Shown here: positions 1 through 64,000 of the stretch, piece by piece
Layout: the number at the start of each line of letters is the position of its first letter
Numbering within the stretch: the stretch's first letter is position 1
Origin: Prochlorococcus sp. MIT 0604
Lineage (GTDB): Bacteria > Cyanobacteriota > Cyanobacteriia > PCC-6307 > Cyanobiaceae
NCBI RefSeq assembly: GCF_000757845.1
Contig: NZ_CP007753.1
Location: forward strand, 434,001-498,000
Direction: 5' to 3'
Length of the DNA stretch: 64,000 nt
Position numbers and translations under genes: made by a program
The notes under the pieces: generated by a model
Told to the model about the DNA's origin: nothing
Databases searched by the model: none
What the model saw: the letters and a program-made list of their open reading frames with translations, nothing else

Positions 1-1104
1 AGCTATCCTTTCATTGATTTTATCCTGATCATACTCAGATTCAGTCATGTTAACTTCTCTCTTTAATTTCTCTACTCGCGCTTTAACTAAATCTTTAGTG
101 TCTTCAAAGGCAACTATTGTAGTTTTATCCTTTGTGATAGTTATTTTTTTTGCTTTGCCTAAATCATTAATCGATACTTTATCAAGAGTCATCGATTTAT
201 CTTCGCTAATTAACTTAGCTCCTGTAAGAATTGCAATATCTTCAAGGGCAGCTTTTCTTCTCTCACCAAATAAAGGAGCTCTTACAGAAGCTACATTTAA
301 AACCCCACTATTCTTATTCAAAACCAGAGTGGTTAAAGCCTCTCCTTCGATATCTTCAGCAAGAATTAGAAAAGGTGAGCCTGACTTCTGAATTTCTTCA
401 AGTATTGGAACTAAATCAACTAAAGTTGAGATTTTTTGATCAGTTATTAATATTTTAGGGTTTTCAAGTTCACAAACTTGTCTTTCTTGGTCTGTTACGA
501 AATATGGAGAACTATAACCTCTATCAAAAGACATTCCTTCAGTTATGTCTAATTCTGTTTCTAGTGATTGAGATTCTTCAACAGTTATTACCCCATCTGA
601 AGTAACAATATCCATTGCTTTCGAAATTATAGATCCAATTTCTTCATCACCTCCAGCACTAACTGTTGCAACTTTTTGGATATCAGAACCACTTAATGAA
701 ATACTTTTGGAACTTAATTTTTCTAAGACAAAAGCTAGGCCTGCCTCCATACCTTTTTTTAACTCCATAGGATTGGCGCCGGAAGCAATATTTTTTAATC
801 CCTCCTGAACCATTTTCTGAGTCAAAATGGTTGCTGTTGTTGTTCCATCCCCAGCACTCTCTTTTGTCTTGGATGCAACTTGTTCTATTAATTTCGCACC
901 TAAATTAGAAATAGGGTTTTCAATCTCGATCTCTTTAGCAACTGTAGATCCATCTCTTACTATATCTGGCGAACCAAATTTCTTCTCAATTACAACGTTT
1001 TTTGCTTTTGGCCCAATAGTAACCTTTACTGCATTAGCTACGAAATTTACACCTTTTTCTAACGCTTCTCTTGATTCATTAGAAAAACTTAACTGTTTAG
1101 CCAT
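1..1104 (-). CDS. groEL: Chaperonin GroEL (60 kDa), 5' part; 3' end lies outside the window
   Basis: ATP-dependent cytoplasmic folding chamber. The reverse strand from the ATG at 1104 reads [18 protein letters not shown] and then shows the GroEL signatures: [19 protein letters not shown] (ATP pocket), the DGTTTATIL nucleotide motif, and an apical domain with SPYFVTDQE. About 368 residues are visible, so the C-terminal equatorial part is missing and the tail type (GGM or not) cannot be judged. No groES lies upstream; the next gene is a divergent 59-codon ORF. I see no CIRCE-type inverted repeat in 1105-1234. This suggests the stand-alone groEL copy of a cyanobacterium, with a groESL operon elsewhere (inference). 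Confidence 0.95.
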
Positions 1105-1234
1105 GTTTATTCAATCTTTAATCTTATTCTAATCTCCCATAGAATCATTTTTAAGGGATATTTAATTAAGTGGGGAAAGCCGAATTCTTTTAACGAGACA
1201 TACAAATCAACTCAAATAATAGTATCTTTAAGTT

Positions 1235-1414
1235 ATGGAAGAAACAAATAATCTTATTTTTACACTTACCGCAATCCTCGCGGTTGCCATGACACTAATA
1301 TACTTCCCTTTAAGATTTTTCTTAACATTAACTGCTAGGAGTCGAAGACTAAAACTTTTACAAAAAATTAGAAGATTAAGAGATGAATTGGGACAGCCTT
1401 ATGAAAGTACATAA
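1235..1414 (+). CDS. Small conserved-looking membrane protein (59 aa), unknown function
   Basis: The ATG at 1235 opens a 59-codon frame ending TAA at 1412-1414. It starts MEETNNLIFTLTAILAVAM, has one hydrophobic helix (about residues 7-32), and ends in a very basic stretch (RSRRLKLLQKIRRLRDE), an orientation that would keep the C-terminus in the cytoplasm. It is divergent from groEL, and its stop codon directly abuts that of the convergent fabG. The frame fits the gap exactly and the protein looks well formed, so I believe it is real. I do not recognise a family and assign no function. Confidence 0.6.
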   Translation: MEETNNLIFTLTAILAVAMTLIYFPLRFFLTLTARSRRLKLLQKIRRLRDELGQPYEST

Positions 1415-2164
1415 TTAAATACTCATACCCCCGTCAATACTGATTGTTTGCCCTGTAATGTACTTTCCTGCATCGCTTGAAACTAAGAAGGATACTAAGC
1501 TTGCAATTTGATTACAACTTCCTAATTTCCCTAGAGGAATAACTTTAAGAATCTCTTCAGTATTAAGTTTTTCAGTCATCTCTGTTTCTATGAAGCCTGG
1601 AGCTATTGCATTTACGTTTATACCTCTTGAAGCAAATTCTTTAGCGCAAGTTTTGGTAAATCCAATAACTCCAGCTTTAGCAGCAGAATAATTTGCTTGC
1701 CCTGGATTACCAATTATTCCAACAACAGATGAAATATTCACAATGTTACCACTTCTTTTTTTCATCATAAATTTAGAAGCATATTTTGTACAAAGAAAAA
1801 CTCCTTTTAAGTTTGTGTTTAGTACATCATCCCATTGCTCCGATTTCATTCTCATCAATAGTCCATCTCTCGTAATGCCAGCATTGTTAATAAGGATATC
1901 AATCGTGCCATTAATTTTTATGATTTCTTCAAAAGCTGAACTAACAGATTCCTCTTTTGAAACATCAAATTTTAATTTATGAGCTTTACCTCCCGAATTT
2001 TTTATTGAATTAACTACTTCTTCAGCTTTTTCATCAGAAGAAGAGTAATTAATAAAAACTTCTGCTCCTAAGCGGCTTAGTTCAAAGGCAATTCCTTTAC
2101 CAATTCCTCTACTAGCTCCAGTGATTAAAGCAACTTTGCCTGATAATAAATCTGTATTGGACAT
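1415..2164 (-). CDS. fabG: 3-oxoacyl-[acyl-carrier-protein] reductase
   Basis: NADPH-dependent reduction of 3-ketoacyl-ACP in the cytoplasmic type II fatty acid cycle. The 249-residue protein is a classical short-chain dehydrogenase: TGASRGIG near residues 15-22 binds the cofactor, NNAG is near 90, the catalytic Ser is in NISSVVG and the YxxxK pair in ANYSAAKAG. The C-terminal GQTISIDGG is typical of FabG. The ATG at 2164 gives the usual N-terminus. The gene is convergent with the 59-aa gene and divergent from ispD. Other SDR specificities are possible on paper, but length and motifs fit FabG closely. Confidence 0.95.
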   Translation of the reverse strand: MSNTDLLSGKVALITGASRGIGKGIAFELSRLGAEVFINYSSSDEKAEEVVNSIKNSGGKAHKLKFDVSKEESVSSAFEEIIKINGTIDILINNAGITRDGLLMRMKSEQWDDVLNTNLKGVFLCTKYASKFMMKKRSGNIVNISSVVGIIGNPGQANYSAAKAGVIGFTKTCAKEFASRGINVNAIAPGFIETEMTEKLNTEEILKVIPLGKLGSCNQIASLVSFLVSSDAGKYITGQTISIDGGMSI

Positions 2165-2256
2165 TATGAAATTTTATAATTTTCAATCGTAGTACTATTT
2201 GTGTAAAGATATTGCTTTTATTTATAATTGTCTAGAAAATATTAAGACCTTCTATT

Positions 2257-2928
2257 GTGCATTTTTTAATACCAGCTGCAGGGAGCGGTAGCAGAATGAA
2301 AGCTGGAAAAAATAAATTACTTATTGATTTAGAGGGAGAGTCTTTGATTTATTGGACACTTAAATCTGTATTTTCTGCAAGCTCAACAAATTGGGTTGGA
2401 ATAATTGGGCAACCAAAAGATAAAAATTTATTATTAAATTCAGCAAAGGATTTTGCCCATAAAGTTCATTGGATTAATGGTGGTGACACTAGACAAAAGT
2501 CAGTTTTTAATGGTTTAAAAGCTCTGCCAAAAGATGCTGAAAAAGTTTTAATACATGATGGTGCTAGATGTCTAATTGAATCTGAATTGATAGACCGTTG
2601 TGCCAAGCAATTAGATGATAATGAAGCTGTAATTTTGGCTACTAAGGTGACTGACACAATAAAGATTGTTGATAATGAAGGTTTTATTAAAGAAACACCA
2701 GATAGAAATTATTTATGGGCAGCGCAAACTCCTCAGGGCTTTTTAGTAGATAGATTAAAAAAAGCTCATAAGATTGCAATTGATAAAAACTGGAATGTCA
2801 CAGATGATGCTTCACTATTCGAAATGCTTAATTGGAAAGTAAAGATTATTGAAGGAACTTATTCAAATATAAAAATTACATCCCCTATAGATTTGAAAAT
2901 AGCAAAACTTTTTGTGAAGAACCCCTAG
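2257..2928 (+). CDS. ispD: 2-C-methyl-D-erythritol 4-phosphate cytidylyltransferase
   Basis: Third step of the MEP isoprenoid pathway: transfers CMP to MEP, feeding carotenoid, phytol and quinone synthesis. The start is GTG at 2257, because the nucleotidyltransferase signature begins immediately ([11 protein letters not shown], residues 4-14). Other matches are the HDGARC motif (about 100), ATKVTDTIK and the C-terminal [19 protein letters not shown], all typical of IspD. The length of 223 residues is normal. Its stop codon TAG (2926-2928) touches the stop of the convergent peptidase gene with no spacer. Confidence 0.95.
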
Positions 2929-3798
2929 TTAAAAAGGTGTATCGATACTAAGAATGCCATTATCACCATTTAAGGTGGCTTCGTATCCTAAAGGAATGCA
3001 AGCATTTCCCGATATGTGGCCTATTGGGAGGTCAAAAAGAATAGGAAAATCAAATTCTTTAAGTCTTTCAATAATGCAGTTTTTTAGTAAATCTTTCCAT
3101 TCAAGGTCGCAGGAATCATTAGAAAAACTTCCAAATCCAATACCCGCAATTTCAGTAAGTGTTTTAGTCATCCTGAGGTAAGTCAACATGCGATCAATTT
3201 TATAAATATCTTCATTAATATCTTCAAAAATTATTATTTTTCCTTTGCAATCTGGAAAGTGAGGAGTACCAATTAAAAAAGTGGCAATAGTTAAGTTAGA
3301 AACGATAATTTCTCCTTTAACCTTCCCACCTCTTAAAGGTATTCCTCTTATGTCCTCAACATATCCCTCAAAAAGTAAATTTTTTAATCTCTCAAGACTC
3401 CACTCTGGCTCTTTGAAAAGGCCAGTAACCATAGGCCCATGAATAGAACCTATAAATCCTTTGGAATATTTAGATAGTAATAAAGAACATGTATCTGAGA
3501 ATCCAAGCATTAAACCATGCTGCCAAGAAGGTTCTTTTTCTAATACTCTTGCCGAACCCCAACCTCCTTTTGCAAAAATGATTAGCTTACTATTTTGTGC
3601 TTTTTCCAGTTCTTCAAATCTAGTAGAATCATCACCTGCAAAATAACCAAATTTTTTTGACAGGGAATTATTTTGATTAATTTCTAAGCCCCAGTTTTTT
3701 AAGATTTCTATGCCTTTTTGAAAATTTTCCTCTTCATCAATAAATGAACCTGGAGCTAAAATATCTATTAGATCCCCTTTTTTTAATCTAAAAACCAT
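2929..3798 (-). CDS. LD-carboxypeptidase / MccF-like peptidase (S66 family)
   Basis: Serine peptidase family that trims murein tetrapeptides or inactivates microcin-like peptides. The 289-residue protein starts MVFRLKKGDLIDILAPGS and carries the family landmarks FAKGGWGSARVLE (the ARGGYG-like motif), GFSDTCSLL (GYSD-like) and SIHGPMVTG in the right order. LIGTPHFPDCKGKIIIFEDINED matches the part of the fold that supplies acidic residues. No signal peptide is seen, so a cytoplasmic role in peptidoglycan recycling is likely (inference). It lies 9 nt downstream of ubiA on the same strand. The exact substrate cannot be told from sequence. Confidence 0.85.
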   Translation of the reverse strand: MVFRLKKGDLIDILAPGSFIDEEENFQKGIEILKNWGLEINQNNSLSKKFGYFAGDDSTRFEELEKAQNSKLIIFAKGGWGSARVLEKEPSWQHGLMLGFSDTCSLLLSKYSKGFIGSIHGPMVTGLFKEPEWSLERLKNLLFEGYVEDIRGIPLRGGKVKGEIIVSNLTIATFLIGTPHFPDCKGKIIIFEDINEDIYKIDRMLTYLRMTKTLTEIAGIGFGSFSNDSCDLEWKDLLKNCIIERLKEFDFPILFDLPIGHISGNACIPLGYEATLNGDNGILSIDTPF

Positions 3799-3807
3799 AT
3801 TTAGAAT

Positions 3808-4716
3808 TTATGAGGCAATAATAATTCCTAATAAAAGTACTCCTCCATAAATTGATTGATTTTTGAAGTGATTCCCAATATTTTTTATTGATTGCTTTTC
3901 CTCAGGAAATACTTTTAGTATATCTCTCTGCATTAAGATTGATATTGTAAGCCAAATTGGCCAAAAAATAAAATCCATTTGATTAATAAATCCACATAAT
4001 GCGAGAAAACAAGAAGTCAAAAAATAACAAATTTGAATAGTTATTCTTGTATTGTTTTGGAGGTTAACAGCGGAGCTATTTATTCCAATTTTGATATCAT
4101 ATTTTTTATCTGCTAAAGCATAAATCGTGTCAAAGCCAAAAGTCCAAAAAATGGTAGCTAGCCAGCAAAATAATAAAACAATACTATTTAAATGTCCTTC
4201 ATTTGCGGCCCAAGGAATTAAGACAGCAAAACCCCAGCATATGGATAAGATTAATTGAGGATATTTAAACCATCTTTTGGCAGAAGGATAAATTAAAATA
4301 ATAGGTAGAGCTAAAAAAGCAAGTGAAATGGAAAGGATTCTTCCAGGCTGAGGTAGTGACAAAGTTAAAAAGAAGCTACATAAAATTAAAAATAAAAGAA
4401 TTGTATAAGCAGTTTTAATACCGATTTTATTTGCAGCTAGAGGTCTATTTTTTGTCCTAACAACTCTTTGATCAATTTTTTTGTCCCAAATATCATTAAC
4501 CACGCAGCCTAATCCACTTACTAGTAGTCCTCCCAGTATTATTCTTAACAACATTAAAAATGTTGGATTAGCATCTGGGGTTAAATATAAACTCCATCCA
4601 GCAGGAATAAGTAAGATCATTCTTCCAGTCGGCTTATTCCACCTTAATAATTCAAAAAAAGTACTTAATTTAATTTGTCGATTTTTATTCTGCATATGAC
4701 CTATTGTATATTTCAT
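3808..4716 (-). CDS. ubiA: 4-hydroxybenzoate polyprenyltransferase, UbiA family
   Basis: Integral membrane prenyltransferase; in cyanobacteria this family member makes the plastoquinone precursor from 4-hydroxybenzoate. Two aspartate-rich motifs are present: NDIWDKKID (first NDxxD site) and DTIYALADKKYD (second site). Between and after them are about eight hydrophobic segments. The length of 302 aa is normal. Two starts are possible: the ATG at 4716, or the ATG at 4695 (MQNKNRQIKL), which has a better AGGT-type ribosome site just upstream. It is divergent from ppx and followed closely by the S66 peptidase gene. Confidence 0.9.
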   Translation of the reverse strand: MKYTIGHMQNKNRQIKLSTFFELLRWNKPTGRMILLIPAGWSLYLTPDANPTFLMLLRIILGGLLVSGLGCVVNDIWDKKIDQRVVRTKNRPLAANKIGIKTAYTILLFLILCSFFLTLSLPQPGRILSISLAFLALPIILIYPSAKRWFKYPQLILSICWGFAVLIPWAANEGHLNSIVLLFCWLATIFWTFGFDTIYALADKKYDIKIGINSSAVNLQNNTRITIQICYFLTSCFLALCGFINQMDFIFWPIWLTISILMQRDILKVFPEEKQSIKNIGNHFKNQSIYGGVLLLGIIIAS

Positions 4717-4820
4717 AACTTTAAATAATCTTACTAGGATAAGATGATTTCTATTATCTAATAATCAATCTTGGGTATATTTATTAATGGATTAAAGATA
4801 TCTGCATCTTATAAAAAGAA

Positions 4821-6416
4821 ATGATACAGAAACAAGATTTAAGATATTTTCAAGAAAAGCAAATTTTAGTAGCTTCTATAGATATTGGAACTAACTCTAC
4901 ACATCTCTTGGTAGCAGAAATTAATCTAGAATTAAAATCATTTTCAATAAAATTCACTGATAAATCAACCACTCGTCTTGGAGAAAGAGATGAGGAGGGT
5001 AATCTTACTGAAGAATCAATCCAAAGAGCATTAGTTACTCTTAAGCGATTTAAGGAATATTGTAAAAGTAATGGAGTAAAACAAATAGTAACAGCAGCAA
5101 CAAGTGCAGTTAGGGAGGCTCCAAACGGTCAAGATTTTATTAGAAGAGTTCTTGATGAAACTAATATTCAAATAGAAATGATAAGTGGTTCTGAAGAAGC
5201 CAGATTAATTTACCTTGGTGTTCTTTCCGGTATGGCTTTTGAAGATCAGTCTTTTGTAATCATAGATATTGGAGGAGGTTCTACAGAATTAATACTTGCT
5301 GATAAGAAAGATGCTATAGCTCTTACAAGTTCGAGAATTGGCGCGGTAAGACTAAAAAATGATTTTTTAAATAAAGAGTCTATAAATTCAGAAAGATCAA
5401 GTTTTCTAACAACTTTTATTAGAGGATCTTTAGAACCAGCTGTTCGAAAAATAAAGAGTAGATGTAAGGGAGATAAGACTTTATCTATGGTTGCAACCAG
5501 TGGTACTGCAACCTCATTAGGAAATTTGATTTCAGATGATTTGGGAGAATCTAAACAAAAGTTGCATGGTTATAAATTTAAAAGGGAAAATTTACAAAAT
5601 GTATTGGAAAAACTTATTAAATTGCCAGTTTCGGAAATCAAGAAAATACCTTCATTAAGTGAGAGAAGAGCAGAAATAATTGTTCCAGGAGCATTGATAT
5701 TAAACACCGCAATGGAGATGTTGAACTTTAAAGAATTAATAATAAGTGAGAGGGCGCTTAGAGAGGGTTTGGTTGTAGATTGGATGCTTCGTAAAGGGTT
5801 AATTAAAAACGAGTTAAATATTCAAAGCAATATTAGAAAAACAACAATAGTTCATCAGGCCACAAAGTTTGGAGTAGACAATACAAGAACTGAGAAAGTT
5901 ATTGATATTGCCTCCCAAATCTATGATCAGACTAAAAATATCTTTCATAGCGATAATGACCCTAAAGCCAAAGAACTTCTTTGGGCAGCTTCTAATCTTT
6001 ATAATTGTGGGAAATACGTGAATGTTAGTTCATACCACAAACACTCCTGGTACTTAATAAAAAATTGTGAGTTGTTGGGATATTCTGAAGCAGAAACAAA
6101 TATTATTGCTTCAATTGCTAGATACCATAGAAAGACTCTACCCAAGAAAAGGCATGAGTCTTGGCAAAATTTAATATCCAAAGAAGATAAAACATTAGTG
6201 CTTGAAATGTCATTAATCCTGAGACTAGCAGCATCACTTGATCAAAGACCTGACAAGGTGATCTCCTCAGTTCAAATAAAATTGCAGGATAATATTCTTA
6301 CATTTGAACTTTTACCTTTTAATAAAAACCATGATCTTCTTCTTGAAAAATGGAACTTAGGATTATGCCGTAATGTAATTAAAGAACTAAAGAATTTAGA
6401 TTTAAAAGTTATTTAG
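4821..6416 (+). CDS. ppx: Exopolyphosphatase / guanosine pentaphosphatase (Ppx/GppA family)
   Basis: Releases phosphate from polyphosphate ends or converts pppGpp to ppGpp. The N-terminal domain has ASIDIGTNSTHLLVAE (residues about 18-33) and the second phosphate loop VIIDIGGGSTELI, both of the actin-like ATPase fold. The long C-terminal half includes an HD-type region (YHKHSWYLIKNCELLGYSE and IASIARYHRK). The length of 531 aa matches full-length Ppx. It ends with TAG inside a TTAG shared with the convergent HTH gene (4-nt overlap). Whether it acts on polyP or pppGpp cannot be settled here. Confidence 0.92.
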   Translation: MIQKQDLRYFQEKQILVASIDIGTNSTHLLVAEINLELKSFSIKFTDKSTTRLGERDEEGNLTEESIQRALVTLKRFKEYCKSNGVKQIVTAATSAVREAPNGQDFIRRVLDETNIQIEMISGSEEARLIYLGVLSGMAFEDQSFVIIDIGGGSTELILADKKDAIALTSSRIGAVRLKNDFLNKESINSERSSFLTTFIRGSLEPAVRKIKSRCKGDKTLSMVATSGTATSLGNLISDDLGESKQKLHGYKFKRENLQNVLEKLIKLPVSEIKKIPSLSERRAEIIVPGALILNTAMEMLNFKELIISERALREGLVVDWMLRKGLIKNELNIQSNIRKTTIVHQATKFGVDNTRTEKVIDIASQIYDQTKNIFHSDNDPKAKELLWAASNLYNCGKYVNVSSYHKHSWYLIKNCELLGYSEAETNIIASIARYHRKTLPKKRHESWQNLISKEDKTLVLEMSLILRLAASLDQRPDKVISSVQIKLQDNILTFELLPFNKNHDLLLEKWNLGLCRNVIKELKNLDLKVI

Positions 6417-6904
6417 TTTTTTTTAATAAGTTCTTGTTTTGGAGTTTGATTCTGAGAAGAGTCTGAAAATAAATTGAAAATTAAGGACGAGGTGATTAAT
6501 CCGAGAAGGCCTGAAATTAAAATAAATATCCAAAACCCTACTGGACTTAGATCTTTAGATTGTCTAGTTTTATTAGTTTTTTTAGCAACTTCTTCAACTA
6601 TCTCTTCTATTTTTATCTCTTGCCTTTCTGTCTTGAATTCATTCATTATAAATTCTGTATCAAGTTTCAACTTCTGTGAAATTCTACGAACCATTGCTTT
6701 GACAAATACTTTTTCAGGTAGCTCTTCTTCATTACCTTCTTCAATGGCTTTAAGTTGATGAGATCCAATTTTTAAATCAGAAGCCAATTCTTCAATAGAT
6801 TGCTCTCTACTTAACCTTGCCTCTTTAATAAAATTTCCAATTCTCTTTAAAGAGGATTGTTCTGTTTTAATATTGTCTCCAGGGTTAGATTTTATTTCTT
6901 TCAA
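6413..6904 (-). CDS. RodZ-like helix-turn-helix membrane protein
   Basis: The 163-residue protein has an N-terminal HTH_25/Xre-like domain (IGNFIKEARLSREQSIEELASDLKIGSHQLKAIEEGNEEELPEKVFVKAMVRR in pieces over about residues 21-73) and one membrane helix (VGFWIFILISGLLGLITSSLIF, about 121-142). This is the layout of the cytoskeletal protein RodZ without its usual C-terminal periplasmic domain. The start is TTG at 6904, since no ATG or GTG in frame lies before the HTH. Its stop overlaps that of ppx by 4 nt. A role in cell shape with MreB is plausible by family only. Confidence 0.7.
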   Translation of the reverse strand: MKEIKSNPGDNIKTEQSSLKRIGNFIKEARLSREQSIEELASDLKIGSHQLKAIEEGNEEELPEKVFVKAMVRRISQKLKLDTEFIMNEFKTERQEIKIEEIVEEVAKKTNKTRQSKDLSPVGFWIFILISGLLGLITSSLIFNLFSDSSQNQTPKQELIKKN

Positions 6905-6959
6905 AGCAAATAAATTTTTACTAATTATAGTAATTAATATTTTTCTATCAACTTTAAGA

Positions 6960-7715
6960 TTATTTATTCCTAAAGAGATGCCTATAAGATGGATTATAAA
7001 GATTAGATCTTTTTTGAGAATTACTAATTGCTGGGCTAATTATGTAAATGGTTGTTCTAATTAGTTTTTTATCAATAGAAAATTTTTCCATATCTTTTAA
7101 TTCTATTAATGATGTCCAACCATCATCCCAAGATACTCTAAATCCAACAATCACTTTAGTCTCTGGAGGGTAAAACTCTAGTAGAGTTTCTTGAGACCTT
7201 TTCACATGCCTAGCACTTAGATAAAGGCATATAGAGGAATTGTGTTTCGCAAGATCTTTCAGAGATTCTTTTTCTGGCATCCCTGTTCGCCCTCCTGCTC
7301 TAGTTAAAATTATTGTTTGAGTTACGTCAGGGATGGTTAACTCAGCTTCATGATATGCTGCAGCAACTTGAAAAGCACTTACTCCAGGAACAACCTCGAT
7401 TTCAATTTTTTCGTTTTTTAAAATTTCGATTTGCTCTCTAATTGCTCCAAAAAGGCAAGGGTCTCCATCATGCAACCTTACAACAGTTTTCCCTGCTTGA
7501 AAATTTTCTATCATGATTGAGGTGATTTGCTCTAAGTTGAGCGAACTCGTTTTTATTTTTTCAGAACCTTCTTTAGAAAAATCTAAAATCTTTTCAGGAA
7601 TTAGAGAATCAGTCCAAATAATGACATCTGCAATTTTTATCTTTTTTAATGCTTTTAAAGTTAATAACTCTGGATCGCCTGGACCAACACCAATAAAGGA
7701 TACTTTATTATCCAT
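6960..7715 (-). CDS. cobM: Precorrin-4 C11-methyltransferase
   Basis: S-adenosylmethionine-dependent methylation at C-11 in cobalamin ring synthesis. The protein opens [20 protein letters not shown], the GxGPGDPxLLT hallmark of corrin and uroporphyrin methylases, and has [13 protein letters not shown] and [13 protein letters not shown]. Absence of large insertions and the IWTDSLIPE motif point to CobM/CbiF rather than CobA or CobI. I choose ATG at 7715 (MDNKVSF); a TTG at 7733 is also in frame. It overlaps the 3' end of lgt by 8 nt and likely shares its transcript. Other cobalamin genes here are cobK and cobO, at a distance. Confidence 0.9.
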
Positions 7716-8601
7716 TCTCTCTATTTTTCCCAATATATGTTCTCAATCTTAAAAAAAATATTCCAATTAATCCAGAAGAAAATAGAAAAATACTTATAAA
7801 TTGTGCCATTCTAATGCCGCCTTCACAGAAAGGCGGAAGCCCGCCAATACATAGTGGGTCAGTTCTTAAACCTTCAATCCAGAATCTTCCAAAGCTATAA
7901 CTTATTAAATAAAGACAGCTAATAAAGCCAGGCTTGAAAAAATCTGTTTTATTTTGTTTTTTAAAGGTAATAATAAGGACGATGAAAATTAAAAGATTCC
8001 ACAATGACTCATAGAGAAATGTAGGATGAAAAAATTGATAATTTAGAAATTCTAAAGGCCTATTTTGGATAGGTATAAATAATTTCCAAGGCAAATTTGT
8101 AGGAACTCCAAAGGCTTCATTATTGAAAAAATTTCCCCACCTTCCTATTGATTGTCCAAGAATAATCGAGGGTACTAGTATATCTATAAAAGTTTTTAAA
8201 TTAATTTTTTTCGACTTACAGAAATAGATAATAGATATTAATCCTCCAATTAGACCTCCATGGATTGCTATGCCTCCTTCCCAAACTGCAAGAAAAGAAG
8301 GTATTTGAATGATGCTATTCAATAGTTCAAAAGAAGTAAAAAAGTTCTCTCCGCTATATTGCCTCCACTCAAAAATTACGTAATAAGCTCTAGCTCCAAT
8401 TATTGAAGAGATTATTAATGATGGAAGTATTTCACTAATATAATCTGGGTTAATATTTCTTGCCTTTGCTAGTTTTTTAGAGACAAATAAGCCTATTAAA
8501 ACTGAAACCGAAATAAGGATTCCATACCATCTAATAGTTATAAATCCTAAATTTAAAAAAGTTTCTCCTGGAGATCTTATAAAAGCTTGAAGTATAAGCA
8601 T
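7708..8601 (-). CDS. lgt: Prolipoprotein diacylglyceryl transferase
   Basis: Inner membrane enzyme that moves diacylglycerol from phosphatidylglycerol to the lipobox cysteine of preprolipoproteins. The 297-aa protein has seven or so hydrophobic helices and the Lgt signature around [17 protein letters not shown] (about residues 146-162), with the essential Arg. Also present are [12 protein letters not shown] and the C-terminal [14 protein letters not shown]. The ATG at 8601 precedes [16 protein letters not shown], typical of cyanobacterial Lgt. It lies 10 nt downstream of petA on the same strand, so petC-petA-lgt-cobM may be co-transcribed (inference). Confidence 0.95.
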
Positions 8602-8611
8602 TTAAAGAAAG

Positions 8612-9565
8612 TTAGATACCCTCTGCTGCTTGCACTTTTTCTACTTGTTTTTTCTTTAATACTAAAAGTATTTGCGTTAGGCCAACTCCAATGAAGAATG
8701 CAATCAATCCAATAACTCTATAAGGGCTCTGAAGTACAACTTCAGCATCTAATTGTCCAAAGCCGCCAACGTTGGGATCATTAGTAAGAGGGTCACCTGC
8801 ATTAATTTTGTCTTGCGCTTTTACGATAAGTTGAGGACCAATAGGTACTGCTTCAGTAGTTATTTCACCATTATCGTTTTCTATATTGACCTTATAGCTT
8901 CCATCTTCAATTGTTTCTATTGAATTTACAGTTCCTGAGGTGGAAGAAGTGAAAACTACATTATTACTTTTGTCTCCAGTTGGGTATACCTGACCTCTAC
9001 CTCTATTACCTCCGATATGTAACGAGTATTTTCCATAGTGATATTCTTTATTAGTGGATGGATCAGGGGAAAGTACAGGGAAAACTATTTCTTTATTAGT
9101 ATCGCCAGGTAAAGGTCCTACAATGATAATATTTTCTTGCTCTTCACTGTAGTTAGTGAAATAAACTCCTTCTGTTTCCTCTTTGATTTCCTCAGTCCAT
9201 CTTTCTTGTGGAGCAAGTTTAAAGCCATCAGGCAGCATTACAACAGCACCAACTTGTAATGGGACTTCAGAACCATCAGCACCGATTTCTTTTAAGTCAT
9301 TTTTGTAAGGTATTTTGACTACAGCTTTGAAAACACTGTCTGCTCCAACAGATTGTGGAACCTCTGCGATTGTAGGCATCTGAGCTAGATGACAGTTTGC
9401 ACAGACTATCTTTCCTGTAGCTTCTCTTGGGGATTCATAGTTTTGCTGAGCCCAAAATGGATAAGCAAAAGTGATCTTTGGATAAAATACAATGCTCGAA
9501 ATGAAAAGCAGAGTACAGATAAATAAACTTGTTTTTTTCATGATTTGATTTTTAAGACCTTTCAT
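8612..9565 (-). CDS. petA: Cytochrome f (apocytochrome f precursor)
   Basis: c-type haem subunit of the cytochrome b6f complex, carrying electrons from the Rieske centre to plastocyanin or cytochrome c6 in the thylakoid lumen. It has a signal peptide ending TFA before [10 protein letters not shown] (the mature N-terminal Tyr is the axial haem ligand), the haem site CANCHLA soon after, and one C-terminal helix ([20 protein letters not shown]) with a short basic stromal tail. I choose ATG at 9565 ([11 protein letters not shown], 317 aa), 5 nt after petC; ATGs at 9583 (overlapping petC) and 9541 are alternatives. It forms the petCA operon. Confidence 0.97.
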
Positions 9566-9570
9566 TTTTT

Positions 9571-10107
9571 TTATGCCCACCATGGATTTTCATTAGTTCT
9601 AAAGTCAGTTTCTGACCATTGTTTGACGAGTACAGCATCATCTTCAATATCGACATGCGCTAGCGCTAAAGATAAAGGTGCAGGCCCTCTTACTACCTTC
9701 CCGTTTGTATCGTACTGACTGCCATGGCAAGGACATATAAATTTATTAGCACCACTATCCCATGGAACAACGCAACCTAAATGAGTACAAATTGCATTTA
9801 AACCAAATTCTCCTATTTCCCCACCCTCATTAACTATTAAGTAAGTTGGATCTCCCTTGAGACCTTGCACTAGACTTCTGTCTCCTGCTTGATGGGTTGC
9901 TAACCAGCCTGTCTTAGTTATTGGATTCCCTAATTCATCTTTAGCAGAAGTTCCACCGCCGCCGCCGCCTGCTCTTAAAGGCATGAAATAATTTGCTACG
10001 GGGTAAAGGGCTCCTAATGCTACACCAGTTGCAGTACCAAATGTAAGAAGATTCATAAATTGCCTTCGACCCATTGAAGGGACATCATTGGAACTTAATT
10101 GAGTCAT
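9571..10107 (-). CDS. petC: Cytochrome b6f Rieske iron-sulfur protein
   Basis: 2Fe-2S subunit of cytochrome b6f that oxidises plastoquinol. The 178-residue protein has the two cluster boxes CTHLGCVV and CPCHGSQY. Its N-terminal helix ([19 protein letters not shown]) follows SMGRRQFMN, a twin-arginine-like anchor motif, so insertion by the Tat system is expected; tatC lies 400 nt away. A glycine hinge (GGGGGG, about residues 47-52) links helix to head domain. petC and petA are read in the same direction with almost no spacer. The 10108-10230 gap to the divergent DUF3067-like gene must hold the promoter. Confidence 0.97.
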
Positions 10108-10230
10108 TCGCTACTTGGTTCTGTTATTTATTAGTTATTATGGAGCAAATTGTTCAATTTCTGTTGTAAATAGATAGGACTTTTAATAATTTAAAGTAAA
10201 AGTTTAGGAAGTCTTAATTAATTGATTTAT

Positions 10231-10548
10231 ATGAACCCATTGCTAGTAGATGAAGTTATCCATTATTTAATTCATCGCTGGGGGAAAAAATATGATTTTA
10301 GACTCTTTAGAAGAGGAAAATTTGTTTATTTTCAAATGATGTGGGGATTTCTTGGACAGGAATCATTTCCTTTGAGTGAAGATGAATATAAAAAATCGAT
10401 AGCTGATAAAATAGAGATTTTAAATAGATGTGGATATTCAGAAGAAGTAAGGCAATGGCTTAAGAAAGTCAATGCTAAGCCTAGGTTAGGTAGAGCTGTC
10501 AGCTTGCAATTAAATCTTAATGAGAAGATGAAAGAGTTTTTGATTTAA
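10231..10548 (+). CDS. Conserved cyanobacterial protein, DUF3067-like
   Basis: The 105-residue protein starts at the ATG at 10231 (MNPLLVDEVIHYLIHRWG). A TTG three codons upstream is also in frame. Its pattern (RRGKFVYFQMMWGFLGQESFPLSEDEY, then KPRLGRAVSLQLNLN, in pieces) matches my memory of the DUF3067 family of cyanobacteria and plastids; this is recall, not a search. No signal peptide or membrane helix is visible. It is divergent from petCA, and its last 32 nt overlap the 3' end of tatC in antisense. The context suggests a link to cytochrome b6f or thylakoid protein handling, but no function is shown. Confidence 0.75.
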   Translation: MNPLLVDEVIHYLIHRWGKKYDFRLFRRGKFVYFQMMWGFLGQESFPLSEDEYKKSIADKIEILNRCGYSEEVRQWLKKVNAKPRLGRAVSLQLNLNEKMKEFLI

Positions 10549-11275
10549 GATTTTCTGATAGGTAAGTTAATCCAGTACCCACAAAAAATAAAAACACAAT
10601 CGATATAGATAGCAATGACATTGTCAGTGGGTCTGTTGAAGGGGTAATCACTGCAGATAATATCGCCGAGGAGATTACAACTATCTTCCAATTCGAAATC
10701 ATTTTTTCTGTTGTAATTATTCCAAGAGAACCAAGAATAAATTGTAATACTGGCAATTGGAAAGCTATTGCAGTGCTAGACATTAATAAGAGAACAAAAT
10801 CAAAATATCTTTCTATAGACCAAGTTGGTTCAACAATATCAGCTCCGAAAGTAATAAAGAAATTTATTGCTGCTGGGACTAATATCCACCATGAAAAAAT
10901 TAATCCTAAAAAAAACAGAAGACCTGAACCAAAAACTGCCGGCAAGATAAGGCTTTTTTCTTGTTTTGTTAATCCAGGGGAAATGAACAATATTATTTGA
11001 TAAATAATGTAAGGAAAAGAAACTATTAATCCGCTGTAGCCTGCAACTTTAATAGCGACAAATAAAAACTCTCCTGGAGCAAGTTGTAGTAAATGAATAT
11101 CACCAGCAGGGATTTCTAAAAAAGATATTAATGGCTTTATGATGAGAAAACTAAAGAATATTGAAATAAGTATTGAGTAAATTGAGTTTAGTATCCGTTG
11201 ACGAAGCTCCTCTAAATGATCACTAAAAGTCATTGGATCTGATAATTTATTTTCACTTTGAACTGTACCTTTCAT
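10517..11275 (-). CDS. tatC: Sec-independent (twin-arginine) translocase subunit TatC
   Basis: Receptor for twin-arginine signal peptides in the thylakoid and plasma membranes. The 252-residue protein has six predicted helices and the TatC N-terminal signature MTFSDHLEELRQRI (about residues 15-28), then FLFVAIKVAGYSGLIVSFPYI in pieces and the P-rich region LFISPGLTKQEKSLILPAV. The final helices (ISSAILSAVITPSTDPLTM) are typical. Likely clients here are the Rieske protein (petC) and perhaps others. Its 3' end overlaps the convergent DUF3067-like gene by 32 nt. Confidence 0.95.
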   Translation of the reverse strand: MKGTVQSENKLSDPMTFSDHLEELRQRILNSIYSILISIFFSFLIIKPLISFLEIPAGDIHLLQLAPGEFLFVAIKVAGYSGLIVSFPYIIYQIILFISPGLTKQEKSLILPAVFGSGLLFFLGLIFSWWILVPAAINFFITFGADIVEPTWSIERYFDFVLLLMSSTAIAFQLPVLQFILGSLGIITTEKMISNWKIVVISSAILSAVITPSTDPLTMSLLSISIVFLFFVGTGLTYLSENLKSKTLSSSH

Positions 11276-11355
11276 TATTATTTGATAAAGATTTTGTAAG
11301 AAAAAGGTTCAAAACTACTATTGTCAAAGTCCAATTTGTATTTCGATAAATTTAA

Positions 11356-11616
11356 TTATTTGCTTAATTTAGGATTAGTTGGATCTGGTAATAAGAAGGG
11401 AGGAGCATCATTTAGGGATGATTCACCATAAGTTTCATATTCTCTATAGCCACCCATTTTCCCATTAGTTTTCATTAAAGCGCTTACGAAGGCAAGTAGT
11501 AAGAAAACAGTAGGAGCTCCAATTATTAATGCAGCACCAAATAGATATCCAACAATAAATTCTGGAAAACTATGATTTCCTAAAAATTCATGAGTGCCCA
11601 AAAGAAAATCAAACAT
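11356..11616 (-). CDS. Unknown small membrane protein (86 aa)
   Basis: The frame starts ATG at 11616 (MFDFLLGTHEFLGNH). It has one hydrophobic helix (FIVGYLFGAALIIGAPTVFLLLAFVSALM, about residues 20-48, in parts) and a Gly/Pro-rich polar tail ending PPFLLPDPTNPKLSK. I do not recognise the family. Its place between rqcH and tatC in a photosynthesis-rich block, and its size, are compatible with a thylakoid accessory protein, but that is only context. It is on the same strand as tatC and rqcH. Confidence 0.7.
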   Translation of the reverse strand: MFDFLLGTHEFLGNHSFPEFIVGYLFGAALIIGAPTVFLLLAFVSALMKTNGKMGGYREYETYGESSLNDAPPFLLPDPTNPKLSK

Positions 11617-11645
11617 TTAGATTTATAAATTTTTCTTATTATAAG

Positions 11646-13346
11646 CTAAATTACTGTTTTAAGATTTTTTTTAATGTAATCTTCTCCTCTTGTAGGATTT
11701 CCCCAAATAATTTCTCCATTTTTAAAGGAAACGCAACCCGGTCCTCCTTTTTTGATTTTTTGTAAATCTTTAATCTTTACTAGATTAATTGGAACTTTAA
11801 TGTTTCTTTTTGCTTTACTAAATAAAGCAGCTAAATCTGCGGCTATTTGAAGATCTTGCTCAGATGCTTCTTGAGATGAAGACTTCAAAACTACATGACT
11901 GCCTGGTGATTCTTGAGCATGAAACCATAAATCTCCTTTTTTTGAAAACTTAAAGCTTATCAAGTCATTTTGCCTCATATTTCGCCCTACCTGAAGCTTT
12001 AATCCTGTGGGAGTATTAACTTGAATTGGTGAAGATTCTATCTCATAGGTACTTTTCTTATCTTCTCTTTGCCTCTTGATATTGATATTAAACTCGTTAC
12101 AAATTTCTTCCATAATTTCTTCTAGTAGTTTGATTCGCATAAAAAGTTTTTCATGATTTAAAGAGTTTAAATTTTCTATAAGTGTAGTGAATTCATCTAG
12201 TCTATTTATATTAGTTTGGTAAACACTTAATCTTTCTTTTATCAATTCTCTAGATCTTTTGAGTTTTTTTGACTTTTTATATAATTTTTGTCCCCTAATA
12301 ATATCTTGTTTGTTGATCTCATTTGCTGTGAATATCTTGTCAGCTTTCTCTTTATATAATTCGTAGTTTTCTGACTTTGATAGGAGATCATATTGAATAT
12401 TTAAATTCTTTTTCTCATTATTTATTTGTTTAAAAATTATCCCTTCAATTTTCTTTACTAATAATTCAAATTTCTTTTGTTTTAAATAGTAATCATAATA
12501 ATTTTCTAAACCGGTGCATAAATCTGCTTTATTAGTAAAGTTAATTTCTTTATCTAAAAACCAAACGCAATAAAAAAAATTATTAAATCTAGAAAAGCTA
12601 AAGTTATTATTTTTAAACCTATTTATCCATATCTTCCAACTTTTAAATATCTCCTTTAAGTCAGAATCGCTTATGAAATCAATATTTTTCTCCATTATTT
12701 CCGAGTCGCTAGTATTACTAAATACCTCTAATTGTTTTGTGAGGATAGGGCTAACTCCTTGGTAAGTATTTATTAAACAGTATTTCAAAGACTCAGGCAC
12801 TGTTGAAATCGAGTCTTTCCATGATTGAAAAGACTCATCTTCTCTAGGTTTTATTTTAAGATTGGCTGGAGGGTTAGAATAAACTGATCCTGTTGAAATT
12901 GTTCTAAAACTAGATTGACTTGATTTAATTTGTTTACCAACTGCGATAACTTTATGTCTATTATCCAAATAAAAAATATTACTATGTTTTCCCATTAACT
13001 CAAAAATTAAGTACTTACTAATGACATCTCCAGGTTTTTTTGCGAAACCAAACTTTATAACTCTTTCGAATTCATCTTGATCAATCGAAATTAAAGCCAT
13101 ATATTTTAAGCCGAATCTTATTTGTTTAGAAAGTGTGCTTTCTCTTCCTATCTTTTCTGGCTTATTTATCTTTAGTATTCTGGGAGAGTCACCGTTCCAT
13201 GAAACTTCCAACCAAGTTTGAGAATTAACTCCTCTAAAACATAATTGAATTGTATTAGGCTCTGGTTGTTGGGCAGTCTCAAACTTTGTAGGTAAAATGT
13301 GTTTTGTTAAAGAATGCAAGACAGATTTAATCGATGTAATATCCAT
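11646..13346 (-). CDS. rqcH: NFACT/Rqc2 family ribosome quality-control protein (fibronectin-binding-like)
   Basis: Family that binds stalled 50S subunits with peptidyl-tRNA and adds C-terminal Ala tails. The N-terminal NFACT-N region (MDITSIKSVLHSL to about residue 300) is followed by a coiled-coil stretch rich in Lys/Glu (about 300-430) and a C-terminal NFACT-R domain with FKFSKKGDLWFHAQESPGSHVVLKS in pieces, containing the DLWFHA and SHV hallmarks. I choose ATG at 13346 (566 aa) because the family usually begins MDIT; an ATG at 13370 (MQKGVPQIM) is the alternative. It is divergent from gmk. The gene name is by family. Confidence 0.88.
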   Translation of the reverse strand: MDITSIKSVLHSLTKHILPTKFETAQQPEPNTIQLCFRGVNSQTWLEVSWNGDSPRILKINKPEKIGRESTLSKQIRFGLKYMALISIDQDEFERVIKFGFAKKPGDVISKYLIFELMGKHSNIFYLDNRHKVIAVGKQIKSSQSSFRTISTGSVYSNPPANLKIKPREDESFQSWKDSISTVPESLKYCLINTYQGVSPILTKQLEVFSNTSDSEIMEKNIDFISDSDLKEIFKSWKIWINRFKNNNFSFSRFNNFFYCVWFLDKEINFTNKADLCTGLENYYDYYLKQKKFELLVKKIEGIIFKQINNEKKNLNIQYDLLSKSENYELYKEKADKIFTANEINKQDIIRGQKLYKKSKKLKRSRELIKERLSVYQTNINRLDEFTTLIENLNSLNHEKLFMRIKLLEEIMEEICNEFNINIKRQREDKKSTYEIESSPIQVNTPTGLKLQVGRNMRQNDLISFKFSKKGDLWFHAQESPGSHVVLKSSSQEASEQDLQIAADLAALFSKAKRNIKVPINLVKIKDLQKIKKGGPGCVSFKNGEIIWGNPTRGEDYIKKNLKTVI

Positions 13347-13418
13347 TATCTGTGGCACACCTTTTTGCATTATTTCTTTTTAACTCACGAAATTTTATTT
13401 TACTGTAAAAAATTTAAT

Positions 13419-13973
13419 ATGAAAAATCAAAAAAAACTTATTATTCTTACCGGACCCAGCGGGGTCGGTAAAGGAACTGTTGTGAAAGAAATATTAGGTA
13501 AAGATAAAAATATTTGGCTTTCAATATCCGCAACTACTAGAGAACCTAGAGATGGAGAGAATGAGGGAGAAAATTATTATTTTTTGAATGAAGAAAAGTT
13601 TAAACAAATGATTGAACAAAATCTTTTTCTTGAATGGGCTAAGTTCGCTGGAAACTACTATGGAACTCCTTTGTCTTCTGTCAATGAGAAAATCAAACAG
13701 GGATTTACCGTACTACTTGAAATTGAAGTAGAAGGAGCGAAGCAAATAAAAGAAAAGTTTCCTAATTCCCTGTCAATATTTTTACTTCCTCCAGATATCC
13801 CAGAACTTGAAAGAAGAATAAGAAATAGAGGAACAGAAAAAGAGGAGGCAATAAAAAAAAGACTCTTAAGGGCTAATTATGAGATTTCAGTATCAAATCA
13901 ATTTGATTTTGAGTTAACAAATCGGAATGTTGATGAAACAGCAAAAAAAATAATCAAGTTAATAAAAACTTGA
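13419..13973 (+). CDS. gmk: Guanylate kinase
   Basis: Phosphorylates GMP to GDP with ATP. The ATG at 13419 begins MKNQKKLIILTGPSGVGKGTVV, putting the P-loop GPSGVGKG at residues 11-18. TTREPRDGENEGENYYF contains the GMP-binding region, and LLEIEVEGAKQIKEKFP and IFLLPPDIPELERRIRNRG match the rest of the family. The length is 184 aa. A longer upstream in-frame reading exists but would run into rqcH and is not needed. The last codons form one arm of a hairpin that serves the convergent psaFJ operon. Confidence 0.95.
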   Translation: MKNQKKLIILTGPSGVGKGTVVKEILGKDKNIWLSISATTREPRDGENEGENYYFLNEEKFKQMIEQNLFLEWAKFAGNYYGTPLSSVNEKIKQGFTVLLEIEVEGAKQIKEKFPNSLSIFLLPPDIPELERRIRNRGTEKEEAIKKRLLRANYEISVSNQFDFELTNRNVDETAKKIIKLIKT

Positions 13974-13975
13974 TT
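13952..13975 (-). terminator. Intrinsic terminator for psaFJ embedded in the end of gmk
   Basis: A perfect 9-bp inverted repeat (AATCAAGTT / AACTTGATT, loop 6 nt) spans the gmk stop codon. Read on the minus strand, it is followed at once by ATTTTTTTT, giving a stem plus U-run placed 15 nt after the psaJ stop. The stem is AT-rich, so strength is uncertain. On the plus strand the U-run is poor, so it mainly serves psaFJ. Confidence 0.65.
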
Positions 13976-13989
13976 ATTCTCTATTTGTA

Positions 13990-14124
13990 TCAGCTCATTG
14001 GATGGAATAATAAATCTGGGAAAAACCTATTAAATTCAATAATTATTCCAGCTGTGAGGCTCAGCCAAATTGCTGCTACAACTGGGGCAGATCTTACAAA
14101 TTTTGTGTTTAGAATTTTGAACAT
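13990..14124 (-). CDS. psaJ: Photosystem I reaction centre subunit IX (PsaJ)
   Basis: Small hydrophobic PSI subunit that pairs with PsaF. The 44-codon frame begins ATG at 14124: [20 protein letters not shown], then a membrane helix (about residues 12-31) with [17 protein letters not shown], and ends FHPMS followed by TGA. The [12 protein letters not shown] ending is typical of PsaJ. It lies 27 nt downstream of psaF on the same strand, as in other cyanobacteria. A plus-strand reading through the same DNA is antisense noise. Confidence 0.95.
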
Positions 14125-14151
14125 TTGTTTTATGAAAGTTTTTAAAGATGT

Positions 14152-14706
14152 TTAGCGAGGACCATTAAGCGTGATGTTTTTATCTTTCTCTCTTAAATCC
14201 CCATTTCTTCCTTGTTTATTAGCAAGAAGAGGCCATTGCGCTCCTTTTACAAGACATTTTCTGGCTAAGTCTAAGTCAATAATGATCTCAAGATCTGCTG
14301 GATTCTTAGTCTTTTTTGATTCAATCAGATACTCTCTTCCAGACCAGCCTATAATCCCAGCAATGTAAATGAACAATACTCCAGGAATAAGTAAATCTCC
14401 TTCATGACCTCTATTTAAAAGAGCTCCCCATGGTTCAAGAGGAGGTCCAATTATTAAATGTGGAAGACCATCATCTCCGCATGATGCTTTTCCGTATCTT
14501 TCAAACCTTGCGATGTCTTTTTGAGTAATTGCAGAATTTGCTCTCTCAATGAATTTAGGATTTTCCGAGCATTTTGTGAGGGCTGAAGCAGTATATTCTG
14601 TGCTAGCTCTATCTGCGTTTAGGGCAGGTCCATTTGCCGCTAAAGCAATTGGAGTGATTCCTAGGAACAGAAAAACTGAGGTTATGATTGAAAAAAAGAA
14701 TTTCAT
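14152..14706 (-). CDS. psaF: Photosystem I subunit III (PsaF)
   Basis: Lumen-exposed PSI subunit. The ATG at 14706 gives a signal peptide MKFFFSIITSVFLFLGITP ending ALA before ANGPALNAD. The lumen part has two cysteines (TKCSENPKF and KASCGDDGLPHL) that probably pair, then LIIGPPLEPWGALLNRGHEGD, the membrane helix LLIPGVLFIYIAGIIGW, and a stromal tail with DLDLARKCLVKGAQWP. An in-frame TTG at 14715 is less likely as start. It forms the psaFJ operon and is divergent from tsaD. Confidence 0.97.
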   Translation of the reverse strand: MKFFFSIITSVFLFLGITPIALAANGPALNADRASTEYTASALTKCSENPKFIERANSAITQKDIARFERYGKASCGDDGLPHLIIGPPLEPWGALLNRGHEGDLLIPGVLFIYIAGIIGWSGREYLIESKKTKNPADLEIIIDLDLARKCLVKGAQWPLLANKQGRNGDLREKDKNITLNGPR

Positions 14707-14780
14707 AAGTTGCAATCTTTAATTCCTTATAGTGTGTTAAGTAAGAAATTAATATTAAGATAGAACAAGTTGAATCAAAA

Positions 14781-15851
14781 ATGTATAAAGTTTTAGCTAT
14801 TGAAACAAGTTGTGATGAGACATCTGTCTCAATAGTTTCTAATATTGGCGATACTTTCAGAATACATTCAAATATAATTGCCTCTCAAATTGAAGATCAC
14901 TCAAAATGGGGAGGAGTTGTTCCTGAACTTGCAGCTCGAAAGCATTTAGAGTCATTACCTTTTGTTTTAGATAAGGCTTTAGAAGAATCAAAAATCAAAA
15001 TTGAGGAACTCGATTATATTGCGGCAACTGTAGCTCCTGGATTAGTTGGTTGTTTACGCGTTGGCTCTGTAACTGCAAGATCACTTTGCATGTTACATTC
15101 AAAACCATTTTTGGGAATTCATCATTTGGAGGGTCATTTATCTTCAATTTTATTTTCAGAAAACTATCCAAAAAAATCTTTTCTTACCTTACTTGTTAGC
15201 GGCGGGCATACTGAATTGATAAAGGTTGATAATAGAAGGGGAATGCAGAGACTTGGGAAAAGTTTTGATGATGCTGCTGGAGAAGCCTTTGATAAAGTTG
15301 GAAGACTATTAGGTCTTAGTTATCCAGGAGGTCCTGCAATTGAAAAGATTGCTAAAAATGGGGACCCAATGAAATTTAATTTACCAAAATGTAGGATTTC
15401 TGATAAAAAAGGTGGATTTCTTAAATATGATTTTTCTTTTAGTGGTTTAAAAACCGCCGTATTAAGATTAGTTGAGAGTTTAAATTTGGATGGGAAGAGC
15501 GTTCCAACTCCTGATATTGCTGCAAGTTTTGAAAGAGTAGTGGCAGAGGTCTTGGTAGAGAGAACAATAAAATGCGCAGAAGATCATGGCTTGAATAATG
15601 TTGTTGTAGTTGGAGGAGTGGCTGCTAACAATACATTAAGAAAAATGATGATTAACGAAGCTAGTAAAAAATCTATTAAAGTTCATTTAGCTCCCCTTAA
15701 TCTTTGTACAGATAATGCGGCAATGATTGGAGCAGCGGCGTTGTTCAGGATCAAATTTAAGGATCATTTTAGTTCCCTTAAATTAGGTGTTGCAGGAAGA
15801 CTATCAATTGAACAAGCAAATACCCTTTATGAAGAAAAACCTCCTTTTTAA
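14781..15851 (+). CDS. tsaD: tRNA N6-adenosine threonylcarbamoyltransferase
   Basis: Makes t6A37 in tRNAs reading ANN codons, with TsaB and TsaE. The 356-residue protein starts at ATG 14781 with VLAIETSCDETSVSIV (ASKHA fold), then the metal-binding HLEGHLSSIL motif, LVSGGHTELI and the C-terminal VVGGVAANNTLRKMM and LCTDNAAMIGAAA. All Kae1/TsaD landmarks are present. It is divergent from psaF, and a small hli gene follows 5 nt after its stop on the same strand. Confidence 0.96.
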   Translation: MYKVLAIETSCDETSVSIVSNIGDTFRIHSNIIASQIEDHSKWGGVVPELAARKHLESLPFVLDKALEESKIKIEELDYIAATVAPGLVGCLRVGSVTARSLCMLHSKPFLGIHHLEGHLSSILFSENYPKKSFLTLLVSGGHTELIKVDNRRGMQRLGKSFDDAAGEAFDKVGRLLGLSYPGGPAIEKIAKNGDPMKFNLPKCRISDKKGGFLKYDFSFSGLKTAVLRLVESLNLDGKSVPTPDIAASFERVVAEVLVERTIKCAEDHGLNNVVVVGGVAANNTLRKMMINEASKKSIKVHLAPLNLCTDNAAMIGAAALFRIKFKDHFSSLKLGVAGRLSIEQANTLYEEKPPF

Positions 15852-15856
15852 CTTCA

Positions 15857-16033
15857 ATGAACAAACAAACTAAAATCGAGATTAAAGAGACAAAAAACTT
15901 CGTTGATAAAGAGGAACTGAATTTGTGGAAAAGAGGTTTTACCCCTCAAGCTGAAATATGGAATGGAAGGATGGCAACTGTTGGTATAGGAATTATTTTT
16001 ATAATTATTGCTTTAATAAGCCAATTTTCTTAA
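15857..16033 (+). CDS. hli: High-light-inducible protein (Hli, single-helix chlorophyll-binding)
   Basis: Photoprotective one-helix protein of the LHC superfamily in the thylakoid membrane. The ATG at 15857 opens 58 codons. The helix begins TPQAEIWNGRMATVGIGI, showing the chlorophyll-binding ExxNxR motif (E33, N36, R38), and runs to the end (IIFIIIALISQFS). The N-terminal 30 residues are polar (KIEIKETKNF, LNLWKRGF). It lies 5 nt after tsaD, so it may be read from that transcript. Only one hli is seen in the window. Confidence 0.93.
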   Translation: MNKQTKIEIKETKNFVDKEELNLWKRGFTPQAEIWNGRMATVGIGIIFIIIALISQFS

Positions 16034-16197
16034 TAGAAATTAAATTCTCTTGACTTAAAAGTAGTCTTGAAAGATTTAATAAAATCTACTCTTTTTCAGC
16101 TGATTCATTAAATTAAAAAGTATTGTATTTATTGGACTTCAGATAAGATTGTTGATTTAATCAAAATAATAAATATTTCTACTATATATAATTTTTT

Positions 16198-17397
16198 ATG
16201 ACGCCTGAAAGGCTCGGATTACTTTGGGGAATAACTGTATTTGCAGGTGCTTGTGCGCGATTATTTTCTTCTTTAACAGGATTCCCCAGTGTTGTTATTT
16301 TATTACTTTCTGGATTACTTATAGGAAGATCAGGTTTAGGACTGGTTGAGCCTTTAGATCTTGGCCAAGGGCTTGAAACTATTGTAGGGCTTCTAGTCTG
16401 TTTGGTTCTATTTGAAGGTGGACTAAATTTAAAACTGCCTGAGGGGAATATAAGAAATACTGTTTTGAAAATTTCATTGGTAAGACTTTTTATTTCATTA
16501 TCAGCTGGAATTTTTATTGCGCATTGGCTGGCAGGCCTATCATGGCAAGTTGCAGGAATATATAGTGCCATCGTTTTAGCTACTGGACCAACAGTTGTTT
16601 CTCCATTAGTGGAACAAATAAAATTAGCTTCCCCTCTCTCGGAAGTTTTAAAAGCTGAGGGATTGTTGCTTGAACCAATTGGTGCAGTACTTGCATTACT
16701 GCTTTTAGAACTGACTTTAGGGGATCTACGTGGGATTAACGATGTATTTATAGCATTGATGCAAAGATTAGGGGGAGGAGTCTTAATCGGATTAAGCGCA
16801 GGATGGTTCCTATCAGAAATTTTAAAAAAAATAAAAAATGAAGCCTCATTTGGTATAGAGCTTCAAGTTACCCTTGGGTTTATTTTCCTTATGTATGGTA
16901 TTTGCGAATATTTTTTACCAGAATCAGGATTGCCGGCCTCTGTCGCGGCAGGTTTTATTGTAGGCAAAAGAGAAGTTATAGATAAGGAGAGATTGGATAA
17001 TCTAATAGGTGAATTAGCTCAATTAGCAATAACGGTTCTTTTCCCTCTTTTGGCCGCTGACGTTTCTTGGGGAGAATTAAGTCCGCTTGGCTGGGGAGGG
17101 GTTCTTTGCGTTTTTATGTTGATGGTAATTGTTCGCCCTATCTCTGTATGGATAGCAACTACGGGTGGAGAATTGAACTTAAAAGAAAAAATATTTTTAG
17201 CCTGGTTAGCCCCAAGAGGTATTGTTACTGCAGCGGTAGCTTCTCTTTTTTCTATCAGATTAGAGCAGGCTGGTATCCTTGGCGCTGGTCGTCTCCAAGG
17301 TTTAGTTTTTCTTACTATATTGATGACAGTAGGAATACAGGGTCTTTCAGCTAAACCTTTGGCGAGTAGGCTTGATTTAAACAAAAAAATAATTTAG
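16198..17397 (+). CDS. Na+/H+ antiporter, CPA1-type (NhaP-like)
   Basis: Cation/proton antiporter of the plasma or thylakoid membrane. The 399-residue protein has about twelve hydrophobic helices, with LSGLLIGRSGLGLVEP, LFEGGLNL (FEGGL/FEAG-type motif), ATGPTVVSPLV (the TDP-like/TGPT core unwound helix) and AWLAPRGIVTAAVASLF (the PRG motif with a conserved Arg). This set is typical of CPA1 NhaP/Sod_NhaE proteins. The ATG at 16198 is right at the first helix. Its stop TAG overlaps the convergent gltX stop by 4 nt. Na+ or K+ preference cannot be told. Confidence 0.9.
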   Translation: MTPERLGLLWGITVFAGACARLFSSLTGFPSVVILLLSGLLIGRSGLGLVEPLDLGQGLETIVGLLVCLVLFEGGLNLKLPEGNIRNTVLKISLVRLFISLSAGIFIAHWLAGLSWQVAGIYSAIVLATGPTVVSPLVEQIKLASPLSEVLKAEGLLLEPIGAVLALLLLELTLGDLRGINDVFIALMQRLGGGVLIGLSAGWFLSEILKKIKNEASFGIELQVTLGFIFLMYGICEYFLPESGLPASVAAGFIVGKREVIDKERLDNLIGELAQLAITVLFPLLAADVSWGELSPLGWGGVLCVFMLMVIVRPISVWIATTGGELNLKEKIFLAWLAPRGIVTAAVASLFSIRLEQAGILGAGRLQGLVFLTILMTVGIQGLSAKPLASRLDLNKKII

Positions 17398-18833
17398 GTT
17401 GATTTAAGACATCTTTCAATTCGAGATCTATCAGTTTTAATCTCTGAGAAAAGCTCCCAACTTTGTATTAAATCTGGCCCACTGAGAGATCCAAAAAAGG
17501 CTACTCTCAAAGATTTCATTAATATCCCTTTTTTAATATTATGAATTTTTGAGATTTCGTTTATTATTTCTTTGGCTTTCTCTTTATCTAGTTTTTCAGT
17601 ATTTTGCTCAGTTAAATAATTTAAGACTAGTTTTAAAGACGCTTTACTATCCTTGTTTTCCAGAAAGTCTTCGCCTTCTTTTTGAATTGCAGGTATTGAG
17701 AAAAATGGTTCTGATTGATCAATGGCATCCTTTAAAACAGTCATAGAGTCTCTAAGTAAAATTGCTAATTTATATGCCCATTCTTGAGATGGCGGTACCC
17801 AACCATTATCATTCCAGTATTTTCTCATGATCTCAATTAACTTTATTGATTCCATTTTTTTTATATATCGAGAATTAATCCAGTTAAGTTTTTCCCAACT
17901 GAATTTAGCCCCAGCTTTATTTATTTCTGACAAATCAAAAATTTCAGATATTTCATCAAGTGAAAGTATCTCTCTTTCGGAAGATTTTGGAGACCAACCT
18001 AAAAAGGCCATATAGTTCGATAAGGCCTCAGGTAAATATCCCATATCTCTAAATTCGTCGATTGAAGTAACGCAATCTCTTTTAGATAATTTTTTCCCTT
18101 CACTATTAAGTATTAAGGGTGTATGTGAAAAAGTTGGCAACTTAAAATTTAACGCTTTATAAATCAATATTTGTTTTGCAGTGTTCGAGATATGATCTTC
18201 ACCTCTTACAACATGAGTAATATTCATGAAATTGTCATCAACTACAACCGCAAGATTATATAAAGGATCTCCAATCTCATAACCCTTTGCCCTTCTTGAC
18301 AAAACTAAATCACCACCCAAGTCCTTCCCTTGCCAATTGATTTCGCCTCTTATCTGATCTACCCATGTAATTTGAATTTTCTCGTCAATCTTAAACCTTA
18401 TAACTGAATCTCTCCCTTTGGATATGAATGTTTCTATTTCTTTTTTTGAAAGATTTCTGTGTCTATTATCATGCTTTGGAGGTAATCCGCTCTTTTTTTG
18501 TTCTTCTCTTAATTCAGAGATTTCATCTTCTGTTGTAAAGCACCTATATGCAGCTCCACATTTCAAAAGCTTTTTGATGAAACTTTTGTGAATTAATATT
18601 CGGTCACTTTGCTTGATAGGTTCTTCATCCCATTTAAGTCCAAGCCATTTCAAGCCTTCTAATATATTTTCTGTGTATTCAGATTTAGATCGAAGAAAAT
18701 CTGTATCTTCTATTCTGATCAGAAATTTTCCACCTATTTTTTGTGCATACAACCAGTTAAATAATGCTGTACGAGCTGTACCAATATGAAATAAACCCGT
18801 TGGACTTGGGGCTAGTCTTAAACGTTTTTCCAA
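17394..18833 (-). CDS. gltX: Glutamyl-tRNA synthetase
   Basis: Charges tRNA-Glu, which in cyanobacteria also feeds chlorophyll and haem synthesis. The 479-residue class I enzyme has RLAPSPTGLFHIGTARTALF (HIGH-like HIGT, about residues 5-24), KKLSKRD (KMSKS-like, about 250) and an anticodon-binding C-terminal part. The start is TTG at 18833, since the family begins only a few residues before APSPTG. It is convergent with the antiporter (4-nt stop overlap), with tRNA-Asp just upstream on the same strand. Confidence 0.96.
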   Translation of the reverse strand: MEKRLRLAPSPTGLFHIGTARTALFNWLYAQKIGGKFLIRIEDTDFLRSKSEYTENILEGLKWLGLKWDEEPIKQSDRILIHKSFIKKLLKCGAAYRCFTTEDEISELREEQKKSGLPPKHDNRHRNLSKKEIETFISKGRDSVIRFKIDEKIQITWVDQIRGEINWQGKDLGGDLVLSRRAKGYEIGDPLYNLAVVVDDNFMNITHVVRGEDHISNTAKQILIYKALNFKLPTFSHTPLILNSEGKKLSKRDCVTSIDEFRDMGYLPEALSNYMAFLGWSPKSSEREILSLDEISEIFDLSEINKAGAKFSWEKLNWINSRYIKKMESIKLIEIMRKYWNDNGWVPPSQEWAYKLAILLRDSMTVLKDAIDQSEPFFSIPAIQKEGEDFLENKDSKASLKLVLNYLTEQNTEKLDKEKAKEIINEISKIHNIKKGILMKSLRVAFFGSLSGPDLIQSWELFSEIKTDRSRIERCLKST

Positions 18834-18850
18834 ATTGCTTTTAGAAAAAA

Positions 18851-18924
18851 CGGGACCGACGGGATTCGAACCCGCAACTTCCGCCGTGACAGGGCGGTGC
18901 TCTAACCAGTTGAACTACGGTCCC
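18851..18924 (-). tRNA. tRNA-Asp (GTC)
   Basis: A 74-nt cloverleaf on the minus strand. The acceptor stem GGGACCG pairs with CGGTCCC, the anticodon loop CTGTCAC carries GTC, and the T-arm reads GCGGGTTCGAATCCCGT. The discriminator is G and CCA is not encoded. It lies 17 nt upstream of gltX on the same strand. Confidence 0.97.
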
Positions 18925-19073
18925 AGAGTTTCATTCTAAATTTATTTAGAACTTCATTCTTAAAATTATCAGATCATAATACTTAATTTATTGTGTTGTA
19001 ATAAAAAAAATTTATTAATTTGAGGATTTACAGAAATAGTTACTTTAATAGCTGCCTGTGTATAAAAAACTAT

Positions 19074-19268
19074 TTATTTTTGAGGTCTAAAACCAGCAGG
19101 TTCTATCAACCTAACTTGGTTGCCTCTAGCGGTAAATTCTCTGCCTTGGTCACTTTGTACAACCACTCTCCCACCAGACTTAACTCTGATGACTCTTGCA
19201 CGAACCCATCCCAAAGCTGCTGATTCGAGGACTTTAACTACATCCCCAGGTTGAAGATCTAACTCCAT
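19074..19268 (-). CDS. Hyper-conserved picocyanobacterial protein (PSHCP-like, SH3-like)
   Basis: The 64-residue protein begins MELDLQPGDVVKVLES and goes on with ALGWVRARVIRVKSGGRVVV and a basic C-terminal half, a pattern of short beta strands as in SH3-like RNA-binding folds. I recall the hyper-conserved protein of Prochlorococcus and marine Synechococcus (PSHCP) as this sequence, with pull-downs linking it to the ribosome and to photosystem proteins; this is memory, not a search. A hand count over 19081-19260 gives about 47% G+C, well above its neighbours. It sits between tRNA-Asp and tRNA-Trp, near rplS, all on the minus strand. Confidence 0.88.
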   Translation of the reverse strand: MELDLQPGDVVKVLESAALGWVRARVIRVKSGGRVVVQSDQGREFTARGNQVRLIEPAGFRPQK

Positions 19269-19305
19269 CTTATGAAAAAAAATAATTTACATAGTGTTGA
19301 TTAAA

Positions 19306-19378
19306 CGCGTCGTGGAGGACTTGAACCCCCGACATCAGGTTTTGGAGACCTGCGTTCTACCAACTGAACTAACGACGC
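19306..19378 (-). tRNA. tRNA-Trp (CCA)
   Basis: A 73-nt cloverleaf on the minus strand. The acceptor stem GCGTCGT pairs with ACGACGC, the D-loop reads AGTTCAGTTGGTAGAAC, the anticodon loop TCTCCAAAA has CCA, and the T-loop is GGTTCAAGTCC. The discriminator is G and CCA is not encoded. It lies between rplS and the hyper-conserved gene. Confidence 0.97.
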
Positions 19379-19431
19379 ATCTAAATGATTATAGGCGTCT
19401 TTGTGACCAATAAGTTGATTAATTTACAACT

Positions 19432-19902
19432 TTATCGATCAAAGCGTTGTTTTACGCGAGTAGCTTTTCCTACTCTATCTCTTAGATAGAATAACTTAGC
19501 TCTTCTTACTTTACCTCTACGTTCAACTTTTAGAGAGGCAACCTGTGGACTATGTAGCATAAATACTCTTTCAACACCTATACCCTGGAAAATTCTTCTA
19601 ACTGTAATAGTCTGGTTAATACCTCCATGTCTTTTTGCTATGACAACACCTTCATAAGGTTGGACTCTTTCTTTATTCCCTTCTGTAATTTTTACTCCAA
19701 CTTTAACAGTGTCCCCAACATAAATTTCGGGTAACTCTTTTTTTAATTGTTCATTCTCAAATTCCTTAATAAGGTGGGATGCACTGAAGGGTTGCTTAGT
19801 TTCAGAAACCATCTTTTTTTCTTTTTGTTCAACTGATACATCAACTGATGCTTCAGCATTTATAACGGTTTCTAATTCCTTCTCTTGTTTCTCTTTAGCC
19901 AT
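19432..19902 (-). CDS. rplS: 50S ribosomal protein L19
   Basis: Ribosomal protein at the subunit interface. From about residue 45 the 156-residue protein matches the family: [50 protein letters not shown] and [17 protein letters not shown]. Ahead of it is a charged, Lys/Glu-rich extension of about 44 residues ([20 protein letters not shown] and on) that E. coli L19 (115 aa) lacks. The start ATG at 19902 is the only good candidate for that extension. It is upstream of tRNA-Trp and the hyper-conserved gene on the same strand. Confidence 0.95.
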
Positions 19903-19934
19903 TTTGGTCTAGTTTATCCTACAAGTTCTATATC

Positions 19935-20243
19935 TTAACCTTTTGACTCGCCTTTAGTAACCTTTTTGGCAAATGAAATTTTTTTTGAAAACATTTGAAA
20001 TCCAGTTATGAGCATCCATAAAACTCCAAGGGAATTCAATATTACGTATATTAATTCCCCATTATCGCCGAGCCATTCGCCCTCATGGAGAGACATTAAC
20101 CAATGAACTTGTTCTCTAGAGTAACCTAATAAATCTTTTGAAACCCTATAAAGAAGTCCGGTAATTGAAGATATAAATAATGGAAGAAAAACCCAAGGAG
20201 CCAAAGCCTTATGAAATTGTCTAGAATTAAATAAAATTTTCAT
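19935..20243 (-). CDS. PepSY-associated TM-like small membrane protein
   Basis: The 102-residue protein has FHKALAPWVFLPLFISSITG near the N-terminus (the H-x-x-x-G/A start of PepSY_TM domains), a second helix (ELIYVILNSLGVLWMLITGFQMF, about 63-85) and a loop LLGYSREQVHWLMSLHEGEW with two histidines. This resembles the first two helices of PepSY-TM proteins, which in full form are about four times longer. It could bind metal or haem in the membrane, but nothing proves it. It is transcribed in the same direction as rplS, 32 nt upstream. Confidence 0.7.
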   Translation of the reverse strand: MKILFNSRQFHKALAPWVFLPLFISSITGLLYRVSKDLLGYSREQVHWLMSLHEGEWLGDNGELIYVILNSLGVLWMLITGFQMFSKKISFAKKVTKGESKG

Positions 20244-20337
20244 TTCGTTTCTTTCTAATTGTTATTGATAGACTTAAGATAGCCAAGATCATAATGGCTA
20301 TTTTGAGGATATTTACCTATTACTATTATTTACTCCA

Positions 20338-21177
20338 ATGAGACATTTTGCAGATCTTTTGTTAAATAAAAATAATTCCAAGACTAATGATCAAGCTCCT
20401 TTTATTCAGAGGAGAAGAGGAATAGAAATAAAGTCTTCACGTGAAATAAATTTGATGAAAAAATCTAGCAGGATTGTAGCAACTGTTTTGAGGGAAATTA
20501 ATGATTTAATTAAACCTGGAATGAGCACAAAAGACTTAGATGATTTCGCAGAAAAGAGGATAAAAAGTTTTGGAGCTGTGCCAAGTTTTAAGGGTTACCA
20601 TGGCTTCCCTTCTAGTATTTGTTCAAGTATTAATAATGAGGTTGTTCATGGAATACCAAATAAAAATAAAATAATTAAAAATGGTGACTTAGTTAAAATT
20701 GATACAGGAGCATATTTAGATGGCTTCCATGGTGATAGTTGCATATCAATTTGCGTTGGGGAGGTTAGTCCAAAGGCACGAAATCTTAGTGATATAGCTT
20801 ACAAAGCATTGTATGCAGGGCTTTCGAAAATCAAAGCAGGGAATACACTTTTAGAAGTTGCTGGGGCAATCGAAGATATTGTTTTAAAAAATGGCTTTAG
20901 TGTTGTGGAAGACTATACAGGTCATGGAGTAGGAAGAAATCTTCATGAAGAACCATCGGTGTTTAATTTTCGGACCAAAGAATTGCCCAACGTTATTCTT
21001 CGTGAAGGAATGACATTAGCTGTGGAACCTATTGTTAATGAAGGGACTAAATTTTGCAAAACATTAAATGATAAATGGACCGTTATAACAAAAGATGGAA
21101 AATTATCGGCTCAATGGGAGCATACAATAGTCGTCTTAAAAGATGGTGTTGAAATATTGACAGATAGAGATTTCTAG
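20338..21177 (+). CDS. map: Methionine aminopeptidase, type I
   Basis: Removes the initiator Met from nascent proteins. The 279-residue protein carries all five metal ligands of the pita-bread fold: IDTGAYLDGFHGD (two Asp), TGHGVGRNLHEEP (His), VEPIVNEGT (Glu) and AQWEHTIVV (Glu). The substrate-side HGFPSSICSSINNEVVHGIP is typical. It has an N-terminal extension of about 25 residues (NKNNSKTNDQAPFIQRRRG) before the catalytic domain. It is divergent from the PepSY-like gene and convergent with the SDR gene with a 3-nt gap. Confidence 0.95.
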   Translation: MRHFADLLLNKNNSKTNDQAPFIQRRRGIEIKSSREINLMKKSSRIVATVLREINDLIKPGMSTKDLDDFAEKRIKSFGAVPSFKGYHGFPSSICSSINNEVVHGIPNKNKIIKNGDLVKIDTGAYLDGFHGDSCISICVGEVSPKARNLSDIAYKALYAGLSKIKAGNTLLEVAGAIEDIVLKNGFSVVEDYTGHGVGRNLHEEPSVFNFRTKELPNVILREGMTLAVEPIVNEGTKFCKTLNDKWTVITKDGKLSAQWEHTIVVLKDGVEILTDRDF

Positions 21178-21180
21178 AAA

Positions 21181-21900
21181 CTAAGATTTGTACTTATAGA
21201 TAATTTGGCAATACAAAAAATTAAAAAATTCTTTCAATGGAAAAAGTAGGTGTGTTAAAGGGTTTGGACTAATTATTATTAAATAATTTTTTGAATTTGC
21301 TAAATCATAAATTTTCTTTGAAACAAATTTTGGACTCATTATTCCGATAGGATTTAGTTCTGATTTAAAAGGTCCTAAGATGATTTTTTTTATTATTAAT
21401 TTTTTCTTTGTATTTTTTTCCAGAAGATTTTTTTTGAAAGAAACTAATTGACCAATAAGGGATTTACTAATCTCATATGAAGGATTTAGGGCTGGTAAAA
21501 GTTCTGCTTCAGATGTGTTTATCCAAATCTCTTTTTTTATTAGTGAATTACTTGTTAGAGCAATATCTTCAAATAAATTTAAAAATTTGAATTTGCTTAA
21601 TGCATTTATCTCTATTGAATTTTCATAATTGGAATTTTCTCTACTCAAATCATAGATACCATGGTTCAAAATTAAAATATCTATTTTTTCTAATTGTTTT
21701 TTTAATGACGACTCCTTCCCACATTCCCATTTAATCCATTCATTTGGAGATTCAAGATTTATTTCATAATTAGTTTTACTATGAGTAAATCCAATCACTT
21801 TATACCCTTTTTGACGAAACAACTTTGTTAATTCTTTCCCAAGGGCACCTGAGGCTCCAGTAATCCCTATAGTTTGTTGGGTTTTGGTTGAATTTATCAT
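21181..21900 (-). CDS. Short-chain dehydrogenase/reductase family protein
   Basis: The 239-residue protein has the cofactor motif IGITGASGALGKE (TGxxxGxG, about residues 11-23), LILNHGIYD in place of NNAG, and PSYEISKSLIG giving the YxxxK pair. The length fits a classical SDR but the C-terminus (YCQIIYKYKS) is unusual and no known substrate type stands out. It may act in membrane lipid or sugar metabolism, but I cannot say. It is divergent from the DRTGG gene; the 153-nt gap between them holds a palindrome. Confidence 0.8.
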   Translation of the reverse strand: MINSTKTQQTIGITGASGALGKELTKLFRQKGYKVIGFTHSKTNYEINLESPNEWIKWECGKESSLKKQLEKIDILILNHGIYDLSRENSNYENSIEINALSKFKFLNLFEDIALTSNSLIKKEIWINTSEAELLPALNPSYEISKSLIGQLVSFKKNLLEKNTKKKLIIKKIILGPFKSELNPIGIMSPKFVSKKIYDLANSKNYLIIISPNPLTHLLFPLKEFFNFLYCQIIYKYKS

Positions 21901-21983
21901 TTTTCTTGATTTTGATGAGGCACCAAATAATTAAAATAAATTTACCAAAAAAAATTATTTATTTTTTTATTTAATTAAAACTC

Positions 21984-22007
21984 ATAACTAAATATTTGTT
22001 TAGTTAT
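21984..22007. promoter_or_regulatory. 9-bp inverted repeat between divergent genes (operator candidate)
   Basis: ATAACTAAA and TTTAGTTAT face each other across a 6-nt loop (TATTTG). The element lies in the divergent gap between the SDR gene and the DRTGG/BioD-like gene, 46 nt before the latter's ATG. A run of A follows on the plus strand. It could be an operator or a hairpin in a leader. In DNA this AT-rich, chance is a real alternative. Confidence 0.35.
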
Positions 22008-22053
22008 AAAAAAAATATTATCTTAAACCTATTGATAAAAAATTTTACTAATT

Positions 22054-23163
22054 ATGAGCGATATATTATTAATTGGTTCATGTGAGCCATTTAGTGGTAA
22101 GTCTGCAATGGTTCTTGGGATAGCAAAAAGACTTTTACAAGGGGGGGGGGAAGTCCGCATAGGAAAACCACTAGCAACATGTATTGAACTTACTAATCTT
22201 TCCTCAATGTCTTATGAAGGATTAATAGATGATGATGTTAAATTTATTGGAACTACTCTAAATATCAAAGAGGAGAATTTAATTTCTTCAGTAGGATTAT
22301 TGGATAATATATCAGCTGAAAAAAGAATCTTTAATAAAGACTTACTCCCAGGAAAAGGTTTTGATCAGATTGAAGGATTAGTTAATGATGATTTTGAAGG
22401 CCTTAATATTCTAGAGGCAGCTGGTAGCCTTCATGAAGGTATGATTTATGGCTTAAGTCTCCCACAACTAGCTAGGGATTTAGATGCGAAAGTTTTAATT
22501 GTGAATTTGTGGGAAGATTGTAAAAGCGTGGATGCATTACTTGATGCGAAAAAACAATTAGGTGAGAAATTGGCTGGAGTTGTATTGAACGGAGTGTTGC
22601 CGCAAGAAGTTGAAAAAGTTAAAAATGAAATAATACCCTCACTTAAAGATCTGGATATTGAAGTGTTTGGGGTGATGCCTAAATCACCACTGCTTAGAAG
22701 TGTCACAGTTGGTGAGCTTATAAGAAGATTAGATGCCCAAGTAATTTGTTGCCCTGAAAAAGATCAATTACTTGTTGAAACCTTAAGTATTGGTGCAATG
22801 GGGGTCAATTCTGCAATGGAATTTTTCAGGAGAAGACGAAACATGGCTGTAGTTACTGGAGCTGATAGAACTGATATACAACTTGCTGCTTTGGAGGCTT
22901 CAACTCAATGCCTGATTTTAACTGGTTTGGGAGACCCTTTATCACAATTGATTCATAGAGCTGAGGAATTGGAGGTGCCAATTTTAAAGGTGGGATTAGA
23001 TACTCTTTCCTCTGTAGAAATTATTGAACAAGCTTTTGGTCATGTCAGAATACATGAATCAGTTAAAGCTTCTTATGCTATTCAATTAGTTCAAGAGCAT
23101 GTGAATTTAAAAAGAATTCTCGAAAAGATAGATTTTCCCTGCAATTTTTCAGATAAATGCTAA
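22054..23163 (+). CDS. BioD-like ATPase fused to a DRTGG domain (phosphotransacetylase-like N-terminus family)
   Basis: The 369-residue protein starts MSDILLIGSCEPFSGKSAMV, a P-loop of the dethiobiotin synthetase/cobyrinate synthase type. The middle has the BioD-like walk (LNILEAAGSLHEGMIYGLSL, VLIVNLWEDCKS, LAGVVLNGVLPQEVEKVK). The C-terminal part has NMAVVTGADRTDIQLAALEA, the DRTGG domain signature. This is the N-terminal half of a Pta-like protein without the catalytic phosphotransacetylase domain, as known in cyanobacteria. Its ligand is unknown. A run of ten G at 22141-22150 falls in codons 30-33. It heads a co-directional group with the DprA-like gene and yajQ. Confidence 0.85.
   Translation: MSDILLIGSCEPFSGKSAMVLGIAKRLLQGGGEVRIGKPLATCIELTNLSSMSYEGLIDDDVKFIGTTLNIKEENLISSVGLLDNISAEKRIFNKDLLPGKGFDQIEGLVNDDFEGLNILEAAGSLHEGMIYGLSLPQLARDLDAKVLIVNLWEDCKSVDALLDAKKQLGEKLAGVVLNGVLPQEVEKVKNEIIPSLKDLDIEVFGVMPKSPLLRSVTVGELIRRLDAQVICCPEKDQLLVETLSIGAMGVNSAMEFFRRRRNMAVVTGADRTDIQLAALEASTQCLILTGLGDPLSQLIHRAEELEVPILKVGLDTLSSVEIIEQAFGHVRIHESVKASYAIQLVQEHVNLKRILEKIDFPCNFSDKC
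22141..22150. repeat. G10 homopolymer inside the DRTGG gene
   Basis: Ten consecutive G encode Gly-Gly-Gly and the first base of Glu (residues 30-33). It is the only such long G run I noticed in this AT-rich window. Slippage by one or two bases would frameshift the gene early. It may be a sequencing or assembly risk, a phase-variable tract, or just chance. Confidence 0.9.
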
Positions 23164-23188
23164 TTTCAAATATAGGAACTGTATTATT

Positions 23189-23701
23189 TTGAGTCGCTCT
23201 CTAGATCTACCAGCAACTGAAGGCGTTGATGCCTTAGCTCAAGAACTTGCAAAACTCCAAGATAATGGGAAAAGGAGAATTGCTTTTTTGGGTAGTAGAC
23301 ACGTGCCGGTCGTCGATATCCACTTAATTGAGTTGATAGCAAGGTCGTTAGCAGAGGAAGGACATAATATCCTCACTTCTGGATCTCAAGGTGTTAACGC
23401 AGCTGTTATTCGAGCTGTCTTAGATATTAATCCATCACTATTAACTGTTTTATTACCGCAAAGTCTTGATAGACAAATACCTGAAATAAAGGATCAACTT
23501 GAAAGGGTTATGCATTTGGTTGAAAAAAGTGAGAATGATGAATTACCTTTGCCACTTGCAAGTAGTCTTTGTAATCAAGAAATTATTACTAGGTGCGATC
23601 AATTAATATGTTTTGCCTTTCACGATAGTGAAACTTTACTAAATAGTTGTAGATGTGCGGAAGAAATGGGGAAAGTGGTTAGTTTGTTATTTTTTGATTA
23701 A
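23189..23701 (+). CDS. DprA/LOG-like Rossmann nucleotide-binding protein, short
   Basis: The 170-residue protein includes RIAFLGSRHVPVVDIHLIEL, then LTSGSQGVNAAVIRAV and LTVLLPQSLDRQIPEIK, which follow the order of the DprA/SMF core (VGSR, SG..G.D..A, VL..G). True DprA is over 300 residues and binds ssDNA. This one is only the Rossmann core plus a short tail, so it may bind a nucleotide instead. The start is TTG at 23189, 25 nt after the DRTGG gene stop, since no ATG occurs before the core. It is tightly linked to the DRTGG gene and yajQ, so a joint role is likely (inference). Confidence 0.65.
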   Translation: MSRSLDLPATEGVDALAQELAKLQDNGKRRIAFLGSRHVPVVDIHLIELIARSLAEEGHNILTSGSQGVNAAVIRAVLDINPSLLTVLLPQSLDRQIPEIKDQLERVMHLVEKSENDELPLPLASSLCNQEIITRCDQLICFAFHDSETLLNSCRCAEEMGKVVSLLFFD

Positions 23702-23767
23702 ATAAATCCATTTCCCTTCATGAAAAGATGATTTATGCTAATAATATTTAGCTTTTAATAATTTACT

Positions 23768-24265
23768 ATGGCAGAAAGTTTTTCATTTGATGTGGTTTCT
23801 GATTTTGATAGACAGGAATTAGTCAACACTTTGGATCAAGTAAAAAGAGAAATTTCTCAGCGCTACGACCTCAAGGGCACAGATACTTCAGTTGATTTAG
23901 ATAAAGAAAATATTTTTATAATCACAAATAGCGAACTGACCCTAAATGCTGTAAATGACATAATTAGACAAAAGGCTATAAAAAGGAACTTGTCTTTAAA
24001 AATATTTGACTACGGTGAAATTGAAATAGTTAGTGGTAACAAATTAAAACAGACAATTTTATTAAAACAAGGAATTAAACAAGAAATTGCAAAAAAAATC
24101 AGCAAAAATATTAGAGATCAAATAAAAAAAATTAATGTCAGCATAAATGGTGAAACACTCAGAGTTGCTAGTAAGAGTAAAAATGATCTTCAATTAGCAA
24201 TTAAGCTTGTTTCTGAGTTGGAAGAGTCTTTGAATATTCCTCTAAAAGTTAATAACTTTAGATAA
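23768..24265 (+). CDS. yajQ: YajQ family cyclic-di-GMP-binding protein
   Basis: Small nucleotide-binding protein reported in other bacteria to bind c-di-GMP. The 165-residue sequence begins MAESFSFDVVSDFDRQELVN and has the diagnostic ISQRYDLKGTDTSVDLD, then LKQGIKQEIAKKISKNIRDQ and VSINGETLRVASKSKNDLQ. Two ferredoxin-like repeats are visible. I saw no diguanylate cyclase in the window. It follows the DprA-like gene by 66 nt on the same strand. Confidence 0.93.
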   Translation: MAESFSFDVVSDFDRQELVNTLDQVKREISQRYDLKGTDTSVDLDKENIFIITNSELTLNAVNDIIRQKAIKRNLSLKIFDYGEIEIVSGNKLKQTILLKQGIKQEIAKKISKNIRDQIKKINVSINGETLRVASKSKNDLQLAIKLVSELEESLNIPLKVNNFR

Positions 24266-24292
24266 AATCTTCATTAAGAATATTTTTACAAT

Positions 24293-24502
24293 ATGGCAGA
24301 TTATTCAGAATCTCTCATTAAATCATTGATCAAGAAAGTAAAAGAATATCCTCGTTTTTCAAAAGAAGAAATAGAGAAATTTTGTTGGATGGCGGTCCAT
24401 GAGTATAAACATGGTGTTTTACCCTCTGAATATGACATTAGGGAGATAGATGAGGACCTTTATTTAGAACTTTTACAAGAAATTAAATCAAATATCTCCT
24501 AA
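24293..24502 (+). CDS. Unknown small charged protein (69 aa)
   Basis: ATG at 24293 gives MADYSESLIKSLIKKVKEYP followed by FSKEEIEKFCWMAVHEYKHG and a Glu/Asp-rich end. It is soluble, with predicted helices and a single Cys. I do not recognise it. It sits 27 nt after yajQ and 108 nt before the SPFH gene on the same strand. Good codon-like composition and position suggest a real gene, but no function can be named. Confidence 0.6.
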   Translation: MADYSESLIKSLIKKVKEYPRFSKEEIEKFCWMAVHEYKHGVLPSEYDIREIDEDLYLELLQEIKSNIS

Positions 24503-24610
24503 AAATATCTATATTTATGTTTGCAATTATTAAAAAAATATTTTAATTAAATGCCTTATTAATGCACTAATTAGTCAATTTAAATATGATTAATTAAACG
24601 AAGAAAACTA

Positions 24611-25414
24611 ATGTCAACATCCTTTAAAAATGTAACACCAACAGGTCCCGGTGGAACAGCAACACTATTGATTGTATTATCTTTTACAGGCTTTCTTTTA
24701 CTCACCCAATCTCTCTTTGTTGTCCCTTCTGGACAAGTTGCAGTTGTAACAACATTAGGGAAAGTAAGTGGTCCCTCAAGGAGAGCTGGTTTAAACTTTA
24801 AACTTCCATTTATTCAGTCTGTATACCCATTTGATATCAAAACTCAAGTTCAACCAGAAAAATTTGAAACGTTAACTAAAGATCTTCAAGTAATTAGGGC
24901 TACAGCTACTGTTAAGTATTCAGTAAAACCCCAGGAAGCAGGAAGGATCTTTGCCACAATTGCAAGTAGAAATAGCGATGTTTATCAAAAAATTGTTCAG
25001 CCATCTTTGTTAAAAGCTCTAAAATCAGTCTTTTCTCAGTATGAGCTAGAAACAATTGCTACTGAATTTGCAGTAATTTCTGAAAAAGTAGGTGATACAG
25101 TTGCTCAAGAACTAAATTCATTCGATTATGTAGATGTTAAAAGTTTAGATCTTACTGGATTAGAGATTGCCGAAGAATATAGAGCTGCAATTGAACAAAA
25201 GCAAATAGCAGGTCAGCAACTACTAAGAGCAAAGACAGAAGTGGAAATTGCTGAACAAGAAGCTCTTAGATATGAGACATTAAATAGAAGTCTTGACGAT
25301 CAGGTACTTTTTAAATTATTTCTAGATAAATGGGATGGTAGCACACAAGTTGTTCCTGGCCTGCCAGGTTCAGAAGGAGGCAGTCCTCCAGTAATAGTTG
25401 GTGGTAGAAGATAA
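24611..25414 (+). CDS. SPFH/Band 7 (prohibitin-like) membrane protein
   Basis: The 267-residue protein has one N-terminal membrane helix (LLIVLSFTGFLLLTQSLF, about 19-36), then VVPSGQVAVVTTLGKVSGPS and GLNFKLPFIQSVYPFDIKTQ, the SPFH core. The C-terminal half is coiled-coil-prone (EYRAAIEQKQIAGQQLLRAK, EVEIAEQEAL). Members form membrane rings that guard proteases such as FtsH in thylakoids. The end is Gly/Pro-rich (VVPGLPGSEGG). It is convergent with hemL, with a good terminator between. Confidence 0.92.
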   Translation: MSTSFKNVTPTGPGGTATLLIVLSFTGFLLLTQSLFVVPSGQVAVVTTLGKVSGPSRRAGLNFKLPFIQSVYPFDIKTQVQPEKFETLTKDLQVIRATATVKYSVKPQEAGRIFATIASRNSDVYQKIVQPSLLKALKSVFSQYELETIATEFAVISEKVGDTVAQELNSFDYVDVKSLDLTGLEIAEEYRAAIEQKQIAGQQLLRAKTEVEIAEQEALRYETLNRSLDDQVLFKLFLDKWDGSTQVVPGLPGSEGGSPPVIVGGRR

Positions 25415-25442
25415 TTATTTAAAAAACCTTTTTTCTGGTTTT

Positions 25443-25493
25443 AATCATTTACTTATTTTTCTTTAAGGAAATTTAGTAAATGATTATTTTTTT
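25443..25493 (+). terminator. Terminator between the SPFH gene and hemL
   Basis: A perfect 11-bp inverted repeat (AATCATTTACT / AGTAAATGATT) with a 21-nt loop is followed by ATTTTTTT. The second arm overlaps the hemL stop codon. A smaller hairpin (AAAACC / GGTTTT) lies just before, near 25423-25442. This suits termination of the SPFH transcript and may also act on hemL from the other side. Confidence 0.6.
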
Positions 25494-26785
25494 ATTGCAT
25501 TAAAAGATTCGTCAAAAGCCTCGATAGTTTTATCAATTTCTTCTTCATTGTGAGCTAATGATGTGAATCCAGCTTCAAAGGGACTTGGCGCTAAGTAAAT
25601 TCCTCTACGAAGCATTTCTTTATGCAATTTACCAAAAAGTTCTGCATCATTTGTTTTGGCTTCATCAAAGTTTCTAACTGGCCCATCACATAAGAAGAAT
25701 CCAAACATACCACTTACACTTCCACCGTTTATAGCGATACTGTTATTTTCTGCAGCCTGAATTATCCCTTCAATTAATCTAGAAGTTGTTGAATCAAGTT
25801 TATCGTATGTGCCATCTTGTTTGAGCAATTCAAGAGTTTTTATCCCAGCAGTCATAGCGAGAGGATTACCGCTCAAAGTGCCTGCTTGGTAAACAGGTCC
25901 TGCAGGGGCTACCATTGACATTATTTCTTTTTTGCCTCCATAAGCTCCTACAGGTAGGCCTCCACCAATAACTTTTCCGAGGGTGGTTAAGTCTGGAGTA
26001 ACCCCAAACTTTTCTTGAGCACCTCCATAACTTATTCTGAAGCCAGTCATTACTTCGTCAAAAACTAATAAGGATCCATTTTCAGTAGTTAATTCTCTTA
26101 ATCCCTCCAAGAACCCAGGTTCTGGAGTAATGAATCCAGCATTACCAACAATAGGCTCAAGTATAACTCCCGAAATGGCATCAGGATTTTCAGAAAATAA
26201 TTTTTTTACTGCTTCAAGGTCATTGTAAGGAGCAGTGAGTGTGTTGGCTGTTGTTGTCCTTGGAACGCCTGGAGAATCTGGTAAACCTAGAGTAGCTACA
26301 CCTGAACCTGCTTTAACTAAAAACATATCTGCATGTCCGTGATAGCAACCGTCAAATTTAATAACTTTATCTCTTCCAGTAAATGCTCTCATAAGTCTCA
26401 AAACAGCCATGCATGCTTCAGTTCCACTATTAACAAATCTAACCATTTCTATAGATGGGACTGCATTTATTACCATTTCGGCGAGTTTATTTTCTAGAAC
26501 GCATGGAGCACCAAAACTAGTGCCTTTCTCAATTGCTTCCTGTAATGCCGTAGTTACTTCAGGGTGGGCATGTCCACATATAGCCGGCCCCCAACTTCCT
26601 ATGTAGTCAATATATCTATTTCCATCAATATCCCAAGCAAAGGGACCTTTGACTCTATCAAAAACAATTGGCTTGCCACCTACAGACTTAAAAGCTCTTA
26701 CTGGCGAGCTAACTCCCCCTGGCATTAGATGTTGTGCGGCAGAAAAAATTTCTTCTGATTTGGTGTAATTTAATATGTCAGTCAC
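25484..26785 (-). CDS. hemL: Glutamate-1-semialdehyde 2,1-aminomutase
   Basis: Converts glutamate-1-semialdehyde to 5-aminolevulinate, the C5-pathway entry to chlorophyll and haem. The 433-residue PLP enzyme has [50 protein letters not shown] and [19 protein letters not shown], where the Lys in TTLGKVI binds PLP. The start is GTG at 26785 ([11 protein letters not shown]). The upstream gap 26786-27011 holds a pair of direct repeats. It works with gltX-made Glu-tRNA. Confidence 0.97.
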
Positions 26786-26809
26786 AATTTAGCTAAATGA
26801 TGTTTTGAG

Positions 26810-26856
26810 AAAAATTTTGTCATGCTCTAAATTAGAAATAAGTAAAAATTTTGTCA
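26810..26856. repeat. Two direct copies of a 13-bp motif upstream of hemL
   Basis: AAAAATTTTGTCA occurs at 26810-26822 and again at 26844-26856, 34 nt apart start to start (about three helical turns). The pair lies 25-71 nt upstream of the hemL GTG. It could be a regulator site. In AT-rich DNA chance repeats of this kind occur, so confidence is low. Confidence 0.3.
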
Positions 26857-27011
26857 ATCAAATTGAAATTCTACATTATGATATTTTTATTGCGATAGTT
26901 TGGATTGTAAATTATTAATTTAAAAGAAATCATGATAAAAAACAATACTAATTTAGATATCTCTTTATTAATGCGCGTTTTCAGGAATTAAAGAAATTCA
27001 ATTTAATTAAT

Positions 27012-27857
27012 TTATATTTCGAAGAAATTATCCTCATCCTCAAAAAAATCTTCATTTATGTCGTTCAAGTTAAGATCTATCATAACTGGGGCATGATCAC
27101 TTGGACGTAAATTACCTCTAGGAGAGCAGTCTATGAAAGAACTTTTAAGATTTGAAGAAAGTTCTTTACTGATATATATATGGTCTATTCTCCACCCTTT
27201 ATTTAATTCAAATGCATTATTACGGTAATCCCACCAACTCCAATGACCAGTATTTTGTTCAAAAACCCTAAAAGAATCCATTAATCTTTTTTTTAGAACA
27301 TTATTTAGTGCATTTCTCTCTATCTCAGATGCCATTATTCCCCCTTCATATTTCTCTGGATTATGAATATCCAAATTAGATGGAGCAACATTAAAATCAC
27401 CCAAGAGACAAATTAATTCGCCTTTTTTTTCTTGTTCATCCAAAAATGAAGCTAAACAATTTAACCACTTAATTTTGTATTCGAACTTACTAGATCCTAG
27501 AGAAGATCCGTTTGGCACATATACATTTATGACTTTGATACCGTTAATATCAGCAGAAATCAATCTTTTTTGGTCTAGGAAAATTTCTATATTTTGATTA
27601 GAGTCAGCACAATTGTAAAATCCTTTTTTAACATTTTTTGGCTTTATTTTAGAAATAATAGCGACTCCATTGTATGATTTTTGTCCATAGACCTCAATTG
27701 AGTATCCTAATTTTTCAAAAGGTTCAACAGGGAAACTATCATCCATCACTTTTGTTTCCTGCAAGCATAGAATATCTGGATTTACTTGATTAATCCAATC
27801 CATTATTTGTGAAAGTCTGGTTCTAATAGAGTTAACATTCCAAGTTGCTATTAACAA
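27012..27857 (-). CDS. xth: Exodeoxyribonuclease III
   Basis: AP endonuclease and 3' exonuclease for base-excision repair. The 281-residue protein has LIATWNVNSIRTRL, LCLQETKV (metal-binding Glu), LLGDFNVAP, KGWRIDHIYIS and the end SDHAPVMIDL with the catalytic His, the full set of the ExoIII/EEP family. The start is TTG at 27857, directly before LIATWN. It is divergent from the small exported protein at 27929. Confidence 0.95.
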   Translation of the reverse strand: MLIATWNVNSIRTRLSQIMDWINQVNPDILCLQETKVMDDSFPVEPFEKLGYSIEVYGQKSYNGVAIISKIKPKNVKKGFYNCADSNQNIEIFLDQKRLISADINGIKVINVYVPNGSSLGSSKFEYKIKWLNCLASFLDEQEKKGELICLLGDFNVAPSNLDIHNPEKYEGGIMASEIERNALNNVLKKRLMDSFRVFEQNTGHWSWWDYRNNAFELNKGWRIDHIYISKELSSNLKSSFIDCSPRGNLRPSDHAPVMIDLNLNDINEDFFEDEDNFFEI

Positions 27858-27928
27858 ATTTCTACTAAATCAGGTAAAATTAAGTTAGCAAAAAATTATG
27901 TGTTTAAAGAATTTTGAAATTAAATAAA

Positions 27929-28222
27929 ATGAAAAATTATTTTTTCAAAACCCTACCTAAACCAGTAAATTTTGTAATTTTTTTTATTTTATTAATTTCC
28001 TTAAAAGGTGATTATCTAAATGCTGAATATTTATTTGAAGAATTAGAAATTGATACCTCAACTAAAACAGAAGATGATAGCTCAGTTCTGCCAACCAACC
28101 CTTTTGAACTTGTTGAAATGATTAGAAGAAGAAATAGTTTGAATGATGCGACTAATCCATCTGATGCAATTGACGATGCGTTAGAGTCTTTTAATACCTT
28201 GGAGGAAAAACAAGAAATTTAA
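27929..28222 (+). CDS. Unknown exported protein (97 aa)
   Basis: The ATG at 27929 begins a positively charged N-terminus and a hydrophobic stretch (VNFVIFFILLISLKGDYLNA), consistent with a signal peptide or anchor. The rest is acidic and polar (LFEELEIDTSTKTEDDSS, EMIRRRNSLNDATNPSDAID). A TTG at 27914 is also in frame but lies in a worse position. I do not recognise it. The next gene on the strand starts 30 nt on. Confidence 0.6.
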   Translation: MKNYFFKTLPKPVNFVIFFILLISLKGDYLNAEYLFEELEIDTSTKTEDDSSVLPTNPFELVEMIRRRNSLNDATNPSDAIDDALESFNTLEEKQEI

Positions 28223-28252
28223 TAAGAAAAATTTTTATTTTCAAATTTTTAT

Positions 28253-28852
28253 ATGTTAAAAAACCCCATCCCAAAAGTTTCTAACCAATTGCAGCAAAGA
28301 GCAATCGGTATTATTAATGGTAAATTTACTCCTAATGTTAGTGATCAATTAAATAGAGGCTTTTTAATTGACAACAAAGGCGAAAAAATTGAAACAGTAG
28401 TACTAGGTAAAGCATTATCACTTTTAAAAAAGCATATTGATTTACAGAAAAGTTATTATTGGATTGTTTATCCAAAGAATAAAAATACTCAAAACTTGCA
28501 TTTACAGGTTGCAGGTATATGGGATCCTTATCAACTAAATGATTTTCCAACTGATTCTTCAAAAACTAACTTCTCTAAATTATTAGAAGAATTAGATCTA
28601 AAAGAAAATTATTTTTCTGTTAGGGGTGAATTGGTTTTTGTTAATACTCAAAAGAAAGAAATTGTTATCAAAATCTGCCCTGCTATGAACTCTAAAAATT
28701 TAAAAAATAAAAATTTTAAGTTAGTTATAAAAGGAGAGCTTTCTCTTGAACTACTGCATAGTTTTGTCAGTTTAGACATCAACAGAGAAGGAAAATCTTT
28801 GAAATTAATAAAGTACGAAGTGATTGAAAAAAATCTCTCTGCAAATAATTAG
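28253..28852 (+). CDS. Unknown conserved-looking protein (199 aa)
   Basis: ATG at 28253 opens a 199-residue soluble protein: FTPNVSDQLNRGFLIDNKGE, then YYWIVYPKNKNTQNLHLQVA and FSVRGELVFVNTQKKEIVIK. The run of alternating strands and Lys richness suggest a compact beta domain. No known motif stands out. It sits between a small exported protein and larC on the same strand, 30 nt from the former and 51 nt from the latter. No function can be assigned. Confidence 0.6.
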   Translation: MLKNPIPKVSNQLQQRAIGIINGKFTPNVSDQLNRGFLIDNKGEKIETVVLGKALSLLKKHIDLQKSYYWIVYPKNKNTQNLHLQVAGIWDPYQLNDFPTDSSKTNFSKLLEELDLKENYFSVRGELVFVNTQKKEIVIKICPAMNSKNLKNKNFKLVIKGELSLELLHSFVSLDINREGKSLKLIKYEVIEKNLSANN

Positions 28853-28903
28853 AATGCAAGCTTGATTTTCATCGCAATTTACCAATCAAGAAATCTTTGA
28901 TTT

Positions 28904-30130
28904 ATGGAAGATGTTTTAATTGAATGTTCTCCTGGTGTGTCTGGAGATATGTTACTAGGAGCTTTTTATGATTTGGGGGTGCCCAAAAAAGTCATTGAAA
29001 GCCCTCTCATTGATCTTGGATTAAATGATCTTTATCAATTAGAGTTTAAAGAATCAAAAAGTTGTTCAATACGAGGGATCAAGGTAAAGGTTAAGAATAT
29101 TGATTCTCTTCCTATTAAAAGAACTTGGAGAAGTATTAAGGAACTTATTTTAAATAGTCACATAGAAGATAAATTAAAGAAATTAATTTATGAAGTATTT
29201 GAATCTTTAGCAAGAGCGGAAGGAAAAGTTCATGGCATCAAATCTGAGGAAGTTCATTTTCATGAAGTTGGAGCTATTGATTCCTTGGTGGATATCATAG
29301 GAGTATGTGCTGCATTGAATTACTTAAATCCTAATAAGGTTTATTGTAATGAACCAATGTTAGGGAAAGGTTTTGTTAAAACTGAACATGGAAAATTATC
29401 TGTCCCAACCCCTGCCGTAATAGAGCTTATAAAGCAAAAAAATATTAAGGTTTTATCAAGCAGTGACTCAATAGAGGGTGAACTCTCAACACCAACAGGC
29501 ATTGCTTTACTTGCAAGTTTAGTGGACTATCTAGAGCCTCCTTCAAAATATTCTATTAACTCTTATGGAGTAGGTATCGGTAATCTTAAATTTCCATTCC
29601 CTAATTTGGTAAGAGTTTATAAAATTACTTCATTTGAGGATTCATTTGTTAATGAACAAATGAATCCAAAGTGTGAAGACATATCTGTTCAAGAGGCATG
29701 GATTGATGACCAAACACCTGAAGATATATCTAATTTTGTGGAGAAACTGAGGATCGAAGGAGCTTACGATGTTTCTTATCAAGCTATCAATATGAAAAAA
29801 AATAGAATTGGATTTTCTATTCAAGTAATTTTGCCCATAGAGAAAAAAGAATTTTTTAGGCGATTATGGTTCGATTATACAAATACTATTGGGGTTCGTG
29901 AAAGGACCCAATCTAGATGGATATTACTCAGGCGTAGAGGAGAATGTTCAACAACTTTTGGAAATATAAAAGTTAAACAAACAATGAAACCAGATGGATC
30001 TATAAATATGAAACCAGAAAATGATGAAGTTTTGAGATTGAAATTAAAGCATAAAATATCAAGTTATGAAATAAGAAAAATAATAAAAGAGTCAAGTAAA
30101 AAATTTAAAGCATTTGAAGACTGGAAATGA
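28904..30130 (+). CDS. larC: Nickel-pincer-cofactor biosynthesis-type protein LarC (DUF111)
   Basis: LarC inserts nickel into the pincer nucleotide cofactor of lactate racemase. The 408-residue protein begins MEDVLIECSPGVSGDMLLGA and has VHFHEVGAIDSLVDIIG and the end of the family core (LSTPTGIALLASLVDYL). The match is to the whole protein. No larA, larB or larE appears in the window, so whether this copy serves a Lar-type enzyme is open. Its stop overlaps the next ATG (ATGA). Confidence 0.85.
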   Translation: MEDVLIECSPGVSGDMLLGAFYDLGVPKKVIESPLIDLGLNDLYQLEFKESKSCSIRGIKVKVKNIDSLPIKRTWRSIKELILNSHIEDKLKKLIYEVFESLARAEGKVHGIKSEEVHFHEVGAIDSLVDIIGVCAALNYLNPNKVYCNEPMLGKGFVKTEHGKLSVPTPAVIELIKQKNIKVLSSSDSIEGELSTPTGIALLASLVDYLEPPSKYSINSYGVGIGNLKFPFPNLVRVYKITSFEDSFVNEQMNPKCEDISVQEAWIDDQTPEDISNFVEKLRIEGAYDVSYQAINMKKNRIGFSIQVILPIEKKEFFRRLWFDYTNTIGVRERTQSRWILLRRRGECSTTFGNIKVKQTMKPDGSINMKPENDEVLRLKLKHKISSYEIRKIIKESSKKFKAFEDWK

Positions 30131-31083
30131 GATTTAATACAAGTAATCAACGATATTTTAAATTCCTTAAAAAATTTAATTTTGGTGTTCTAAAGAGTAT
30201 TTTCTTTATTTCAAGCTTGTCATATTTTTGCATCTATTTTTTTGATAATATGGATCAAATTTCTTTTGATATCAATTTAGAGCAAAATGGAATTAACCTA
30301 TCTTTATCATTTTTATTTTGTGTTTTAAGTATTTATCTGAACGCTTATGCATGGAAATATATTGTTAAGTGGTTAGGGAAAGAATTTAAAAGTAATAATT
30401 TAGTTTCTTTTTATGTTTTAACTAATATTCTTAAATATGTCCCAGGAGGGATGTGGCACTTTGTTGAAAGATTTAATTTTATAAAAAAAATAAGTAACCC
30501 TCAGATTGCTTTGTATTCGACACTCATAGAACCTTATTTTATGTTGAGTGGATCTTTTCTCTTGGCATCAATGGGATTAATTTTTTCACCATTTTATTTA
30601 TTTTTAATTTTTCCTTTAATATTCTTAAATAGGAAATTTATTTTTTTGATATTAAAAATATTAGGGTCTCTTAAGAGGAAAGTATTGGAGGTTTTGAAAC
30701 TTCCAAATTCAAAGGGCCAATTTGAAGAGAGAATAAACATAGTTTCTTTTTTTCCTTCTAGAGCTTTATTTCTTGAAATTGGTTTTGTTTTATCTAAATT
30801 TATTGGGTTTTATATTTGCTTAAATACTTTTTATACAAGTAATACTCTGAACATCATATTTTTATTAGTAATCTTTTCTTTGTCATGGTCAATAGGCTTG
30901 GTAGTCCCAGCAGCTCCAGGAGGAGTTGGCGTTTTTGAGGCTTGCCTCCTTTTATTTGTTGGCAAAAATATTCCAGAAAATATAATTCTTATAATCTTAG
31001 TTTATTTTAGGGTTATATCTACCTCTGCTGATTTGTTGTTAAGCTTACCTTTCTTAATAAAAAAAGTGTCTAAAAGAATTTAG
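30127..31083 (+). CDS. Lysylphosphatidylglycerol-synthase-like (flippase-type) membrane protein
   Basis: The 318-residue protein has about seven to eight membrane helices and the conserved NILKYVPGGMWHFVERF (about 96-112) and GLVVPAAPGGVGVFEACLLL, both hallmarks of the LPG_synthase_TM (UPF0104/AglD-type) family. It has no aminoacyl-transferase domain. A role in moving or modifying a lipid or polyprenyl carrier is likely by family only. It overlaps larC by 4 nt and ends in a TTAG overlapping the stop of the convergent permease gene. Confidence 0.75.
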   Translation: MRFNTSNQRYFKFLKKFNFGVLKSIFFISSLSYFCIYFFDNMDQISFDINLEQNGINLSLSFLFCVLSIYLNAYAWKYIVKWLGKEFKSNNLVSFYVLTNILKYVPGGMWHFVERFNFIKKISNPQIALYSTLIEPYFMLSGSFLLASMGLIFSPFYLFLIFPLIFLNRKFIFLILKILGSLKRKVLEVLKLPNSKGQFEERINIVSFFPSRALFLEIGFVLSKFIGFYICLNTFYTSNTLNIIFLLVIFSLSWSIGLVVPAAPGGVGVFEACLLLFVGKNIPENIILIILVYFRVISTSADLLLSLPFLIKKVSKRI

Positions 31084-32618
31084 TTTTTTTTCTCTAAACT
31101 TGGTATCAATGTAATTGATGAAATAAGGCCTAAAGTCATAATAAGAATGGCCGGTAATATTGCCTCTACCATTCTTTCATCTCCAGCATATTGATATATT
31201 CTCACAGATAATGTATCGAAATCGAATGGTCTTAAAATAAAGGTTAAGGGTAATTCTTTTATCGTGTCAACAAAAACTAGAAGTGATCCTACGAATATTG
31301 GCCCTTGTAGAAGAGGTAGATGAATTCTTTTGATGATCCCCAGCCAATTCTCTCCTAGTCCAAGTGCGGCTTCATCAAGATTAGGAGAAATTCTCTCAAG
31401 ACTTGAATCAATAGAACCCTTAGAGATAGTTAGAAATCGAACAAGGTAACCCCAAATTAATAAGCAAATAGCAATAAAATTAAATTTTGAAGAAGAAATG
31501 CTTATTAAAGATAAAGCTAATACAGTGCCTGGGATTGCGTAACCTATCCCCGCAAGATTAGTTATTAGTCCTAGTAATAAGCTTTTATTTGGGCGCCTGG
31601 CTAAGGAAATTATTAAGGAGAATAGCATTGCTATTAATGCAGTTAAAAGTCCTAGACTTATGGTCCTTAGTGATAGGTTAAGTAATTCTATAGATAACCC
31701 TTTTTGAATTAGATCTATATTGAGTAGAACCCAAAAACATGGTATCCCGAAAGAGAAAATTGGAGGAAATAAAGATATGATTATTGCTACAAAAGCTCTA
31801 GTTTTGTTTAATTCCCATCCTTGAGAATCTTTTGATGCAGGATTTTCACTCCACCTCTTTGATTTTCTTCTTGATAACTTTTCGAAAATAATTAAAGTGA
31901 AAATCATTAATAAGGCTACCAAAGATAATCCAATAGCACTTTTTGGATTACCCTCAATTATCCAATTTTCAGCTATACCAGTAGAAATACTTGGTATGTT
32001 TAATAATGCAAATGTACCTAACTCATTCATGACTTCCATACACATTAAACTTATTCCTGTTATTAGTGCTGGTAACGCCATTGGTAAAGCGATTTTAAAG
32101 AAGCTCCTCCAAGGCCCTACTCCTAATCCTCTACTAGCATTGATTTGATTAACTCCAAATTTATTAAAACTTTCGTTAGCAAGAATGAATACATATGGAT
32201 AAGTAGAAATTGAAAGTATTAATACCCCCCACCATAAACCAGTTACTTGATACCCAAAAATACTTCCTAAATCCTGCAAAATAGCTGTTATTAGATATGC
32301 TGGGGCAGCTAATGGAACTAGCTGACAAATACGGAGAACTTTTCTGAACTTAAAATCACAATTTGAAAGTAACCATCCATTCAAAGTTCCTAACCCGCCA
32401 CCAAAAAAACTTGTCAGTATTAGAACTTTTAAAGTTCCTAATACCTCTTCTCCTCCAGCAATACCTAATGAAAAATTCCCACTAATAATGTAATCAATTC
32501 CCTCTAGAAGGAAATTAGTAATTGGAATGATTACTAAGAGTGAAAAAATAAAAGAAGAGAAATAAAGAAAATTTAATTCTGTTAATTTTTTTTTAAAACC
32601 TTTAATGCGTATTTTCAA
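31080..32618 (-). CDS. futB: Fe(III) ABC transporter permease (FutB/ThiP-type, two-domain)
   Basis: Inner membrane permease of an iron (or thiamine-type) ABC importer. The 512-residue protein has two copies of the BPD permease unit with EAA-like loops: ASRGLGVGPWRSFFKIALPM (about 160-180) and AALGLGENWLGIIKRIHLPL. About twelve helices are present. The start is TTG at 32618, as there is no better codon. No substrate-binding protein or ATPase is beside it. FutB is the best guess in a marine cyanobacterium, but other SfuB-like substrates cannot be ruled out. Confidence 0.8.
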   Translation of the reverse strand: MKIRIKGFKKKLTELNFLYFSSFIFSLLVIIPITNFLLEGIDYIISGNFSLGIAGGEEVLGTLKVLILTSFFGGGLGTLNGWLLSNCDFKFRKVLRICQLVPLAAPAYLITAILQDLGSIFGYQVTGLWWGVLILSISTYPYVFILANESFNKFGVNQINASRGLGVGPWRSFFKIALPMALPALITGISLMCMEVMNELGTFALLNIPSISTGIAENWIIEGNPKSAIGLSLVALLMIFTLIIFEKLSRRKSKRWSENPASKDSQGWELNKTRAFVAIIISLFPPIFSFGIPCFWVLLNIDLIQKGLSIELLNLSLRTISLGLLTALIAMLFSLIISLARRPNKSLLLGLITNLAGIGYAIPGTVLALSLISISSSKFNFIAICLLIWGYLVRFLTISKGSIDSSLERISPNLDEAALGLGENWLGIIKRIHLPLLQGPIFVGSLLVFVDTIKELPLTFILRPFDFDTLSVRIYQYAGDERMVEAILPAILIMTLGLISSITLIPSLEKKN

Positions 32619-32644
32619 AAATTAATTAAATCCTAATATGAACT

Positions 32645-33838
32645 CTAATCTGAATTAAATCTACATGATGACAGTTGATTTTTAATAGTTTGGTGATCTA
32701 AGTTTTTCCCAATTAATACTATCTTGTTAGATTTTTCTTTTGTCCATTCCTCATCATCTAGAGAAAAACGCTTTCCAGATAGGTGAAAAATGTGTTTTCT
32801 TTCACTTTCCATAAACCATAATATTCCTTTTGCTCTAAATACATTTTGTGAGATTTGATTATCTAAGAAATATTGAAACTTCCTTAAGGAAAATGGTTCA
32901 AATGTCTCATAAGAAACTGAGGTAAAACCCTCGATATTATTGATCAAATCGTGGGAATGAGAAGAGTGATCGTGGGAATGAGAAGAGTGATCGTGGGAAT
33001 GAGAAGAGTGATCGTGGGAATGAGAAGAGTGATCGTGGGAATGAGAAGAGTGATCGTGGGAATGAGAAGAGTGATCGTGGGAATGAGAAGAGTGATCGTG
33101 GGAATGAGAAGAGTGATCGTGGGAATGAGAAGAGTGATCGTGGGAATGAGAAGAGTGATCGTGGGAATGAGAAGAGTGATCGTGAGAATTTTGTTCTACA
33201 TATTTTTTATTTTTATCGCCTTCAAAAGTATCTGTCTCAAATAGACCCACGCTCATTATTGTATGTAATGCAACTTCACTATTAGTTGATCTCAAAATCC
33301 TTGGTTCTTTTTTTATTTTATTTATAAACTCCTCTATTTTCTTTAATTGTTTTTCATTTACTAAATCAGATTTATTTAGAAGAAGGACATCTCCGTATAA
33401 AATTTGAGAATAGGCGACACTTGTATTATTAATTTCAAAATCAAAATTTTCTCCATCAATGACAGTGATTATCGAATCTAATCTTACTTTTTCTCTAAGA
33501 TCACCAGCCGCAAAAGTCATGGCGACTGGTAATGGATCTGCTAATCCAGTTGTTTCAACAATCAAATAGTCTAATTTTTCAGCTCTTTCTAAAACTTTGG
33601 ATACGGTATTTAATAATTCGCCATTGATAGAGCAACATATACATCCATTATTTAATTCGATCATATCTTCTGAGCCTTCTATTATTAAGTCATTATCTAT
33701 TCCGATTTCTCCAAATTCGTTGACTAAAACAGCTGTTTTAATACCAACTTGATTTTTTAAAATATGATTTAGAAGTGTAGTTTTGCCAGAACCTAAAAAT
33801 CCACTAATAATGGTAACTGGCAATAAATTTTTAGACAT
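32645..33838 (-). CDS. CobW/COG0523 metal-chaperone GTPase with long His-rich loop
   Basis: G3E GTPase that moves a metal ion to client proteins. The 397-residue protein has the P-loop GFLGSGKTT (13-21), the CICC metal motif (66-69), [13 protein letters not shown] and LLLNKSDLV. Between the GTPase core and the C-terminal CobW_C domain lies a long His/Asp/Ser stretch (about 219-300) made of SHDHSSH units and encoded by the 21-bp tandem array. The metal (Zn, Co, Ni or Fe) is unknown. The neighbouring Fut-type permease is only weak evidence for a metal context. Confidence 0.9.
32949..33184. repeat. Perfect 21-bp minisatellite, about 11 copies, in the CobW gene
   Basis: Eleven tandem 21-bp units (about 236 bp) with no mismatch that I could see. 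On the minus strand each unit encodes SHDHSSH. The last unit breaks into GAG-like sequence at 33185. Lack of third-codon drift means recent expansion or homogenisation. Copy number is likely to vary between strains. An open reading frame on the plus strand through it (GMRRVIV units) is a shadow. Confidence 0.97.
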
Positions 33839-33867
33839 TTTGAATATTTGAAAACAAGTTTATATTT

Positions 33868-34158
33868 TTATTGATCGAAAATTTTGTTGATTTCCGAAGC
33901 TAATGTTTGATCCAGATTCGTAATACCTCCTAGATCATGTGTATTTAATTTAATTATTACTTTTGCATAAACATTCTCCCAGTTAGGATGATGATTATAT
34001 TTTTCACAGATTAAAGCAACCTTAGTCATAAAAGAAAAGGCTTCAATAAAATTAGCGAAGTTAAATTCTCTTTGGATTTGTTTAGATTTAATTTCCCAGC
34101 CAGGTATTTTGACATCTAATTCATTCAATTCTTCATCTTGCAAAATGTAGGGTTCCAT
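33868..34158 (-). CDS. phhB: Pterin-4a-carbinolamine dehydratase
   Basis: Dehydrates pterin carbinolamine, either in biopterin recycling or in folate/pterin synthesis. The 96-residue protein has the active-site pattern EKYNHHPNWENVYAKVIIKL followed by THDLGGITNLD, which is the E-x3-H-H-P-x5-Y ... H-D set of the family. The ATG at 34158 gives a normal length. Prochlorococcus pterin chemistry is known only partly, so the physiological substrate is open. It lies 29 nt upstream of the CobW gene on the same strand. Confidence 0.92.
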   Translation of the reverse strand: MEPYILQDEELNELDVKIPGWEIKSKQIQREFNFANFIEAFSFMTKVALICEKYNHHPNWENVYAKVIIKLNTHDLGGITNLDQTLASEINKIFDQ

Positions 34159-34193
34159 TAGATAAGAAATCTGACTTTTATATTATAAATATA

Positions 34194-34649
34194 TTACTTT
34201 TTCTCACCAATTATATGTACGTTAATGATTCTTTCCTTTTGATCAAATCGATGTTCCCATAAATAAACTGCTTGCCATGTGCCAAGTATAATTTCCCCGT
34301 CTTGAAAACTCAAAGATAAACAAGTGTTTGTTAGGGATGTTTTAATATGTGCTGGCATATCGTCAGCCCCCTCTTGATAATGTTTATAGGATATTTCTTC
34401 TCTATTTTTTGATAAGGTTAAGTAGGAATCATAGGGAACTATCGATTGCATATACTTTTTTAGGTCCCTCAGTACATTTGGATCTGCGTTCTCATTAATA
34501 GTTAAACTACAACTTGTATGAAGTGAAGTTAAATTTAAGATTCCGGAATGAAAATTATTTTTTTCAACACATAAATTTAAATCATATGTGATATCAATAA
34601 AACCCTCGCCATGGGTTATGAATTTTAATTTTGAAAATATTTGTTCCAT
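34194..34649 (-). CDS. yjbQ: YjbQ family protein (UPF0047)
   Basis: The 151-residue protein has FITHGEGFIDITYDLN, LTSLHTSCSLTINENADPNV and ADDMPAHIKTSLTNTCLSL, together with LGTWQAVYLWEHR, all typical of the YjbQ/UPF0047 family. Members are linked to thiamine phosphate synthesis in some bacteria. Two His and Asp positions may bind metal. I choose ATG at 34649; a TTG at 34673 is also in frame. It is 35 nt upstream of phhB. Confidence 0.88.
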   Translation of the reverse strand: MEQIFSKLKFITHGEGFIDITYDLNLCVEKNNFHSGILNLTSLHTSCSLTINENADPNVLRDLKKYMQSIVPYDSYLTLSKNREEISYKHYQEGADDMPAHIKTSLTNTCLSLSFQDGEIILGTWQAVYLWEHRFDQKERIINVHIIGEKK

Positions 34650-34757
34650 ATAAGTTAAAACTTGATTAATCAATATCCTATTATGGATAAAGATGCATGT
34701 TTTACTGCAGACATTAAAATTTTTATCTTAAGATAAATTTAATTTCCATTTAAATCT

Positions 34758-36263
34758 TTGGCTGAAACTCATTGGAATAAACTGGGCGCTTACCTTAAAG
34801 AAACACAAATATTAGGTTCAATCCAAAATACACTTTATTGGGATCAGAATACTGGAATGCCAAAGAAAGGTGCTTCTTGGAGGTCTGAACAACTTACTTA
34901 TATTGCAAAAGTATTGCATGAAAGAAATTCTTCCGAGCAATTTTCTAATTTAATACAATCTGCTAAAAATGAACTAGCAGATATTGAACGAAATTCCGAT
35001 AATCAACTTTTCATAAAAGATAAAGAAAGAAATATTAGTATTTTATTGAAGGAATTTAATAGAGAAAGAAATTTAGATCCTAAATTAGTTGAGTCTCTAG
35101 CAAAGGCAAAATCTAAAGGTTATGAAAGCTGGCAAGAAGCTAAGGAAAAATCAGATTTTAAAATTTTTCTTCCTTTCTTTGAAGAATTAGTTAAATTGCG
35201 GATTGAAGAGGCAAAACAAATATCAGATAAACATTCACCATGGGAAACTTTAGCCCAACCCTTTGAGCCTGAATTAACTTTAAAGTGGCTGAATAAAATG
35301 TTTCAGCCTTTGAAAGATATTCTCCCAGAGTTGATTAGAGGTATTAATAAATCTAAGAAATATCACTGGGATTTGAGTCCAGAATCTCAACATAATTTAT
35401 TTTCTCAATTACTTGATGAGTTTGGGAGAGATAAAGATCTAGTTGTTGTTGGTAAATCTCCCCATCCTTTTTCGATTACATTAGGGCCTAATGATTACAG
35501 GATTACGACAAGAATTGTTGAAGGTGAACCATTATCAAGTTTTTTAGCAACTGCGCATGAGTGGGGGCATTCTATTTATGAACAGGGTTTGCCATCTCAA
35601 AGTCATCAATGGTTTGCTTGGCCTTTAGGTCAAGCAACCTCTATGGGTATTCATGAAAGTCAATCTTTATTTTGGGAAAATAGAATAGTTAAATCCAAAT
35701 CTTTTTCAAAAAGATTTTTTAACAAATTTGTTTCGGCTGGATGTTCTCTTGATAATTATTTAGAACTATGGAAATCTATTAATCATTTGGAAGCGGGATT
35801 AAATAGGGTTGAAGCGGATGAATTGACTTATGGCTTACACATATTAATAAGAACTGAACTTGAAATAGATTTAATTGAAAGAGGGTTACCTGCTGAAGAT
35901 ATTCCAACAGAATGGAATAAAAGATATGATGAACTCCTAGGAATTAAACCATCTAATGATTCAGAAGGTTGCCTTCAAGATGTTCATTGGAGTGAAGGGG
36001 CGTTTGGATATTTCCCCTCATATTTGTTAGGACATGTTATAAGTGCGCAAATATCTTCTCAAATGGAAAGAGACATAGGTTTGATTGACAACTTAATTGA
36101 AAATGGTGAATATCAAAAGATCATCTTTTGGTTAAAAAATAATATACATAAATATGGAAGATCAGTTAATTGTATGGAGTTGGTAAGAGCTGTAACTAAT
36201 GAAGAACTATCGCCAAAATCTTTTATTAATCATTTAAGGTCTAAAATAAATGATTTTTGCTGA
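34758..36263 (+). CDS. Carboxypeptidase Taq, M32 metallopeptidase
   Basis: Zn-dependent carboxypeptidase. The 501-residue protein carries the zinc motif AHEWGHSIYEQG (HExxH, about residue 265-270), the third ligand in MGIHESQSLFWEN, and the M32 signature YWDQNTGMPKKGASWRSEQL at the N-terminus. The start is TTG at 34758; an in-frame stop (34740-34742) lies upstream and no ATG occurs nearby. It is divergent from yjbQ. No signal peptide is seen, so it is cytoplasmic. Confidence 0.93.
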   Translation: MAETHWNKLGAYLKETQILGSIQNTLYWDQNTGMPKKGASWRSEQLTYIAKVLHERNSSEQFSNLIQSAKNELADIERNSDNQLFIKDKERNISILLKEFNRERNLDPKLVESLAKAKSKGYESWQEAKEKSDFKIFLPFFEELVKLRIEEAKQISDKHSPWETLAQPFEPELTLKWLNKMFQPLKDILPELIRGINKSKKYHWDLSPESQHNLFSQLLDEFGRDKDLVVVGKSPHPFSITLGPNDYRITTRIVEGEPLSSFLATAHEWGHSIYEQGLPSQSHQWFAWPLGQATSMGIHESQSLFWENRIVKSKSFSKRFFNKFVSAGCSLDNYLELWKSINHLEAGLNRVEADELTYGLHILIRTELEIDLIERGLPAEDIPTEWNKRYDELLGIKPSNDSEGCLQDVHWSEGAFGYFPSYLLGHVISAQISSQMERDIGLIDNLIENGEYQKIIFWLKNNIHKYGRSVNCMELVRAVTNEELSPKSFINHLRSKINDFC

Positions 36264-36326
36264 AACATTACTTTTAAAGAATTTGGTTAGGTGTGAGGAT
36301 GTAAGATAAACAAAAATAATTTCTTG

Positions 36327-36914
36327 ATGGCAAATCTAAATCAGCCCCCAAGCAGGGTTACCCCAAATTTATTGCACATACTGAATGCTTTCACTGACAG
36401 CTCAAATACAATAATAAACACTATTGTTGAATTGAACTCTAATACCATAAATAAATATGAATTAATTACAGAAACGGGCCATCTTAAACTTGATAGAGTA
36501 GGTTATTCATCACTTGCGTATCCTTTTGCTTATGGATGTATTCCAAGGACATGGGATGAAGATGGAGATCCGCTTGATGTAGAAATTGTTGGGGTAACTG
36601 AGCCATTGATCCCGGGATCTATTGTGGAAGCAAGGATTATTGGGGTGATGAAATTTGATGATGGTGGAGAGGTCGATGATAAGGTAATAGCGGTTCTCGC
36701 AGATGATAAAAGAATGGATCATATTTCAAGTTATGAAGACCTTGGAGATCATTGGTTAAAAGAAACAAAGTATTATTGGGAGCACTACAAAGATCTAAAA
36801 AAACCAGGAACATGTACTGTCAATGGTTTTTTTGGGATAGAAGAAGCTGTTAAAGTGATTAAAGATTGTGAAGAGAGATACAAAAAAGAAATTGATCCTA
36901 AATTAGTAAATTAA
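36327..36914 (+). CDS. ppa: Inorganic pyrophosphatase, family I (intact active site)
   Basis: Hydrolyses pyrophosphate from biosynthetic reactions. ATG at 36327 gives 195 residues; an in-frame TTG precedes it. In E. coli numbering the catalytic set is complete: E20, K29, E31, R43, Y51, Y55 match, and D79, D81 and D84 (DGDPLD) are D65, D67 and D70; D112, D117, K119 and Y154-K155 follow. The window has a second, very different paralogue at 51661 with an altered active site. This one is the likely working enzyme (inference). Confidence 0.92.
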   Translation: MANLNQPPSRVTPNLLHILNAFTDSSNTIINTIVELNSNTINKYELITETGHLKLDRVGYSSLAYPFAYGCIPRTWDEDGDPLDVEIVGVTEPLIPGSIVEARIIGVMKFDDGGEVDDKVIAVLADDKRMDHISSYEDLGDHWLKETKYYWEHYKDLKKPGTCTVNGFFGIEEAVKVIKDCEERYKKEIDPKLVN

Positions 36915-36920
36915 CTAATT

Positions 36921-37871
36921 TTATTTTTCTCTAAATTTTTCAAATATTTCGCTTAGTATTTCTTCGGCACCTTGCTGCTTTAATTTTTTAGCTAGTTCTT
37001 TGCCTACTTCTTCGGGATCATTAATATTGCCAATATATTGATCTTTAATAAGCCTTTCTCCATCAAGAGATGCAACCATACCAGTAAGGCATAGTTGTTC
37101 ATTCTGAATTTTACTATTCACACCTATTGGGACTTGGCATCCCCCTTCAAGCTCTCTTAAAAAAGCCCTTTCTGCTAGACATCTTTGACTGGTGGGTTTA
37201 TCTTCTAAGATATTTATAATTTCTAAAACTTTTTTATCATCAGATTTACATTCAATGCCTAGTGCTCCTTGGCCAACGGCATGAAGGGAAACTTCACTTG
37301 GGATAATCTGGTGAATTCTTGATTCAAAGCCTAATCTCTTTAAACCAGCGGCCGCAAGAATTATACAATCAAATTCTCCTGCATCTAATTTTTCAATTCT
37401 TGTAATAACATTTCCCCTGATATCTTTGAAAACAAGATGTGGGTACTTATTTCTTAATTGTGCAAGTCTTCTTAGGGAGCTTGTTCCAACAATAGAACCT
37501 TCAGGTAAGTTTTCTAATTTATAACAGTCATTTTTTTTGTTTACTACTAAAGCATCTGCAGGATCCTCCCTTTTTGTAATGCATCCTAATATAAGGCCAT
37601 TAGGCAAATTGGTTGGTAAATCTTTTAGAGAATGTACTGCTATATCTGCATGGCCTACGAGCATTTGTGCTTCAAGTTCTTTTGTAAATAAGCCTTTGTC
37701 GCCTATTTTTGCTAAGGCTACATCAAGGATTTTGTCACCTTGAGTTGCCATAGCTTCTATAGATACCTCTAAATTGGGAATATTTCTTTCTAGTTGATCT
37801 TTAACCCATAAAGTTTGAACCATTGCTAGCTTACTTCTTCTACTAGCTATTTTTAGCTTAAAATTAGTCAT
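36921..37871 (-). CDS. hemC: Porphobilinogen deaminase (hydroxymethylbilane synthase)
   Basis: Assembles hydroxymethylbilane from four porphobilinogens in the haem and chlorophyll pathway. The 316-residue protein has [62 protein letters not shown] and the dipyrromethane-linking Cys in [13 protein letters not shown] is at 37871. It is convergent with the ppa gene, with a 6-nt gap. Other tetrapyrrole genes here are hemL and gltX. Confidence 0.97.
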
Positions 37872-37969
37872 TAAATATTATTTTGAGTTTGAATTAAAAA
37901 TTAAGTCGAATTTATTTTAAGCTATTATTTTGCTAGTTTTTAAAAGCTAATTATTATACTTAACTTTTT

Positions 37970-39154
37970 TTATTTTATATATTCTTTTAAAACCCCATTT
38001 CGATTTGGATGTCTAAGTTTTCTTAGGGCTTTTGCCTCTATTTGTCTAATTCTTTCTCTCGTCACATCAAAAATCTGGCCAATTTCTTCAAGAGTTTTCA
38101 TTCTTCCATCATCAATTCCATATCTCAATCTGAGAACATCTCTTTCTCTTGGACTAAGAGTGGCTAATACTCCTTCCAAATCTTCTCTTAGTAGAGTTTT
38201 AGAAACATCTTGCTCTGGATTTTCTATATCAGCCTCTATAAAGTCTCCTAGTCTTGAGTCTTCTTCTTTCCCTATTGGAGTTTCTAAAGAAATAGGAAGT
38301 TGCGCACTTTTAGCTATAAATCTTAATTTTTCGATTGTCATTTCCATACTCTCAGCGATTTCTTCTTCACTAGGTTTCCTGCCAAATTCTTGGCTAAGAA
38401 CTTTTGTGGTTTTTTTAATTCTGGATATTGTCTCGTATAAGTGAACTGGCAATCTAATAGTTCTACTTTGATCCGCAATTGCTCTTGTAATGGCTTGGCG
38501 AATCCACCAAGTTGCATATGTAGAGAACTTATAACCTTTTTCATGGTCAAATTTTTCCGCTGCCCTAATTAGACCCAAACTTCCTTCTTGGATTAAATCT
38601 TGAAATGATAAACCTCTGTTCATATATTTTTTAGCAATGGAAACAACTAATCTTAAATTTGATTGAACCATTTTTTCTTTAGCTCTCCGCCCTAAGAGAA
38701 GTCTTCTTCTGAATTTGGGAAGAGGCATATCTATTAACTCGGCCCATTCTCTTACAGATGGGAAATGTCCTTTTTCTGACTCATATTGAGTTGCTAGCTC
38801 TTCTAATTGGAGTAAGTCAGCAATTTTTCTTGCAAGCTCAATTTCTTCATCTGGTCTTAAAAGTCTAATTCTTCCAATTTCTTGGAGATAAACTCTTATT
38901 GAATCTTCAGTGTAGATACCTTTTGGCCCAAGTTTTACATTCCCGAGCCCTTTATCTTCTTCTTCAGAATCACTAAATTCATTATTGTTATTTTCAATAT
39001 TGCTTTCGTTTAACTCAGCAGATGTCTGTAAAGATTGATTATTTTTATTACTATCTTCTTCAACTATTGTTTCTAAATTTGTATTAATTTTTTTATTGAT
39101 CTTTTTTTTTGAACTAGGCTTTGAATTCTTTGATTCTGCTGCGACTGGACACAT
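37970..39154 (-). CDS. rpoD: Principal RNA polymerase sigma factor (SigA/RpoD type)
   Basis: Directs RNA polymerase to housekeeping promoters. The 394-residue protein has a polar, Asn/Glu-rich N-terminal arm, region 1.2 ([20 protein letters not shown]), region 2 ([40 protein letters not shown]), region 3 and region 4 ([20 protein letters not shown]). All promoter-contact parts are intact. An AAAGGAG site sits 6 nt before ATG. It is the housekeeping sigma by region composition and size; other group 2 sigmas also exist in these organisms. Confidence 0.95.
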
Positions 39155-39160
39155 AATTGA

Positions 39161-39167
39161 CTCCTTT
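39161..39167 (-). promoter_or_regulatory. Strong Shine-Dalgarno site of rpoD
   Basis: On the minus strand AAAGGAG lies 6 nt before the ATG at 39154. Few genes in this window have such a good match, so it fixes the rpoD start. Confidence 0.75.
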
Positions 39168-39286
39168 CTACGGTGAATTTAACTAGATAAAATTTTATTT
39201 AGGGCTAATTTGAACATTTAGTAGTAAAGTTCCCTTAATGTTTAAAAAACTTTTTCACAAAATGAGAATAAGAAAAGTTTTCTAAA

Positions 39287-39315
39287 TTGTTGAAAAATTT
39301 AAATAGTGCTATAGA
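39287..39315 (+). promoter_or_regulatory. Sigma-70-type promoter candidate in the rpoD-priA gap
   Basis: TTGTTG (39287-39292), a 17-nt spacer, then TATAGA (39310-39315). Predicted start is near 39322, about 154 nt before the priA TTG. It is a good but unproven match in AT-rich DNA. Confidence 0.45.
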
Positions 39316-39475
39316 TTACCTAAAGTAAAAAGTCTTGGGATTTCTCAGACAGGCAGATCATTTTTGAATTTTCAGTCAATGATCAGAGCTTCATGTCTCC
39401 CTTAAGAACAGGATACTTACAATGTGCAAAAAACACTTTGTGGAATGTTCAACAATCCAATACTAAGAAAAAGTT

Positions 39476-41752
39476 TTGAAGCCGGCAAGTAATCAGTTAT
39501 TAAATATCTCCTATAAATTGGAAATTTTGCTTGATATAGGTAGTAGTAATGAAAGCTTTTACTATTTAGATGGAAATAATCTTGGAGCAGAAGTTGGAGA
39601 TATTGTAAGTGTGAGACTAAGGGGGAGATTATTGAATGGGTTGGTGATCTCCAAAAAAGACTTTTCGACAATCAATAATGATGAATCAAATATTACTGGA
39701 GGAAAAAGCATAAGATATTTGTTTGTTGAAAGTATTTTGCAGAAAAAAATAATTGATGAATCTTGGAGAGAATTGATAGACTCCCTCGCCTCTTTTTATA
39801 TGGTTAGTAATTTAAAAATGTTTAAAACTGCATTTCCTCCTGGCTGGATTGGTAAATATAAGAATTTCTCTAAAGGTTTAAAAGATCAAATATGGATTGA
39901 AACTAAAAAAGAATTTGATATTAAGAAAAATGGATTAACCAAAAAAGAATTTTTTTTAATGGATACTTTATCTAAAAAAGGTAATTGGCAAAGTGAATTA
40001 ATAAAGTCTGGTTTTAATTACACTCTAATTAACTCAATGGTCAGTAAAAATTATCTTGCTAAATCTAAAAGAAAAAAAAATATAAATAGTAAATTAAATT
40101 CCTTTGTAAAAGATCATAATGCAACGAAAAAACCAAATCTTACAAATGAGCAAAAAATTGCATTTCAAGAATTTCAAACAATGAAACCAGGAGATGCATT
40201 ACTTCTTTGGGGCGAGACAGGTTCCGGTAAAACAGAAGTGTATATGAGAATTGCTGAAGATCAATTTCTTAAGAAAAAAAGTTGTTTGATACTAGCCCCA
40301 GAAATTGGATTAATTCCTCAACTTATTGATAGGTTTAGTAAGCGATTTAATAATGTCGTTTACGAATATCATAGTAATTGTTCTCCCGATCATAGAACTT
40401 TAGTTTGGAAGAAAATTATTAATGCTAATGAACCCTTAATAGTAATAGGTACAAGGTCGGCAGTTTTTCTCCCAATCAAAAATCTGGGATTAATAATAAT
40501 GGATGAAGAACATGATGTTTCTTATAAGCAAGATAGTCCTATGCCTTGCTATGACGCGAGAGAGATTGCTATTGAAATAGTAAAAAGGAATTCTGCAAAG
40601 TTAATTTTTGGGAGTGCAACCCCATCAATGAAGACTTGGAAAAAGTGTATTTTTGAAAGGAATTTTAAATTGGTAAGAATGATTCAAAGGATATCCAGTA
40701 ATGAGACTCCTGAAATAAAAATTATTGATATGCGGGATGAGTTCAAGAAGGGAAATATGAAAATTTTTTCCAATGAATTATTACAATTGCTTCCTCAACT
40801 ACGCTTAAAAAAAGAGCAAGCAATAATTTTGATCCCTAGGAGGGGACATAGTGGATTTTTAAGTTGTAGAAATTGCGGATATTTAATAAATTGCCCCAAC
40901 TGTGACATTCCTTTATCAGTTCATCTCGGATCACAAGGAAAAAAATGGTTAAGGTGTCATTGGTGTGATCATAAATCAAGATTGATCAATCGTTGCCCAG
41001 ATTGTCATTCAACTGCTTTCAAACCTTTTGGAATAGGTACGCAAAGGGTAATAGAGTTTTTAAATGAAGAATTTCCTGACTTAAGAGTACTTCGCTTTGA
41101 TAGAGATACAACTTCAGGAAAGGATGGTCATAGAGATATTCTTTCAAAGTTTTCTAAAGGTGATGCTGATATTCTTGTCGGTACTCAGATGTTGGCAAAA
41201 GGTATTGACATCCCCAATATTACTCTTTCAGTAGTGATTGCAGCAGATGGGTTGCTTCATCGCCCAGATATTTCAGCAGAAGAAAAATCATTACAATTAT
41301 TTTTGCAAGTAGCAGGAAGGGCTGGCAGGGCACAAAAAAAAGGGAAAGTAATTTTTCAAACATATAAACCTAACCACCCGGTGATTTCGTATCTTCAAAA
41401 AAGAGATTATGAAAGATTCTTAATTGAAAACTCTAGATTGAGAAAGGATGCTAATTTATTTCCATTTTGCACAATTTGCCTACTTAAATTATCAGGTGAA
41501 AATTATGAATTAACTGAGTCAATTGCAATAAAATTAGCAAAATATCTACTAAGTTTTTGTGAGAAAAAGAACTGGAAATTAATTGGTCCTGCCCCTAGTT
41601 TAATAGCTAAAGTCGGTAAAAAATTTAGATGGCAGATATTAATACATGGTCCTGAAGGAACAAAGATACCTTTACCTGATAGATCAATATTATGGAAACT
41701 TATTCCAAAAAATGTTTTCTTAACAATAGATGTTAATCCAGCAGAGTTGTAA
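39476..41752 (+). CDS. priA: Primosomal protein N' (replication restart helicase PriA)
   Basis: Restarts stalled replication forks. The 758-residue protein has the helicase core: LLWGETGSGKTEVYM (Walker A, about 246-254) and IIMDEEHD (Walker B, about 343), plus VGTQMLAKGIDIPN and the arginine-finger part VAGRAGRAQKKG. Eight cysteines from about 464 to 510 (CRNCGYLINCPNC and CHWCDHKSRLINRCPDC) form two zinc sites typical of PriA. The start is TTG at 39476. The stop abuts the convergent DUF3153 gene stop with no spacer. Confidence 0.95.
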   Translation: MKPASNQLLNISYKLEILLDIGSSNESFYYLDGNNLGAEVGDIVSVRLRGRLLNGLVISKKDFSTINNDESNITGGKSIRYLFVESILQKKIIDESWRELIDSLASFYMVSNLKMFKTAFPPGWIGKYKNFSKGLKDQIWIETKKEFDIKKNGLTKKEFFLMDTLSKKGNWQSELIKSGFNYTLINSMVSKNYLAKSKRKKNINSKLNSFVKDHNATKKPNLTNEQKIAFQEFQTMKPGDALLLWGETGSGKTEVYMRIAEDQFLKKKSCLILAPEIGLIPQLIDRFSKRFNNVVYEYHSNCSPDHRTLVWKKIINANEPLIVIGTRSAVFLPIKNLGLIIMDEEHDVSYKQDSPMPCYDAREIAIEIVKRNSAKLIFGSATPSMKTWKKCIFERNFKLVRMIQRISSNETPEIKIIDMRDEFKKGNMKIFSNELLQLLPQLRLKKEQAIILIPRRGHSGFLSCRNCGYLINCPNCDIPLSVHLGSQGKKWLRCHWCDHKSRLINRCPDCHSTAFKPFGIGTQRVIEFLNEEFPDLRVLRFDRDTTSGKDGHRDILSKFSKGDADILVGTQMLAKGIDIPNITLSVVIAADGLLHRPDISAEEKSLQLFLQVAGRAGRAQKKGKVIFQTYKPNHPVISYLQKRDYERFLIENSRLRKDANLFPFCTICLLKLSGENYELTESIAIKLAKYLLSFCEKKNWKLIGPAPSLIAKVGKKFRWQILIHGPEGTKIPLPDRSILWKLIPKNVFLTIDVNPAEL

Positions 41753-42862
41753 TTACTTTGATGGAAGTTGAGGTAAATCTGAACCTAATTTAAATCTATA
41801 GAATCTTAATAAATAAGCCAATATTATAATTATTAAAATAATAGATATCCCAATCAAGAGTTTGTTGAGGCTCCAGAAAGAAAATTCAAGACTATTTATC
41901 TGCCCTTGATTTAAATCCCAAATTATTAGATTTTTTGTGATTTCTAAATTTGAATTATTTTTATCGGTAAGGATAGCTTTATTAGGGTGAATAATTTTGA
42001 AAATAAGTTCTAAATTATCAATGCCTTTAATAGAATTTAGATCCAAATCTAACCTGTAAAAGTATTTTTTAAAAAAAATGAAGTTTTTTTGAGTAGCATT
42101 AATTTTTATATTTGTTGATTCTCCCGCTAACTCTCCAGCTGTATTTTGGGTGATTATAAGAACTTGCTTTGTATCCTCTAAATTGAGATTTTTATGTTTC
42201 AAAGAAAAGGTTGATTCGTCTTGTTCAATTTCTGCGTCAGGAAAAATATCTTTCATCTTCTCTTCAAATTTTAATTGCCAAGGAAATTTCTTTATGTATT
42301 TACTCTCTATCACTAAATTATTAGTTATTGAATCAAGTTCACTAAGATCAAGAGTATCCTCAATTTTTACGCAGCCACTTAAAAGTGGAATTAATAATAA
42401 TAGTATTAAAAAAATGATCAGTGAAAAGCCTTTCTGAAAGGGTTTTGTTTCACCAGTTGGTGTCTCTGTTACATTAATAAATTTTTTTTTCTTCAATACT
42501 TCTCTTTTTTTGCGCAGTGAGTTAAGAGATTTTCTATTGAGTGATGGGTCGCTTTCAAACTGTACGTTCCAATTTTCTGGCTTTTTAATGTCAGGAGAGT
42601 CTATAACTTCCATCAAATATTTTGCATTTTCTCTCGTCTTATTATCGTAAGATTTTAGAAGTTCTTTACAAAAACTTTTAGCCTCCACCCTTTTATTGAT
42701 ACCACATAGAGCAGTAATTAAGATTGTTCTTAAATTTACTCCCTCTTTGCTTGATAAAGGAAATGATTCGATTATGGGCAAAAGAAATTCAATACAATAA
42801 TGATACTCCCCTTTAGCTAAAGCAAGTTCTACTTTTTCTAAAACTTGCTCATAATTTTTCAT
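41753..42862 (-). CDS. DUF3153-type membrane protein with TPR-like N-terminus
   Basis: The 369-residue protein has a helical N-terminal part (LEKVELALAKGEYHYCIEFL) that looks TPR-like, a basic linker (LRKKREVLKKKK), a membrane helix with lipobox-like LLLLIPLLSGC, then a beta-rich domain (VKIEDTLDLSELDSITNNLV) and a C-terminal helix (LLIGISIILIIIILAYLLRFY). The part after LSGC is typical of DUF3153 from cyanobacteria. The fusion of a helical cytosolic part to it is notable. It follows argB by 3 nt on the same strand. Function is unknown. Confidence 0.75.
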   Translation of the reverse strand: MKNYEQVLEKVELALAKGEYHYCIEFLLPIIESFPLSSKEGVNLRTILITALCGINKRVEAKSFCKELLKSYDNKTRENAKYLMEVIDSPDIKKPENWNVQFESDPSLNRKSLNSLRKKREVLKKKKFINVTETPTGETKPFQKGFSLIIFLILLLLIPLLSGCVKIEDTLDLSELDSITNNLVIESKYIKKFPWQLKFEEKMKDIFPDAEIEQDESTFSLKHKNLNLEDTKQVLIITQNTAGELAGESTNIKINATQKNFIFFKKYFYRLDLDLNSIKGIDNLELIFKIIHPNKAILTDKNNSNLEITKNLIIWDLNQGQINSLEFSFWSLNKLLIGISIILIIIILAYLLRFYRFKLGSDLPQLPSK

Positions 42863-42865
42863 GGG

Positions 42866-43717
42866 TTAGGCGACTATCATTGTACCTATTCCTGAATTTG
42901 TAAAAATCTCAAGAAGTAATGAATGTTCTATTCTTCCATCAATTATGTGAGCTGCTTTGACTCCTTGGGCTAAAGCTCTTATACAGCATTCTGTCTTTGG
43001 AATCATACCTTCAGTCACAATTCTTTTATCAATAAAATCCCTTGCCTCTTTGAGATTAGTTTTTTCAACAAGACTATTTTTGTTATCTTTTTCTTTTAAA
43101 ATCCCTTGAGTATCAGTAAGAAGAATAAGTTTTTCTGCATTTATTGCAGCAGCAATTTCTCCAGCAACAAAATCCGCATTAATGTTATGGGAAATTCCCT
43201 CTAAGGTTGATCCAATGCTAGAAATAATTGGGATGTATCCTTTAGAAATAAGAGGATCTAATATTTCAGGATTGATTTTTGTAACCTCTCCCACCAACCC
43301 ATGGCTACCATCTCCTAGTTCTCTAGATTGAATTAAGTTGCCATCAAGACCTGATATCCCCACAGCTAATGACCCAGTTTTATTAATCCCTTTTACAATT
43401 TGTTTGTTAACTCTACCCATTAGAACCATCTCGACAATTTCCATTGTTTTTTGATCAGTAATTCTTAATCCATTTTCGAATTTAGGAGATATTTCTAATT
43501 TCTTTAACCAATTATTAATCTCTGGCCCACCTCCATGAATTACTATCGGACAAACCCCAACGGTTGATAAAAGTGCGATGTCTCTAAAAAAAGCATTTTT
43601 TAAATTATCATTTTCCATAACAGAACCACCATACTTGATAACAATTTTTCTACCTGAGAAACTTTGTATATATGGGAGTGCTTCGCTTAATATTGATACT
43701 CTTTGAGAATCATTCAT
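42866..43717 (-). CDS. argB: Acetylglutamate kinase
   Basis: Second step of arginine synthesis. The 283-residue protein has [41 protein letters not shown] and SGLDGNLI, then [14 protein letters not shown] and the C-terminal [13 protein letters not shown] and [16 protein letters not shown]. In cyanobacteria ArgB is feedback-controlled by Arg and relieved by PII. The ATG is at 43717. It is read just before the DUF3153 gene. Confidence 0.96.
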
Positions 43718-43781
43718 TATTAAAATTCATTAAAACTTGATTGAATTGAGAAATTAGGTTTTTACAAATATATCCCTATAT

Positions 43782-44312
43782 TCAATAAAAGAGAATAAAA
43801 TCAAATTCTTTTTTATTATCGTCGATAATAAATTCTGATTCAAGACCTTTGACGAAAAACCTGTTTAATCTTTCTTGTTTTTCAAGCCATTTTTCTAGAG
43901 GAACAGCGTTTAATTCGAAACGCATTCTGAGACCATTTTTTTCTTCCTTTGTAATTTCTTCTATTTCTTTTAATTGAGGGGGGTTATCCTCGTCCCATAA
44001 ATTTAAAGATTCTAATGAGGATTCAAGATGAGCTTTTATCCCATACCTCCATCTTGTAACATCTTTAACTAGTGCTGTTAATTCTTTTGGTCGATTAAAT
44101 TTATTTGTCGCAAAATTTGTCTTGTCAAACAATTCTACAGGAGGTATTTCGGAAGTCTTTAAGCCTAATCCAATTAGGAAAATAGGTACTCCATAAAAAA
44201 AAGTAGGTACACTTAAATTTACTGAGTCTGTAAAATAAGCAGTCATCCCAATAAAAGCTAATATACCCCCAGCGGTTACGATTAAGTTTCCAGGCGATAA
44301 GTATTTCTTCAT
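43782..44312 (-). CDS. DUF2854-type membrane protein
   Basis: The 176-residue protein has two N-terminal membrane helices (LIVTAGGILAFIGMTAYF and FFYGVPIFLIGLGL), then a soluble part with TRWRYGIKAHLESSLESLNL and RMRFELNAVPLEKWLEK. This order matches my recall of the DUF2854 family of cyanobacteria and plants. Function is not known. ATG is at 44312. It is separated from argB by 64 nt, and divergent from the 60-aa gene at 44355. Confidence 0.75.
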   Translation of the reverse strand: MKKYLSPGNLIVTAGGILAFIGMTAYFTDSVNLSVPTFFYGVPIFLIGLGLKTSEIPPVELFDKTNFATNKFNRPKELTALVKDVTRWRYGIKAHLESSLESLNLWDEDNPPQLKEIEEITKEEKNGLRMRFELNAVPLEKWLEKQERLNRFFVKGLESEFIIDDNKKEFDFILFY

Positions 44313-44354
44313 TTTGATTTAGTAGAATGAGTTTTAAATGGGCTAACAAGTATT

Positions 44355-44537
44355 ATGCAAGATCCTAATACTGCAAATCAAGGAGATTTAATTTTTAAAC
44401 TTGATCAAGATAGAGCATGGATACTAGAAAATCTTGATAAGGGTAAATGGCCAGAAATCAGAAGCGAACTTGCCGCGCTTGAAAGAAAAATAAGCAAATT
44501 AATTATAAGTGTTCAAGAAAATAATGTTGATATTTGA
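44355..44537 (+). CDS. Small conserved-looking protein (60 aa), unknown
   Basis: ATG at 44355 opens MQDPNTANQGDLIFKLDQDR and goes on to AWILENLDKGKWPEIRSELA with an amphipathic helix (ALERKISKLIISVQENN). It is soluble and acidic, suited to a coiled-coil contact. I do not recognise it. It is divergent from the DUF2854 gene and ends one nt before the stop of the convergent ssb gene. That compact fit suggests a real gene. Confidence 0.6.
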   Translation: MQDPNTANQGDLIFKLDQDRAWILENLDKGKWPEIRSELAALERKISKLIISVQENNVDI

Positions 44538-44538
44538 T

Positions 44539-44964
44539 TTAAAAAGGTATTTCGTCAACTTCAGGTACTAAAGGTGAACTATCCCAACTAGATTTTTTGG
44601 TGGTTTCTTTATTTTCAAATGACTCATTTTTTTCTTTTTGATCAGAATTTAAAACGTCAACTTGCGATATTTGATGAATCTTTGAAGCTGTTAGTTCTGG
44701 TTGCTTTTCTTTTGTTCCGTCTTTTCTAGTTACAGAATTCATCTTTAGACGTCCCTCAATTACAATATTTTGCCCCTCCTTTAGTTCATCTACCATTTCT
44801 TGGGCAATATTTCCCCACCCTATGATCTTGAGATCTCTTGTTGGATCTTCACTACGTAATCCTTTAAAATTAACAATCATTTCTGCAATTGGAGTTTGGT
44901 TCTCTTTGGTATACCTCATTTGGGGAGCGCTATTAATTACCGCCTGAATTAAACAATGATTCAT
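44539..44964 (-). CDS. ssb: Single-stranded DNA-binding protein
   Basis: Covers ssDNA at forks and recruits partners by its C-terminal tail. The 141-residue protein has an OB fold (LIQAVINSAPQMRYTKENQT, LKIIGWGNIAQEMVDELKEG, IVIEGRLKMNSVTRKDG) and ends VDEIPF, the acidic tip used to bind PriA, RecO and others. The linker is Lys/Glu/Ser-rich. ATG is at 44964. It is convergent with the 60-aa gene and divergent from cobK. Confidence 0.93.
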   Translation of the reverse strand: MNHCLIQAVINSAPQMRYTKENQTPIAEMIVNFKGLRSEDPTRDLKIIGWGNIAQEMVDELKEGQNIVIEGRLKMNSVTRKDGTKEKQPELTASKIHQISQVDVLNSDQKEKNESFENKETTKKSSWDSSPLVPEVDEIPF

Positions 44965-44992
44965 TACTTACTATTTAATTAAAGACATACTG

Positions 44993-45799
44993 ATGCAGAA
45001 TCAAGAAAAATGCCACGAAAATGTTTGGATCCTATCAGGAACTTCGGATGGACCCATAATAGCTAATATGCTTCTTGAACTTAATTATTCAGTTTTTGCA
45101 AGTGTTTTAACTTATAAAGCAGGGCAAGCTTATATTGAAAATCCAAAGTTACATATCATTACGGGTATATTAAAAAATAAAGATGAAATAATTAATTTCA
45201 TAAAAAAGAATAAAATCAAATGCGTTGTCGATGCTACTCATCCGTTTGCTGTGATAATTTCTAAAAATCTTAATAATGCATGTAAAGAAATAAATATACC
45301 TCTTTTACTATTTGAGAGGAAATCTCTAATAAATAACACTAATAATATTTTTTATATTGAAGATTTAAAGGATATAGATAATGTTGATCTAGAAAATAAA
45401 AATATTCTTCTGGCAATAGGATCAAGATTCCTTAACGATACAGCTAATTATTATATGAATTGTAAAGCAAATGTATTTACAAGGGTACTACCAACTTATG
45501 AGAGTATAACTAAAGCTTTTGGATCATGTATCGAAAATTCAAATATAGCGATTCTAGAACCGAGTAAAAATAATGAAAGTATTTTAGAAAAAAAACTTTG
45601 TGATTTTTGGGAGATAGATTATGTTCTATGCAGAGATTCTGGAAGTTATTCTCAGAAAAACTGGGAGAGTATAGTTTTTGGAAGTAAAATGAAGTTATTT
45701 TTGGTTAAAAGGCCTAAAGTTAAAAATGATTATTCTTACTCTTTTAATCAATATCACAATTTGATAAATCACATAATTAAAACAAATATTGATATTTAA
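44993..45799 (+). CDS. cobK: Precorrin-6A reductase
   Basis: NADPH-dependent reduction of precorrin-6A (or cobalt analogue) in cobalamin synthesis. The 268-residue protein has VWILSGTSDGPIIANMLLEL at the N-terminus, IKCVVDATHPFAVIISKNLN (the DATHPFA motif) and IAILEPSKNNE and CRDSGSYSQKNWE, as in CobK/CbiJ. ATG is at 44993. It is 28 nt from the divergent ssb and is followed by cutA. Other cobalamin genes in the window lie tens of kb away. Confidence 0.9.
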   Translation: MQNQEKCHENVWILSGTSDGPIIANMLLELNYSVFASVLTYKAGQAYIENPKLHIITGILKNKDEIINFIKKNKIKCVVDATHPFAVIISKNLNNACKEINIPLLLFERKSLINNTNNIFYIEDLKDIDNVDLENKNILLAIGSRFLNDTANYYMNCKANVFTRVLPTYESITKAFGSCIENSNIAILEPSKNNESILEKKLCDFWEIDYVLCRDSGSYSQKNWESIVFGSKMKLFLVKRPKVKNDYSYSFNQYHNLINHIIKTNIDI

Positions 45800-45805
45800 T
45801 TCATT

Positions 45806-46111
45806 ATGGAAGTATTAGTTATGATCACAACTGAATCAAGTAGAACAAATGCTTTGCGAATCGGGAAATTACTAATACAAAATAAGCTCGCAGCTTGTGT
45901 TTCGATAAAGCAAATTTTTTCAATTTATGAGTGGGATGATAATATTGAAGAAAATAAGGAGTTTGAAATTACAATAAAAAGTAAACCAGAATTTAAAGAT
46001 TATTTAATTGAGTTCTTAAATAAAATTTCTACATATGATGTCCCACAAATTATTTACAAAAAATACTATTCTGAAATGAAATATTTTGATTGGATCAACA
46101 AGAATATTTGA
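45806..46111 (+). CDS. cutA: Divalent-cation tolerance protein CutA
   Basis: Small trimeric protein of the PII-like fold linked to copper tolerance. The 101 residues include TTESSRTNALRIGKLLIQNK, LAACVSIKQIFSIYEWDDNI, the EFEITIKSKPEFKDYLIEFL region and YDVPQIIY. ATG is at 45806, 6 nt after cobK. Its stop TGA touches the stop of the convergent PfkB gene. Confidence 0.93.
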   Translation: MEVLVMITTESSRTNALRIGKLLIQNKLAACVSIKQIFSIYEWDDNIEENKEFEITIKSKPEFKDYLIEFLNKISTYDVPQIIYKKYYSEMKYFDWINKNI

Positions 46112-47122
46112 TTAAACTTCTCTTATTAACTCTCTAAAATCCATATTGGATCTAGATCCTAATTGTGTAATTATTTGCCCAGCACAAATTGAACCTATCT
46201 CTCCGCATTTTTTAAGGGAATAATTTTTTATTAATCCATGAATAAATCCTCCTGCAAAAATATCTCCCGCTCCTGTTGTATCAATAATCTTCCCTTTCGT
46301 AATTGATTTAATTACTTCGGTAGCATTTTTGTTAATTATGAGAGAACCATTGCTACCTAAAGTTACTACGACTAATTCACACAAGGAAGACAAGTCTCCT
46401 TGGCAATTTACTAATTTATCCTTTTTAAATAAACTTAAAACCTCGGATTCATTACAAAAAACTATATCTACATAATTATCAATTAATTCCAAGAAACTCT
46501 CTCGGTGTCTATCTACACAAAATGAATCAGACAATGAAAGAATTATTTTTGTATTAGATTGTTTTGCAATTTGAGCTGCTTTAAGAAAAGCATTTTTGGC
46601 TAATTCGCTGTCCCATAAATATCCTTCTAAATACAAGTATTTACTTTCTTTGATTAAACTAAAATCTATGTCTTTTGGTTCAAACTCTACAGATGCTCCA
46701 AGGTAAGTGCACATAGTTCTTTGTGCATCAGGGGTAATCAAAATTATTGAATGAGCTGTTGAAGCGCCTTCAATAGTTGCTGGAGTATTAAATATGGTTT
46801 TACTTTTTTTTATATCGTCAGAAAAGAAATTCCCAAATTTATCATTTTTCACCCTTCCAACAAACTGCACATGATTACCTAATTCTGCTAAACAAACAAC
46901 GGTATTTGCTGAGGACCCACCTGATATTTGTTTGATTACTTTGCAATTTTCTAACAATCTATATGATTCATCAGAATTAATGAGATTCATTGATCCTTTA
47001 TCCAGGTTATTTATTTCAAGAAACTCATCTTCGATATTCACAATAATATCTACTATTGCGTTGCCCAGACCAATGAGATCAACCTTCCTATTATGTTCAA
47101 CATGTCTAAAGGATTCCTTCAT
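46112..47122 (-). CDS. PfkB-family carbohydrate/nucleoside kinase
   Basis: Ribokinase superfamily enzyme. The 336-residue protein has the N-terminal signature KQISGGSSANTVVCLAELG and the C-terminal DTTGAGDIFAGGFIHG with the catalytic Asp and anion hole. Other matches are VVVTLGSNGSLIINKN and YLYLEGYLWDSE. In cyanobacteria close homologues are called adenosine kinase-like or sugar kinases; the substrate cannot be read from sequence. ATG is at 47122. It is 15 nt downstream of purA on the same strand. Confidence 0.9.
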   Translation of the reverse strand: MKESFRHVEHNRKVDLIGLGNAIVDIIVNIEDEFLEINNLDKGSMNLINSDESYRLLENCKVIKQISGGSSANTVVCLAELGNHVQFVGRVKNDKFGNFFSDDIKKSKTIFNTPATIEGASTAHSIILITPDAQRTMCTYLGASVEFEPKDIDFSLIKESKYLYLEGYLWDSELAKNAFLKAAQIAKQSNTKIILSLSDSFCVDRHRESFLELIDNYVDIVFCNESEVLSLFKKDKLVNCQGDLSSLCELVVVTLGSNGSLIINKNATEVIKSITKGKIIDTTGAGDIFAGGFIHGLIKNYSLKKCGEIGSICAGQIITQLGSRSNMDFRELIREV

Positions 47123-47137
47123 TAATTTGAGACTAAA

Positions 47138-48502
<1,365 letters not shown>

Positions 48503-48529
48503 TTACTTATAAAAAGTAAATGAATTGTA

Positions 48530-48967
48530 TCAACTTTCTCTTAAAACCATTTTTTCAGCAAGAGAAAATTCTTTGGTTAACCGCTCCTTAAGTTTATCTG
48601 GTAAAGGTCTACTTGCAAAGTTTTTGTAATGACCTGCCATAGCATTTAATGCTGTTTGCATGGTGGTAAATGATTGTGTTTTATTCACCATCCCTCTATT
48701 TCTGTATCTTGAAATATAGTCAGTTATAAGTGTAAGAGCCTCACTTCTTACTTCATCTTTATTTGGAGAATCTTTTGGTGTATCAACAGCTATTTGTAAT
48801 GTTTTAACCACTGAAATTGTATCTTTTGTGTAGTCACCTGTCATAGAAGTTTTTGCAGCTATGGAAGGGGAACTAAATAGTGTAAAAACAACAATTAAGG
48901 ATATTGAAAAAGATATAGCTTTGGTAATATTTTTAAAAAATAATTTTGATGTACATTTCAGTGACAT
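48530..48967 (-). CDS. psb27: Photosystem II assembly factor Psb27
   Basis: Lumenal factor that binds CP43 during PSII assembly and repair. The 145-residue protein has a signal peptide (AISFSISLIVVFTLFSSPSI) ending IAA-KTS and then the four-helix-bundle sequence (TGDYTKDTISVVKTLQIAVD, ALTLITDYISRYRNRGMVNK, LNAMAGHYKNFASRPLPDKL). No lipobox cysteine is seen at the end of the signal peptide, unlike the lipoprotein Psb27 of Synechocystis. ATG is at 48967. It lies 27 nt after proS on the same strand. Confidence 0.93.
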   Translation of the reverse strand: MSLKCTSKLFFKNITKAISFSISLIVVFTLFSSPSIAAKTSMTGDYTKDTISVVKTLQIAVDTPKDSPNKDEVRSEALTLITDYISRYRNRGMVNKTQSFTTMQTALNAMAGHYKNFASRPLPDKLKERLTKEFSLAEKMVLRES

Positions 48968-48993
48968 AACTAAGCTCCCAAAAAAAATAAGCC

Positions 48994-50796
48994 TTAAGAC
49001 TTTTTATTGTACATTATTTCTGATTCGGAAATAAATGTTTCCAACAATTTATCAGTACTAATTTTAAACTTATTATTATTTGTTCTGCATAAAAGTTCTA
49101 CTTCTTTATTAACAGAATCTCTGCCAATAATTATCTGAAAAGGAATACCAATTAATTCCGCATCTTTAAATTTCACTCCAGCTCTATCGTTTCTATCATC
49201 AAGAAGGACATCAATTTTATTAATTAAAAAGTTGTTATATATTTGCTCTGTAAGGTCACTTTGAATAGGATCTTTTAGGTTTGTTGGAATGATAATAACT
49301 TCAAAAGGAGAAATCTGGATAGGCCAACAAATCCCCTTTTGATCATGATTCTGTTCAATAGCAGCTTGAGCTATTCTTGTAATTCCAATTCCATAACAAC
49401 CCATCCATAAATTCTTTAACTGCCCATCCTTATCAGAAAACTTTGCATTTAATTTTTCACTATATTTTTGACCTAGTTGGAAAATATGTCCAATCTCGAT
49501 ACCTTTTTTTTCTTCAAGTTCCTCATTATCATTAATACTTATTTTATCCCCTCTTTTGGCATTCCTGATATCCCCAATTAGATAATCATTTGAGGCAAAA
49601 GAAAACTCTTGAAAAAATCTGTGGAAATTAACTTTGTTCCCTCCACTTATAAATTTTGAGAGGCTACTTGCAGAATAGTCAATTATTCTAGTCCATTTTT
49701 TATCCCAATTAGAACTAGCTTTAATAGTTTTATTATCTAAATCTGGCCCAATAAAACCTAGGGGAAAATTAACTAGATTTTTTTCGATGGTATTTTTGTC
49801 TTCAATCTTTTTAAGATTGAGGAGATTGAAATTATGTAGTTTATTGATTAAGTTAAAAAGCTTTACTTCATTAATGTGTTGATCGCCTCTTATGCATGCA
49901 AGAATTGGGGCCTCAAATTCACCTTCGAACTGCGCAAGGAATATTACTACTTTAATAATCTGACTAGGGTCTAAATTATTATTATCGCAAACCTCTAGGA
50001 TTGTTTTTTGTTGAGGTGTCTCCAACCACTCTGCAATATCATTTTTTATTGGAATAGCTTGAGAGGGTAGAGAAACAGCTTTTTCAATATTTGCAGCATA
50101 AGAACCACTTTGAGTAAACAAAATGGAATCTTCCCCAGCATCAGCAGTAACCATGAATTCTTTGGAGGAGGCGCCGCCAATCGCTCCACTATCAGCTTCA
50201 ACCCCTACTGTCTGTAGACCACAAGATTTAAAAATATTTTCATAAGCATTTCCCACCTTTTCATAGAAAGAAGCCAGATCGTTTTCTGAAGAATGAAAAG
50301 AATAACCATCTTTCATTATAAATTCTCTACTTCTCATCAATCCAAACCTTGGCCTTATTTCATCTCTAAATTTTGTCTGTATTTGATAAAAACATTGAGG
50401 TAATTGCTTATATGAGTTGATGGTCTCTGATGCAATACTCGTTATCACTTCTTCGTGAGTTGGAGCTAAACCAAATTCTTTACCTTGTCTATCTTTAAGA
50501 TTAAACATAATTCCTTCCCCTGCTGTATATCCTTCCCACCTCTCACTTTTTTTCCATAAATCTGCAGGATGAAGTTGGGGTAAAAGTAATTTTGTACAAC
50601 CAATACTATTAAGTTCTCTCTCTATTATTGCGGATATTTTTTCAATAACTCTAAGCATTAATGGCATGTATGCATAAATACCGCTGTTAACTCTGCGAAT
50701 ATATCCAGCTTTTAAAAGTAATTGATGTGAAATGATTTCAGCTTCAGAAGGAGTGTCACGAAGTGTCCCCAGAGGAAATGAGGTTGTCACGCGCAT
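48994..50796 (-). CDS. proS: Prolyl-tRNA synthetase (bacterial type, with editing domain)
   Basis: Charges tRNA-Pro. The 600-residue class II enzyme has motif 1 in HQLLLKAGYIRRVNSGIYAY, motif 2 in FRDEIRPRFGLMRSREFIMK and motif 3 in WMGCYGIGITRIAQAAIEQN, followed by the anticodon domain (VLLDDRNDRAGVKFKDAELI). The insertion between motifs 2 and 3 has YLIGDIRNAKRGD, so the INS editing part is present. ATG is at 50796. psb27 lies downstream. Confidence 0.97.
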   Translation of the reverse strand: MRVTTSFPLGTLRDTPSEAEIISHQLLLKAGYIRRVNSGIYAYMPLMLRVIEKISAIIERELNSIGCTKLLLPQLHPADLWKKSERWEGYTAGEGIMFNLKDRQGKEFGLAPTHEEVITSIASETINSYKQLPQCFYQIQTKFRDEIRPRFGLMRSREFIMKDGYSFHSSENDLASFYEKVGNAYENIFKSCGLQTVGVEADSGAIGGASSKEFMVTADAGEDSILFTQSGSYAANIEKAVSLPSQAIPIKNDIAEWLETPQQKTILEVCDNNNLDPSQIIKVVIFLAQFEGEFEAPILACIRGDQHINEVKLFNLINKLHNFNLLNLKKIEDKNTIEKNLVNFPLGFIGPDLDNKTIKASSNWDKKWTRIIDYSASSLSKFISGGNKVNFHRFFQEFSFASNDYLIGDIRNAKRGDKISINDNEELEEKKGIEIGHIFQLGQKYSEKLNAKFSDKDGQLKNLWMGCYGIGITRIAQAAIEQNHDQKGICWPIQISPFEVIIIPTNLKDPIQSDLTEQIYNNFLINKIDVLLDDRNDRAGVKFKDAELIGIPFQIIIGRDSVNKEVELLCRTNNNKFKISTDKLLETFISESEIMYNKKS

Positions 50797-50969
50797 ACAA
50801 AAAATCCTTAATAATATTTAATTTTATCAACTAAGATGAAAAAATAATTTAAAGTGTCTTGAGTCCCTCAACGCGGCTAGTCTAAGAATATTCTTTCTGC
50901 TAACTTCTTCAGTAATGAAGTTCAAACTCTTTTAAAAGTTCATTATTGCTAAAACATTTTCTTAAGTTT

Positions 50970-51320
50970 ATGGAAAATATAGATTCGAATATTTCTAGCG
51001 AGGAGGAATTAGTAGGTATTGATGAAGTTCAAAAATTCCTTAACAGATCGAGAGCTTCTGTTTATAGGTATACAAATACAGATTTAAGAAATCTAAACCC
51101 AAGCTTTAATCCAAGAAAATTAAATCCGGAATTTAGAACTGATCAAAAAGATCCTTTAAAATTTCATCCTAATGAAGTGGCAAGATTCGCGAAAGATATT
51201 TTAAGAATTAAGGAAGTTACTGTGGAGGTCTTTAATACGCCTTCCTCTGCTGCACAAAATATAATGGTACAAATTTTAGAAGAACTAAAATCTATCAGGT
51301 CTTTGCTAGAAAAAGAGTAA
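50970..51320 (+). CDS. HTH-like protein, unknown (116 aa)
   Basis: ATG at 50970 starts MENIDSNISSEEELVGIDEV; a TTG at 50946 is also in frame but poor. The part IDEVQKFLNRSRASVYRYTN looks like a helix-turn-helix of the resolvase/MerR kind, with a basic patch NPSFNPRKLNPEFRT after it. The C-terminal part is helical (IMVQILEELKSIRSLLEKE). It may bind DNA. It is divergent from proS. The 50797-50969 gap holds no other gene I can support. Confidence 0.65.
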   Translation: MENIDSNISSEEELVGIDEVQKFLNRSRASVYRYTNTDLRNLNPSFNPRKLNPEFRTDQKDPLKFHPNEVARFAKDILRIKEVTVEVFNTPSSAAQNIMVQILEELKSIRSLLEKE

Positions 51321-51343
51321 TTAAAAAGTTACCAATCAATGTT

Positions 51344-51372
51344 TTGATTTATTGACATTTAGAATGTAGGAT
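51344..51372 (+). promoter_or_regulatory. Sigma-70-type promoter candidate for the ppa-lepB operon
   Basis: TTGATT (51344-51349), a 17-nt spacer, then TAGGAT (51367-51372), 45 nt before the TTG start at 51417. The match is moderate, and a TTGACA nearby (51353) has poor spacing. It would drive the membrane protein, pyrophosphatase, ArsC-like and lepB genes. Confidence 0.4.
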
Positions 51373-51416
51373 AATGATGTTTAATTATCTCCTTAATCTT
51401 TTCTAACTAAGAGTTC

Positions 51417-51671
51417 TTGAGTTACACCAAATTAAAGCACTTTACTCAAAGTAAATCAAGCGAGGAAAATTCTCTTGGTTCTGCTAAGAGTGATTTTGAA
51501 AGAGATGATGATGACCCCTTAAGTATAAGGAGTTTATCAATAACCTCTTTAGGTATTATTTTTGCATTCTTGACAATTTTATTACCTTCAATAAGCATTT
51601 TAATTGGCAGGCCTTTATCTCAAGGAAACGAGATAATTCATAATCACGATTTTGAAAAAGATGGACCTTAG
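51417..51671 (+). CDS. Unknown small membrane protein (84 aa) upstream of ppa
   Basis: Starts at TTG 51417 (MSYTKLKHFTQSKSSEENSL). There is no later ATG in frame before the helix. The N-terminal half is polar with an acidic run (FERDDDDPLS), then one membrane helix (SLGIIFAFLTILLPSISILIG), then a short tail. It overlaps the pyrophosphatase start by 11 nt, which suggests translational coupling. I do not recognise the family. Confidence 0.6.
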   Translation: MSYTKLKHFTQSKSSEENSLGSAKSDFERDDDDPLSIRSLSITSLGIIFAFLTILLPSISILIGRPLSQGNEIIHNHDFEKDGP

Positions 51672-52215
51672 TTCAATACCTCCATCTCCAATGAAGGGAA
51701 TAGTAAATATCATTGTTGAAATACCTGCAGGTAGTAGGAATAAATATGAATATTGCTCTGATGCTGGAATGATGGCCTTAGACAGAGTATTGCATTCTTC
51801 AGTGAGGTACCCTTTTGATTATGGTTTTATCCCAAATACTCTCGCTGATGATGGAGCTCCACTTGATGCAATGGTAATAATGGATGAACCTACTTTTGCT
51901 GGTTGTCTAATAAAAGCTAGACCTATTGGAGTTTTGGATATGCATGATTGTGGTGCATATGATGGAAAACTTCTATGTGTTCCTATGGCTAATCCTAGGC
52001 AGGCTAATATAGTGAGTATCAATCAAATTGCACCTAATCAGTTGGAGGATGTTGCTGAATTTTTCAGAACAAGTAAAGGACTTGATGGAAGAACAGTTCA
52101 AATTGATGGTTGGAGGGATTTTGATGTGGTCGAAAATTTGTTGAAAAGTTGTATACCCCTTAAAAAGAAAAACTTTAAAGTAATTAAGAAATCAAAAATT
52201 AGTAAATTAAATTGA
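51661..52215 (+). CDS. Inorganic pyrophosphatase, family I, with altered active site
   Basis: The ATG at 51661 gives MDLSSIPPSPMKGIVNIIVE, the usual cyanobacterial PPase start, and 184 residues. Active-site residues in E. coli numbering: E20, K29, E31, R43, Y51, Y55, D65 (D64 here), D70 (D69), D97 (D96), D102 (D101), K104 (K103) and K142 (K139) are kept. But D67 is A66 (DGAPLD instead of DGDPLD) and Y141 is S138. Both residues are known to matter for metal and phosphate binding. It is therefore probably weak or inactive (inference). It overlaps the gene before by 11 nt; a TTG at 51652 is also in frame. Confidence 0.85.
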   Translation: MDLSSIPPSPMKGIVNIIVEIPAGSRNKYEYCSDAGMMALDRVLHSSVRYPFDYGFIPNTLADDGAPLDAMVIMDEPTFAGCLIKARPIGVLDMHDCGAYDGKLLCVPMANPRQANIVSINQIAPNQLEDVAEFFRTSKGLDGRTVQIDGWRDFDVVENLLKSCIPLKKKNFKVIKKSKISKLN

Positions 52216-52568
52216 AAAAAATAATTTTTTACAGTTATTTAAAATGCACTACTTGCCGAAAAGCTGCAAAGTGGCTTGAAAGTAAAGATTTAGCATTCCA
52301 ATTAATTGATATTGTAAAAGAACCGCCACATGTTAATTATTTAAATCTAGCCTTAGAACAATACTCTGATGATAAGAAAAGAATTTTTAATACAAGAGGT
52401 AAAGCCTATAAAACACTTAATCTTGACATTTGTGGTTTATCAAGGGAAGAAATTATTCAACTTCTTTTAAGTGATGGCAAATTAATAAAAAGACCTTTTT
52501 TGATTTACGAAGGGAAAAAAGTGATATTAGGTTTTAACGAAATTGAATTTGCCAAGCAATTTATATAA
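52212..52568 (+). CDS. ArsC/Spx-type thioredoxin-fold protein
   Basis: The 118-residue protein has KCTTCRKAAKWLESKDLAFQ with a CxxC active site (residues 12-15), and LINRPFLIYEGKKV-like KRPFLIYEGKKVILGFNEIE near the end, matching ArsC/Spx. It begins with TTG at 52212, overlapping the pyrophosphatase stop by 4 nt. Arsenate reductase or a regulator of the Spx/MgsR kind are both possible; the window gives no arsenic genes. Confidence 0.85.
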   Translation: MKKIIFYSYLKCTTCRKAAKWLESKDLAFQLIDIVKEPPHVNYLNLALEQYSDDKKRIFNTRGKAYKTLNLDICGLSREEIIQLLLSDGKLIKRPFLIYEGKKVILGFNEIEFAKQFI

Positions 52569-52597
52569 AGTAAAAAAATCAAGAATTTATTAACTTC

Positions 52598-53257
52598 ATG
52601 TCTGCTTCAATAAAAAGATTTTTAAAAGAATGGGGATTATTAATTCTATTAACTTTTTTTGTTTCCTCTTGTAGATCATTTTTCGCAGAACCACGTTATA
52701 TCCCTTCTGGTTCAATGCTTCCAGAATTACAAATAAACGATAGGCTAATTATTGAAAAATTTTCGCTAAGAAACTCTTTACCAAAAAGAGGAGATATTGT
52801 TGTGTTTAACTCCCCTTACTCTTTTGACCAAAAATTAATTTCAGAAAGATCAAAGGCTTTACCAAAAAAAAGATATTGTTTTTTTATGAGTTTTCCTCCA
52901 ATGTCGTTTATTCCTGGTTTGAGAGATCAAGCTTGTGACGCATATATTAAAAGAGTGGTGGCACTGCCAGGCGAAATTGTCAGTGTAAACACTAAGGGTG
53001 AAGTAATAATAAATAATAAATTAATTCCTGAACCTTATGTTTCTTATAAGTGCTCATTATCCCTCTTTAATAGATGTGGTAAATTTGAAAACATAAAAGT
53101 TCCAGAAGATCATTTTTTAGTTTTGGGAGATAATAGGTCAAATAGTTGGGATGGGAGATATTGGCCTGGAAGTAAATTTCTTCATAAAAAGGAGATAATT
53201 GGTAAAGCATTTTTCAGATTTTGGCCTCTTAGTCAAGTTGGCTTTTTTAATAAATAA
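52598..53257 (+). CDS. lepB: Signal peptidase I
   Basis: Membrane-anchored serine protease that cuts signal peptides. The 219-residue protein has an N-terminal helix (WGLLILLTFFVSSCRSFFA), RYIPSGSMLPELQINDRLII with the catalytic Ser (about residue 38), YIKRVVALPGE with the catalytic Lys (about 117) and VLGDNRSNSWDGRYWP. All boxes B-E are present. ATG is at 52598, 29 nt after the ArsC-like gene. It likely processes lumen and periplasm proteins such as PsaF, PetA and Psb27. Confidence 0.96.
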   Translation: MSASIKRFLKEWGLLILLTFFVSSCRSFFAEPRYIPSGSMLPELQINDRLIIEKFSLRNSLPKRGDIVVFNSPYSFDQKLISERSKALPKKRYCFFMSFPPMSFIPGLRDQACDAYIKRVVALPGEIVSVNTKGEVIINNKLIPEPYVSYKCSLSLFNRCGKFENIKVPEDHFLVLGDNRSNSWDGRYWPGSKFLHKKEIIGKAFFRFWPLSQVGFFNK

Positions 53258-53311
53258 AGCATTTTTCTGACTCTAAATTCATCAAAATAAATTTTTAGAA
53301 AGAATTTTTAC

Positions 53312-54640
53312 TTAAAGTGCTCCGGAAGCAGTTGAATCAATTATTCCTCCTAGGTGAGTTGTAATGTTTAGAGCGCTGATCACAGGGGTCTGATTGGGAT
53401 CATTAAAAAGGTCGATTATAGTTATGCCGCCATTACCTTGTTTTATCATCCAAATATTTGAATAATTAATCCCAAGGATATTGCAAATTAGAGTTTTATT
53501 GACTGCATCATGAGCAACAAGAAGGCTTATATCATTATCCTTTTGAGATAAACAAATTTTGTCAAAAGCTTCTACGGACCTTTCTGATACATCTTTTATA
53601 GATTCACCTTCTGGCATGATTACTTCTTCAGGTTTATCATGCCAATTTTTTAGTAAAGCAGGCCACTGTTCTCTGATTTCTGCTTCAAGTTTACCTTCCC
53701 ATAATCCGTGACTAATTTCTACAAGTGAATTTATTCTTTCTATTTTTAAATTTTTACTATTTTGGAGGATTATTTGTGCAGTCTCGTAAGGCCTATGCAT
53801 TGAACTTGAAAATGCCTTAGTGAAAGAAATATTTCTCAAATATTCAAAAGTCTTTCTAGCTTGATCCTTCCCATTTTCATTTAAAGGAATATCAATTTGG
53901 CCTTGAAATCTACCTTCTTTGTTCCAGTTAGTTTCACCATGCCTTATTAGAAATATTCTGGAATCTCCAATTTGATTTGGAACATTTTTATTCAGATGGG
54001 AAGTTTGATTCAGGCATTCAATTTGGGTCTTAAAAGAGCAATCTTTCCTTGAAATATTGAGTATAGAGAAAGAAGCATTTTCTAATCTTATTTTCCTAAA
54101 ACCTTGCTTAGGCTTTCCTAATAGAAAGAGGATTAAACATCTAAGAATTGCATTATGTCCTACAACTAAAATATTTACATCATCTTTGTCTAGATAGATT
54201 TTTAAGATATCTTCTACAAAATTTGTTGCTTGAGAAAATAACTCTTTAATCGGTTTATAAGTTTTATTGTCATTTCTTTTTAGGATTAGATTTTCTGGAT
54301 CATTTTTCCATATAGGGTAAATTTCTGGAAATTTATTTTTTATTTCATCAATTTTTAGACCAGACCATTCACTCAGATCTACTTCTAGCAAATTGTCATC
54401 AAATACAATATTCTGTTCTTTATTAAAGGTCTTTTTGATTGTTTTTGCAGTCTCTGCAGCTCTTACGAGTGGGGAGGAATAGATTTTATCAAAGTTTATT
54501 TTTGATAATGCTTTTCCTGCTTTTCTTGCTTGTTCGTATCCTTCATCAGTTAATAATGAATCATTTGTTCTTCCTTGAATTAATCCTTTTGCATTGAAAC
54601 TGCTTAGTCCATGCCTAACTAAAACTAATCGTATGGCCAT
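53312..54640 (-). CDS. Tandem histidine phosphatase (two PGAM-like domains)
   Basis: Two phosphoglycerate-mutase-like domains in one 442-residue chain. Domain 1 (about 1-200) has LVLVRHGLSSFNAKG, SSPLVRAAETAK, EVDLSEWSG and VGHNAILR. Domain 2 (about 225-442) has FLIRHGETNWNKEGRFQGQ, SSSMHRPYETAQ, EISHGLWEG and VAHDAVNK. Both keep the RHG, Arg, Glu and His set, so both may be active. Substrate is unknown; members include phosphoglycerate mutases and cobalamin-pathway phosphatases. It is convergent with lepB. Confidence 0.88.
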   Translation of the reverse strand: MAIRLVLVRHGLSSFNAKGLIQGRTNDSLLTDEGYEQARKAGKALSKINFDKIYSSPLVRAAETAKTIKKTFNKEQNIVFDDNLLEVDLSEWSGLKIDEIKNKFPEIYPIWKNDPENLILKRNDNKTYKPIKELFSQATNFVEDILKIYLDKDDVNILVVGHNAILRCLILFLLGKPKQGFRKIRLENASFSILNISRKDCSFKTQIECLNQTSHLNKNVPNQIGDSRIFLIRHGETNWNKEGRFQGQIDIPLNENGKDQARKTFEYLRNISFTKAFSSSMHRPYETAQIILQNSKNLKIERINSLVEISHGLWEGKLEAEIREQWPALLKNWHDKPEEVIMPEGESIKDVSERSVEAFDKICLSQKDNDISLLVAHDAVNKTLICNILGINYSNIWMIKQGNGGITIIDLFNDPNQTPVISALNITTHLGGIIDSTASGAL

Positions 54641-54756
54641 TATATAAATTTGAAAAATAAGATAATTTAATCATCTCATGGCGTGATTAAAATAGGTACA
54701 TAAATATCTCGGAATTCAATGATAACTAAGTATAGTTTTCAAGAATATAATAAGTT

Positions 54757-56118
54757 ATGATCTTTAAAAATATTTCTAAGTCAAAACTCACTTTAGCTTT
54801 TATTTCTATAGTCATAACTTTTTTTGTATGGCAGCAGGGCTTAAGAGATAGTTTAAATAGACCATCTGTCTCATTTGATATTAGTCAAAAAGAACAAGAA
54901 ATTGCTGAATTATCGTTACAATCCATACCTGTAAATCTTAAAACAATTTTTATCATTAATGATCCTATTGATCAAATAAATAAATCTCTCACTGAGGTTT
55001 CATTTGAAGAACTAACGGAAAGAAATAAATTAATTCGAATAATTACTTCAGAATCAAATGATCCTAAAATCTATAAAAATATATCCAAAGATTTTGAAAA
55101 TAAAAACTTTAAATTTCTTATTGATGAGATAGAAAAAAAATCGAATAATAATTCATATAAACCAAATTTTGATAAATTTGATTTATTTAAAAAAGATAGA
55201 TTTTTATATCACCTTTTAAGCCGAAAATTTGATTTTGACGATAGTTCATTAATAACAAAATCATTTTCAAGCAAAATGTTTTTAAAAATTTTAGCCATCA
55301 GACTAATACCACTTTTAACAATACTTATTGGCTCTATTCTGGTTTTAAGAATATTGTGGACTACCATATCTTTGAAAAAGTTTGGTTGGAAAGAAATTAA
55401 ATCCTTAGATTTAGAATTAATAGATATGGTTTTATTAATTGCTGGTGGATTTGTTGTTTTAGGAGAAGTGGTATCACCTTTGTTTTCCATCAGTTTGGTT
55501 GAACTTTTTTCTAAAAGTATCTCCAATGAATTGTCTCAATCTTTAAAAATATTCTTTGGATATCTTTTTATGGCTATTCCGCCATTAGCGATAGTTTATT
55601 ATCAAATTAAGTCTTTGAATGGTGAATTTACTTTTAAAAAGGATTATTTACAGTTCAATTTATTGCCAATAAAATATGCAATTATTCAAGGAATTAAAGG
55701 TTGGTTAACTATAGTTCCTTTCGTTTTATTGATTTCTCTAATTATTAATAGTCTGATTGATAATCAGAATGGTAGTAACCCTTTACTGGAAATTGTTCTT
55801 AATAATAATAATTACTTATCATTTTTTTTATTATTTATAACAACAACGCTATTAGCTCCTCTATTTGAGGAGATTATATTTCGCGGTATTTTACTACCAA
55901 CTCTTTCAAGAGATTTTGGAGTTATTCCGGGAATTATAGTTTCAGCTTTTATATTTGCATTGGCCCATTTAAGTTTAGGAGAAATGCCGCCATTATTTGT
56001 TCTAGGGATTGGATTAGCAATTACAAGAATTGCTTCGGGGAGTTTGTTTTCCTCAGTGATTATGCATTCTTTATGGAATGGATTGACTTTCTTAAATTTG
56101 TTCTTATTGAGGACATAA
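54757..56118 (+). CDS. CPBP-family intramembrane metalloprotease
   Basis: The 453-residue protein has a first helix (LTLAFISIVITFFVWQQGL), a long soluble part (about 30-180, rich in Asn/Lys/Ser), and then about eight helices. The C-terminal domain has LFEEIIFRGILLPTL (EExxxR motif), IFALAHLSLGEMPP (FxxxH) and HSLWNGLTFL (HxxxN), the full set of the CPBP (Abi) family. ATG is at 54757. Unlike short CPBPs it has the large N-terminal domain found in cyanobacteria. It may act on a membrane protein. Confidence 0.88.
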   Translation: MIFKNISKSKLTLAFISIVITFFVWQQGLRDSLNRPSVSFDISQKEQEIAELSLQSIPVNLKTIFIINDPIDQINKSLTEVSFEELTERNKLIRIITSESNDPKIYKNISKDFENKNFKFLIDEIEKKSNNNSYKPNFDKFDLFKKDRFLYHLLSRKFDFDDSSLITKSFSSKMFLKILAIRLIPLLTILIGSILVLRILWTTISLKKFGWKEIKSLDLELIDMVLLIAGGFVVLGEVVSPLFSISLVELFSKSISNELSQSLKIFFGYLFMAIPPLAIVYYQIKSLNGEFTFKKDYLQFNLLPIKYAIIQGIKGWLTIVPFVLLISLIINSLIDNQNGSNPLLEIVLNNNNYLSFFLLFITTTLLAPLFEEIIFRGILLPTLSRDFGVIPGIIVSAFIFALAHLSLGEMPPLFVLGIGLAITRIASGSLFSSVIMHSLWNGLTFLNLFLLRT

Positions 56119-56139
56119 AGAATTTAATTTTTTACTTGC

Positions 56140-56169
56140 TAATCAAACAAAAAGATGTTTATTTGATTA
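56140..56169 (+). terminator. Hairpin after the CPBP gene (weak terminator)
   Basis: TAATCAAA and TTTGATTA (8 bp) with a 14-nt loop, 22 nt after the CPBP stop. No U-run follows directly, so it may be weak or a structured leader of the FtsL-like gene. Confidence 0.3.
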
Positions 56170-56203
56170 ATAACACTTCTTTTATTTAAAAAATAAATCA
56201 TAG

Positions 56204-56632
56204 ATGAAACCTTATGGGAATCAACTTTATTTAAAAAAAAAAGTTACATATGAAAGAAAAAAAAATTCTGAAAAAATATCCATAATTAATACTAAATTAA
56301 TACATCAAATTTTCGACACCATTAATATCTCTCTTTTGGTATTAATTTTCACATTGTTTTTCTTATCTTTTGATAGTCAAAGAAAATGGTCAAATACATA
56401 TAAAAACTTATCTAAAACAAGAGCTATCAATAATAATCTCATTGATTATATTTCACAAATTGAAGAATTTTATATTAGTGAACTTGAGTCTCTCAATATT
56501 TATAGGAAAACTAAGCCTGAAGATTTAATCTATCTAGATAAACTTCCAAAAAAAAAAGAAAGTTTATTTAAGAAAAATTTAAATAGTTTCATTGAAGGTT
56601 TTAGTGATAGCAAATATCAAGAGGGATATTGA
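56204..56632 (+). CDS. Membrane protein before ftsI, FtsL-like in layout
   Basis: The 142-residue protein has a basic cytoplasmic arm (QLYLKKKVTYERKKNSEKIS), one membrane helix (ISLLVLIFTLFFLSF, about 42-56) and a helical outer part (KTRAINNNLIDYISQIEEFY) with a basic end. This is the type II layout of FtsL or FtsB. Its stop TGA shares bases with the ATG of ftsI, where FtsL usually sits in bacterial genomes. I see no sequence motif proving FtsL, which evolves fast. Assignment rests on layout and position. Confidence 0.5.
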   Translation: MKPYGNQLYLKKKVTYERKKNSEKISIINTKLIHQIFDTINISLLVLIFTLFFLSFDSQRKWSNTYKNLSKTRAINNNLIDYISQIEEFYISELESLNIYRKTKPEDLIYLDKLPKKKESLFKKNLNSFIEGFSDSKYQEGY

Positions 56633-58383
56633 TGAAAAAACACAAAAAAATTGTTCGTCTAGTACCCCTTGATCAAAGAAGATTTAAATATCTCTATATT
56701 TTTAGCTTACTATTAATATTTTGTTTGTTCGGAAGGTTAGTTAAATTGCAAGTCTTTAACGCCTCTGATTTGGAAAGGAAAGCTAGATTAATTCAGTCTT
56801 CTAAAACTAATGCCTTAAAAAAAAGGAGAGCAATTGTAGATAGAAATAATAGACTAGTTGCTTACGATAAACCGCTCTATAAGTTATGGGCTCATCCAAA
56901 ATATTTTAATTTTCCTGGTGATTCAATTAACAGAGTTCGCAGTATTGAAGAAGTTATAGAAAAATTGTCACCTATCTTGGATATAAATGGTGAAATACTC
57001 TTGAGTAAATTTAATAATAAAATCAGTGGTATCAAGCTTTTGGATAAAATTTCCGAAGAAAAGGCAGACAAGATTAAGAGCCTTCAAATAAGCGGAATTG
57101 ATTTATTTAAATATTCGCAGAGATATTATCCGCAAGGGGCGCTTTACTCTAATCTTGTCGGTTTTGTTAATGATGAGAATATAGCTTCAGCAGGTTTGGA
57201 GCTTCATTTAGATAATCAAATTAAAGTTTTTAATAAAAGTAATTTAATAAAAAGAGGAGGAGATGGAACTCCTTTGCCGGATAATTCAGCCCCAGGTGAT
57301 TTTGTTACTGATTACAAAAGTTTAGGCCTAACTATAGATTCAAAATTACAGAAAGCTTCATTCAATGCATTATCTAAGCAAGTAAGTAAATGGAAAGCGA
57401 AGAAGGGATTTGCCATAGTTATGGATGTTAATAATGGACAGATTCTCTCTTTGGTCGCAGTCCCGTCTTACGATCCAAATAAATTTTGGCAGTATGATTC
57501 TGGACTCTTCAGGGGTTGGTATTCTAAGGATTTATTTGAGCCTGGTTCAACTTTTAAACCTATTAATCTTGCCTTAGCTTTAGAAGAAAAAGTAATCCAG
57601 AAAGATGGAGTAGTTGAAGATATTGGAAAGATTAATGTTGGAGGATGGACACTTTCTAATTGGGATAAAAAAGGTAATGGATACATTGACTATCCAAAAG
57701 TTTTGCAGGTTTCAAGTAATGTTGGGATGGTAAAAATAATGCAAAATTTAGACCCTAAAATTTATTGGGATTGGCTAAGCAATTTAGGTATAAATAAAAA
57801 TTTAGAGACTGACTTATTTGAATCAACTGCTGGCCAACTAAAGAGAAAAGATATATTTGTAAATCAATCAATTGAGCCTGCTGTAACTTCTTTTGGTAAA
57901 GGTTTCTCAATCTCGCCACTTAAATTGCTTCAACTTCATGCAGCTTTAGCAAATGGTGGTTTTGAAGTAACTCCTCATGTAACCTCAACTTTCAAAGAGA
58001 GATTTAATAAAAATCCAAAAAAACAATTTTTTTCACACGAAGTCTCTAAAACTGTTCTTGAATGGATGGAAAGCGTAGTTGATAAAGGTAGTGGATCTGG
58101 AGTGAAAATCGAAGGTTACAGGATAGCGGGGAAAACGGGCACTTCCCAAAAGGCCTTAAATGGTTCCTATACAAGTAAAAAAGTTTGCAGTTTTGTGGCG
58201 ACCTTACCAGTTAATAATCCGAAATATGCTGTCCTAGTAGTCGTTGATGAGCCATCTAAATCTTATGCATATGGTTCAACTGTTGCTGCACCAGTTGCTA
58301 AAGAAATTATCGAGAGTTTGATAGTAATTGAAAAAATACCTCCCAAGATTAAAGATCATGGAATGATTGTTAAAAAACCCTAA
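56632..58383 (+). CDS. ftsI: Penicillin-binding protein 3 / FtsI (septal transpeptidase)
   Basis: Septal peptidoglycan transpeptidase. The 583-residue protein has a membrane helix (YIFSLLLIFCLFGRLVKLQV), the dimerisation domain, and the transpeptidase with FEPGSTFKPIN (SxxK, about 305), VSSNVGMVK (SxN) and YRIAGKTGTSQK (KTG, about 500). It starts ATG 56632, sharing bases TGATG with the upstream stop. Near it is talB. It is the class B PBP of division, not elongation, by its order of motifs and context (inference). Confidence 0.92.
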   Translation: MKKHKKIVRLVPLDQRRFKYLYIFSLLLIFCLFGRLVKLQVFNASDLERKARLIQSSKTNALKKRRAIVDRNNRLVAYDKPLYKLWAHPKYFNFPGDSINRVRSIEEVIEKLSPILDINGEILLSKFNNKISGIKLLDKISEEKADKIKSLQISGIDLFKYSQRYYPQGALYSNLVGFVNDENIASAGLELHLDNQIKVFNKSNLIKRGGDGTPLPDNSAPGDFVTDYKSLGLTIDSKLQKASFNALSKQVSKWKAKKGFAIVMDVNNGQILSLVAVPSYDPNKFWQYDSGLFRGWYSKDLFEPGSTFKPINLALALEEKVIQKDGVVEDIGKINVGGWTLSNWDKKGNGYIDYPKVLQVSSNVGMVKIMQNLDPKIYWDWLSNLGINKNLETDLFESTAGQLKRKDIFVNQSIEPAVTSFGKGFSISPLKLLQLHAALANGGFEVTPHVTSTFKERFNKNPKKQFFSHEVSKTVLEWMESVVDKGSGSGVKIEGYRIAGKTGTSQKALNGSYTSKKVCSFVATLPVNNPKYAVLVVVDEPSKSYAYGSTVAAPVAKEIIESLIVIEKIPPKIKDHGMIVKKP

Positions 58384-58417
58384 AATTTTCTAATTTTATA
58401 AATATTTAGTTCATTAT

Positions 58418-58433
58418 CTGATGATTTCATCAG
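58418..58433. promoter_or_regulatory. 16-bp near-perfect palindrome upstream of transaldolase
   Basis: CTGATGATTTCATCAG is a 7+7 inverted repeat with a 2-nt centre, 40 nt before the talB ATG. There is no U-run, so it looks more like a binding site than a terminator. Chance cannot be excluded. Confidence 0.35.
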
Positions 58434-58473
58434 GAATTAAAGCTAGTTTATGTATATATATGATTATCTAGAA

Positions 58474-59475
58474 ATGAAATCAATTTTAGAACAATTGTCC
58501 TCAATGACCGTTGTTGTTGCTGATACTGGAGATTTAGATTCGATAAAAAAATTTCAACCAAGGGACGCCACCACCAATCCATCACTAATACTTGCTGCTG
58601 CTAAGAATCCTGATTATGTGAAATTAATTGATAAAGCTTTAGAAAGTTCACAAAATGCATTGCCCCAAGGATCCTCAGAAATTGAATTAATCAAAGAAAC
58701 TGTAGACCAAGTTTCAGTATTTTTTGGAAAAGAAATATTGAAAATTATTTCAGGGCGCGTATCTACAGAAGTTGACGCAAGACTGAGCTTTGACTCCGAA
58801 GCTACGGTAGAAAAAGCAAGAAAATTGATCAAACTTTACAAAAATTTTGGGATTGAAAAGGAAAGAATTTTGATTAAGATTGCTGCAACTTGGGAGGGAA
58901 TTAAGGCAGCTGAAATTTTGGAAAAAGAGGGTATCAAGTGCAACTTAACTTTACTTTTTAACTTCTGCCAAGCGGTAACTTGTGCCAATGCAAAGATAAC
59001 TCTAATTTCTCCGTTCGTTGGCCGTATATTGGATTGGCATAAAGCAAAAACTGGTAAGACTAGTTTTGTTGGTGCTGAAGATCCTGGTGTTATTTCGGTT
59101 ACGCAAATATACAAGTACTTTAAAGAAAAGGGATTTAAGACAGAAGTAATGGGAGCAAGTTTTAGAAATCTTGATGAAATAAAAGAATTAGCAGGTTGCG
59201 ATCTTTTAACAATCGCACCAAAATTTCTTGAGGAACTGAAAAAAGAAAAGGGAGAGTTAGTTAGAAAATTAGATTTAAGTACTCAAACAAATAATTCTAT
59301 TGACTACCAATTTGAAGAAAAAGATTTCAGATTAAGTATGTTAGAAGATCAAATGGCAAGTGAAAAGCTTAGTGAAGGTATTACTGGATTCAGTAAGGCT
59401 ATAGAAGAATTGGAAGAGCTGCTACTAAAGAGATATTCAGAGATTAAAAATCATAAATTGATTTCTGCTAACTAA
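58474..59475 (+). CDS. tal: Transaldolase
   Basis: Pentose phosphate enzyme moving a dihydroxyacetone unit between sugars. The 333-residue protein has [20 protein letters not shown] with ATTNPSLIL, the [16 protein letters not shown] region holding the Schiff-base Lys, and [21 protein letters not shown] choose ATG at 58474 ([10 protein letters not shown]); an ATG at 58450 adds eight unusual residues. In Prochlorococcus it can take part in glycogen breakdown at night (inference from metabolism). Confidence 0.95.
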
Positions 59476-59498
59476 ATTTAAGTTTGAATTGAAAAGAA

Positions 59499-60632
59499 TT
59501 AAGTCCCACGTTTTGTTATGAGTCTCATGATAACTCTTTTTGCAATATCTTCATAACTCATTTCTCCTGATAATATTTGAGCAATACGTTTAGGCGCTGT
59601 TTTTCTTTTGACACCTAATTGATATCCAGTTCTGGGAAATCTATAAAATACTTGGGCTATTCTTCTCCCCCAAGCCATTGATTCCCCCCAAATGTTGTTA
59701 ATTGTTTTCGTATAAAGGTTTAAATTATCTACTTTTCCTAATAGGCATTGATCTATGTATTCTGCAGCATAAAAACTGCTAATTAAAGATGGTCTAATCC
59801 CTTCAGCTAAAAATGGATCACATAGAGATGCTGCATCTCCAACCGCTAAAACTTTGTCACCATTAATTGAGTGGAAGCCATTCCATATTCTCAGTTTCTT
59901 ACTAATTGTTTTATGAGGGAAATCATCAAACCCGAAGCTTCTGATTACTTGTTTATTTATAGCCTGATTTTCTAGAAGACCATTATTTATAAAAGTACCT
60001 AAACCAATATTTAAGCTTTCTCTTAGGGGGAATGCCCATGCAAAACCATATTTTATAAATCCAAACTCAAATCTAACTGCATCTCTAGGTATTTCACCTA
60101 ACCCTTTCAATCTTAATGAGATTGTGTTTGCAAATTTCGGTTTTCTTGGCCCTAAATTGAAATAACTCGCCCATTTCGATTGAGACCCGTCTGCAATTAC
60201 AAGAAATTCTGTAATATATTTTTTTTTGTTACTGAAAGTAATTTCCCATTTATCATTTTTTTTTATGATTTTATTTATCAATAATGGTCTCATTATCTGT
60301 GCTCCATTACCCAAGGATTCGTCAAGTAATAATTGATCTAGTTTTTCTCTTTTAACAATCCAAAATGGGGATTCACCAGTCAGATCAGCAGTTACATTAT
60401 CTGCAGCCTTCCATCTGAATTCAACATTCTTAATTTTTGATTCTATACAATCTTCTATATTTAAAGGAAGAAATCTTTGCATTGAAGATGCCATCCCACC
60501 TGCACATGATTTGTAATCTTGAGATTTTTCTTTTTCAATAATTAAAACTGAATATCCTTTCTTTGTTAGGTTAAGAGCCGTAGAAGCTCCTGATAAACCT
60601 CCACCAATTATTACAACGTCAAATCTAATCAA
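59499..60632 (-). CDS. Geranylgeranyl-reductase-like FAD oxidoreductase
   Basis: The 377-residue protein begins [20 protein letters not shown], a FAD-binding GxGxxG, with an E at the strand end (IEKEKS), [15 protein letters not shown] and [19 protein letters not shown], where GD binds FAD. CxxG-type CAGGMAS is like GGR members. It is a paralogue of ChlP by size, but chlP itself should be elsewhere, so the substrate is open (isoprenoid or other lipid). The start is TTG at 60632, overlapping the frr stop by 4 nt, in a frr-coupled operon. Confidence 0.82.
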
Positions 60633-61177
60633 ACTTTTAATATTTCCTTCTCTTTCTCAGACAATTTAGTTTCTATTAAAGCAATATATTTATCAGTAAT
60701 TTTCTGAATTTCAGATTGATTATCTCTCGATTCATCAATAGAAATAAGACCATCTTTTTCGTCTTTTTTTTCTTTATCAACAGCATCTCTTCTGATATTT
60801 CTCAAAGCTACTTTACCTTCCTCTGCATATTTAGAGGCTAATTTACAAAATTCTTTTCTTCTTTCTTCTGTTAAAGGAGGAACATTTATTCTTATTACTT
60901 TCCCATCATTATTTGGAGTAATACCTAAATCACTCATAGAGATAGATTTTTCTATCGCTTGCAAACATGAAATATCGAAAGGTTGTATTGAAATTGTTTG
61001 CGAATCAACAGTGCTTATAGTGGCAAGTGATTTGATAGGTGTTTCTGCTCCATAGTACTCAACACTTACTCTGTCTAACAAGGAAGCATTAGCTCTGCCT
61101 GTCCTAATTGTATTAAAGTTTCTTTGTGTGGCTTCAATACTTTTATTCATATTTTCTTGAATTTCTTTTTCTTTCAT
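60629..61177 (-). CDS. frr: Ribosome recycling factor
   Basis: Splits post-termination ribosomes with EF-G. The 182-residue protein has [20 protein letters not shown] (RTGRA), [40 protein letters not shown] and the C-terminal coiled coil. ATG is at 61177. It is 22 nt after pyrH, and the GGR-like gene follows with a 4-nt overlap, giving a pyrH-frr-GGR order. pyrH-frr is a very common pair. Confidence 0.96.
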
Positions 61178-61199
61178 AATTAAAAAAACTAAATGATCT

Positions 61200-61904
61200 T
61201 TAACTAATTAAAGAGCCTATTGGCTCACCAGCAACAGCTTTAGAAATGTTCCCTTTTTTGAATATATCAAAAACCATAATTGGGATATTATTATCTTTGC
61301 AAAGTGCAATCGCAGTACTGTCCATTACTGCAATTTCATCACTAAGAACTTGTTGATAACTGAGAGAGGTATATTTTTTTGCATCATTAAATTGATTAGG
61401 ATCACGATCGTATACTCCATCAACTTTAGTAGCCTTCATAACAACTTCAGCGTTTATTTCTGCTGCCCTCAAAGCTGCTGTAGTATCAGTTGTAAAAAAT
61501 GGATTTCCGCATCCACCCCCGAAAACTACAACTCTACCTTTTTCTAGGTGCCTCATGGCTCTTCTTCTGATATAAGGTTCGGCAATTTCTTGCATTTCAA
61601 TTGCTGTTTGAACTCTGGTTGCAACTCCTACTCTCTCAAGACCATCTTGAAGTGAAATTGCGTTCATTACTGTTGCTAGCATCCCTACGTAATCAGCAGT
61701 AGCGCGATCCATTCCGTCTGCAGATCCTTTAAGTCCCCTAAAAATGTTTCCACCACCAACAACTATTGCAAGTTGTACATTATTTTCGACTACTTTTGAA
61801 ACATCCTCTGCAATTGACTGAACTATAGCAGGATCAATACCATAAGGTTTTTCACCCATTAGTGCTTCACCACTAAGTTTTAAGAGAACTCTTTTGTAAG
61901 TCAT
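61200..61904 (-). CDS. pyrH: UMP kinase
   Basis: Phosphorylates UMP to UDP. The 234-residue amino-acid-kinase-fold protein has [64 protein letters not shown] and [16 protein letters not shown] is at 61904. It heads the pyrH-frr pair. The 61905-62030 gap before it, downstream of cobO, holds nothing I can support beyond AT-rich sequence. Confidence 0.97.
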
Positions 61905-62030
61905 TCAATAATTGTACTTTTAAGACCTTAGCAAGTAAATGTGCCAAATTTATTTTTTGTTCTGATATTGCTTGCGTCTTTAAACATTTCTAAACCTGTC
62001 CAAAGAATATTTAAATAAAATTTACTTCAA

Positions 62031-62723
62031 CTAAAATTCAACACACTTTTGTGCTTTTATTCCTTGTTCTTTAAATGGATGTCTTATTAGTTTCATTTCT
62101 GTAACTAGATCAGCGTAATTCATAATTAAATCAGATGCTCCCCTTCCAGTTAAAACAATATGATTTTTTCTATTTTTTAGGCTTTTTAAAAAAGTGATTA
62201 TTTCTTCGGGTGCAAGATAACCAAGTTTTGTCGCAATATTAATTTCATCAAGAATGATAAGTTTATAAGATTCGTTTTGTATATATTTTTTGGCTAGTTG
62301 CCACGCCTCTTGAACTAATTTTTCATCTCTTATTCTGTCTTGTGTTTCCCAAGTAAATCCCTCTCCTAATGAATGCCAAGATATGTTTGAAGACAAGTTT
62401 TTAAGTGCTTTTTCTTCTCCAGTGTTCCAGCCTCCTTTGATAAATTGAATTATTGCTACTTTATAGCCATGCCCAATCGTCCTTAAAGCCATCCCTAAAG
62501 ATGCAGTTGTCTTGCCCTTACCATTTCCTGTAAAAACAATAAGTAATCCTTTCTTTGTTTTTCTAATTTGTAGTCTTTCGGCTTGAATATCTTTTCTTTT
62601 CTGCATTCTTTTTTTATATGAGCTCTCATCGCTATCCGGTGATAATTTACCTCCCATTCCAAGTTTATTTGCTTGATTATCGAGGTTAAATATTTTCTCT
62701 GAAGATGAAGGTTTTTCTTGCAT
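62031..62723 (-). CDS. cobO: Cob(I)yrinic acid a,c-diamide adenosyltransferase (CobA/CobO type)
   Basis: Makes adenosylated corrinoids from ATP. The 230-residue protein has the P-loop LIVFTGNGKGKTTASLGMAL, FIKGGWNTGEEKAL, LGEGFTWETQD, LIILDEINIATKLGYL and VLTGRGASDLIMNYAD, the full CobO/BtuR signature, after a polar N-terminus of about 50 residues. ATG is at 62723. It is just after the recombinase gene. With cobM and cobK it points to a complete cobalamin pathway spread over the chromosome. Confidence 0.93.
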   Translation of the reverse strand: MQEKPSSSEKIFNLDNQANKLGMGGKLSPDSDESSYKKRMQKRKDIQAERLQIRKTKKGLLIVFTGNGKGKTTASLGMALRTIGHGYKVAIIQFIKGGWNTGEEKALKNLSSNISWHSLGEGFTWETQDRIRDEKLVQEAWQLAKKYIQNESYKLIILDEINIATKLGYLAPEEIITFLKSLKNRKNHIVLTGRGASDLIMNYADLVTEMKLIRHPFKEQGIKAQKCVEF

Positions 62724-62757
62724 ATGACCCTTATTTTTATTTAGTTATTATAAATCT

Positions 62758-63927
62758 TTAAATATTTTTAACTCTTTTAACTTTTAAAAGTGCATTATTT
62801 ACTGCTTGTTGTTGATCTCTTTTAGTAATCCAGTGGTGATAAGTTTGAGTATGTAAACTAACCGAATGTCCCATCATTCTGGCAGCCACAGTATCAGGTA
62901 AATCATAAAAAATTGTTCTTACTGCCCAAGCATGTCTTAGATCATAAGGTTTTATTTGTAAAGAGTAACGCTTAAACTGGTCTGTAATTTTTTTTCCAAT
63001 ATTCTGTAAGGTTGTTATTTTAAGGTCTCTATTAATATTTGGTAGAAGTTCTGGATTTTCACCCAGTTTTGACAATTCGAACTTTTCCACCCATTCAGGA
63101 TGAAATGGCCAGACTTGATGTTCCCCAGTTTTAGTCGTAGGCAAAACTCTTATAATTTTGTCCCCAAAATTAGAAAGAGAACTTAAATCACAAAAAAATA
63201 CTTCATGATTCCTTAATCCATATGTAGCCATCAGACCAAAAACAAATTTCCAAGACTTGTTTGGGATCGTTTCCCACAGTTTCTCAATTAATTCGTCTTT
63301 AGGTAGATCCCTAAATCCTGCTTTGTTCAGACCATATCCTCTGGCATTTAGTTTCCAATCTTCTGGTAGTTTAATGTCCAAAAATCTAGCCAAAACACTT
63401 AACGAAGTAGCGCATTGTTTTCTACTTCTGGTACCTTCCTTATAACTTTCAAGTGTTTTTTGAAATATTTTTTCTAAAGCTGCATTTTCATAGTCACTGT
63501 AAATATTTAGGATTCTTTTCATATATGGTTTGTAAGAACTTCTCCAAGTAGTTTTTCTAGTGCTGGTTCGAAAATCACTTTTATTTTCTTTAAAAAAAAA
63601 TTCCTCAAATTGATTTAATCTTTTTGGGAATTCAAAACCATCTTTTATTTCCTTTTTATATGGTTTGCCTATCCAATTAATCCAATCAAATTGATTCAAT
63701 TCCAATTGCAAATTGATTAATTGTAATTTTTTTTTGGCCTCCTCTAATCCAGAAATATCAGCTTTTAAACCAAGAGATATTCTTTGAATTTTAAAGTTAT
63801 TGTTATCTTCTTTGGAGGGTAGTGAACCACGAATATTTAATTTCTCTCCTCTTTTCTCAATTTTAAGCTTGCTGCCTTGAGTAGCAAATTTATCATTGAC
63901 ATTATTAATTTCCTGAATTATGTTCAT
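62758..63927 (-). CDS. Tyrosine recombinase/phage-integrase-like protein
   Basis: The 389-residue protein ends with a recombinase catalytic domain: YGLRNHEV (first Arg), TTKTGEHQVW (Lys), KPYDLRHAWAVRT (Arg of HxxR, with Tyr in place of the first His), GHSVSLHTQTYHHW (His and the Tyr nucleophile). The N-terminal 180 residues are basic and coiled, of core-binding type. No att sites, tRNA or prophage genes lie nearby, and cobO and pyrH flank it. I believe it is an old, fixed gene of this lineage. It may act on an as yet unknown site. Confidence 0.85.
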   Translation of the reverse strand: MNIIQEINNVNDKFATQGSKLKIEKRGEKLNIRGSLPSKEDNNNFKIQRISLGLKADISGLEEAKKKLQLINLQLELNQFDWINWIGKPYKKEIKDGFEFPKRLNQFEEFFFKENKSDFRTSTRKTTWRSSYKPYMKRILNIYSDYENAALEKIFQKTLESYKEGTRSRKQCATSLSVLARFLDIKLPEDWKLNARGYGLNKAGFRDLPKDELIEKLWETIPNKSWKFVFGLMATYGLRNHEVFFCDLSSLSNFGDKIIRVLPTTKTGEHQVWPFHPEWVEKFELSKLGENPELLPNINRDLKITTLQNIGKKITDQFKRYSLQIKPYDLRHAWAVRTIFYDLPDTVAARMMGHSVSLHTQTYHHWITKRDQQQAVNNALLKVKRVKNI

Positions 63928-64000
63928 TTACTTATATAATTGACCATATAATGACGTTTTTAATGTTGATTTTCAATCTCCATAAACTTTAAATGGATAA

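Follow-up and report, generated by a model that had tools for sequence, protein, structure and literature searches.

Protein-level conservation of PSHCP in picocyanobacteria, its locus in Prochlorococcus sp. MIT 0604, and a probable association with the large ribosomal subunit

Identity, fold and structural relatives

The closest described system is the Prochlorococcus/Synechococcus Hyper Conserved Protein (PSHCP) itself, the structure of which is said to be the subject of a 2019 paper by Bauer et al. (cited in PMC7585439) that reportedly names RNA binding in its title. In the part of Whidden 2014 (PMC4215834) available to us, pull-downs with PSHCP recover ribosomal protein L2, PsaD and Ycf48, the abundance of the protein is put at about the order of that of RbcL, variants of its C-terminal tail are mentioned, and the gene order rplS-trnW-pshcp-trnD-gltX is described. 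The window analysed here, a stretch of 64,000 nucleotides from Prochlorococcus sp. MIT 0604, carries on its minus strand, at 19074-19268, an open reading frame of 64 codons plus stop that begins with ATG. Its product is 100% identical over residues 1-56 to PDB 6nnb_A, deposited under the name 'Prochlorococcus/Synechococcus Hyper Conserved Protein' (E 2.9e-31). The sequence-only reading had identified the gene as PSHCP and had named ribosome and photosystem partners for its product; the first statement is upheld by the match to 6nnb_A and by the gene order given in Whidden 2014, and the second agrees with the pull-down partners in the available part of the same source (PMC4215834). Thus, the window protein resembles the described PSHCP in its sequence at residues 1-56, its length, its basic pI and its gene order, and differs from the protein in 6nnb by two extra C-terminal residues (QK). 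The gene is the known pshcp, and its identity, fold and location were already known and are not new.

PSHCP contains no Cys and no His, together with 8 Arg and 3 Lys (predicted pI 10.8), and Trp21, Phe45 and Phe60 are its only aromatic residues. The Pfam SH3_1 profile matches the protein at 21.9 bits, just below the cut-off of 22.9. Structure modelling from the window sequence plus 14 variants from the family gave five models with pLDDT values from 87.9 down to 55.3, the best of which (pLDDT 87.9) has strands at residues 10-15, 20-29, 34-39, 44-48 and 52-56. Foldseek places 6nnb at rank 1 for this model (2.5 Å, TM 0.72/0.78); 6nnb is not among the 50 VIA matches listed for it. As modelled, and given the sequence identity with the solved 6nnb, PSHCP is a five-stranded SH3-like barrel of the Tudor fold. 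The absence of Cys, the dense basic character and the SH3-like pattern of short strands that had been read from the sequence are all borne out by these results.

The structural neighbours returned by Foldseek and VIA include many Tudor domains, archaeal Spt5 and myosin barrels. Eukaryotic Tudor domains (TDRD3, PHF1, SMN and Tudor-SN) are the top VIA matches, with Z values of 8-9.4, but their sequence identity to PSHCP is low (5-28% among the matches listed), and many of them are, according to their titles, readers of methylated peptides, a role not seen for PSHCP. Rank 2 in Foldseek is held by chain z of 8r55, the MutS2-collided disome of B. subtilis, with archaeal Spt5 next. This chain, which would correspond to the barrel (KOW domain) of MutS2, has the same barrel as PSHCP in its residues 636-688 (VIA Z 8.2, 1.8 Å over 53 residues, 24% identity) and, according to the title of the entry, is found on ribosomes, as is likewise proposed for PSHCP. 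The MutS2 barrel, however, is part of a large ATPase, whereas PSHCP stands alone.

MutS2 is kept in all 13 of the family genomes that were searched. Comparison of PSHCP with the cyanobacterial MutS2 KOW domain by hhalign gave a probability of 46 and a score of 22.8 against a maximum of 21.4 among 60 shuffles, and the SW z values were 5.1 with all rows and 6.9 with family rows, in alignments that are out of register. This shuffle test does not discriminate, because the profiles of NusG and L19 likewise score above all 60 of their own shuffles. As the alignments pair the wrong strands, they do not show descent from the MutS2 KOW domain, and the match is retained as a structural likeness only. 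The C-terminal KOW domain of NusG and ribosomal protein L19 are also SH3-like barrels. Descent from the former, or from the neighbouring rplS, was rejected, with profile probabilities of 16 and 4 and z values against shuffled PSHCP of 1.4 and 0.7, respectively. The hhalign scores of NusG and L19 (20.4 and 18.0) are nevertheless higher than any obtained in 60 column shuffles (maxima 16.1 and 15.6), and we therefore regard a generic barrel pattern as common to PSHCP, NusG and L19.

Locus and distribution

pshcp and the four genes around it lie on the minus strand of the window. pshcp has tRNA-Trp (cca; 19305-19379) as its upstream and tRNA-Asp (gtc; 18850-18925) as its downstream neighbour, both recognised by the Rfam tRNA model, and outside these lie rplS, encoding ribosomal protein L19 (19432-19902; PF01245 and TIGR01024), and gltX, encoding glutamyl-tRNA synthetase (17394-18833; TIGR00464, 530 bits). 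The placement of a 64-codon gene between two tRNA genes, in a setting that includes gltX and rplS, had been proposed from the letters and is confirmed in the order rplS-trnW-pshcp-trnD-gltX. Among the genus representatives, trnW is directly upstream of pshcp in 52/52 and rplS is nearby in 51/52, the single miss being a contig that ends at trnW. Downstream, trnD occurs within 700 nt in 47/52 genera; two of the other five carry it farther on, beyond an additional open frame, and two have none in the examined stretch. gltX was found at the locus in 48/52 genera, with two of the misses being short contigs. A frame that stays open over 178-188 codons between stops lies 3' of pshcp in four genus representatives (L164, 993-1526, minus strand; L143, 937-1500, minus; L145, 967-1500, minus; L156, 1807-2340, plus) and is followed by trnD in three of them. 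Presumably, these frames resemble NADPH-dependent FMN reductase.

A promoter scan gave a single weak site, located in the spacer between pshcp and trnD, and fewer sites than in shuffled sequence. The same spacer in 26/52 genera (for example at L111, L107 and L124) contains a block composed of TTGACG, 12-22 nt and GATACTTC, which is perhaps the trnD promoter; the MIT 0604 genome lacks this block. On the other side of the locus, adjoining rplS, the window encodes a 102-residue protein (19935-20243, minus strand) with a match to the PepSY-associated TM family (PF03929, 33.2 bits).

PSHCP was found in 278 of the 300 family genomes sampled, that of MIT 0604 included, in 195/197 of those of high quality and in 53/59 genera; the corresponding values within its own genus are 49/61 genomes and 21/21 of high quality. 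A sample of the phylum (292 genomes) contained 36 family genomes with matches at E <1e-34, and its other 256 genomes, all from outside the family, gave none at E <= 0.001. Within the sample searched, PSHCP is restricted to the picocyanobacterial clade. The best four places outside the family (E 0.004-0.03) were rejected as homologues, as each falls within or spans an unrelated ORF, and we take two of these ORFs to be KdsB-like. PSHCP was not found in the phage records or viral contigs searched. Real loss within the family was also rejected for the 8 of the 22 match-less genomes that were checked, none of which has an intact locus minus pshcp: 6/8 have no rplS match, and in 2/8 the contig ends about 115 nt or less after rplS. 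One genome (G240) has two rplS pieces, each at a contig end (L208 and L209), a pattern suggestive of a break in the assembly at this point.

Conservation of the protein and its likely function

Rates were measured with one representative each from 52 of the 53 matching genera, one genus being dropped with its gene near a contig end; the best 80 of 364 pshcp loci are all identical and were excluded. Residues 1-60 of PSHCP are identical in 49/52 genus representatives. The three exceptions comprise one protein with E2D and two with a start two codons later, one of which also carries V10L and L19M; other variants seen are K12R, V13A, R43S, V52I, I55N and E56Q. The DNA, by comparison, exists in 52 distinct versions in 52 genera, and genes for identical proteins share a mean of 80.6% and a minimum of 69.4% of their nucleotides. 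Between genera, pS/pN is 0.726/0.0120 for pshcp (52 genera), 0.741/0.0813 for the rplS core (51) and 0.828/0.2119 for gltX (48), pS being quoted because many between-genus dS values are saturated. Within the genus of MIT 0604 (28 genomes), the values are 0.335/0.0015, 0.325/0.0175 and 0.416/0.0777 for pshcp, rplS and gltX, respectively; the pN of pshcp leans low here because 21 of the 28 loci were returned as best PSHCP matches. The comparison of synonymous with amino-acid sites suggested in the sequence-only reading therefore places silent divergence near that of rplS and amino-acid divergence about 7-fold below that of rplS and 18-fold below that of gltX, and the near-identity of the protein across strains, claimed in the same reading, is confirmed. 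Because 49 of 52 proteins are identical while the DNA occurs in 52 versions with silent divergence near that of rplS, the constraint acts on the protein, and the freeze of pshcp is at the protein level except in codons 2-9. The organisms that carry PSHCP dominate the oceans, and the protein is frozen to an extreme degree in them; these measurements place the freeze in the protein, with the G+C excess as a by-product and only eight codons under added constraint at the nucleotide level.

The account that we consider probable is that PSHCP, as a stand-alone Tudor/SH3-like barrel, would be an accessory factor specific to the clade: it would bind RNA and sit on or near the 50S ribosomal subunit, in contact with 23S rRNA and ribosomal protein L2, and nearly the whole of its surface would be fixed by partners that are themselves fixed. 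Ribosome binding would then be both the function of PSHCP and the cause of its freeze. The fold alone does not indicate the ribosome, because barrels from myosin and many Tudor domains that read histones or peptides stand in the same Foldseek and VIA lists. The neighbourhood is weak evidence as well, because tRNA genes are common landing sites. In addition, transcripts that contain both rplS and pshcp make up <2% of the pool in the available part of PMC4215834, which counts against a ribosomal role.

A rather unlikely alternative is that PSHCP couples ribosomes to the assembly of photosystems in the thylakoid, with PsaD and Ycf48 as its main partners and the ribosome contact serving co-translational insertion. 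Both proteins appear in the pull-downs of all three strains, although each strain yielded only 1-4 unique peptides for PsaD and a single peptide for Ycf48 (PMC4215834, in the part available). The occurrence of PSHCP, among the genomes sampled, only in this photosynthetic family is consistent with such a coupling, but there is no photosystem family among the four neighbourhood genes that were scanned.

Silent sites in pshcp are more conserved at its 5' end than in the rest of the gene. Over 60 scored codons, silent identity is slightly higher, at 0.423, than the 0.386 seen for comparable residues in rplS and gltX (P 0.016), and the excess is located in codons 2-9 (19242-19265, minus strand), with GAG in 46/49, GAT in 51/52 at both Asp4 and Asp9, and GGT in 40/52. 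Relative to the rest of the gene, the excess codon identity in 52 genera amounts to 0.324 at codons 2-9 and to 0.019 at codons 10-14. The values for gltX in 48 genera are -0.003 and 0.045, and those for psaC in 27 loci (L305-L331) are 0.331 and 0.160, the psaC result being the same with a narrow pattern (17/28 loci) and with the 27 loci over the cut-off. With a pooled reference, the excess in codons 2-9 is 0.046 for rpsL (28 loci) and 0.282 for pshcp (29 loci). Silent constraint at the 5' end is, then, neither a rule for all genes nor unique to pshcp. In psaC, strong silent-site conservation extends across the first 14 codons in the 27 loci.

The leader between trnW and the pshcp start codon measures 36 nt in the window (19269-19304, minus strand), where it has no Shine-Dalgarno match, and 33-66 nt in 52/52 genera (33-39 nt in 47/52). 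Shine-Dalgarno matches were not found in 48/52 pshcp, 13/17 psaC and 28/28 rpsL leaders, and the start regions of all three genes fold more weakly than mid-gene stretches. On a plain reading, the constraint on codons 2-9 would serve access to the start site, and ordinary accessibility suffices because psaC shows the same 5' constraint. The weaker folding shared with psaC and rpsL, the same constraint in psaC, and a leader and 5' end with 0 consensus RNA pairs all argue against a general role of PSHCP as an RNA chaperone or as a regulator that binds mRNAs, its own perhaps among them. We hold that role to be improbable, even though it could draw on the RNA binding reportedly named in the title of Bauer et al. 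2019, on the nucleotide-level constraint in codons 2-9, and on a short leader of near-constant length with the motif GCAGTTT in 26/52 genera; the motif is absent from the MIT 0604 genome itself and from half of the genera. A more specific proposal, that PSHCP attaches to its own mRNA at the 5' end, with codons 2-9 and the short leader forming an autoregulatory site that would keep its abundance in step with ribosomes as ribosomal proteins do, seems very doubtful to us, and its leader part is the weaker because the motif is missing from half of the genera and the gene's own genome.

The G+C content of pshcp had been put at about 47% against flanks of about 30%. The gene does stand above its surroundings, at a somewhat lower 44.6% (45.3% if the stop codon is left out), compared to 32.0% for the window, 33.6% and 36.0% for the 500-bp flanks, and 20% and 17% for the immediate spacers. 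From the protein and the codon use of five neighbouring genes, 43.4 +/- 1.8% is expected, and the observed 45.3% is reached in 19% of 5,000 simulations; the minimum that the PSHCP sequence permits is 34.9%. Across genera, the silent third-position G+C of pshcp ranges from 0.13 to 0.82 and tracks that of gltX (r = 0.90). The higher G+C of pshcp follows from its amino-acid make-up and therefore calls for no additional role of the DNA: of the two causes offered in the sequence-only reading, constraint on the protein is supported and the other, a general function of this DNA as RNA, is not, given silent sites that diverge about as in rplS and the expected G+C. The idea that the DNA itself is conserved, as an RNA gene or overlapping element that makes the stretch G+C-rich and invariant, has next to nothing left in its favour and is refuted beyond codon 9, since codons 2-9 account for the silent excess, the raised G+C and its course across genera are as described above, 52 DNA versions encode near-identical proteins, and Rfam at the gathering score gives no family except tRNA in the window and 20 loci.

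Origin of the gene

Outside the family, rplS-trnW is followed by a gene that we take from its motifs to be nusG-like in 12/16 loci (L224-L239) and in 19/33 genomes when the 16 loci are combined with 19 hand-picked ones, two being shared. In the MIT 0604 genome, nusG lies 229 kb from the pshcp locus. Two of the 33 outside genomes, both from family f10, have rplS, trnW, 204 bp and trnD without pshcp, and by eye the spacer contains a terminator-like hairpin after trnW and a TTGACA-type promoter before trnD. This arrangement is probably the empty site of pshcp. If it is real, the birthplace of pshcp would be between trnW and trnD, and the question of its origin becomes testable. A MutS2 tree of 24 rows puts the 13 family rows on one branch and does not resolve f10 as sister of the family; the direction of change is therefore our inference. 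In the same tree, the MutS2 of MIT 0604 (L298) has a very long branch, of 1.61 changes per column.
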